DNA of 24,903 nt from a virus. The stretch's first letter is position 1. Every line of letters begins with the position of its first letter. The DNA lies in IMG/VR virus record IMGVR_UViG_3300037502_003241, positions 1 through 24,903 of that record, one strand, 5' to 3'. Positions 1 to 24,903 of the stretch are shown here, piece by piece. The translations under genes were made by a program, and so were the position numbers. The notes under the pieces are model-generated. The model saw only the letters and a program-made list of their open reading frames with translations. It was not told the origin of the DNA and searched no databases.

Positions 1-385
1 GCAGTGCCTCCACTTGCGCCCACGCGGCCAACAGGCCATCGCGGAGTTCATCGGGCAGGCTTTCGCTCGACACGGCGAAGGTGCGCGAGCCAGCCGGTGC
101 GTTGACGGAGACAGCGGCGGACAGGCGTTTTCGGAATTCCGTGGCCACTTGGACTTCGTTGCCTTCGGCGTCTGTCTCGACCTCGTAGGCGGTGGCCACT
201 TGGCCGTCACTTTCCATCATCACTTGGCTGACGCTCTCGCCTTCGGGGAGTTGCGCTTGCAGCCATGCGAGCAGGGCGGTGGCGGTTGTGGCCAAGTCGC
301 CCTCAAGCGCGATGTCGGTTGTCGTTGCGTAGTCGCCGCTTTTGGAGAAGCGGGTCAGTTGGTTGTTGGAGAGGAGGAGGTTCAT
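1..385 (-). CDS. Hypothetical phage protein, C-terminus cut by window edge
   Basis: The reading frame starts at ATG 385 and runs off the left edge, giving 128 visible residues. Its ATG overlaps the TGA of the tail fibre-like gene (ATGA), so it is translationally coupled and belongs to the same late operon. The start reads MNLLLSNNQLTRFSKSGDYA. The rest is acidic and rich in Ala, Thr and Val, with a block of charged residues near 70-85. I do not recognise the family. Its place just after a fibre-like gene suggests a virion or fibre-accessory protein, which is inference only. Confidence 0.75.
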   Translation of the reverse strand, partial: MNLLLSNNQLTRFSKSGDYATTTDIALEGDLATTATALLAWLQAQLPEGESVSQVMMESDGQVATAYEVETDAEGNEVQVATEFRKRLSAAVSVNAPAGSRTFAVSSESLPDELRDGLLAAWAQVEAL

Positions 386-1725
386 GGGGCTGGCGTAGGC
401 AAAGTTCCTTGGATTCCGATGTAGTGAATACCGACGCCTTCGCCAGAAGCACCAGAATCGGGCCCGTCCCATCGCTGCCACATTTGCGGGCCGAGCGTGG
501 TGTTGTTGCTGTGGCTCAAAGAGACCTCGGCTGATTCACCAGAGCCAGTTTCGACGCTGCCATAGATTGTGTAAGGAGGGCTGCTTTTAACTCCTCGCAG
601 TTTCAAATTTAGCCTGGCACGGGTATTTGTTGTCCACCCAGAGACACCAGTGTTGGTCATGACCACTTGGCTGGCGTTGGTGTGGCCAAGGGCCAAAACC
701 CAGTTGTTGCTGGTATGGGGTCCGCAATTTCGGAAAACGGCGGTTCCGTTTGTGACCAGCGAACCGATCAAGTCTGTCCATGTCGGCGCGTTTGTATCTG
801 TGGTTCCAGCGGTATTGACCGCCCAGACTACATTAGAAACGCTGATCTTGTCGTGTTGGGAGTAGGCCGTGCTTGCTGTCCACGAATTTGTCGGCTGTGG
901 CACATAATACAGGCCGTAGCCATTCACAGCCCACATGGAGCTTTGCAATCTGTTGCCCAAAATAAATGCAAATGCTGGCTGCGTGACGACTCCTGGCTTG
1001 CTAACTCTCAATCTAAAATTCACATTTCCACCATCGCTTGGTCGCCACGCATTCCCGCCAAAAATGTTATCGGGTGGCGATTGAATGGCCGCGCCAGCGT
1101 GATTTATTCCAATACGATCAGTTGTGTAAAGAAGCTGACTAAAACCAAGCCCAGACCCGCCAAGACCACCAGAAGAGGTGGTTGGGCTAGTGCCAGCCGT
1201 AATCCAATTTCCTAGACCTTGAAGACCAAACCAGTAGGTCATGTTCATTGTTGCTTCGGGATTGCCCATCCGCGCATCAACCAAATCCCTCGTCATAATC
1301 GAAGACCCACTAGCCGCCGTCTGATTAGGAGCCGTATTCGCCGTGCCGCTCATGGTTATGTTGCCAGTGGCGGTGAGGGTGCCAGAGGTGGTGAGGTTGG
1401 AGGCAACCAAGGTCCCTGCGATTGTTGATGTCGTTGGCCCAAATGACGCTCGCGGACTACCAGCAACGACTAACTCAATGCCATTTGCGGTGTTCGTAAA
1501 GCGCAACAAACCCGTGTCGCTTCCGCTGTTAAGCGAGACCCCGCCAAACGTGACACTGTTGGTTGCGCCGAGGCCGATGGCGCTCCTTGCCGCCGCAGCG
1601 TTGCTCGCGGTCAGCACGGCGCGTCCGGTGGCGGTGGCGTCTGTGATGTCCGTAGATGTCGGCGGGTTTTCGATCTGGCCAAGGGCCGCGACCGCCGAGG
1701 CTAAGAGTATAATTGCCCAGCGCAT
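382..1725 (-). CDS. Tail fibre-like protein with signal-peptide-like N-terminus
   Basis: This 447-residue protein is rich in Ser, Thr, Gly and Asn. Residues about 35-130 (TASNAAAARSAIGLGATN, then SVTFGGVSLNS and repeated TSGTLTATGNITMSG-like strands) are typical of the shaft of phage and prophage tail fibres. The C-terminal half (about 150-447) is probably the receptor-binding or trimer-forming part and matches nothing I can name. I start at ATG 1725, two bases after the TAA of the preceding gene; a longer frame would begin inside that gene. The N-terminus MRWAIILLASAVAALGQ has a basic residue, a hydrophobic core and an AxG-type cleavage site, like a Sec signal peptide, which is odd for a virion protein. 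It could instead be a hydrophobic anchor for particle assembly. Confidence 0.75.
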   Translation of the reverse strand: MRWAIILLASAVAALGQIENPPTSTDITDATATGRAVLTASNAAAARSAIGLGATNSVTFGGVSLNSGSDTGLLRFTNTANGIELVVAGSPRASFGPTTSTIAGTLVASNLTTSGTLTATGNITMSGTANTAPNQTAASGSSIMTRDLVDARMGNPEATMNMTYWFGLQGLGNWITAGTSPTTSSGGLGGSGLGFSQLLYTTDRIGINHAGAAIQSPPDNIFGGNAWRPSDGGNVNFRLRVSKPGVVTQPAFAFILGNRLQSSMWAVNGYGLYYVPQPTNSWTASTAYSQHDKISVSNVVWAVNTAGTTDTNAPTWTDLIGSLVTNGTAVFRNCGPHTSNNWVLALGHTNASQVVMTNTGVSGWTTNTRARLNLKLRGVKSSPPYTIYGSVETGSGESAEVSLSHSNNTTLGPQMWQRWDGPDSGASGEGVGIHYIGIQGTLPTPAP

Positions 1726-1727
1726 GG

Positions 1728-2033
1728 TTAGATTCCTTCCTTGGCAACCCACTTCTTGCCAGAGCTAGAGCAGATGACGTTGACCGCCTGGCTTGGCACC
1801 CAGCCGCCATTGAAAGTGACACTGCCGCCGGCGTTGACCCGGATGCTGTTGCTGTCGGCTGTGGCCGCCGCGCCGAAATTGATGTGCATGATCGTGTCGC
1901 TGATATTCTGGAAGACCAGATAGACGCGCGACTCGTTGGCCGGCATCACTTCCTGGCTCGATGTTCCGGTGGTCGCCGCGCTGCGGTCGATGACGATGCC
2001 GTTGGACGGCCGGGTTTTTACGTTGGGGTGCAT
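1728..2033 (-). CDS. Small beta-rich structural protein, function unknown
   Basis: This 101-residue protein starts at ATG 2033, two bases after the TAA of the adaptor gene, in the leader CTAACCATG that is also seen before the fibre gene (1725) and the scaffold gene (8106). The central part, RVYLVFQNISDTIMHINFG, followed by a Gly-rich strand region, resembles small beta-sandwich virion proteins found near fibre genes of short-tailed phages. That comparison is from memory. Position between the adaptor and the fibre supports a tail or decoration role. No catalytic motif is visible. Confidence 0.7.
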   Translation of the reverse strand: MHPNVKTRPSNGIVIDRSAATTGTSSQEVMPANESRVYLVFQNISDTIMHINFGAAATADSNSIRVNAGGSVTFNGGWVPSQAVNVICSSSGKKWVAKEGI

Positions 2034-2035
2034 GG

Positions 2036-2653
2036 TTAGTATTGGTTGATGCGGGCGGTCCACATGGAGGGCTGGCCCTGTTGGAAGTAGTATTTGTCGC
2101 GCTGGGAAATCAGCTCGGCCTCGGCCATTTGCTCCATGGCCAGCGCCTTGTCGAACTGGCCGTCCTCGGTCAAGAGGTCGGCGGAAAGCATGAAGGCGGC
2201 AGCCTTGGCCAAGACCGCCGGCACAGTCGCGGTGAGGTTGCCGGTTGTGTAGGTGTCCGGCCGCACCCGGTAGCGGACATAGACGCTGGTCGGCAGGTCG
2301 GTGCTGTCGGGGAAGCGGATGTTGTCGCCGAGGAGGGTGTATTGGAGTTCTCTCGGGCTGGCCGTGGTGTTGGGATTGTCCCGCGTGACGGCGAAGACTT
2401 CGCCCATGGCGGTTTGGCCGGATTGTTCGTAGTCGATATACCAACCCGTGGTGGCGTTGCCTTGGATCGTCCGCTCTTCGACCCGGCACAGCTCGGGCCA
2501 GTCCGCCCAGGTCCAGCATTGCTCGATGGCGTCGTTGGCGGCGGCGACCAACATCGTCTGCGCACCGCTCGGGATGTTGGAGATGGATGAGGCGTCGTTG
2601 CCGACTCTCTGCCAGGCTCTCAGGAGGATGCTTTGTAAGGTGACGGTTCTCAC
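2036..2653 (-). CDS. Head-tail adaptor / connector-like protein
   Basis: This 205-residue protein begins MRTVTLQSILLRAWQRVGND and contains AANDAIEQCWTWADWPEL near residues 37-54. This helical opening with a Trp-rich segment, directly after the portal gene, is typical of the adaptor that attaches below the portal in short-tailed phages (gp4/gp11-like). The middle has beta-rich, base-plate-like sequence, and residues about 140-190 are helical (AKAAAFMLSADLLTEDGQFDKALAME). The start is GTG 2653; no better start lies nearby. That GTG sits inside the heptamer repeat at 2651-2718 and has no Shine-Dalgarno sequence, so the repeat seems to supply the start codon. Confidence 0.7.
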   Translation of the reverse strand: MRTVTLQSILLRAWQRVGNDASSISNIPSGAQTMLVAAANDAIEQCWTWADWPELCRVEERTIQGNATTGWYIDYEQSGQTAMGEVFAVTRDNPNTTASPRELQYTLLGDNIRFPDSTDLPTSVYVRYRVRPDTYTTGNLTATVPAVLAKAAAFMLSADLLTEDGQFDKALAMEQMAEAELISQRDKYYFQQGQPSMWTARINQY

Positions 2654-2718
2654 GGAGACACTAAGGCACTAAGGGGTCAGAGGTTTGGAATTTTGCATTT
2701 TGCGTTCTGCGTTCTTCA
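2651..2718 (-). repeat. Heptamer repeat array between portal and adaptor genes
   Basis: On the minus strand the spacer between the portal stop and the adaptor start reads almost entirely as degenerate 7-base units (GAACGCA twice, AAATGCA, AAATTCC, AAACCTC, TGACCCC, then CTTAGTG-type units). It starts just after the portal TAA and ends in the adaptor's GTG. A 16-codon micro-ORF starting at the ATG right after the portal stop lies inside it; I do not call it as a gene. Confidence 0.75.
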
Positions 2719-2719
2719 T

Positions 2720-4870
2720 TTAGGCCGCGGCGGCCGTCTGGCCGCGGGCGGCGAAGGCTCCGCCCATGCTCTGCGGCTGGCTCGCTAAGGCGGGGACGGC
2801 GCCGGTGCGGCCGATTTGGGCGTTTTGGATTTGGGTCATTTGGAACTGGAGGGCTTGGGCGCGGGCGTCGACCATGCCTTTGTAGATTTCGTCTCCGGCG
2901 TAGCGTTGCTGGAGCTGCGGATTTGCTTGAATCGCGCCTTGCAGGACTTGGAGGCGGAGCTGGGGATTGACGCCTTGCTCGGGCAACGGGGGCTCGACGC
3001 CGGCGGCGATCTTGGTCAGGGCGAGCTGTTCGTCTTCGGCTTCTTTGGCCGTGGCGACTTGTTCGCTGCGGACGATCATGGACGCCAGGCTTGGATCGAC
3101 GGCGCCGACGATGAAGTTGACCAATCCGGCGCGGTCGATGACGCCGGCGACGTCGAGGGGAACGGCGACCTTGGCGATGTATTCGAGCTTTTTGCCGAGG
3201 ACTTCGGCGTCGAGGTCGCGGACGTCGAATTCGGTGACCAGGTCGTAGCGGCCTTGGATGGCTTCGCGGCTGACTTGGAACGGCGCGGGCATGGCGCCGG
3301 CGACGCGGGCGATCTCGGTGTCCGAGAGGTATTGCTGCATCAGGGCGAAGGCCTGGGCGATGACGGCTTTGCAGCTGCGGAGCCAGCGGTCGACCATGGT
3401 TTGCTGGGTGAGCATGGTGAGCGGCTGCGGGACGCTGGCGCTGAAGCGGCCGAAGTATTCATCCACGTCGCGGCGGGTGGCGGCTTCGATCTCGATGGTG
3501 CCGGAGTCGAAGCGCGGGGGGTCCATCCAGCCGAATTCGTTCGGGCGTCTCTCCGGGATCTGGGCGCCGGGGCCGAAGATGAGGTTCAGCTTGCCGCGGT
3601 TCGCCGGGACGCGGACGGGCGGGAGGACGGCGACGGCGGCGCGGTCGGATCGGAAATCCCGCTGAGTCTTGATCTCATACTGCTGGCTCTCGAGGAGCTC
3701 GGGGACGCCGCGGGATTCGAGGAGGTTGCGGGAGATGCGTTCGCGGGCGAATTCGACGAAGGGGTAGTCGCCGTGCGAGTAGGGCAGGAGTTCGCTGACG
3801 GCGACGTCCTCGGCGACGGATTCGTGGAGGACGGTGTAGTGGACGCGGGTGGTTTGGTCCGGGTTGAACTGCTTCTGATAATAGTGCCAGAGCTCGACCA
3901 TCTCGCGCTCGGTCTCGAGGTTGATGATTTCTTGGCGGTAGTAGTTGCGGATGGGGCGGCGGTAGGCGCCTTTGTGCTTGAGGGCTTCGGTGACGAAGTC
4001 TTCGCTGTAGCCGTCGGTGACGATGCGTTCACGCAGCTCGGTCTCGGTGACGAGTTCCCTCCACGCGACGTAGCGGGCGCGTTGGAGGTCGGCGGTTTGG
4101 GCGGGGAAATAGATGTCCTCCCAGGGTTCGAGGGCGACGAATTCGGGGCGGTTCTCGAAGAGGTAGGGATTTTCGTAGGTGGCGGCGCCGGTGTTGCGGA
4201 GGTCGCGGACGCAGCTGACTTTGCCGGCGGCGGGGCCGAAGAGGTCGCTGAGCATTTGCTTGGCGTCGTCCTCTTGGAGCGGGTCCATGATGCTCTCGAG
4301 GAGGATCTGGATGATGGGGTCGCCGGTTTCGGCGAGCATGGCGGTAAGCTGGTCGAGGGTGATGGTCTTCGACTCGGTGCGGGTGGTGCGGCGCCAGAAC
4401 ACGCCCATGATGGCGAGGCCGTATTGCTCCTGCATTTGCGCGAGGAGTTCGACTTCGCGGCGGAGGTCGTCGGCGCAGTGTTGGAAGAGCATCCATTTCA
4501 GCGCGGTCTCGGCGCTGACTTTGGCGGCGTAGTCGCCGCTCTCGACGGGCTGGAGCTGGAGTTTGCTGCGGAAGAAGGCGTTGGTGAGGAGGGCGACGTT
4601 CTCGTTGCAGATTTGGTCGGCAAGGCGGACGCGGGCGTCGCTGGCGCCTTCCCAGGGGAAAGCCTGGCGGCCGAGGGCGGCGGTGTGTTTGCGTCCGTCG
4701 GGGGATTGTCCGGACCAGATGGCGTGGCGGACTTCGTAATTGCGCTGCTTTTTGTCGAGGTAGCCGGAGACGTCGGACTCGGCCTCCTGGATGTTGAGGA
4801 GGAAGCCGCGGATGTCTTCCGCGGACGGCTTACCGAGGGTCGCTTCGTAGTTGTAGCCGGCCGAAGTCAT
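2720..4870 (-). CDS. Portal protein
   Basis: This 716-residue protein forms the dodecameric ring at one capsid vertex through which DNA is packaged and ejected. The length and layout match portals of P22-like or related short-tailed phages. An N-terminal helical region (about 30-110) includes ALGRQAFPWEGASDARV, where the FPWEGASD motif is common in these portals. The clip/wing region follows (about 180-400), then a long helix-rich crown and a Gln/Ala-rich C-terminus (about 590-716). It begins at ATG 4870, overlapping the TGA of the upstream gene (ATGA). The neighbours (capsid upstream, adaptor downstream) agree. The ORF is intact. An antisense ORF of similar length exists but is compositional shadow. 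Confidence 0.88.
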   Translation of the reverse strand: MTSAGYNYEATLGKPSAEDIRGFLLNIQEAESDVSGYLDKKQRNYEVRHAIWSGQSPDGRKHTAALGRQAFPWEGASDARVRLADQICNENVALLTNAFFRSKLQLQPVESGDYAAKVSAETALKWMLFQHCADDLRREVELLAQMQEQYGLAIMGVFWRRTTRTESKTITLDQLTAMLAETGDPIIQILLESIMDPLQEDDAKQMLSDLFGPAAGKVSCVRDLRNTGAATYENPYLFENRPEFVALEPWEDIYFPAQTADLQRARYVAWRELVTETELRERIVTDGYSEDFVTEALKHKGAYRRPIRNYYRQEIINLETEREMVELWHYYQKQFNPDQTTRVHYTVLHESVAEDVAVSELLPYSHGDYPFVEFARERISRNLLESRGVPELLESQQYEIKTQRDFRSDRAAVAVLPPVRVPANRGKLNLIFGPGAQIPERRPNEFGWMDPPRFDSGTIEIEAATRRDVDEYFGRFSASVPQPLTMLTQQTMVDRWLRSCKAVIAQAFALMQQYLSDTEIARVAGAMPAPFQVSREAIQGRYDLVTEFDVRDLDAEVLGKKLEYIAKVAVPLDVAGVIDRAGLVNFIVGAVDPSLASMIVRSEQVATAKEAEDEQLALTKIAAGVEPPLPEQGVNPQLRLQVLQGAIQANPQLQQRYAGDEIYKGMVDARAQALQFQMTQIQNAQIGRTGAVPALASQPQSMGGAFAARGQTAAAA

Positions 4871-5292
4871 AGGGATGAGACTTGAGTTTGAGACTTGAGT
4901 GAAGGGGTCCGGCGGTCATAGACCGCCGCTACAGTGCACTCAGGTTTCAAGTTTCCGGTTTCAGCCTTCGCGGGTGCTTCGAGTCCCGCAAAACTCACTT
5001 GAGTTTTGCTGGACGATGACTGCACCCGACACTCGGGGTTGTCGCGGAGCAATGATTTGAGCCAGTCTTTGTCGCGGGTGATGCCGGGGTGGCGGCGTTC
5101 CCAATCGACGAAGGCGAAGGCGTCGATGCTGGCGACGTGCTGGCCTACGCCTTCGATGTGGGCGTGCTCGAGGACGGCGTTGGCTTGGGCGATGCGCATT
5201 TGCCGGGCCCGCGCATTGACGGCTTGGGCATACCAGCCGCGCTTGAGTTCCTCTTTGACGAGGGCGCCGAGTTCGGTGTCGAGGTCGAGCAT
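4867..5292 (-). CDS. Hypothetical virion-region protein with repeat-derived C-terminal tail
   Basis: This 141-residue protein lies between capsid-associated genes and the portal and shares an ATGA overlap with the portal gene. Residues 1 to about 90 are helical and charged (ELGALVKEELKRGWYAQAV, then FAFVDWERRHPGITRDKDW) and look like an ordinary phage protein, although I do not recognise the family. Residues about 91-141, starting near QSSSSKTQVS and containing TVAAVYDRRTPSLKSQ, are encoded by the composite repeat at 4872-5028. The original gene therefore probably ended earlier and the repeat extended it, keeping the stop in register with the portal start. The ATG at 5292 has no Shine-Dalgarno sequence; the second composite repeat (5301-5420) lies just upstream of it. 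Confidence 0.7.
   Translation of the reverse strand: MLDLDTELGALVKEELKRGWYAQAVNARARQMRIAQANAVLEHAHIEGVGQHVASIDAFAFVDWERRHPGITRDKDWLKSLLRDNPECRVQSSSSKTQVSFAGLEAPAKAETGNLKPECTVAAVYDRRTPSLKSQTQVSSL
4872..5028 (-). repeat. Composite repeat A: heptamers, palindrome, heptamers, further hairpins
   Basis: On the plus strand: a pair of direct repeats (GAGACTTGAGT, 4877-4900 region), the palindrome CGGCGGTC-ATA-GACCGCCG (4910-4928) followed by CTACAG, more heptamers (AAACTTG- and GGTTTCA-like units, 4941-4970), a 9-bp-arm palindrome CAAAACTCA-CT-TGAGTTTTG (4989-5008), and arms GGGTGC (4972-4977) and GCACCC (5022-5027). The first part matches composite B at 5301-5420 closely. It is translated as the C-terminal tail of the upstream gene. 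Confidence 0.75.
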
Positions 5293-5300
5293 GAAGAGAG

Positions 5301-5420
5301 GGATGAAACTTGAGTTTGAAACTTGAGTGACGGGGTCACGGCGGGTCCGGAGGCCCCGCCCTACCCTCTACTCAGGCTTCAAGTTTCAGCCTTCAGCCTT
5401 GGTTGTTTGAAGTTTCACGC
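5301..5420 (-). repeat. Composite repeat B, sister of the copy at 4872
   Basis: The plus strand has the same opening as copy A (AGGGATGAAACTTGAGTTTG here; G replaces A at two sites in A). It continues with a different palindrome (5340-5360, GGCGGG and CCCGCC outer arms around TCCGGA) followed by CTACC, then CTCAGGCTTCAAGTTTC and several GGCTGAA/GCTGAAA-type heptamers on the minus strand. TCAAGTTTC in the right part can pair with GAAACTTGA in the left part. It lies in the spacer just upstream of the 141-residue gene. Confidence 0.75.
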
Positions 5421-5422
5421 TT

Positions 5423-5492
5423 TTGCGGCCCTGGGAGTTTTCCCTGAATCCCACCATGAGTTGCCGAGTTGGCGACAAGCCCAGGGCCGCAA
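5423..5492. repeat. 70-bp inverted repeat with perfect 13-bp arms
   Basis: TTGCGGCCCTGGG (5423-5435) and CCCAGGGCCGCAA (5480-5492) are perfect inverted repeats around a 44-base centre, which itself has a weaker inverted pair (TTGCCG and GGCGACAA). It sits in the spacer between the 147- and 141-residue genes. Neither strand has a T-run after the stem, so it is not a clear intrinsic terminator. It resembles a MITE- or REP-like insertion. Confidence 0.7.
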
Positions 5493-5508
5493 GGTGCGTG
5501 CTACCTCA

Positions 5509-5952
5509 TCAGCTGATGGCGTCGAGCTGCTGAACTTCGAGGAAGATGTGGATCTCCCCGGCGTTCAACTCGAGCAGGTCGTAGCTCGCCATGGAGGCGA
5601 AGCGGGCGACGACGGCGGTGGCGGCTTCGTAGGCGAACGTGGTGTTCGTCGCGTTGGCCAGCACTTCGGTGCCGTTGCGGTTGATCTGCTGGGCGTTCAC
5701 GAAGCGGGTCGCGCTTCCGGAATCGCCGATGCTGATGGTGTTCGAGTTGTAGGCGGTGGTGCCAATGAGCTCGAACGGGGTTTTGAGCCAAGTGGCCGCA
5801 GCTTTGACTACGCTGTTGGCCGGCAACGTGATCAGGGTGATGTCCTGAGTGGTGTTGTCGGTGCCTTGCGTCAGGTCCGGATGGTCGATGACGAAGCGGT
5901 AGTTGTAGCCACGAGGTGACTCGTGGAGTGAGCGGAATACGTTAGTTGTCAT
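5509..5952 (-). CDS. Capsid-adjacent structural protein, function unknown
   Basis: This 147-residue protein is encoded directly after the major capsid gene. Its ATG at 5952 has a good Shine-Dalgarno sequence (CGGAGGAA, about 10 bases upstream), as does the capsid gene; few other genes here do, which suggests high expression. The sequence is beta-rich (ITLITLPANSVVKAAATWLK, FAYEAATAVVARFASM, GEIHIFLEVQQLD). Position and expression signals suggest a head decoration or head-completion protein. I cannot assign a family. Confidence 0.72.
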   Translation of the reverse strand: MTTNVFRSLHESPRGYNYRFVIDHPDLTQGTDNTTQDITLITLPANSVVKAAATWLKTPFELIGTTAYNSNTISIGDSGSATRFVNAQQINRNGTEVLANATNTTFAYEAATAVVARFASMASYDLLELNAGEIHIFLEVQQLDAIS

Positions 5953-5970
5953 AGTGCTTGATTCCTCCGA

Positions 5971-6984
5971 TTAGTCCGCGGTGCTGGCGATCTTGCCGTG
6001 CACGAGGGGGTTATCGACTTGGAGCGCGGCGATCGTGTCGACGATGCCACGGGGGCCACCGCCTTCGTCGTCGAGCGGCATGTAGCGCGGACGGCGGTTG
6101 TAGCGGATCGAGATGCCATCCATGTCCAGGATGTAACCACGACGCAGCTGGGAAGCGGCGACTTGATCCTTGGCAAGAAATAGACTCGGTGTAAGAGCCA
6201 AGTCTCCAAAATCTCCAACGAACAGATCGACCTTCGCGTAGTAGCTGAGGTCTTCGCTGTTTTGGTTGAAGAGGCGGACGGTGGCGCCGGTGTTGGTGCT
6301 GCCGAACTGGACTTGCTGGAAGCCGGTGAAACGGCGCTTGAGCGTGGGTCCGCACAGGAGCGTGTAGCTCTTGTTCTTGCCGCACTGCTCATACAACGAC
6401 TGGAGCAACGCCTGGATGGTGGTGTCCGTGATGCTGTTGGTCGCGGTCGTGCTGATCGAGGCAGCGGGCGTGCGGTAGGCGGCCGGAACTGCGGTGGCCG
6501 TATCGCTCTGCGCACTGTTGCTGATCCACGAGCCGAGGCCGCGGGTCTTATACGGCGTGGCGCCGGATTGTTCGGTGCTGTCTTGGTCGGAGCAGAACAC
6601 GGACTCGAGGTCACGAGCGAGCTCCTGCAAGCTCTTGGTGACGGCGCGAGCCATCTCACGTTTGCGTCCGATGCCTGCCACGTCAGTGACGCTTTCGGCG
6701 AGATCATCCACCTTCGGAAGTCTCCACATTTTTTGGATGCGGCCGTAGAGGCGGGCGCGGTTGGCAGCCTGGTTAGCGAACGTGGTAGCGTCCTGGTTGG
6801 AGAGCACGCCGGTGAGGACGGGCTCGTTCATTGCGTCGACCAGCCAGCTGAAGAGCGGGTTGGTCGGTTCTTTGGATTTTTTGGCCATCGAGAGGAGCGG
6901 GGTGCTCTTCTGGTCGGCCACGGCGATGAGGTCCGCGAGATCCTCGCGGGCGCCCACCTGATTTGTGATGAGTAGCTCAGCCAC
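5971..6984 (-). CDS. Major capsid protein, DUF5309/SU10-like
   Basis: This 337-residue protein should form the HK97-fold head shell. Family-like features are the N-terminal region with PLLSMAKK and PLFSWLVDAMNEP (about residues 28-53), the helical stretch GRKREMARAVTKSLQELARD (about 106-125; the spine helix in this family), and the late strand region ILDMDGISIRYNRRPRYMPL. It begins at GTG 6984, supported by the strong Shine-Dalgarno AAGGAGGAA (6991-6999), 8 bases from the start. There is no separate N-terminal delta domain. The neighbours are a scaffold-like gene upstream and the portal downstream. The family call is from sequence pattern memory. Confidence 0.82.
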   Translation of the reverse strand: MAELLITNQVGAREDLADLIAVADQKSTPLLSMAKKSKEPTNPLFSWLVDAMNEPVLTGVLSNQDATTFANQAANRARLYGRIQKMWRLPKVDDLAESVTDVAGIGRKREMARAVTKSLQELARDLESVFCSDQDSTEQSGATPYKTRGLGSWISNSAQSDTATAVPAAYRTPAASISTTATNSITDTTIQALLQSLYEQCGKNKSYTLLCGPTLKRRFTGFQQVQFGSTNTGATVRLFNQNSEDLSYYAKVDLFVGDFGDLALTPSLFLAKDQVAASQLRRGYILDMDGISIRYNRRPRYMPLDDEGGGPRGIVDTIAALQVDNPLVHGKIASTAD

Positions 6985-6990
6985 TGTGGT

Positions 6991-6999
6991 TTCCTCCTT
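6991..6999 (-). promoter_or_regulatory. Strong ribosome binding site of the capsid gene
   Basis: On the minus strand AAGGAGGAA precedes GTG 6984 by 7-8 bases. It decides the GTG start. It stands out because most junctions in this operon rely on stop-start overlap or have a repeat where the site should be. Confidence 0.85.
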
Positions 7000-7035
7000 G
7001 GAAAAGTTTGTTTTGGAATCTTGGTTGGAAGGGCA

Positions 7036-8106
7036 TCACATGATGCTTTCCATGAATGCCTCGAGGGCGTTGCGATCGCCTCGCGCCTTGAGCACGGATT
7101 CGGCCTTTTGCCGCAGGGCCGCGCTCGATGAACTGGACACTTTGGGACTGGCCGAAGGGGTCGGCGCTTTGGGCACTTTGCCCGTTGCCGCTTCCGCTTT
7201 GGCCGGTGCTTTCTTGGTCTTGTCGTTGGATGCTCGCTTTTGCATCTGTTCGACACGTGTCATACGCAGTTGTTGTCCCGCAAACGCGTCGCCTACGATG
7301 AGTTCCCAATTCGGGAACTGCGTGATGGTCGGATATTGCTTGAGCGTGGCTTGCAGGAATTGATGGGCGCTGGTTCCCGGTTGGAAGAACTCGGGGTAGA
7401 ACGCCTTCGCCTCCGGAAGCGTGGCTTCGCGGACGCGGATGTATTCCTGCTGCTTCGGCCCGGCTTTGACCAGGGCGCGAGCGTTGGCGCGGATTTGTTT
7501 CACGGCGTCGGCGTCGTAGTATTTCTCTTCGCCGGCAACCGTGACCGTGCCGCCATCGCGGTGGTCGTCGGTCCAATCAAGGACCGCCTGTGCCTTTGCA
7601 ATCTCCGCCTCGAGGGCGGCTGCGTCTGTGAAAGAACTGAGCGGGTTGTCGGGGTCTTTGAAGATGACCGGCGGCTTGGCTTCGGCGGCCGCTTTGGCGG
7701 CTTCGAGCTGGGCCTTGAGGTCGTCGAGCTGCTCGAGGGCTTCGCGCTTTTGCGCGGTGAGCTTGTCGATGCGTTGCTGGACTTTGGTGGGAGCCTCGGC
7801 CTCTTCGGCTTTGTCTTCCTCGTCAGCCCCCTCACCCTCGTCGGGCTCGGCGTCGTCTTCGTCGGTTTTTTCTTCGGTGTCCCCGGCGTCTTCGGCGGCT
7901 GGCTCGGAGTCTGGCTCTTTGTCGGCTGCGTCGGTTCCGCTGGTTTCTGCGTCTGGCTCGGTTGTCTCGTCGGTCGGCTTCTCGGTTTCTTCGGCTTTCG
8001 GGGCGGGCTTGAATTGCACGCCGAGGTTGGCCGCGATTTCTGCGAAGTCGATGTCTGCGACATCCGGACCGTTTGTTTGCACCTTGTCGGTGGTGTCTGT
8101 TGCCAT
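7036..8106 (-). CDS. Scaffold-like protein
   Basis: This 356-residue protein is encoded immediately before the major capsid gene, the normal place for a scaffolding protein. Residues about 30-105 are extremely acidic and low-complexity (EETEKPTDETTEPDAETSG and EPDEGEGADEEDKAEEAE). A coiled-coil-like Ala/Glu/Lys segment follows (about 110-145, KVQQRIDKLTAQKREALEQL). Residues about 150-290 are a globular part with YPEFFQPGTSAHQFL. The Lys/Ser-rich C-terminus (about 295-356) ends in a helix. A basic C-terminal helix binding the capsid protein is typical of scaffolds. I start at ATG 8106 rather than the in-frame TTG 15 bases upstream. It could also be a minor head protein. Confidence 0.75.
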   Translation of the reverse strand: MATDTTDKVQTNGPDVADIDFAEIAANLGVQFKPAPKAEETEKPTDETTEPDAETSGTDAADKEPDSEPAAEDAGDTEEKTDEDDAEPDEGEGADEEDKAEEAEAPTKVQQRIDKLTAQKREALEQLDDLKAQLEAAKAAAEAKPPVIFKDPDNPLSSFTDAAALEAEIAKAQAVLDWTDDHRDGGTVTVAGEEKYYDADAVKQIRANARALVKAGPKQQEYIRVREATLPEAKAFYPEFFQPGTSAHQFLQATLKQYPTITQFPNWELIVGDAFAGQQLRMTRVEQMQKRASNDKTKKAPAKAEAATGKVPKAPTPSASPKVSSSSSAALRQKAESVLKARGDRNALEAFMESIM

Positions 8107-8182
8107 GGTTAGTGGGTCCAAGTCCCGGCAGGATTCGTGTTGCCCGGCGTGTGGGCCGTGCGTGCGGGGTGAATCAAGAAGT

Positions 8183-8198
8183 CCCTGCGCATGCAGGG
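8183..8198. repeat. Small perfect hairpin in the scaffold-gene leader
   Basis: CCCTGC-GCAT-GCAGGG has 6-bp arms around a 4-base loop. It has no T-run, so it is not an obvious terminator. It could shape the leader of the scaffold mRNA. Confidence 0.5.
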
Positions 8199-8207
8199 GG
8201 AATTACG

Positions 8208-8364
8208 GCGGGGGCGGGCGGATTGGTAGAGGGCGACGTTGCAACGGACGCGAACGCGCACCAACTGGCGTCAATTAGCGCGAAAATGGGCGCCCGCAGT
8301 GACGGGTGACGGGTGACGAGTGGCGAGTGAAAGGCGGCGGACGGCTGGGCCAGCCGTCCCTACC
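8208..8364 (-). repeat. Composite leader copy 1, upstream of scaffold gene
   Basis: Plus-strand blocks in order: GGCGGATTGGTAGAGGGCG, CAACGGACGCGAACGCGCA, CAATTAGCGCG, a heptamer array (TGACGGG twice, TGACGAG, TGGCGAG; 8297-8330), and the perfect palindrome GGACGGCTGG-G-CCAGCCGTCC (8339-8359) followed by CTACC. All blocks recur in the same order at 10218-10353. It fills most of the 265-bp gap between the GNAT and scaffold genes, in which I see no gene. It may carry a promoter for the scaffold/capsid genes. Confidence 0.75.
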
Positions 8365-8371
8365 GGGGGGA

Positions 8372-8797
8372 TTAGCGCAGGGGTTTGCGGAGGTAGATGG
8401 CGTTGGAGCCGCCCCACTTGGTTGCGGGCCAGTAGGTGCGGTAGCCGCAGGCGATGAGGCTGTTGATGCTGGCGCAGTTGTATGACACGCAGTAGGTGAT
8501 AAGTTCGGTGACGGCCAATTTGCGGGCGGCTTGCTCGCGGACGCGGATGAGGCGCTTTTGCAGTCCCCTGCCCCGGTGCCCGGGGATCACGCCGGCGCGG
8601 CAAAGGAAGGCAGCGCCGAGGTTTTGCTCGAGGCGGCACAAGCGGAGTCCGGCGTAGGCGACGGGTTGTTTGCCGTGCCAGGCGATCCACCATAGGGAAT
8701 CGGCGGGGTTGATGCGGTCGTCCGCGGGGAAACAAATCTCATCAAGCGGGAGGACCGCAACCGGGAGATCGGCGCGGGATATTCGGTAGCTATGCAT
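8372..8797 (-). CDS. GNAT-family N-acetyltransferase
   Basis: This 141-residue protein is likely to transfer an acetyl group from acetyl-CoA to an amine; the substrate is unknown. The acetyl-CoA binding motif A is clear: AGVIPGHRGRGLQKRLIRV (about residues 69-87), with the RGRGLQ pyrophosphate loop. The motif-B region is SYNCASINSLIACGYRTYW (about 108-126). The length is normal for a single-domain GNAT. The start is ATG 8797; a much longer frame upstream is only the antisense-like shadow of the phosphoesterase gene. It is the last gene of a three-gene cassette bracketed by two composite repeats. A phage acetyltransferase may modify host or virion proteins, which is inference. Confidence 0.8.
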   Translation of the reverse strand: MHSYRISRADLPVAVLPLDEICFPADDRINPADSLWWIAWHGKQPVAYAGLRLCRLEQNLGAAFLCRAGVIPGHRGRGLQKRLIRVREQAARKLAVTELITYCVSYNCASINSLIACGYRTYWPATKWGGSNAIYLRKPLR

Positions 8798-8805
8798 GGC
8801 GACAC

Positions 8806-8830
8806 GGCGCGTCCGGAGGCCACGCCCTAC
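8806..8830. repeat. Palindrome followed by CTACC between phosphoesterase and GNAT genes
   Basis: Arms GGCGCG and CACGCC (one G-T wobble) surround TCCGGAGGC, and the downstream bases are CTACC. It is the same kind as the palindrome at 5340-5360. It fills the spacer between the phosphoesterase TAA and the GNAT ATG. Confidence 0.7.
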
Positions 8831-8831
8831 C

Positions 8832-9683
8832 TTAGTAGAACGGGAAGAAGGTGGCGGTTTGGCGGGAGCAGCCTTTGCCCGGGGCGAATTCCATGATCCA
8901 GCCGCCGACCATGGCGCTGAGGCCTTTGGTGAGCATGAACGGGGTCTGGCGCTGGAAGCAGCCGACTTGGAGCACGCTGATGTTGCGGTAGGACGGAATC
9001 CAGTCGCTCTTGTGGTAGTTGCCGATGGCCAGGATGTCGGGTTTGCGGCCGCCTTCCATTTGCTCGACGATTTTCTGCGGGCGGTAGCTGAGGGCGTAGC
9101 TGCTGCCGCCGCCGGGGTGCAGGACGCCGACGGTGAATTTCTTGCCGGCGGCCGAGAGGTTGACCGTGCCGTAGTCCTCGCCGATGAAATGCCAATCGGG
9201 GCGCAGCTGCTCGAGGCCTTTGCCGACGGTGATGCCGGCGGCGCGTTTGAAGGCGACGTCGTGGTTGCCGGTGATGAAATAAACCGGGCAGCCGAAATGC
9301 GGGGCGACTTCGGCGAACCATTGGCTTTGCGCTTCCCAGCCGTGTTTGTGGGTCTCAAATTCCTGGCCGCGGTAAAGTTTGTATCCCTCGAGGACGTCCC
9401 CAGCATGAATCATGCACTGCACCTTGGCCTCGCGGCAGGCCGCGGCGTAGGCGTTGAGGGCGTCGAGGTCTTCGTAGAGGCTGCCGAAATGGGTGTCGCC
9501 GAAGATGCCGAAGCGGACGGTGTCCGCCGGGATCTCGAGCTTGGTCTGGCGTTTGCTGGCTTCGAGGTGCTCGTAGACGCGGGCCATGGCGGAGTAGCGG
9601 CTCTGGCCTTCGGGGGATTCGGCGTAGGCTTTCTCGAAATCTGCTACGGTCTTGACGGGCTTTTGGGCGGGGCGCTTGGGCAT
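8832..9683 (-). CDS. Calcineurin-like metallophosphoesterase
   Basis: This 283-residue protein belongs to the binuclear-metal phosphoesterase fold. Visible motifs in order are FGDTHFG (GDTH, residues 62-65; D and H metal ligands), AGDVLEG (95-100), GNHD (139-142), VLHPGGG (H at 189) and GNYHK (221-225, corresponding to the usual GHTH). The N-terminal 50 residues are helical. Such enzymes act on phosphodiesters (nucleic acids or nucleotides); the substrate cannot be told. It follows the DNA-binding-like 149-residue protein in the same cassette, so a DNA-end or nucleic acid role is possible. The ATG at 9683 has no Shine-Dalgarno and lies just after a heptamer array. Confidence 0.85.
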   Translation of the reverse strand: MPKRPAQKPVKTVADFEKAYAESPEGQSRYSAMARVYEHLEASKRQTKLEIPADTVRFGIFGDTHFGSLYEDLDALNAYAAACREAKVQCMIHAGDVLEGYKLYRGQEFETHKHGWEAQSQWFAEVAPHFGCPVYFITGNHDVAFKRAAGITVGKGLEQLRPDWHFIGEDYGTVNLSAAGKKFTVGVLHPGGGSSYALSYRPQKIVEQMEGGRKPDILAIGNYHKSDWIPSYRNISVLQVGCFQRQTPFMLTKGLSAMVGGWIMEFAPGKGCSRQTATFFPFY

Positions 9684-9691
9684 GGGCGAGA

Positions 9692-9726
9692 GGATTTCAG
9701 ATTTGAGATTTAAGATTTGCCTAAGG
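9692..9726 (-). repeat. Heptamer array upstream of the phosphoesterase start
   Basis: Minus-strand units AATCTTA, AATCTCA, AATCTGA and AATCCTC lead directly into the spacer before ATG 9683. No purine-rich ribosome binding site remains between array and start. Confidence 0.75.
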
Positions 9727-9747
9727 GCTGTCTTCGGCTCAGAAAGG

Positions 9748-10197
9748 TCAGATGGGGCCGACGATGTCTTTCATTTCTTGGATGACGCGGGGGCGAGCCC
9801 AATACGTCACGTCACGTAACTTGAGTTTGTTCTCTTGGAATTCGGGGAGGTCGGCGTAGCGGCGCCAGACGTGGTTGGGGATGCCGCTGGCGATTTTGAT
9901 TTCGTGCTCGGTGAGATACCCCTCGCCCAGATCGGCGAGGGTGCGCTTGAGTTTTAGCGCGTAGTCGTGGTGACTGCGAAATTCGCTGAGGGTGCGGGTC
10001 TTGATGGCGCCCGCGGTTTTGGTTGGAGAGGGCGGAGTGGACTGATTGGGGCCGCTTACCTCCGCAAGAACCTCTCGTATCACGGATGTGGGAACCGGAC
10101 CGCCTTTTCCGTTGTAGAGCGCACGACGAATGCGCTCCGGCTTGTGGCCGTGGCCATGCCGTTCGATGTAGTTTTTGACGCGTGTTCGCGCATCCAT
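9748..10197 (-). CDS. Putative DNA-binding protein, possibly small-terminase-like
   Basis: This 149-residue protein has two possible helix-turn-helix or winged regions: residues about 1-45 (VKNYIERHGHGHKPERIRRA, then TSVIREVLAEV) and about 90-125 (LTEHEIKIASGIPNHVWRRY), joined by a Ser/Pro/Thr linker (about 50-65). The paired HTH layout resembles phage DNA-recognition proteins. A small terminase subunit is one option, but it lies three genes or more after the large subunit instead of before it, so I leave the role open. It heads the cassette with the phosphoesterase and GNAT. Composite leader copy 2 lies immediately upstream of ATG 10197. Confidence 0.65.
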   Translation of the reverse strand: MDARTRVKNYIERHGHGHKPERIRRALYNGKGGPVPTSVIREVLAEVSGPNQSTPPSPTKTAGAIKTRTLSEFRSHHDYALKLKRTLADLGEGYLTEHEIKIASGIPNHVWRRYADLPEFQENKLKLRDVTYWARPRVIQEMKDIVGPI

Positions 10198-10217
10198 GCG
10201 GGGGGAGAGATGCGCGG

Positions 10218-10353
10218 GGCGGCGGCGGATTGCGAGGGGGCGCGGTCACAATGGGCGCCAACGGACCAGAACGGGCAGCAATTAGCGCGTTCTGGAGTGA
10301 CGGGTGACGGGTGACGAGTGACGAGTGCGGACGGCTGGGCCAGCCGACCCTAC
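10218..10353 (-). repeat. Composite leader copy 2, upstream of the 149-residue gene
   Basis: Same blocks and order as 8208-8364: GGCGGATTGCGAGGGGGCG, CAACGGACCAGAACGGGCA, CAATTAGCGCG, heptamers TGACGGG twice then TGACGAG twice (10294-10327), and palindrome GGACGGCTGG-G-CCAGCCGACC (10329-10349; one mismatch) with CTACC. The TAG in the reverse of CTACC is used as the stop codon of the 75-residue gene. Confidence 0.75.
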
Positions 10354-10577
10354 CCGTCTCGGGCTTCGCGTTCTTCGATATTGAGCCAGTGCTCGTAGAA
10401 CGGCGCCCATCCTCGAGGTGCCGGGTATTGCGCGATGTAATCGAGCCGCTGTTGGTGCGTGAGTTTGCGCCACGCGGCCACCCAGTCCCACCAGATGTCC
10501 TCGCCGGACATGCGCCAAGCCATGGAGCCGTAGCCCCAGCCGTTATACGGGCATTGTATCCACGGAGGCTTTGGCAT
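10350..10577 (-). CDS. Small Trp-rich hypothetical protein
   Basis: The protein has 75 residues with an unusual number of Trp and Tyr (PPWIQCPYNGWGYG, then EDIWWDWVAAWRKLT, then APFYEHWLNIEE). I do not recognise the family; similar short Trp-rich proteins occur beside terminase genes in phages. Its stop TAG (10350-10352) is part of the palindromic repeat, so the last residues (REARDG) may be set by the repeat insertion. Confidence 0.6.
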   Translation of the reverse strand: MPKPPWIQCPYNGWGYGSMAWRMSGEDIWWDWVAAWRKLTHQQRLDYIAQYPAPRGWAPFYEHWLNIEEREARDG

Positions 10578-10588
10578 GCCTTAGTGTG

Positions 10589-10897
10589 TCAAAGCCCTTG
10601 GGGTGACGCAATGGCGTCGGCTCTTCGGGCGGCGAGGTCTTCCTTGAGCCCGGCTAACGCGTCGAGGCCGCCGGCGGTGTGGGCCAGGAGCGTCGGTTGC
10701 TGCGCGGTTTGCGGGGCGCGCACGATGGCTTGGGCGTCGGCGATGTGCTCGTCGATGACCGCCATGAAGGCCGCCCAGAGAGGGGTGCTCTCCGGGACGG
10801 CCAGGGCGGCGCGTTTCTCTTTGTCGGTCAACGTAGGGACGTTGAGTTCGATGCGCCACGTGAAGAGGCGCCGGATAAGGTTGATGAGCCAGGTCAT
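10589..10897 (-). CDS. Hypothetical protein with hydrophobic/basic N-terminus
   Basis: This 102-residue protein starts MTWLINLIRRLFTWRIEL, a short amphipathic or membrane-associating helix. A charged helical body follows (PLWAAFMAVIDEHIADAQAI) with an Ala-rich C-terminus. ATG 10897 overlaps the TGA of the HTH gene (ATGA). I do not recognise the family. The N-terminal helix hints at membrane contact, but no second hydrophobic segment is visible. Confidence 0.6.
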   Translation of the reverse strand: MTWLINLIRRLFTWRIELNVPTLTDKEKRAALAVPESTPLWAAFMAVIDEHIADAQAIVRAPQTAQQPTLLAHTAGGLDALAGLKEDLAARRADAIASPQGL

Positions 10898-11070
10898 GAT
10901 TCTTCGAGTTGCAGGGTTTTTACGATGTCGCTGCGGCGGAACCATTTCTTGGCGATGCCGCGCAACTTGACGGGTTTGAGGAGTCCGCTTTCCAACCATT
11001 TGCGGTAGGTCGCGGGGGTGATTTGCAGCCATTCGAGGATGTCTGCGCGTTTTAGGAGATGCTTTTGCAT
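10894..11070 (-). CDS. Small excisionase/AlpA-like helix-turn-helix protein
   Basis: This 58-residue protein (MQKHLLKRADILEWLQITPA start) has the MerR/AlpA-type winged helix pattern: the helix ILEWLQITPATYRKWLESG, then a wing with PVKLRGIAKKWFRRSDIV. It probably binds DNA. Its place just downstream of the large terminase could make it a packaging-site or regulatory protein. The start ATG 11070 follows a heptamer array and has no Shine-Dalgarno. The stop overlaps the next gene. Confidence 0.7.
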   Translation of the reverse strand: MQKHLLKRADILEWLQITPATYRKWLESGLLKPVKLRGIAKKWFRRSDIVKTLQLEES

Positions 11071-11072
11071 GT

Positions 11073-11111
11073 TTTGGAGTTGGCAGTTGGCAGTTTTCAG
11101 TTGGCAGGGGG
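11073..11111 (-). repeat. Heptamer array upstream of the HTH gene
   Basis: Minus-strand units CTGCCAA, CTGAAAA, CTGCCAA, CTGCCAA and CTCCAAA. The array supplies the last codons and TGA stop of the 76-residue gene and ends three bases before the ATG of the HTH gene. Confidence 0.8.
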
Positions 11112-11327
11112 AGAAGTGTCGCGGGTCATTAACAGGTAGCTGTGCATGCTCTGGGCGTCATCCAGCAGCGCCCGTATCCTGTGCATGTGAGCGTCGAAGT
11201 TTTTGAAGTTATCTTTGGTTGCCTCTTCGGATGCTTTGCGCAGGTCCCAAAGTTTATCCCCGATGGCGCGGGCCAGAGCTTGATAGGCTCCATCTTGTTG
11301 TATTCTTTCGATTTCGAGTGGTGTCAT
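11097..11327 (-). CDS. Small helical hypothetical protein
   Basis: This 76-residue, mostly helical and charged protein (ALARAIGDKLWDLRKASEEA, FKNFDAHMHRIRALLDDAQS) is encoded four bases after the terminase stop. The final residues PPAN and the stop come from the heptamer array. I do not recognise the family. Confidence 0.6.
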   Translation of the reverse strand: MTPLEIERIQQDGAYQALARAIGDKLWDLRKASEEATKDNFKNFDAHMHRIRALLDDAQSMHSYLLMTRDTSPPAN

Positions 11328-11331
11328 AATG

Positions 11332-13032
11332 TCAGTAGCTGCCCAATGGCTCGAAGCTGAGGTCGCTGTTGTCGTGGTAGCTGGCGCCGCTCAAGACGAG
11401 ATACCGGAGGACGTCGATGGCGTCTTTGGTTCCGGAGGTTTTCGGGCCGGTGCCGGTGTATTGGCTCAAAGCAAAGATGACGTTTTTGCAGTTGCTGGTG
11501 ACGTAGAGGGTCGGCTGGTTGAGGGCGTCGATGGGTTTGCTGTCGTCGTATGACAGCCAGTTAATAATCATGGTGACGCCTTCGGCGATGCCGTCCCCCG
11601 GGGCAGCGGTGAAGTGCAAGCCGATTTCGGCGCATTCTTCGATCAAGGTGGTGGCGCCTTCCCTGGCGACGGTGGCGGCGTTGCCGTAACGGGAGTCCAT
11701 GATGCGCTCGAAGATGACGAAGTCTTCGGCGTCGCGGGCGTGGCGGGCTTCGATGTTTTCGATCTCGAGTTTGTAGTGGCTCAGGCCGAAGCCGAAGCTG
11801 CGCTGGGCGTCGCCGGCAATGCCGTCGGGGTTGTTGCCGCCGGGGACAGCCCAGGGCCCGGGGAGGCCGACGCCGGGGACTTCGCGGACTTGGCTCGGCC
11901 ATTCGTCATAGATGAAGCAGCGGCCGGCGGCGTCGAATCGCGCCCAGATCATGAACCAGTTGCGGCCGGAGCACGGGTCGACGACCTGGTAGTTGACGCC
12001 GCGCTTGGGCACGCGGTCGGGCGGGATGACGTGGATGTTGGTGTTGAAGTTGACGAACATGTTGGCGGCCTTTTTCGTGGGGACGCCGTAGGCTCGCATG
12101 AGGATGCGGTCTTTGGGGGACTTGATGAGTTCGGTCTTCATCGCGTCGTAGTTGCCGAAGGGGTTGTCGGCGGTGTGGAAGTAGACGACGCGGGCGGTGG
12201 ACTTGGCGCATTGCTGGACGCGGGGGACGCGGACGGGGCGGTCTTTGTTGTCGAGGACGAGTTCGGCTTCCGTATCCTCGAGGGTGATGGCGCCGGCGAG
12301 GTATTCGGCGACGGTGTCGGTGTAGCCGAGGATGGGCGTGAAGCCGACGGCGAGTTCGCCGTTGCGGGTGATGAGGCGGAAGCGGAGGGCTTCGAGCCAC
12401 TCGGGAGTTACAAGTTCGTCTGCCCAGCAGTAGTTCAGCTCGGCGCCTTCGATGGCTTTGACGTCCATCGAGTAAAATTTGAACCAGCACTGGCTGCCAT
12501 TCGGCAGGACGAATGAGTTTTCGGTAAATCCGCCTTTCTGTGAGTAGGTGATATTTGTCACGACGCCTTTGCGCATTTTGCCGGAGGCAGCGGGTTTCCA
12601 TTCGGCGGGCAGGTATTCCCAAATGTAGGGTTGCTGGTTTTGGATGGAGGATGATTCGGTGGATTGCAGGCACCAGACTTTGGCGCCGGGGGTGTCGACC
12701 AGGACTTGCACGGCGCGGCGGGCGAGGTAGCGGGATTTCGAGGCGCGGTTGCCGCCGAGGATGAGGAGCTCGGTGACGCCTTTGGGGAATTGCTCGCGGA
12801 GTTCGGCGAATTGGCGGTCGGCCAGGGCCCAGATGGGCAGGACGGCGCCGTAGCGGTAGGGGTCTTCTTGCTCGAGGCGGATGCGCTCCTCGAAGAGTTT
12901 GTGGAATTCGACGAGCTGATCCGGCGTCATGCGGCGGACGCCGTCGTCGAAGCGGACGAGGACGTTGCCGGCGGGATCGCGGCCGAGGATTTCGGGGGCG
13001 CGATGGATCGGATGGTCGTCCGTAAAGATCAT
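11332..13032 (-). CDS. terL: Terminase large subunit
   Basis: This 566-residue packaging motor drives DNA into the prohead with ATP and cuts genome ends. The ATPase half has a Walker A-like loop GGNRASKS (residues 93-100), a motif-II Walker B at YCWADEL (201-207, DE pair 205-206), and a C-motif-like region near GFTPILGYTD. The nuclease half has acidic positions in YQVVDPCSGRNWF (D352), FIYDEW (near 374-379) and KDAIDVLRYLV (near 540), matching the RNase H-like nuclease. The length is normal. ATG 13032 overlaps the TGA of the methyltransferase gene (ATGA), so the two are translated together. Confidence 0.92.
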   Translation of the reverse strand: MIFTDDHPIHRAPEILGRDPAGNVLVRFDDGVRRMTPDQLVEFHKLFEERIRLEQEDPYRYGAVLPIWALADRQFAELREQFPKGVTELLILGGNRASKSRYLARRAVQVLVDTPGAKVWCLQSTESSSIQNQQPYIWEYLPAEWKPAASGKMRKGVVTNITYSQKGGFTENSFVLPNGSQCWFKFYSMDVKAIEGAELNYCWADELVTPEWLEALRFRLITRNGELAVGFTPILGYTDTVAEYLAGAITLEDTEAELVLDNKDRPVRVPRVQQCAKSTARVVYFHTADNPFGNYDAMKTELIKSPKDRILMRAYGVPTKKAANMFVNFNTNIHVIPPDRVPKRGVNYQVVDPCSGRNWFMIWARFDAAGRCFIYDEWPSQVREVPGVGLPGPWAVPGGNNPDGIAGDAQRSFGFGLSHYKLEIENIEARHARDAEDFVIFERIMDSRYGNAATVAREGATTLIEECAEIGLHFTAAPGDGIAEGVTMIINWLSYDDSKPIDALNQPTLYVTSNCKNVIFALSQYTGTGPKTSGTKDAIDVLRYLVLSGASYHDNSDLSFEPLGSY

Positions 13033-14276
13033 GTCAGCTCTGCAAACAAAACTCGAAAAGCTCGTTCGGCGGTGGCGGGGACGACTCCGTTGCCGAGGAG
13101 TCGGAGTTCGTCGGTTCGATTGTCACTGGTGACGCACAGCTGGGCATAACCCACCCCACCGGCAGGCCCATGAGGGTCTCCACCCAGCGGGGATTGAGTT
13201 TGCCGTTGGCTTGCGTCTGCAAGTTCTCCCCGCCGGTCTTGTTCGGTGCTTGTCCCGCACCCGTCGAGCAATTCGCATGCGGGCTGGCCCATTGCTCCTT
13301 CATTGCTTGAGCTGGCAAGGCTGGTCTGCCACTGCTGTCCCGTTGGTTCGGTCCCGAATGTTGCGGATCGGACGCTTGGGGTGTCGCCCATTGCATTGCT
13401 TGCGAGCCCAGCTTGGGCCACTTCTTGCCCTGCTGATCCACATGATAGCCGAGGTGGTTCTTGGCTTCTGGTGTTGCCCACGATTGGCTCTTGGCTTGGC
13501 TGCTCAGTGTCCCGTGGCAATGCAGTCCCCTGTCCGCATTCCTCGCCGCAAAGTTCGGATCGCTGTCCGACTCGTTGGCTTTTGGCGTCAACCACAACTC
13601 TTGGCGGTTCCCATTCGCATTGCTGTTGGCCCGGTCTGCTTGGCCAAACATCGCTGCGTCTTGTGTGATGACCGCGCACAGGTAATGCTTGCCCAGCATG
13701 TGCCGGTGAGATTTGGAACCAACCGGCCCAACGTCCTTGTATTCGCTGGCTCTGATTGTGGGCCAAGATGAAGACCCGCTTGCGCTGGTGGACTGCGCCG
13801 ACTTCAGACGCCGAGAATATGCCCCACGTCGTTCGGTAACCCAGTCCTGCCAGGTCTTCGATGACGTCGGGCAGCCCCAACGAGAGATGTCCTTCGACGT
13901 TTTCAAAGAAACAGAGACTTGGTCGCATTGCAGCAATTCCGGCTGATATGTATGGCCAGAGGTGTCGGGGGTCGTCGGCACCGAGACGCTTGCCGGCGGC
14001 GCTGAATGGCTGGCACGGGTAGCCGCCACTGAGGATGTCCACGCAGTCGTGAAAGTCGGCCCATGGGAAGGATTTAAGATCCGTCCAGAGAGGTGCTGCG
14101 TCCAAGAGTCCCGCTTCCATTTTTGCAACCAGGTTCGCGCAGGCGAAGGCTTCGATCTCAGCAAAAGCGATTGTGCGCAGAGCTGGGATTGCTCGTTTAA
14201 GTCCGAGATCAATGCCGCCGTATCCGGCACATAGGGAGACGTGTGTAAGGGTCGAGGGAGTATCCACATTGGTCAT
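13029..14276 (-). CDS. C5 cytosine DNA methyltransferase
   Basis: This 415-residue enzyme transfers methyl from S-adenosylmethionine to cytosine C5. Visible motifs: I, SLCAGYGGIDLGL (about 14-26); IV, SGGYPCQPFSAAGK with catalytic Cys 88; VI, FENVEG (E125); VIII, QRKRVFILAH (about 164-173); and the C-terminal LLGNGVVPATAERAFRVL (motifs IX-X). Between VIII and IX lies a long, low-structure region (about 175-385) with repeats like VVDAKSQRVGQR, IVGNTRSQE and LADASQRQT, as in phage members of the family. This region is also open in another frame with its own family-like motifs (see 13034-14269). I choose ATG 14276 for its ATGA overlap; ATG 14285 is an alternative. No partner restriction enzyme is present, so it probably protects phage DNA. 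Confidence 0.88.
   Translation of the reverse strand: MTNVDTPSTLTHVSLCAGYGGIDLGLKRAIPALRTIAFAEIEAFACANLVAKMEAGLLDAAPLWTDLKSFPWADFHDCVDILSGGYPCQPFSAAGKRLGADDPRHLWPYISAGIAAMRPSLCFFENVEGHLSLGLPDVIEDLAGLGYRTTWGIFSASEVGAVHQRKRVFILAHNQSQRIQGRWAGWFQISPAHAGQALPVRGHHTRRSDVWPSRPGQQQCEWEPPRVVVDAKSQRVGQRSELCGEECGQGTALPRDTEQPSQEPIVGNTRSQEPPRLSCGSAGQEVAQAGLASNAMGDTPSVRSATFGTEPTGQQWQTSLASSSNEGAMGQPACELLDGCGTSTEQDRRGELADASQRQTQSPLGGDPHGPAGGVGYAQLCVTSDNRTDELRLLGNGVVPATAERAFRVLFAELT
13034..14269 (-). other. Overlapping second frame in the methyltransferase gene (WxTPxAxE motifs)
   Basis: The alternative frame on the same strand is open for 411 codons. Its first 160 codons look like noise, but from about 13768 to 13148 it contains five spaced motifs (WPTIRASE, WLTPKANE, WATPEAKN, WATPQASD, WASPHANC) and then GKLNPRWVETLMGLPVGWV. 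From memory, this WPTPxAxD series ending in LNPxWVExLMGxPxGW is the signature of separate phage proteins encoded next to dcm-like genes. I therefore think this stretch may be a real overlapping gene. Expression could start at an internal ATG (codon 191 or 207) or by frameshift near 13775. Not proven. Confidence 0.4.
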
Positions 14277-14494
14277 TGTTTCCATTCTTTCGGGAGGTCG
14301 AGGTCGTAGCCGTTGCCGTCTTGGGGGTTGCCGATCAGGCGGATGTCGGGTTGCCAGTAGAAGCGGAAGTGGCCGCCTGGGCAGCGGACGCCGAATTCGC
14401 AGTTATGATCGGGGCCGTAGGTAATCATGACTTTGGCGGTCCCCTCGCCGTGCGGACACATGACGGGCCAAGGCGGGTTGAGTTCGAGGATCAT
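14273..14494 (-). CDS. Small conserved-looking phage protein (MILELNPP family)
   Basis: This 73-residue protein begins MILELNPPWPVMCPHGEGTA and continues with a Trp/Tyr-rich beta pattern (FGVRCPGGHFRFYWQPDIR). Proteins starting with MILELNPPxPV are common in phage genomes, from memory; their function is unknown. The start ATG 14494 directly follows a heptamer array. The TGA overlaps the methyltransferase ATG. Confidence 0.7.
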   Translation of the reverse strand: MILELNPPWPVMCPHGEGTAKVMITYGPDHNCEFGVRCPGGHFRFYWQPDIRLIGNPQDGNGYDLDLPKEWKQ

Positions 14495-14496
14495 GG

Positions 14497-14526
14497 GAGT
14501 CAGGGGTCAGGAGTCAGGAGACAGGG
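14497..14526 (-). repeat. Heptamer array upstream of the MILELNPP gene
   Basis: Minus-strand units CTGTCTC, CTGACTC, CTGACCC and CTGACTC end two bases before ATG 14494. The array encodes the last residues (PLSPDS) and the TGA stop of the zinc-ribbon gene. Confidence 0.8.
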
Positions 14527-14803
14527 GCCATTCGCGGAGGTGGCCGTAGTCGCGGGGTTCGGTGACGGAGGTGAACTGACCACAAATTCCGCAGGGGCCG
14601 ATATGCCATGTCGAGACATGTCCGGCGGGCATTCCAATTCCGTGGGCCGAGCCGCAGATGCGGCAGATCCAGTCGGGATATGGTGGGCGGTCCGCTGGGC
14701 CAGCGGACCCTACCGGGGGCTGGTGCCAGCGGATGGCGTCGTAGTTCGCGGCGTATCGCTGCGGGTCGACGGGTCTGGGTTTGCTGCCTTTGCCGGCGCT
14801 CAT
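14507..14803 (-). CDS. Zinc-ribbon phage protein carrying an in-frame repeat insertion
   Basis: This 98-residue protein has the N-terminal KGSKPRPVDPQRYAANYDAI, a motif widespread in small phage proteins. Two CxxC knuckles (CRIC near residue 48 and CGIC near residue 74) suggest one zinc site. Between them and the N-terminal motif, residues about 30-41 (PVGSAGPADRPP) are encoded by the palindromic repeat at 14689-14714 and do not look like the rest. The C-terminal PLSPDS comes from the heptamer array. The repeat kept the frame both times. Role unknown. ATG 14803 overlaps the TGA of the upstream gene. Confidence 0.72.
   Translation of the reverse strand: MSAGKGSKPRPVDPQRYAANYDAIRWHQPPVGSAGPADRPPYPDWICRICGSAHGIGMPAGHVSTWHIGPCGICGQFTSVTEPRDYGHLREWPLSPDS
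14689..14714. repeat. Perfect palindrome with CTACC tail inside a gene
   Basis: GGTCCGCTGG-G-CCAGCGGACC (14689-14709) has perfect 10-bp arms, followed by CTACCGGGGG as in the copy at 8339-8369. It is read through in frame within the zinc-ribbon gene. Confidence 0.8.
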
Positions 14804-14961
14804 GGGTTGTTTAATTCCTCCAAGTGTTTTGCGATGGTGCGAAGGAGATGCGCGGGATAAGCGGCGCCGCTTGGCTCGGGCCAGAAGATCCATTCGCCGT
14901 CGTCGCCGCGGACGATGTCTTGCGTCCAGTCGTAGACGCATTGTGTGTCGGATATGCTCAT
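14800..14961 (-). CDS. Small acidic/Trp-containing hypothetical protein
   Basis: This 53-residue protein (MSISDTQCVYDWTQDIVRGD start; GEWIFWPEPSGAAYPAHLL centre; a helical C-terminus) is joined to its neighbours by a TAATG overlap upstream and an ATGA overlap downstream, which supports it as a real gene despite its size. Family not recognised. Confidence 0.65.
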   Translation of the reverse strand: MSISDTQCVYDWTQDIVRGDDGEWIFWPEPSGAAYPAHLLRTIAKHLEELNNP

Positions 14962-15221
14962 TACCACGGGTTCTCCCCTGCCCCTTCGGTGGGTTCTTCG
15001 GGGAGCAGGCTGTTTTGGGCTTCTTTGATTTTGATGAAGCCGCCGATGAATTTGACGTCGGTTTTCGTGACGCGCTTCCAGGCGGTGAGTTTGTATTCGG
15101 CCTGGGTGCCGTCGGGTAAGGTGAGCAACGCGGTGCCGCTGAAGTCGGGATGGTTGCCGTCTTTCTTGTATTTGTTCGGGAACAAGGTCCAGGTGTCGGG
15201 TTTTGGAGTGTAGGTGCTCAT
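14961..15221 (-). CDS. Small beta-rich phage protein of the 'LFxNxYKK..HPDFSG' type
   Basis: This 86-residue protein has TLFPNKYKKDGNHPDFSGTA, then ALLTLPDGTQAEYKLTAWKR. This LFxN...PDxxG...xxxLTAWxK layout recalls small phage or plasmid proteins near replication genes (DUF736-like), from memory and weak. The C-terminus is acidic. ATG 15221 follows a heptamer array and lacks a Shine-Dalgarno. Confidence 0.65.
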   Translation of the reverse strand: MSTYTPKPDTWTLFPNKYKKDGNHPDFSGTALLTLPDGTQAEYKLTAWKRVTKTDVKFIGGFIKIKEAQNSLLPEEPTEGAGENPW

Positions 15222-15223
15222 AA

Positions 15224-15255
15224 GGATTTCAGATTTCAGATGTCAGATTTCAGAG
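15224..15255 (-). repeat. Heptamer array between the 92- and 86-residue genes
   Basis: Minus-strand units TCTGAAA, TCTGACA, TCTGAAA and TCTGAAA, then CCTTATG including the start codon. It encodes the last residues (SEI) and stop TGA of the upstream gene. Confidence 0.8.
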
Positions 15256-15521
15256 TTGGCTTTGACGAGTTTGACGCTGAGGTCGTAGACGGGGACTTGG
15301 CGGACGGTCTTGACGACTTTGACGATGTGCGCGGGCGCGGCCCACGTGGCGCGGTCGTCGGGTTTGACGGGATCGGTTTGGTCGTGCTCGAGGACTTCGA
15401 GGGCGTCGCGGATGAGCCAGGCTTCGGCTTCGGCGATGGTGGCGAACGGGCCCGCGGGTTTCATGGCGGGCGTGCAGTTGATGCCATCGGTGTCGATGAC
15501 AAAGTAGGTGTGTTTGCTCAT
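15243..15521 (-). CDS. Hypothetical protein
   Basis: This 92-residue protein begins MSKHTYFVIDTDGINCTPAM and has a helical middle (FATIAEAEAWLIRDALEVLE), a pattern seen in small alpha/beta phage proteins. The last three residues and the stop come from the heptamer array. Family and function unknown. The start ATG 15521 lies about 15 bases after another heptamer array. Confidence 0.62.
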   Translation of the reverse strand: MSKHTYFVIDTDGINCTPAMKPAGPFATIAEAEAWLIRDALEVLEHDQTDPVKPDDRATWAAPAHIVKVVKTVRQVPVYDLSVKLVKANSEI

Positions 15522-15536
15522 GGGTTTGTTGGTTTT

Positions 15537-15569
15537 GCTGAATACTGAAAACTGAAGACTGAAAACTGC
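15537..15569 (-). repeat. Heptamer array between the 106- and 92-residue genes
   Basis: Minus-strand units CAGTTTT, CAGTCTT, CAGTTTT and CAGTATT in the spacer after the TGA of the 106-residue gene. Confidence 0.8.
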
Positions 15570-15576
15570 CGAAGGC

Positions 15577-15897
15577 TCATTCGATGTGTTCGATTTGGTC
15601 GAAGAGTTGGAGGAGGTCGTCCAGGGCGGCGGTGCGGGCGCTTTGGATGATGAGCATGCGCTCGTGGACTCGGAGGGCGCGGTCGTCGCCGGTGGCGCGG
15701 GCGGCCGCGGCCTGGGCGCCGTGTTTGGTGTAGGCGGTGGCCGCGGCAGACTTGAGTTTGTAGACGGCTTCGCGGGCAAGGCTGGCTTGTTTGCAGAGGC
15801 GTTCGTTGTGTTCCCGCTCGACTTGCCAGCGTCTGGCCCAGGTGTCGGACGTGTTGAGTTCGGCGTTCATGCGTTCGATGGTTTCTTGGTGGCTCAT
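15577..15897 (-). CDS. Coiled-coil-like small protein following the helicase
   Basis: This 106-residue, almost wholly helical protein (ETIERMNAELNTSDTWARRW, NERLCKQASLAREAVYKLKS, ALDDLLQLFDQIEHIE) is encoded three bases after the helicase stop. Such small helical proteins next to DnaB genes may assist the helicase, but nothing in the sequence proves it. Family not recognised. Confidence 0.62.
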   Translation of the reverse strand: MSHQETIERMNAELNTSDTWARRWQVEREHNERLCKQASLAREAVYKLKSAAATAYTKHGAQAAAARATGDDRALRVHERMLIIQSARTAALDDLLQLFDQIEHIE

Positions 15898-15900
15898 GGG

Positions 15901-17346
15901 TTAGTTTCCGTCGGTGTCGTTGAAGTTGCGGGGTTTGTAGTGGGGGCTGCTGGGGGCGGGGCGCTTTTGCTGGCGTTCGGCGGGGTTGTTGCTGAAGAGT
16001 TTTTGGGTGAGGCCGGTGAAGCGGTAGCGGGGGCCGTTGAATTGCAACTCGATGTCGCCGGTGCCGCCGTTGCGGTTTTTCTCGACGTAGAGGAAGGCTT
16101 GACCGGCGAGTTGTTCGCGTTTGTCGGGGTCTTTGGTGAGGCGTTCGGGGCGGTGCAGGAGGGCAACGACGTCGGCGTCGTTCTCGATCCCGCCGCTCTC
16201 GCGGAGGTGGCTGATCTTGGGGACGCTGGCTTCGTCGGCGCTGCGGTTTAACTGGGCCAGGGCGAGGACGGGGACGTTCAATTCCATGGCGACGGCTTTT
16301 AGTCCGCTGCTGATTTCGTCGATCTCCAAGCGGCGGTCTTGGCTGGCGCGTTTGCTGACGCCTTTCATGAGCTGCAAGTAGTCGACGATGAGAAGGCGGA
16401 CGCCGTGGCGGGAGACGGCGCGGCGGGCGCGGCTGCGGAAGCTGGCGATATTGAGGGCCGGGGTGCTGTCGAGGTAGAGGGGGGCGTCGCTCAAGTCGGC
16501 GCTGACGTCCATGAGGCGGCTGGCGGCGTCGCGGCTCATCATGCCGGTCTTGGTGACGCCGAGGCTGACGTCGGCGACGGAGCAGAGGAGGCGTTTCATG
16601 AGGTCGACTTTGGGCATTTCCAAGGTGAAGAGGGCGGTGGGGAGTTTGCTGTGGGTGCAGACGTGTTCGGCGATGTTGAGGGCGAAGGCGCTCTTGCCCA
16701 TGCTGGGGCGGGCGGCGATGATGATGAGCTGGCCGCCGTGGAGGCCGTCGGTCATGCGGTCGAAGTCGACGAAGCCGGTGGTGAGGCCGAGGACTTGGCC
16801 GCGGTTTTTGTAGTGGGCTTCGATGCTGGCGAGGGCTTCGTTGACGGCGTCGGCGCATTGGACGAGGCCGACTTCTTTGCTGTCGCGGCGGAGTTCGAGG
16901 AGGGATTTTTCGACGGTGTCGAGGATGTCGTTGGTGGAGTCTTGGAAGTTGCGGGCTTGGGCGATGAGTTCGCGGCCGAGGTGCTCGGCTTGGCGGCGGC
17001 GCCAGTAGTCGCGGACTTGTTCGGCCCAGTGCTCGAGGGTGCTGAGGACGCCGGTGGTGCGGGCCCACTCGGCGGCGACGTAGCCGGGGCCGCCTTCGAG
17101 TTTGTCGAGGTGGCCGGCTTGGCGGAGGGATTCGGTGAAGGTGATGAGGTCGATGGGCTGACGGCGGGCGCCCATTTCTTTCAAGGTGAGCCAGGCGGTT
17201 TTGTTGGCGGGGACGAAGAACCAGTCTTCGTGGACGAGGTCGATGGCAAGGTCGAGGGCGGTGGCGCCGTGGTTGACGACGGTGCTGATGACGGCGCATT
17301 CGGCGTCGTTGGACCAGAGGGGGATTGGGGATTCAGAGGGAGTCAT
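15901..17346 (-). CDS. dnaB: Replicative DNA helicase, DnaB family
   Basis: This 481-residue protein unwinds DNA at the phage replication fork. The N-terminal helical domain covers about 1-150 (SNDAECAVISTVVNHG, PIDLITFTESLRQ). The RecA-like motor follows, with Walker A ARPSMGKS (212-219), TLEMPK (241-246), Walker B LLIVDYLQLM (318-327), LAQLNRS (363-369) and the DnaB signature LRESGGIENDADVV (381-394). The C-terminal tail (about 445-481) is Pro/Asn-rich. The length is typical. ATG 17346 follows an octamer array and has only pyrimidines where a Shine-Dalgarno should be. A likely loader is the 329-residue protein upstream. No primase or polymerase is in the window. Confidence 0.93.
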   Translation of the reverse strand: MTPSESPIPLWSNDAECAVISTVVNHGATALDLAIDLVHEDWFFVPANKTAWLTLKEMGARRQPIDLITFTESLRQAGHLDKLEGGPGYVAAEWARTTGVLSTLEHWAEQVRDYWRRRQAEHLGRELIAQARNFQDSTNDILDTVEKSLLELRRDSKEVGLVQCADAVNEALASIEAHYKNRGQVLGLTTGFVDFDRMTDGLHGGQLIIIAARPSMGKSAFALNIAEHVCTHSKLPTALFTLEMPKVDLMKRLLCSVADVSLGVTKTGMMSRDAASRLMDVSADLSDAPLYLDSTPALNIASFRSRARRAVSRHGVRLLIVDYLQLMKGVSKRASQDRRLEIDEISSGLKAVAMELNVPVLALAQLNRSADEASVPKISHLRESGGIENDADVVALLHRPERLTKDPDKREQLAGQAFLYVEKNRNGGTGDIELQFNGPRYRFTGLTQKLFSNNPAERQQKRPAPSSPHYKPRNFNDTDGN

Positions 17347-17399
17347 AAGGTGGGAAGGTGGGAAGGTCGGAAAGTGCGAAGGTGGGAAAGTGGGAAGGT
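17347..17399 (-). repeat. Octamer repeat array directly upstream of the helicase start
   Basis: Minus-strand units of 8 bases: CCTTCCCA, CTTTCCCA, CCTTCGCA, CTTTCCGA, CCTTCCCA, CCTTCCCA, ending CCTTATG at the helicase start codon. It fills the whole spacer after the TAA of the upstream gene. Confidence 0.85.
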
Positions 17400-17585
17400 T
17401 TAGTGGGGATCGGTGCCGTTGGATTTCAAGCGGTCGTAGGCTTCGAGGGCGGTGCCGCGGAAGTGGTAGGCGCTGGGGTGGACGGACGCGGCTCCGGCTT
17501 GGAGGCTGGAGGCGAGCATGCCGGCGACTTCGCGCCAGGCGTCGAGCTGGTCGCGGAGGTGTTGGAGTTCTTCGTCGGGGGTCAT
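17400..17585 (-). CDS. Small helical hypothetical protein
   Basis: This 61-residue protein (MTPDEELQHLRDQLDAWREV start, then AGMLASSLQAGAAS) has an N-terminal coiled-coil-like helix and a short C-terminal helix. ATG 17585 overlaps the TGA of the upstream gene. Family not recognised. Confidence 0.6.
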   Translation of the reverse strand: MTPDEELQHLRDQLDAWREVAGMLASSLQAGAASVHPSAYHFRGTALEAYDRLKSNGTDPH

Positions 17586-17788
17586 GGGCGGGAGCGGCGG
17601 CGGGCTTGGCGTTGGAGTTTGCGGAGGCGGAGGCGTTTGACGCGGGCGCGTCCGCGGAAGTTGGTGTCTTGCGTGCCGGGGGTGGTGCGGCGGCCGCGCA
17701 TGGTGGCGTGGCGCCATTTGCGGAAGGTGGTGGTGGTGAGACCGATCTTCTGCTTGTAGTGCCGGAGGGGTGAGCTGGTGCGGCTCAT
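17582..17788 (-). CDS. Small Arg-rich protein, probable nucleic acid binder
   Basis: This 68-residue, very basic protein (HYKQKIGLTTTTFRKWRHAT, ending RLRKLQRQARRRSRP) has a possible helix-turn-helix start. It overlaps both neighbours by ATGA. DNA or RNA binding is inferred from charge only. Confidence 0.58.
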   Translation of the reverse strand: MSRTSSPLRHYKQKIGLTTTTFRKWRHATMRGRRTTPGTQDTNFRGRARVKRLRLRKLQRQARRRSRP

Positions 17789-18012
17789 TGCAAGTCGGGG
17801 TCGAGGGCTTCGCTGCGGGCGTCGATGGCTCGCTGGGTGAGCGGGGCGCAGAGTTTCAAGGCGCGTTCGAGTTTCTCGATGCGCTTGGCGGCTTTGTCAT
17901 ACAGCTCGGCGAGCTGGATGCTGGTGGGCGCGGAGGGAAAGTTCTTCGGGAATTTCCGGTATGGCGTGAAGCCGGCGCGGCCGACGGTGTAGGTGTGGCT
18001 GGTGGTGTTCAT
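17785..18012 (-). CDS. Small hypothetical protein
   Basis: This 75-residue protein (TYTVGRAGFTPYRKFPKNFP in the first third) has a helical middle, LAELYDKAAKRIEKLERALK, then a C-terminal helix. It overlaps both neighbours by ATGA. Family not recognised. Confidence 0.6.
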   Translation of the reverse strand: MNTTSHTYTVGRAGFTPYRKFPKNFPSAPTSIQLAELYDKAAKRIEKLERALKLCAPLTQRAIDARSEALDPDLQ

Positions 18013-18107
18013 CGGGTGATGAGGAGAAGGCCGAGGAGGGCGTAGGTGGCGAACGCGGCGACGATGAGGAGGCCGGTGCGGAGTTGTGTGCGGGTTTTGT
18101 GTGTCAT
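18009..18107 (-). CDS. Single-span membrane microprotein
   Basis: This 32-residue protein has a basic N-terminus (THKTRTQLR), one hydrophobic span (TGLLIVAAFATYALLGLLLI) and a final TR. ATGA overlaps on both sides make it a believable gene. It is predicted to be inserted in the cytoplasmic membrane; role unknown. Confidence 0.6.
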   Translation of the reverse strand: MTHKTRTQLRTGLLIVAAFATYALLGLLLITR

Positions 18108-18412
18108 AGAGGGGTTGCCCCGACGTGTTTCATGAGGCGTGGATGTTTCGCACGGCCCGTCCGCGGTTCTCCCGCGGCACCATTCGTCTGGGGCAAAGGC
18201 AATGGGTTGAACCAGATGGCTTCTTGGATCTGGCGCTTGAGGCGTTTGTAGGCGCGGAGCTTGTGCCACGCGGGGCTGCTGGCGTGCCAACCGCCGCAGA
18301 TGGGACAGTGGTAATGGCGCATGCCGGGCTGGTCGCGCTGGGCGTCGGCGTGGCGGGCGTAGCGGACTTTGCGGCTGCACATGCGGAAGGCGTTGACGAT
18401 GGCGCGGCTCAT
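18104..18412 (-). CDS. Small zinc-knuckle protein
   Basis: This 102-residue protein has the N-terminal CSRKVRYARHADAQ, then HYHCPICGGWHASSPAWHK near residues 36-54, where CxxC plus His residues form a likely zinc site, and a basic helical stretch (LRAYKRLKRQIQEAIW). Zinc ribbons of the CPxCGxWH type are common in small phage proteins, from memory. The start ATG 18412 lies five bases after the previous TGA; longer frames upstream have shadow composition. Confidence 0.65.
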   Translation of the reverse strand: MSRAIVNAFRMCSRKVRYARHADAQRDQPGMRHYHCPICGGWHASSPAWHKLRAYKRLKRQIQEAIWFNPLPLPQTNGAAGEPRTGRAKHPRLMKHVGATPL

Positions 18413-18417
18413 GGGAT

Positions 18418-18513
18418 TCACGGGAAGCGGGGGTCGTTGTCGTCGAAGAGGGCGGCGACGATGACGGCGAGGAGCGCGAAGAGCAGGAGATACGCGAGGG
18501 CTTGGGGGATCAT
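18418..18513 (-). CDS. Single-span membrane microprotein
   Basis: This 31-residue protein has the hydrophobic span QALAYLLLFALLAVIVAALF and an acidic tail DDNDPRFP. ATG 18513 overlaps the TGA of the replication-initiator-like gene (ATGA). It is the second of three membrane microproteins in this operon. Confidence 0.6.
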   Translation of the reverse strand: MIPQALAYLLLFALLAVIVAALFDDNDPRFP

Positions 18514-19499
18514 GCGGCCTCCTTTTCGGCGTCGGCGATGGCGAGCAATATGGCGGTCTGCGCGGCATCGGGAAGTTGGCTCCAGGAGCGGACGGCGCGG
18601 GGGTCGATGTCGGCGACAGCGGGGTTTTTCTCTTCAAGCAAAACCTGCAAGACGTCGCGCCATTCGCCTTCGGGCGGGGCCCCCTTTTCTTTTTTTTCGG
18701 CGTTTTCGGGTCGCCAACCTATGCGGCCGCAATACTCGGCGGCGGCGATGTGTTCGCCGGACCAGTTGTTGAGCAAGGTGGCAAGGGTGCGGCGGCGGAA
18801 GTTGTTTTTGTCGGGCAAGTCGGCGCTGTAGTATTTCTCGAGGCGGAGCCAGTCGGCGTCCGGAGTGGCGGTGACGATGGCAGCGACTTTGCTCCATGCG
18901 CGGGTCTCGGCCGGATCAAGCGGGGTGCCGGGGCGCATGCGGAAGAGGGCTTTGGCGCGGGCCAGGGCGCGGTTGCGGTCGGCAATGGCTGGAGCATCGG
19001 GCTCGGTTTCCTGCGAGGGATCTGAGGATGGCTCGTCCCCGCTTGCGGGGACTATAGGGGTGAAACTCTTCTCTTCTCTTCTCTGGTCAGGCTCGCGTCG
19101 CTTTTTGTCAGAATGGGATTCTGACATGGTTCGATTTATGTCAGTGTGGGTTTCGCGTTTGCGGCGTTGGGCTTCAGAGTCGAGGCAGCGTTTTTTGGCG
19201 GATCGGCCGTTGTGGCGCTCCCACAAGGGAATGATGACGCCGGGGTCGGTGCCGCGGTGTTCGAGCCAGCCGACGCGGACCATTTGCTCGGCAAAGCCGC
19301 GCTTTTTGACGACGTCGTCGATGTCGGCAAGGACGGTGTAGGGCAGCTCGCCGTCGTCGGTGTGCTGGTCGGCCCAGGCCCACAGGGCATGCAAGCGGCC
19401 GACGATGGTGAAGGGGTCTTCGCGGAGGGCGCGGGCCATGGCGATGACGGCGGGATCGCCGGGGAGGTTTGTGCGGAGTTTGATCCAATCACCGGCCAT
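18510..19499 (-). CDS. Replication initiator / helicase-loader-like protein
   Basis: This 329-residue protein has an N-terminal winged-helix-like domain (about 1-110; DWIKLRTNLPGDPAVIAMAR, HALWAWADQHTDDGELPYTV, WLEHRGTDPGVIIPLWERHN). This is the layout of phage O-type or replisome-organiser proteins: the N-terminus binds the origin and the C-terminus contacts the helicase. A charged linker rich in Ser and Glu (about 110-175) is followed by a helical C-terminal domain (about 175-329, including LNNWSGEHIAAAEYCGR). It lies upstream of DnaB in the same operon, which fits a loader. The linker encodes an A8-type tract on its strand (18685 region). Family assignment is by pattern and context. Confidence 0.68.
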   Translation of the reverse strand: MAGDWIKLRTNLPGDPAVIAMARALREDPFTIVGRLHALWAWADQHTDDGELPYTVLADIDDVVKKRGFAEQMVRVGWLEHRGTDPGVIIPLWERHNGRSAKKRCLDSEAQRRKRETHTDINRTMSESHSDKKRREPDQRREEKSFTPIVPASGDEPSSDPSQETEPDAPAIADRNRALARAKALFRMRPGTPLDPAETRAWSKVAAIVTATPDADWLRLEKYYSADLPDKNNFRRRTLATLLNNWSGEHIAAAEYCGRIGWRPENAEKKEKGAPPEGEWRDVLQVLLEEKNPAVADIDPRAVRSWSQLPDAAQTAILLAIADAEKEAA

Positions 19500-19680
19500 G
19501 GCGGGGGGTTCCTTTCTTTTTGGTGGTAAGGTCGAGGGGTTTGCGGAAGGGGGATTCCCAGACGATGCCGCGGCGTTTGGCCCAGGCGTTGAGGGCGCGG
19601 TTCATGCCGGCGGCGTCGAAGTGCTGGTAGCCGATGGTGCCGGGCTCGATCTCAAGGGTGCGGCGGTTCATTTTTTTCAC
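19489..19680 (-). CDS. Small basic hypothetical protein
   Basis: This 63-residue protein (GTIGYQHFDAAGMNRALNAW in the first half, ending PLDLTTKKKGTPRHGR) starts at GTG 19680, overlapping the preceding TGA (GTGA); an ATG lies three codons in. It overlaps the initiator-like gene by 11 bases. Family not recognised. Confidence 0.55.
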   Translation of the reverse strand: MKKMNRRTLEIEPGTIGYQHFDAAGMNRALNAWAKRRGIVWESPFRKPLDLTTKKKGTPRHGR

Positions 19681-19829
19681 GGTTGGCGACGGGCAAGGCG
19701 GGCGAGGATGGTGAGCCAGCCGAGGTAGCCGACGAGCTGCGTGCGGCCGTCGGTCTCGCGGAGGATGTCGGCGGCTTTGCGGGCGCGGTTGGGCTTCGGG
19801 GCGATGGGGTCAGGCTGTTTTGGCGTCAT
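19677..19829 (-). CDS. Small hypothetical protein
   Basis: This 50-residue protein begins MTPKQPDPIAPKPNRARKAA and has a hydrophobic helix near the C-terminus (LVGYLGWLTILARLARRQP). It overlaps the previous gene by 20 bases and the next by GTGA. It may be membrane-associated. Family not recognised. Confidence 0.5.
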   Translation of the reverse strand: MTPKQPDPIAPKPNRARKAADILRETDGRTQLVGYLGWLTILARLARRQP

Positions 19830-20001
19830 GTTCGTGGCGTTCGTGTTTGTCCATGGGGCGCCAGCCGAGGTTGGTCAGGAGCCAGGTCATGATTTTTTGC
19901 GATTCGTAGAAGCAGCCGGAGCACAGGAAGCCGATGTCGGTGAGGAAGCCGGCCTTGCGTGGGCACATGCAGCACCATTGGGGAGAGTCGAGGTCGTTCA
20001 T
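19810..20001 (-). CDS. Small zinc-binding-like protein
   Basis: This 63-residue protein has CCMCPRKAGF then FLCSGCFYES in the first half: two CxxC pairs that can form one zinc site. The C-terminus is His/Lys/Glu-rich. ATG 20001 overlaps the TGA of the upstream gene (ATGA). Role unknown. Confidence 0.62.
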   Translation of the reverse strand: MNDLDSPQWCCMCPRKAGFLTDIGFLCSGCFYESQKIMTWLLTNLGWRPMDKHERHEHDAKTA

Positions 20002-20432
20002 CGAAAGCGGGGTTGGCTGCGGTGGATGGCGGCCTCGTATTCGCCGTGGTCGTTCATGCGGACTTCGAAGGACTCGCCCTGCCGGTAGTAGCCGGTGTCG
20101 CGGACCAGGACGGCGTGCTCTTGGCCGTTGACGAGGCAGGAAAGGCGTTTGCGGTTCGGGAGGTTGCGGGAGCGGAGGGCCGTGGCCATGATCGGGCCGG
20201 TGGGCGCCGGAGCCCCCTCGCCCGGCCGCCACTCTTCTTTTTTTTCGGGTTCCGCTATCGGAGCATTGTCTGGCTCGGGAAGCGGCTGCTGGGCCTGTTG
20301 CCGGCGCTGGCGCAGCATCTCAGCGACCTTGTTGACTCCGGTGCGCGTCAGCACTTTGAGCCCCCCTTCTTTTTTGCTGTAATCCGCTCCTTCGGTGAGG
20401 AGCCCTTCTTTGGTTTCGGTGTGCGTTTGCAT
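19998..20432 (-). CDS. Hypothetical early protein
   Basis: In this 144-residue protein, residues 1 to about 75 are Lys/Glu/Gln-rich and probably disordered. Residues about 85-144 look folded (SCLVNGQEHAVLVRDTGYYR, SFEVRMNDHGEYEAAIHRSQ). ATG 20432 lies inside the 3' end of the preceding gene, giving an 85-base overlap in another frame; an AAGG-type site about 8 bases upstream supports this start, and ATG 20318 is the alternative. Family not recognised. Confidence 0.6.
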   Translation of the reverse strand: MQTHTETKEGLLTEGADYSKKEGGLKVLTRTGVNKVAEMLRQRRQQAQQPLPEPDNAPIAEPEKKEEWRPGEGAPAPTGPIMATALRSRNLPNRKRLSCLVNGQEHAVLVRDTGYYRQGESFEVRMNDHGEYEAAIHRSQPRFR

Positions 20433-21247
20433 AGAGATGCCTTGGCCCTTTGGCCAAAATTCTGTTTTTCGGTATCAATCACCCCTGGGGCATGCGCATC
20501 AGAAGCGGCACCCCCTCCCCCCCCATCACCGGCACCGGGGGCATTATCGACCCGGGGCGCCTCACAAGTGGCGCGGCAAGTGGCAAGGGTGGCAGCCCCG
20601 CCTCTGTTGTCAGTGGCTATAACCTCTGATCCCAAATCAGAAGCGGGCGCCGGCGACGGTAGCGCCAGGGCGCCGGCCTTTTGTTCGGATGTTTCCCCGG
20701 GAACACCGGTTGAAATCTCACCTTCGACCATCTCCGCCTCGATGACCGGCAAGGAATCCACAAAGGCTTTCACTTGATCCGGCCGGACCTCGACCCGCTC
20801 AACCCGGGCGGTCGCTTCGCCGCTCAGCAGCTGCATCTTGTCCACCATCACCGCGGCGACGATCGCGGCATCCTTGGCCGCCTTGGTCTCCGGCAATAGC
20901 TCGATGACCTTCTCAACACCCAGCCGCGACGCCCGGCGAAGATCCTTCAGTAATTCCTTTTTGTCCTGCTCTATAGAAATCCCCTCCCGCTCACGAACCG
21001 CGCACACCGTATTCCGAGACACCCCGAGCGCCCGGGCCGTGGCGCTGATGCTCTGACCCTCGGCCGCCATTCGGACCACCGCCGCGTAAATGCCTGGCCG
21101 GTCCCGGTGCAGCCGCTCGCCGGTGAACTCCCCAGCGTCGGCAAGACGTTTCTCCGCCTCCTCTATCTCCGAAAAAAAAGAAAGAGCCGGGGCCGCAATC
21201 TCTGCCGCCGCTGCCTTCTGGATCAGACTCGCGCCGCGCTTACTCAC
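20348..21247 (-). CDS. DNA-binding-like protein with resolvase-type helix-turn-helix
   Basis: This 299-residue protein starts at GTG 21247, overlapping the TGA of the HTH gene (GTGA); an upstream in-frame start would lie inside that gene. Residues about 48-85 (GIYAAVVRMAAEGQSISATA, RALGVSRNTVCAVREREGI) form a clear helix-turn-helix like those of resolvases and Trp-repressor-like phage proteins. A helical segment follows (about 90-150, DLRRASRLGVEKVIELLPET). The rest (about 180-299) is low-complexity, Gly/Ala-rich, with an 8-base G run in the gene (about 20516-20523) and a Lys-rich end. It may regulate the early operon or mark the replication origin; unproven. Confidence 0.65.
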   Translation of the reverse strand: MSKRGASLIQKAAAAEIAAPALSFFSEIEEAEKRLADAGEFTGERLHRDRPGIYAAVVRMAAEGQSISATARALGVSRNTVCAVREREGISIEQDKKELLKDLRRASRLGVEKVIELLPETKAAKDAAIVAAVMVDKMQLLSGEATARVERVEVRPDQVKAFVDSLPVIEAEMVEGEISTGVPGETSEQKAGALALPSPAPASDLGSEVIATDNRGGAATLATCRATCEAPRVDNAPGAGDGGGGGAASDAHAPGVIDTEKQNFGQRAKASLCKRTPKPKKGSSPKERITAKKKGGSKC

Positions 21248-21456
21248 CGCCCAACCCTCCGCGCCTCGAGCCAGGCCACCGCCGCCGGCTCCGGGATCAA
21301 AGCCCGAGACCCGACCCGATAGTGCCAAAGCTCACCCGACGACAGCGCCGCCGTTATCGTCCGCCGGCTCAGCCCCAACCGGGCCCCGAGCTCGGCGATC
21401 GAAAACACCACCGGCAGCCCCGCGGGCGCCGCTTTGCTTGTCTCCTGTTTGGCCAT
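21244..21456 (-). CDS. MerR/excisionase-type helix-turn-helix protein
   Basis: This 70-residue protein reads FSIAELGARLGLSRRTITAA then LWHYRVGSRALIPEPAAVAW, which is the compact winged helix of excisionase (HTH_17) proteins: recognition helix LSRRTITAAL, then the wing. It is expected to bind DNA as an early regulator. Its ATG (21456) follows directly after the T-run of a terminator-like hairpin. Confidence 0.75.
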   Translation of the reverse strand: MAKQETSKAAPAGLPVVFSIAELGARLGLSRRTITAALSSGELWHYRVGSRALIPEPAAVAWLEARRVGR

Positions 21457-21492
21457 AAAAAAAGAAAAAGGGCCCGCCGGATCACCCGGGCC
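21457..21492 (-). terminator. Terminator-like hairpin between the 69- and 70-residue genes
   Basis: On the minus strand GGCCCG (21492-21487) pairs with CGGGCC (21476-21471), and T5-C-T7 follows at 21469-21457, touching the ATG of the next gene. This has the form of an intrinsic terminator. The stop codon of the 69-residue gene lies within the stem-loop. It could separate the repressor-like genes from the rest, or be a site of attenuation or antitermination. Confidence 0.6.
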
Positions 21493-21691
21493 GGACGTGG
21501 CACGCCTCCGGACTCATCTCGTGTTCGCTGCAATACTTCACCAGGGCGCCCGCGGCCGTCGCCGCATGCACCACTTGACGCCAGGGCCCGGTGAGCGGGC
21601 AAAAGCCATAAACCATCCACCGCGACCGCACCGGCCGCCGTGCCGCCGTCCGGCTCCGCGGCCGCCGATCCACCGCCGGCGCCGCCGTCAT
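21482..21691 (-). CDS. Small hypothetical protein
   Basis: This 69-residue protein has an Arg-rich N-terminus (TAAPAVDRRPRSRTAARRPV) and a folded-looking C-terminal part (YGFCPLTGPWRQVVHAATAA, then KYCSEHEMSPEACH). The Cys/His residues may bind metal. ATG 21691 overlaps the preceding TGA. Family not recognised. Confidence 0.55.
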   Translation of the reverse strand: MTAAPAVDRRPRSRTAARRPVRSRWMVYGFCPLTGPWRQVVHAATAAGALVKYCSEHEMSPEACHVRPG

Positions 21692-21792
21692 GGCCGCCGC
21701 CTCCGGATCAGTTTCTCGAGCTCCCAGGCGACCCCGGCCAACCCGACCAGGAACCAAAAAAGCAAAAACAAAAGCACGGCCGAATCACTCAC
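21688..21792 (-). CDS. Single-span membrane microprotein
   Basis: This 34-residue protein has the span AVLLFLLFWFLVGLAGVAW followed by a basic end (LEKLIRRRRP). It starts at GTG 21792 with a GTGA overlap and ends with an ATGA overlap. It sits between the ribbon-helix-helix gene and the 69-residue gene. Probably membrane-inserted; role unknown. Confidence 0.6.
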   Translation of the reverse strand: MSDSAVLLFLLFWFLVGLAGVAWELEKLIRRRRP

Positions 21793-21962
21793 GCCGCGGC
21801 CTCCGGTTGCGCCTCGAGCGCTTCAGCGCGGCGCCGTTCGAGTTCGTTGATGATGATAAGCCGGACGGCCGCGGATCGGCTTAAACACAGGCTTACCGCG
21901 TGTTCGTCAATTCGCTTTATGACATCTTCCGGCACCTGCAAGGCAAGGACTTTGGTGGGCAT
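21789..21962 (-). CDS. Ribbon-helix-helix protein, probable repressor of the divergent switch
   Basis: This 57-residue protein has a beta strand KVLALQVPEDV, then helix IKRIDEHAVSLC and helix SRSAAVRLIIINELERRR: the CopG/Arc-type ribbon-helix-helix layout. Dimers of such proteins bind short inverted or direct repeats in DNA. It is the first gene leftward from the divergent region with several inverted repeats, so self-regulation is likely (inference). Confidence 0.75.
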   Translation of the reverse strand: MPTKVLALQVPEDVIKRIDEHAVSLCLSRSAAVRLIIINELERRRAEALEAQPEAAA

Positions 21963-21968
21963 GAGTCC

Positions 21969-22017
21969 AATTCCTACAGGAACCTACAGGTCACGCAAGA
22001 AAATTCTTGCAGGAATT
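21969..22017. promoter_or_regulatory. Divergent control region with interleaved inverted repeats
   Basis: Inverted pair AATTCCTACAGGAA (21969-21982) and TTCTTGCAGGAATT (22004-22017); a nearly symmetric ACCTACAGGT (21982-21991); and a perfect-arm palindrome GCAAGAA-AA-TTCTTGC (21995-22010). The A/T-rich TATAAC at 22018-22023 is a possible -10 for the rightward gene; I find no convincing -35. The two flanking genes both encode ribbon-helix-helix proteins, the likely binders. Confidence 0.6.
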
Positions 22018-22040
22018 TATAACGGTGTCACCATACCAGC

Positions 22041-22319
22041 ATGAAACGCACGAAAGGCCCGCGCCGCGGGCACGGTCCCGGCAAGGGCTCCGTCTTCATC
22101 TCCTGCACCATCCCCGAGGAATTCGACGCCGAGCTGCGCCGCCTCGCTGCGGCCTCGAACCTCACCCGCGCCGGCATGGCCCGCGAATGCATCCAGGACG
22201 CCGTTGCCCGCGGCCTCACCATCACCACCCAGAAAAGCCACGCCGGCAAGATCATCGACTATCCGCTTGACCATCCCGGAAACCCGACCGCCCGCGCCGC
22301 CGACGATGCGGGAGCGTGA
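22041..22319 (+). CDS. Ribbon-helix-helix-like protein, first rightward gene
   Basis: This 92-residue protein has a basic, Gly-rich N-terminus (KRTKGPRRGHGPGKG), then VFISCTIPEEFDAELRRLAA and SNLTRAGMARECIQDAV: strand-helix-helix as in CopG-type DNA-binding proteins. The C-terminal tail is not conserved-looking. It faces the other ribbon-helix-helix gene across the operator region, suggesting a two-repressor switch. From 22320 to 22514 there is no gene, only the promoter/operator and leader of the ArdC-like gene. Confidence 0.7.
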   Translation: MKRTKGPRRGHGPGKGSVFISCTIPEEFDAELRRLAAASNLTRAGMARECIQDAVARGLTITTQKSHAGKIIDYPLDHPGNPTARAADDAGA

Positions 22320-22425
22320 TCCTACTTCCCGAGTATCAAAAAGCAAATATCCTCCGCGGCCCTTGGCCCGGCAGCTGGTTTTGACCCGGGCAAAACACCC
22401 CCCAAAAATAATTTGAAAATTCCTC

Positions 22426-22453
22426 TTGCTTTGTAGCGTGCGCACGCTATCGT
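22426..22453 (+). promoter_or_regulatory. Candidate promoter of the ArdC-like gene with palindromic operator
   Basis: TTGCTT (22426-22431) and TATCGT (22448-22453) have 16-base spacing. A perfect 16-bp palindrome TAGCGTGCGCACGCTA (22434-22449) lies between and overlaps the -10. TTGAAA (22413-22418) is an alternative -35. The palindrome would let a repressor block the promoter. Confidence 0.5.
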
Positions 22454-22465
22454 GAGAGCGTAGTT

Positions 22466-22507
22466 CAACAACCAAACCGGAAGAGCCAACCGGAACAAAC
22501 GGGCAAA
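22466..22507 (+). repeat. Duplicated leader, copy 1 (ArdC-like gene)
   Basis: The core CCGGAAGAGCCAACCG (22477-22492), then ACAAACGGGCAAA, is repeated at 23544-23584 before the next gene. It ends 7 bases before ATG 22515. Neither gene has a standard Shine-Dalgarno close to its start. Confidence 0.75.
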
Positions 22508-22514
22508 TCCAAAT

Positions 22515-23483
22515 ATGACAAACATCGCATACCAGGTCATCACCGACCGTTTAATCGCAATGCTCGAGGCCGGCGCCGCGCCTTGGCATAAACCGTGGAC
22601 CGGCGGCGCCGCGTCCTTCCCGAAGAACATCAAAAGCAAAAAGCATTACAACGGCATAAACGTCTGGATGCTTCACATGAGCGGATATTCGTCCGCCTAT
22701 TTCCTCACGTTCAAGCAAGCCAAGGAACTCGGCGGCAGCGTGCGCAAAGGCGAGAAAGGCTTTCCCGTCGTGTTCACGAAACAGCTTCCGCCCCGCGCCG
22801 TTGACGTGCCGACCGACAACGGCGGCAGCGAGACCATGATCGACGGCCGATCCGGCGGACGGATGCTCAAGTATTACACCGTATTCAACGCCGAACAATG
22901 CGACGGCATCACCGCACCGGACGCCGGCACCGTGCCGACCTTCGAGCATGATCCCATCGAGACCGCCGAGCGCATCCTCAGCGACATGCCGAACCGCCCG
23001 GCCATCACCCACGCCGGCGGCCGCGCATGCTATTCGCCCGCGCAAGACGTCATCACCATGCCCGAGGCCAACCGCTTCGAGACACGTCCCGCCTACTACA
23101 GCACGCTCTTTCACGAGCTCGCCCACAGCACCGGCCACGCGACGCGCCTCAGCCGCCCGGAAATCATCGAGCCAGGCTCATTCGGTTCCAAGCCATACGG
23201 CAAAGAGGAGCTCGTCGCCGAAATGGCCGCCGCTTACATCTGCGGCGCCGCTGGTATCGAGCGCGACACGATCGACAATTCCGCCAGCTACCTTGCCGGA
23301 TGGATTGAAACGCTGAAAGGCAACGTAAAACTCGCCGTGCAAGCCGCCAGCGCCGCACAGAAAGCCGCCGACTACATCCTCGGCCGCCACGCTGTCAGCG
23401 CCGCACCGCTGCCCACCACGGCGCCCGCCGTCATCCAAGCCGCCCAGGAAATGGACCTCTTCCAATTCGCAGAGGTTGCTTGA
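22515..23483 (+). CDS. ardC: ArdC-type antirestriction protein
   Basis: This 322-residue protein has the two-domain ArdC layout. The N-terminal ssDNA-binding domain covers about 1-130 (YQVITDRLIAMLEAGAAPWH, PWTGG, YNGINVWML, LTFKQAKELGGSVRKGEKG, YYTVFNAEQC). The C-terminal zincin metallopeptidase domain has HELAHSTGH (200-208) and a downstream Glu in GKEELVAEMAAAYIC (about 230-244) as metal ligand. In plasmids and phages such proteins protect incoming DNA from type I/II restriction, entering or acting early. The gene is the main early rightward gene, behind a palindrome-controlled promoter. It is complete. Confidence 0.87.
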   Translation: MTNIAYQVITDRLIAMLEAGAAPWHKPWTGGAASFPKNIKSKKHYNGINVWMLHMSGYSSAYFLTFKQAKELGGSVRKGEKGFPVVFTKQLPPRAVDVPTDNGGSETMIDGRSGGRMLKYYTVFNAEQCDGITAPDAGTVPTFEHDPIETAERILSDMPNRPAITHAGGRACYSPAQDVITMPEANRFETRPAYYSTLFHELAHSTGHATRLSRPEIIEPGSFGSKPYGKEELVAEMAAAYICGAAGIERDTIDNSASYLAGWIETLKGNVKLAVQAASAAQKAADYILGRHAVSAAPLPTTAPAVIQAAQEMDLFQFAEVA

Positions 23484-23543
23484 CCGCCCGACACCGGGCC
23501 CGCACTGCGGGCCCGGCACGGACGGCCACCAGGCCGACCAACA

Positions 23544-23584
23544 CAACAACACAACCGGAAGAGCCAACCGACCAAACGGGCAAA
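23544..23584 (+). repeat. Duplicated leader, copy 2 (SSB-like gene)
   Basis: CCGGAAGAGCCAACCG (23555-23570), then ACCAAACGGGCAAAA, is nearly identical to copy 1 with one base shift. It ends 6 bases before ATG 23591. Confidence 0.75.
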
Positions 23585-23590
23585 ACTAAC

Positions 23591-23869
23591 ATGAACAACA
23601 AAATACAAATCACCGGACTCGTTATTGCCGATCCGACAATCACCAAGACCAAAGACAACGGCGGGCGCCCAGCGTTCGCCGTGTTCGGCGAATACTTGCT
23701 GAGCAACGGCACGCGCACGCCGGCGCGAATCGTTACCCACCGCAAAAAGGACATTCCGACAACCATCAAAAGCGAACAGATTGCCATTTCACAAGGCTGC
23801 CTGGCGCTTGATGGTCCTTTCATTGTGCGCACGTTTCGCATCGGGCCCCAACTCCAAGCCGCCGCCTAA
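23591..23869 (+). CDS. SSB-like OB-fold protein
   Basis: This 92-residue protein has NKIQITGLVIADPTITKTKD, then FAVFGEYLLSNG and RIVTHRKKDIPTTIKS, a short version of the single-stranded DNA-binding OB fold (SSB proteins begin NKVxLxGRLxxDPExRxTxxG). There is no acidic SSB tail. It shares its leader with the ArdC-like gene, so both may be made together early in infection. The start follows the copy-2 leader; in-frame upstream codons are not protein-like. Could also be another small OB-fold protein. Confidence 0.65.
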   Translation: MNNKIQITGLVIADPTITKTKDNGGRPAFAVFGEYLLSNGTRTPARIVTHRKKDIPTTIKSEQIAISQGCLALDGPFIVRTFRIGPQLQAAA

Positions 23870-23870
23870 C

Positions 23871-24194
23871 ATGAACGCAGCTACCATCACCCCGGCCGAC
23901 GAGCTCGACAACATCCGCGCCGAGTATCACTTAGGCGAACGCCACGGCCGCCACGCCGGCCGCGACACCGCCGCCGAGTTGCTTGACGGGCCCGACGCTA
24001 CACACCACGCCCGGCAAATCCTCGCCGACCTGGCCGAAGGCAATCCCGACTTGTGGCTGCAATGCCCAAGCCGCGAACACATGCACAGCGAAGCCTATCA
24101 AGACGGCTATTTCTCCGGATGGGCTGCCGAGATTGAGCACCAGTCCCGCTTATATCTCAGCATGTTTATTGACTTCGAGACCGTCCCCCATTGA
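23871..24194 (+). CDS. Hypothetical early protein
   Basis: This 107-residue, helical and acidic protein is rich in His and Asp (LGERHGRHAGRDTAAELLDG, EHMHSEAYQDGYFSGWAAEI). It starts one base after the TAA of the SSB-like gene. The last part, RLYLSMFIDFETVPH, is more hydrophobic. Family not recognised. Confidence 0.6.
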   Translation: MNAATITPADELDNIRAEYHLGERHGRHAGRDTAAELLDGPDATHHARQILADLAEGNPDLWLQCPSREHMHSEAYQDGYFSGWAAEIEHQSRLYLSMFIDFETVPH

Positions 24195-24245
24195 CCGCCG
24201 CACCCCGGCGCCGGATACTCCCGGCGCCGGCAGCGGCCGCCAACC

Positions 24246-24431
24246 ATGAGCGCACAACAAGCAAAACAAATCGCCCGCGACACCGTTCGGGATCTCCTCG
24301 CCAAACATCCGCCCGGTCTGGTCGTCATGATCCTCCGCGAACTCAAGACGATCCTCCGCGCCACCAAAGACATCACCGTATATTCCGAAGGAAAGCAGAC
24401 GCATGAAACGCAAAACACCCGGCACCCCTAA
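24246..24431 (+). CDS. Small helical early protein
   Basis: This 61-residue protein has two predicted helices (KQIARDTVRDLLAKHPPGLV and VMILRELKTILRATK) and a polar tail that overlaps the next gene by 29 bases. Family not recognised. Confidence 0.55.
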   Translation: MSAQQAKQIARDTVRDLLAKHPPGLVVMILRELKTILRATKDITVYSEGKQTHETQNTRHP

Positions 24432-24432
24432 C
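24385..24432 (+). repeat. Duplicated start region, active copy
   Basis: CCGAAGGAAAGCAGACGCAT contains the ribosome binding site (AAGGAAAG) and most of the start codon of the 56-residue gene. About 36 of 48 positions match the copy at 24552-24599 without gaps. Confidence 0.65.
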
Positions 24433-24573
24433 GCGCCCGACACCTGCCCGCATTGCGGAGGCGCCATCAACGCCGCGTCCCTCCTGGCCAAGCGTCCCAG
24501 CCCCGCCCGATCCGCCGCCGCCCGCCGCGCCGCCACCTTTCCCCGCCCTAACCGAAGGAAAGCAGAAGCATAG
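24403..24573 (+). CDS. Small CxxC zinc-ribbon-like protein
   Basis: This 56-residue protein (MKRKTPGTPNAPDTCPHCGG start) has a single CPHC pair, then an Ala/Arg-rich basic tail ending NRRKAEA. With only one CxxC it would bind zinc as a dimer or not at all. The ribosome binding site AAGGAAAG is 8-12 bases upstream. The 3' end runs into the degenerate copy of its own start region. Confidence 0.5.
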   Translation: MKRKTPGTPNAPDTCPHCGGAINAASLLAKRPSPARSAAARRAATFPRPNRRKAEA

Positions 24574-24599
24574 AACTTCCGCAGCCCGGCACCCCTTAC
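24552..24599 (+). repeat. Duplicated start region, degenerate copy (ATG changed to ATA)
   Basis: CCGAAGGAAAGCAGAAGCAT is followed by AGAAC, so the ATG of the first copy reads ATA. The frame in this copy carries the stop TAG of the 56-residue gene. It appears to be a tandem duplication 167 bases apart that has lost its start. Confidence 0.6.
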
Positions 24600-24903
24600 T
24601 TGCTCGGACCCGCCGGCTCATCCCGCATCATCAGATGCGCCCCCGCAAACGCGCAGCCCAAAAGAACTGCCGCGCCTCGGAGAGTACCTCTTGCGAGGTC
24701 AGCCGATATTTAGTTCAGGGCGCGGAGTGATGAATAAATTTATCAAAGATTGTCGAAATAGCCAAGCATCTCGGCGAGCCCAAGCACGCGACAAACCCCA
24801 GCACCCACGGCCAACCCGCGGCCGCCGCCGCTATGACACCGCGGCCCCACTCCAGCTTCCCCTGGTAATCCCACACATTAAACGCTGACGCCCCCGCCCA
24901 AGT
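24600..24903. other. Stretch without a confident gene
   Basis: A plus-strand frame from ATG 24730 to 24888 (52 codons, MNKFIKDCRNSQASRRAQAR start) is open but has no clear ribosome binding site and a shadow-like composition. Another frame nearby reads SKIVEIAKHLGEPKHATNPS but has no start codon. I call neither. Confidence 0.6.

Follow-up and report, generated by a model that had tools for sequence, protein, structure and literature searches.

GTAG-tagged REPs are known in the PVC superphylum and are abundant in Opitutus terrae (Di Nocera et al., 2013; PMC3733652); the word "phage" is absent from the text of that paper. Heptamer repeats of the TAACTGA type precede start codons in Beggiatoaceae, Cyanobacteria and Bacteroidetes (PMC4679880). 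Cluster K mycobacteriophages carry SAS/ESAS elements, in which the SAS is one conserved 13-mer, GGGATAGGAGCCC, kept with its gene family (PMC3203893). A limited literature search found no papers on phage junction linkers. REPs and start-codon heptamers have been described from bacterial chromosomes; here both colonise the gene junctions of a phage clade.

The window is the whole 24,903 nt stretch of viral DNA that we analysed (IMG/VR record IMGVR_UViG_3300037502_003241). An earlier note, made from the sequence alone, had described two matching blocks at 8208-8364 and 10218-10353, with their motifs in the same order and exactly three genes between them. All of this is borne out. The local alignment of the two blocks scores 141, and the 1000 dinucleotide-preserving shuffles average 36.7, peak at 60.5 and never reach 141. 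The blocks are therefore true direct repeats, related far above chance. Stripped of the palindrome and the heptamer array, they still score 54.5, a value that none of 2000 shuffles reaches (maximum 48.5), and 12 of 2000 random window segments reach it when segments overlapping the query are left in. The three genes all lie on the minus strand. The first (ORF149, 9748-10197, 149 aa) is uncharacterised: at E 1e-3 it matches neither a Pfam nor a PHROG family, which leaves its former label of "DNA-binding" unsupported. The other two encode a calcineurin-like metallophosphoesterase (8832-9683; PF00149, 2.2e-9) and a GNAT acetyltransferase (8372-8797; PF00583, 2.2e-8). After the second block comes a scaffold-like gene (7036-8106, minus strand), weakly assigned through a PHROG head scaffolding match only (E 0.28). 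Upstream of the first block, between it and the gene o10589, is an ORF of 75 aa (10350-10577) with no match among the fetched relatives. Elsewhere in the window, 22515-23483 (plus strand) encodes an ArdC-like anti-restriction protein with a zincin-like metallopeptidase domain (PF08401, PF18818).

Because the three genes are on the minus strand, the blocks read palindrome, heptamers and CGCGCTAATTG module along transcription. Each lies at a gene junction and is built from three stacked repeat modules: a REP, a 7-bp tandem array and a degenerate CGCGCTAATTG module. The palindrome is GGTAGGG plus a hairpin, a GTAG-tagged REP, located at or just past the upstream stop codon. The window holds five such palindromes, all on the minus strand, at 10354, 8831, 8364, 5365 and 14714; three of them had escaped the earlier note. 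The REP of the first block (GGTAGGGTCGGCTGGCCCAGCCGTCC, 10329-10354) supplies with its own TAG the stop codon of ORF 10350-10577. That of the second block (GGTAGGGACGGCTGGCCCAGCCGTCC, 8339-8364) lies 7 nt past the GNAT stop codon. A third, between the phosphoesterase and GNAT genes (GGTAGGGCGTGGCCTCCGGACGCGCC, 8806-8831), adjoins the TAA stop of the former. The remaining two are GGTAGGGCGGGGCCTCCGGACCCGCC (5340-5365) and GGTAGGGTCCGCTGGCCCAGCGGACC (14689-14714), the latter in frame inside a gene at 14507-14803. As in described GTAG-tagged REPs, the GTAG is unpaired at the 5′ foot, the palindrome falls within 20-40 bp and shows covariation, and there are many dispersed copies. Among 19 aligned variants of the 26 bp element from phages and bacteria, 95.9% of the stem cells are paired, and two-sided changes keep the pairing in 6/9 pairs (0/500 shuffles), with slid structures far lower. 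GGTAG is invariant in all 19, which were gathered with patterns favouring the GTAG tag. About half of the REPs are placed between -6 and +10 nt relative to an ORF end. Since the REP's own TAG biases that count, we give weight only to the 12 stops that a REP abuts, many of which are orthologous. At the same junctions, loci L064 and L015 carry a different GTAG palindrome, GTAGCGGCGGACTATGTCCGTCGG.

The heptamer arrays of the blocks (10295-10332 and 8299-8331, minus strand) have the unit CACTCGT/CACCCGT, which is TGACGGG on the plus strand. The third module of the first block (10218-10294, minus strand) has CGCGCTAATTG within a CCAGAACG...CGTTCTGG hairpin, followed by GTCCGTTGG and CAATCCGCC. Its counterpart in the second block (8208-8297, minus strand) has a CGCGCTAATTGACGCCAGTTGGTGCGCG hairpin, then GTCCGTTG and CAATCCGCC. 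The predicted RNA fold of the two blocks is weak overall (z -1.1 and -2.0), and a search of Rfam matched no family.

Several of these modules are also found in bacterial genomes. A search of an all-bacteria genome collection for an exact 28-mer of REP type A hit 19 stretches, and every title among them names a member of the PVC superphylum (Verrucomicrobia, Lentisphaerales, Kiritimatiellae or member groups). The 28-mer was also hit in 19 stretches of viral sequence, of which many belong to this phage clade. All 12 carrying genomes tested hold at least one further copy of the 26-mer at ≤3 mismatches, with 0 for a reversed-pattern control, and the PVC genomes tested hold 2 to 31 copies each at that threshold. 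REP type C is present in 17 copies (≤2 mismatches) in G008, an uncultured Verrucomicrobia MAG from which locus L100 comes, and in 4/11 members of the family of G008. REP type B was not found in 288 genomes. Tandem arrays of CACTCGT were found in 13/377 genomes of the same phylum, one of which has as many as 134 match positions, and arrays of CAACTGC in 9/377. The presence of the REPs and arrays in these genomes indicates that the modules are host-type repeats. REP A, REP C and the block heptamers were not found together in any one genome; G008 carries both types of REP but a single array in 276 kb. Searches of 387 same-phylum genomes for close prophage relatives gave only distant capsid matches, the best at 33% identity. 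In two bacterial genomes (loci L257, L258), arrays with units of 7, 8 and 9 nt lie close to capsid-related genes, possibly in prophages.

We consider it likely that the blocks are stacks of host-type repeats at gene junctions, with REPs carried in by RAYTs, modules shuffled by recombination, and the junctions serving as exchange seams. The REPs would enter phage DNA inside the infected cell through a host REP-associated tyrosine transposase (RAYT/TnpA-REP). RAYTs belong to the Y1 transposases, and genes for this family are present in 10/12 REP-carrying genomes. None was detected in 13 phage records, and we propose a host RAYT as the mover for this reason. One REP pair seen in a scan around host RAYT genes (L156) is given no weight, as its position relative to the genes is unfixed. 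Recombination between co-infecting phages may then shuffle the modules, and such shuffling would turn the junctions into seams at which single genes or pairs of genes are swapped.

The distribution of the REPs was followed across the clade. Searches with the terminase, phosphoesterase and capsid collected about 100 viral loci, although IMG/VR records may contain bacterial fragments, above all the type C contigs outside the clade. REPs and arrays are present at many junctions in the close, window-like relatives. In 36 such loci (323 kb), a scan placed 83 REPs on the strand of the terminase gene and 4 on its opposite, with 9 in shuffled sequence; detection used our own pattern and ORF rules, and the loci are related, non-independent and partial. 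REPs are few or absent in a sister clade (terminases 82-86% identical) and in a more distant one. The phage REPs are single and co-oriented with the gene in 72/77 cases, whereas host REPs lack such a bias. An inverted REP partner within ~100 nt (BIME/REPIN) was found for 0/77 phage REPs and for 16/48 host REPs. Thus, the phage copies do not simply mirror those in the host, a point against our preferred reading. One explanation is that the phage makes use of the repeats, with REP hairpins acting as 3′ end protectors or translation stops and heptamers as unstructured leaders on which ribosomes land, so that they are kept by selection and are not passive. The near-uniform strand and the single state of the phage REPs, so unlike those of the host, speak for it, but the strand bias may stem from insertion on a single strand or from survival only near genes, and the sister-clade phages manage with fewer repeats. 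We regard use by the phage as a serious possibility, with a somewhat less than even chance of being correct.

REPs also come and go at a single site. The gene at 14507-14803 encodes a small conserved phage protein that reads the REP in frame, and the REP state differs among relatives at the same codon. The window and five relatives (L006, L008, L009, L011, L032) have type D at this position. Type A is present in L117 and type C2 in L010 and L031, all in frame. Four relatives (L013, L019, L028, L080) have no REP and 12-18 nt in its place. The one site is thus found free of REPs, filled, or filled with another type. Intragenic REPs have precedents in Opitutus (PMC3733652), so what is useful here is the same-site series and not the phenomenon as such. 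Its empty, filled and differently filled states make REP movement and module shuffling traceable at single-codon resolution.

The earlier note had proposed that homologous recombination between the two direct repeats could delete or gain the three genes as one cassette, leaving one leader before the scaffold gene. Two direct repeats do bracket exactly three genes here, and similar brackets exist elsewhere, e.g., near-identical REP-A copies flank the alternative genes F5-F8 in L013 and L032. However, in 24 relatives with both terminase and scaffold, the gene slot measures 2.67-4.24 kb and is never empty; none has a single leader and no cassette. The genes swap as subsets. The ORF149-phosphoesterase pair has F4-F0 as its alternative and GNAT has F5-F8, each switching independently of the other, so the three genes are not one unit. 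The swaps are seen in both clades, with or without the repeats, and the sister clade has the same gene slot and few or no such repeats. The repeats are thus not required for the swaps. Deletion or gain of the cassette as a unit is therefore very unlikely. Gene content does shift at such junctions, as the proposal implied, but the blocks are two among many similar repeat-bearing junctions and mark no special removable cassette. On our preferred reading, the three genes are bracketed because two such junctions happen to fall there. In most relatives the phosphoesterase is replaced by F0 (L013:9563-10384 and orthologues). The motifs SDLHCGS, GDATEG and GHRH, found in F0 by eye, are typical of calcineurin-like enzymes. 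Going by these motifs, F0 may be another such enzyme; its homology to the phosphoesterase is not supported by BLASTP or hhalign.

Reassortment is visible at the junctions themselves. Across ORF149 and the phosphoesterase, the window matches L007 at mostly 93-99% identity, and this match breaks off at the phosphoesterase stop codon. Along the window, the best-matching relative switches at 10600-10300, at that stop codon and around the second block. Among the 16 distinct sequences of the scaffold junction, four-gamete sets are seen for the REP against the heptamers, the third module and the 3′ flank, and for the third module against the 3′ flank. The heptamer entry for L007 comes from a neighbouring junction and is given no weight. 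Recombination is the simplest reading of these sets, the alternative being repeated insertion at one site. The same junction bears on a second proposal of the earlier note, that the leader may be a promoter copied ahead of the cassette; more broadly, the block could be any fixed regulatory element copied before both the cassette and the scaffold gene. Both blocks are intergenic, lie on the coding strand and have their modules in the same order, as a copied element would. The module alleles of the scaffold junction vary freely, however, with single modules sometimes missing, and no sigma-70-like promoter was found in 7900-10600 (a weak test). A search for intrinsic terminators in the blocks found none beyond chance. 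A fixed regulatory element is improbable, and we continue to favour host-type repeats at exchange seams.

Many heptamer arrays are adjacent to start codons. On the minus strand of the window, an array at 9693-9720 ends 9 nt ahead of the phosphoesterase start codon, another at 11073-11107 ends 2 nt ahead of that of the gene at 11070, and an octamer-type array at 17342-17399 runs into the start codon (17346) of a DnaB-like helicase gene. Arrays at 15221-15258 and 14496-14530 also reach a start codon or end just short of one. Beyond the arrays of the two blocks, the window has about ten of the heptamer type in all, with differing units. A lag scan of the 323 kb gave 96 arrays at lag 7, 6 in total at lags 4-6 and 0 at lags 11-13, with smaller peaks at lag 8 (15) and lag 10 (17). 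The coding strand of the arrays is 10% G. Taking as starts the ATG codons of ORFs with 45 codons or more, 89/144 distinct clade arrays end ≤15 nt from a start, compared with 11 on the opposite strand and 13% for random positions. More than 25 unit sequences occur among the clade arrays, and the unit changes between orthologous starts. Orthologues of the gene at 11070, for example, mostly retain the array with a different unit. In host genomes with CACTCGT arrays there is no start-codon bias (9 vs 9).

These arrays are the other evidence for use of the repeats by the phage. On our preferred reading, too, most would act as G-poor leaders directly ahead of start codons. Their proximity to starts, the retention of an array with a changed unit at orthologous start codons, and the lack of a Shine-Dalgarno-like motif in array-led genes (0/31, against 31/178 of genes with no array; Fisher P 0.006, from non-independent loci) are all consistent with such a role. 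The two arrays of the blocks count against it, as they are 97 nt (10295-10332) and 192 nt (8299-8331) from the next ORF start, which makes it less likely that they act directly in translation. A further suggestion, which we put forward tentatively and think doubtful, is that the clade has G-poor 7-bp leaders in which the unit is free and the 7-nt period and start-adjacent position are kept; these would be largely independent of sequence, replace the Shine-Dalgarno motif, and be exchanged together with gene-closing REP hairpins. The changing yet always 7-nt leaders pose a testable question as to how such genes are translated. This side result on start-codon arrays with varying units may outweigh the main finding.

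The repeats of this clade resemble four described systems and differ from each. Like SAS/ESAS (PMC3203893), they recur as asymmetric elements at the starts of many phage genes, mostly in one orientation and in some cases with inverted repeats. In the clade arrays, by contrast, neither the sequence nor the associated gene is fixed, and the SAS 13-mer has 0 matches in the window at ≤2 mismatches. Like TAACTGA repeats (PMC4679880), the arrays are tandem, 7 bp in unit, intergenic, mostly a few nt from a start and in one main orientation. They differ in being found in a phage clade and in having more than 25 units that vary between orthologous starts; the two block arrays, moreover, are not start-adjacent and differ from TAACTGA in unit sequence. 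As in REP and TnpA-REP/RAYT systems (PMC8266576, PMC2817692), the REPs have a tag plus a palindrome, and the carrying genomes have Y1 transposases. In the 13 phage records, by contrast, no transposase was found. With GTAG-tagged REPs (PMC3733652), the phage elements share the GTAG tag, the short imperfect palindrome, compensatory stem changes and intragenic insertions. Unlike those, the REPs described here belong to a phage clade, where they are present as single copies, nearly all on the coding strand, beside heptamer arrays.

Follow-up and report, generated by a model that had tools for sequence, protein, structure and literature searches.

The methyltransferase locus of this virus evolves as a dual-coding gene: a second frame is kept open across nearly the whole gene in relatives chosen without bias, and purifying selection acts on both frames. 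We read the locus, with a probability of about 85%, as one C5 cytosine methyltransferase that is split into an alpha subunit (motifs I-VIII and X) and a beta subunit (putative recognition modules and motif IX) encoded in overlapping frames. We further consider it likely that the locus belongs to a widespread viral class, in which catalytic and specificity subunits are written in two frames of the same DNA over nearly the whole gene, with modules gained, lost or swapped in the second frame and the first frame absorbing the insertions as a low-complexity linker.

The two reading frames and their motifs

The window, meaning the whole stretch of DNA that was analysed, comprises all 24,903 bases of an IMG/VR virus record. 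A preliminary description of this DNA had proposed two overlapping frames, and both are present where it had put them. The features of the locus are as follows.

13029..14285, minus strand: frame A, C5 cytosine methyltransferase and proposed alpha subunit (418 aa; motifs I-VIII and X, without motif IX)
13034..14269, minus strand: frame B, proposed beta subunit (411 aa, +1 frame within A)
14267..14269, minus strand: start codon of B (ATG TGG ATA CTC CC, read as MWILP), 16 nt inside A
14202..14234, minus strand: alpha motif I (LCAGYGGIDLG), from the alignment
14001..14027, minus strand: alpha motif IV (GGYPCQPFS, with the catalytic Cys); B is weakly constrained there
13890..13904, minus strand: alpha motif VI (ENVEG), from the alignment
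13761..13790, minus strand: alpha motif VIII (HQRKRVFILA), from the alignment
13595..13765, minus strand: beta module 1 (WPTIRASE...)
13593..13646, minus strand: conserved WPSRPGQQQCEWEPPRVV segment of alpha, within the variable region, from the alignment
13481..13594, minus strand: beta module 2 (WLTPKANE...), a type found in 9 proteins
13391..13480, minus strand: beta module 3 (WATPEAKN...), a type found in 7 proteins
13292..13390, minus strand: beta module 4 (WATPQASD...), a type found in 6 proteins
13199..13291, minus strand: beta module 5 (WASPHANC...), a type found in 3 proteins
13151..13198, minus strand: segment assigned to motif IX (LNPRWVETLMGLPVGW) in frame B, B residues 358-373, from its sequence and its conservation in frame B
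13056..13112, minus strand: motif X (DELRLLGNGVVPATAERAF) in frame A (identity 0.92 in A, 0.46 in B)

Frame A has the marks of a C5 methyltransferase, with a PF00145 domain (Pfam; aa 14-183, E 7.5e-32) and motifs I, IV (PCQ), VI (ENV) and VIII all present. It also matches phrog_363 and, with a score under the cut-off, the dcm superfamily of NCBIfam; HaeIII and HhaI are its nearest solved relatives. AF2 predicts most of aa 10-180 and 400-418 of alpha well, and has low confidence over most of 204-398. Frame B has no match in Pfam or NCBIfam, and a Pfam search finds no HNH domain in it; a profile of the whole of B against the PDB found nothing. The database search for frame-B homologues that had been suggested did return phrog_1008 (E 3e-21), together with GenBank coding sequences that lie inside the methyltransferase genes of Paenibacillus phage Shelly and Escherichia phage K1G; the nested gene of Shelly matches phrog_1008 at E 8e-74.

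Eighty viral loci were collected first via frame-B patterns and were excluded from the openness test, as selection on B could bias it. The unbiased set of 79 analysed loci came from a new search that relied solely on a frame-A alignment; a scan of viral contigs with the single frame-A sequence had returned no matches.

The segment LNPRWVETLMGLPVGW is read as motif IX of C5 methyltransferases because of its own sequence and its place ahead of motif X. The preliminary description had motif IX in the enzyme frame, which proved wrong: it is absent from A and located in frame B. Of the 79 loci, 72 have an IX-like pattern in B and none has it in A, while 77 have motif X in A. Because A lacks motif IX and is unconstrained there, we class it as the subunit of a split enzyme and not as a complete single chain. 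The arrangement found at the locus, with I-VIII and X on alpha and motif IX on a second polypeptide, is that of the M.EcoHK31I type.

When viral contigs were scanned with the frame-B motif alone, at least 121 places were found. Among the 121 matches listed, 99 show an uninterrupted A, in the -1 frame, that bears both the catalytic domain and motif X; 10 lie at contig edges and for that reason lack a catalytic hit; and in 5 A stops before motif IX, motif X then lying in B's frame. The bacterial locus L169 likewise has an A that ends ahead of motif IX, and a motif X that follows IX in B's frame. The early-ending-alpha variants are six (L169, L191, L216, L276, L281 and L288). Alpha stops directly after motif VIII in L276 and L288, so that any recognition domain, as well as motifs IX and X, must sit on beta; in L288 an element similar to alpha's WPSRPGQQQCEWEPPRVV segment accompanies motif X there. 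A profile of the six beta ends (IX and X) matched just 4onq and 4onj in the PDB, at E=1. Both are DNA methyltransferases (the plant DRM enzyme), and in each the alignment falls on the protein's own motifs IX and X, which is corroboration, although weak alone.

It is against this distribution that an alternative has to be judged, namely that frame B encodes an unrelated overprinted protein, such as an anti-restriction or regulatory factor, lying by chance in a methyltransferase gene. The lack of a Pfam or NCBIfam match for B would suit such a protein, as would its conserved N-terminal 160 residues without a known domain, and nested unrelated genes do exist in phage methylases (out-of-frame HNH; PMC11855218). 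However, motif IX lies in B and is absent from A, motif X moves to B's frame where A stops early, and at 99 of the 121 listed frame-B-motif matches the -1 frame of the same DNA contains both the catalytic domain and motif X, which makes an unrelated protein unlikely. The earlier suggestion of an overlapping gene is supported, both frames being conserved and under purifying selection and neither of its two refuting outcomes having been observed, but the idea of two protein families sharing one locus is not, since B carries motif IX and modules of what we take to be the same enzyme.

Openness of frame B and selection on the two frames

Because the window is GC-rich with long spurious open frames, openness of a frame is by itself weak evidence; the +2 frame of the DnaB-like gene, for example, contains 1 stop against 2.05 expected and stays open over 476 codons. 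The 1.2-kb openness of the second frame of the methyltransferase gene is nevertheless more than chance predicts: 20,000 synonymous-codon shuffles of A give an expectation of 6.1 stops, and none is seen (P(0)=0.0002). In the same shuffles its +2 frame is normal (10 stops seen, 11.5 expected), and no other gene tested within the window comes near the stop depletion of frame B. Two further frames with few stops, the +1 frame of a capsid-like gene at 5971-6984 (1 stop, P=0.016) and the +2 frame at 2036-2653 (no stop, P=0.034), probably reflect composition.

We also looked for stop codons in frame B of close relatives, as had been proposed. B is open in all 79 A-selected loci save the last 101 nt of A, to which its stops are confined, against 5.7 stops expected per gene. 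The third frame of these loci has 16.5 stops (17.0 expected), and the +1 frame of 55 flanking control genes has 12.4 (12.9 expected) and is open in none of the 55. More distant methyltransferases (L082, L171-L174) have many stops in B. The overlap with B covers a median of 97% of A. In three loci, L019 (stop near A residue 131), L122 and L146, A is broken by a single stop and B is fully open; these may represent sequencing error, a dead alpha or a beta retained alone, and were given no weight in the argument.

Nearly every locus with an intact 5' end has an MWILP-type start of B. Its layout takes several forms: in ATGTGG, B's ATG overlaps A's GTG, and in ATGACATGG, A's ATG lies 5 nt downstream of B's. 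An SD-like sequence precedes B's ATG in 40 of 78 loci, compared with 8 expected.

In a codon alignment of 68 non-redundant loci, identity was determined segment by segment in A, in B and at four-fold sites. In the motif IV region the three values are 0.85, 0.43 and 0.42, respectively; at A residues 367-386, the motif IX region, they are 0.57, 0.86 and 0.98; and at motif X they are 0.92, 0.46 and 0.44. Constraint therefore changes frame along the gene: B is constrained at motif IX, and A at motif X just a few codons further along. The proposed substitution test for both frames was also run, on 33 independent pairs that have no sequence in common and with each substitution classed by what it does in either frame; it revealed purifying selection on B. 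The dNN/dNS of B is 0.39 [0.30-0.50] in motifs I-III, 0.75 [0.56-1.03] in motifs IV-V, 0.34 [0.26-0.44] in motifs VI-VIII, 0.27 [0.20-0.35] in the variable region, 0.06 [0.03-0.10] at motif IX and 0.48 [0.27-0.98] at motif X, whereas the third frame, used as a control, ranges from 1.05 to 3.45 along the gene. The dNN/dSN of A is 0.03-0.38, but exceeds 2 at motif IX. A version of the test with 332 pairs gave the same picture. Tables of pairwise identity compared with flanking genes yielded a modest signal, and it is the segment-wise and substitution-class tests that are decisive.

Selection on B is already measurable in its first segment, ahead of every plausible shift site, and this also bears on the possibility that a single polypeptide is produced by programmed frameshifting from A to B and back to A. 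Such a product would restore the motif order I-VIII (A), IX (B) and X (A), and one locus, L181 (2836-3748), is a rare single-chain form with I-VIII and IX in one frame and X in the -1 frame. Yet two opposite frameshifts would be needed, B has its own conserved ATG, often with an SD-like sequence, and in six loci alpha hits a stop before motif IX and beta carries on; we consider this explanation very improbable. As for frame B being a non-coding by-product of composition and of the conservation of A, the GC-rich window does contain long spurious open frames, such as the +2 frame of the DnaB-like gene, but the absence of internal stops in B, four-fold sites frozen at motif IX, and a dNN/dNS well below 1 in B and above 1 in the control frame contradict this idea and leave it next to no credibility.

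The modules of the proposed beta subunit

Five W-x-[TS]-[PI] units begin at B residues 169, 226, 264, 294 and 327. These are the five W(P/L/A)(T/S)PxAxE motifs of the preliminary description; their number was correct, and the pattern was loose, the first unit being WPTIRASE and two of the five ending in E. The minus-strand DNA that it quoted (..GTGGTTGACGCCAAAAGCCAACGAG..) indeed translates as VVDAKSQR in A and as WLTPKANE in B. The ADAxSQR repeats it had noticed in A are a one-base shift of the same DNA, and as beta-module DNA read one base over they are largely a shadow of the frame-B modules; they fall in the part of alpha for which AF2 has low confidence.

Counted with a loose pattern, the W-x-T-P modules between motifs VIII and IX have a median length of 38 aa and number 2-8 per beta, and module number correlates with beta length (0.84). 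Modules are exchanged between loci. Those with at least 80% identity are common to 79 of 1680 pairs whose backbone identity is below 50%, the extreme case being a module that is 100% identical on a 46% backbone; where backbone identity is below 70%, 259 of 452 shared modules occur at a different ordinal position. We disregarded the largest single-linkage group of modules (type 0), in which unlike modules are lumped together. Exchange of modules is a known behaviour of target-recognition domains, and multispecific phage C5 methyltransferases of the SPR and phi3T type carry tandem recognition modules of ~40 aa between motifs VIII and IX, in their case within a single enzyme frame, whereas the modules of the window belong to a second predicted protein, encoded by an overlapping frame. 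We infer that the W-x-T-P modules would read DNA as target-recognition modules.

Known split enzymes, a possible mechanism and variants

Split C5 methyltransferases are known; what is new here are the nearly coextensive frames and the modular beta. In M.EcoHK31I (YGGCCR), motifs I-VIII and X are on the larger subunit and IX on the smaller, while in M.AquI (CYCGRG) I-VIII are on alpha, and IX and X on beta (PMC3404938). The window resembles M.EcoHK31I in having I-VIII and X on alpha and motif IX on a second polypeptide, but differs in that window-type beta is about as long as alpha, overlapping a median of 97% of it, and has, across the window group, 2-8 exchangeable modules. The division of M.AquI recurs in the six early-ending-alpha variants; unlike M.AquI, the window and most of its relatives keep motif X on alpha, and their genes overlap almost entirely. 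M.EaeI is a two-polypeptide C5 methyltransferase like M.EcoHK31I. The beta gene of M.EcoHK31I, reportedly described by Lee, Kam and Shaw in 1995, is said to lie inside the alpha gene in another frame, and the beta gene of the window is similarly nested. The ShiLan-type out-of-frame HNH of mycobacteriophage methylases is a homing insertion (PMC11855218). Its resemblance to the window lies in a phage methylase gene that contains an alternative frame; unlike that insertion, frame B spans the whole gene and has no HNH match.

Nested betas also occur in cultured phages, as gene 56 of Paenibacillus phage Shelly ('g55 internal gene'), ORF30 of Escherichia phage K1G ('Mte8-like', with motif IX LNPAHSRWLMGYPQEW) and in Lacticaseibacillus phage R23.9, there without a gene annotation. 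The nested genes of phrog_1008, Shelly and K1G are like that of the window in occupying the +1 frame of a C5 methyltransferase, with W-x-T-P modules and motif IX, although the betas of Shelly and K1G start further inside alpha. Their labels are inconsistent (hypothetical protein, Mte8-like or DNA methyltransferase), and none of the open-licence papers in our literature search describes such overlapping-frame split methyltransferases as a class.

If the locus encodes one split enzyme, alpha would provide the SAM-binding and catalytic core (I-VIII) with motif X, and beta a chain of ~38-aa W-x-T-P modules, predicted to serve in recognition, followed by motif IX. Both proteins are predicted to be translated, and as 16 nt separate their start codons in the window, one messenger RNA would yield both subunits. 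Alpha and beta would come together as one enzyme, with the small domain contributed by beta; this domain, formed by motif IX and the modules, would close over the DNA, with SAM and the catalytic cysteine carried by the alpha core and motif X. The number and kind of modules would then set the sites at which viral DNA is methylated, probably as a means of evading host restriction. Some observations run counter to the split reading: AF2 prediction of beta by itself yields no fold that can be used (mean pLDDT 55), beta's N-terminal ~160 residues match no known domain in spite of their conservation, and the predicted recognition domain of M.EcoHK31I has been assigned to the larger subunit and not to beta (PMC3404938).

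Few bacterial viruses have a documented overlap of 400-codon genes in which selection can be measured on both frames, and the reason for the overlap is readable here, as the products look like halves of one enzyme. Because the frame-B family matches nothing in Pfam or NCBIfam, annotations of this group of viral methyltransferases lack what is probably the specificity half, and anyone predicting specificity from the variable region of frame A would be using the wrong frame. Relatives in cultured Escherichia and Paenibacillus phages make the idea directly testable.

Several of the bacterial genomes with relatives belong to Verrucomicrobiota and Planctomycetes, and a host of the window virus among these groups is plausible. 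Some loci show unusual ends. In L299 (Paenibacillus polymyxa plasmid pAP1, locus 1299-2789), two copies of motif IX (LNPTWVECLMGFPLDW and LNPAWVECLMGFPLGW), separated by a stop codon, lie in the methyltransferase's +1 frame. A cysteine-rich segment of the CPCCDDVICWKCGGHYADCPC type is found at the end of A in L072 and L075, where motif X is expected. Variant ends of motif IX, such as LQGVCMGWTSPSCPASVIKNWPKFVSGW, with a recurring insertion after the motif, occur in L126, L148, L024, L051, L093, L094 and L114.
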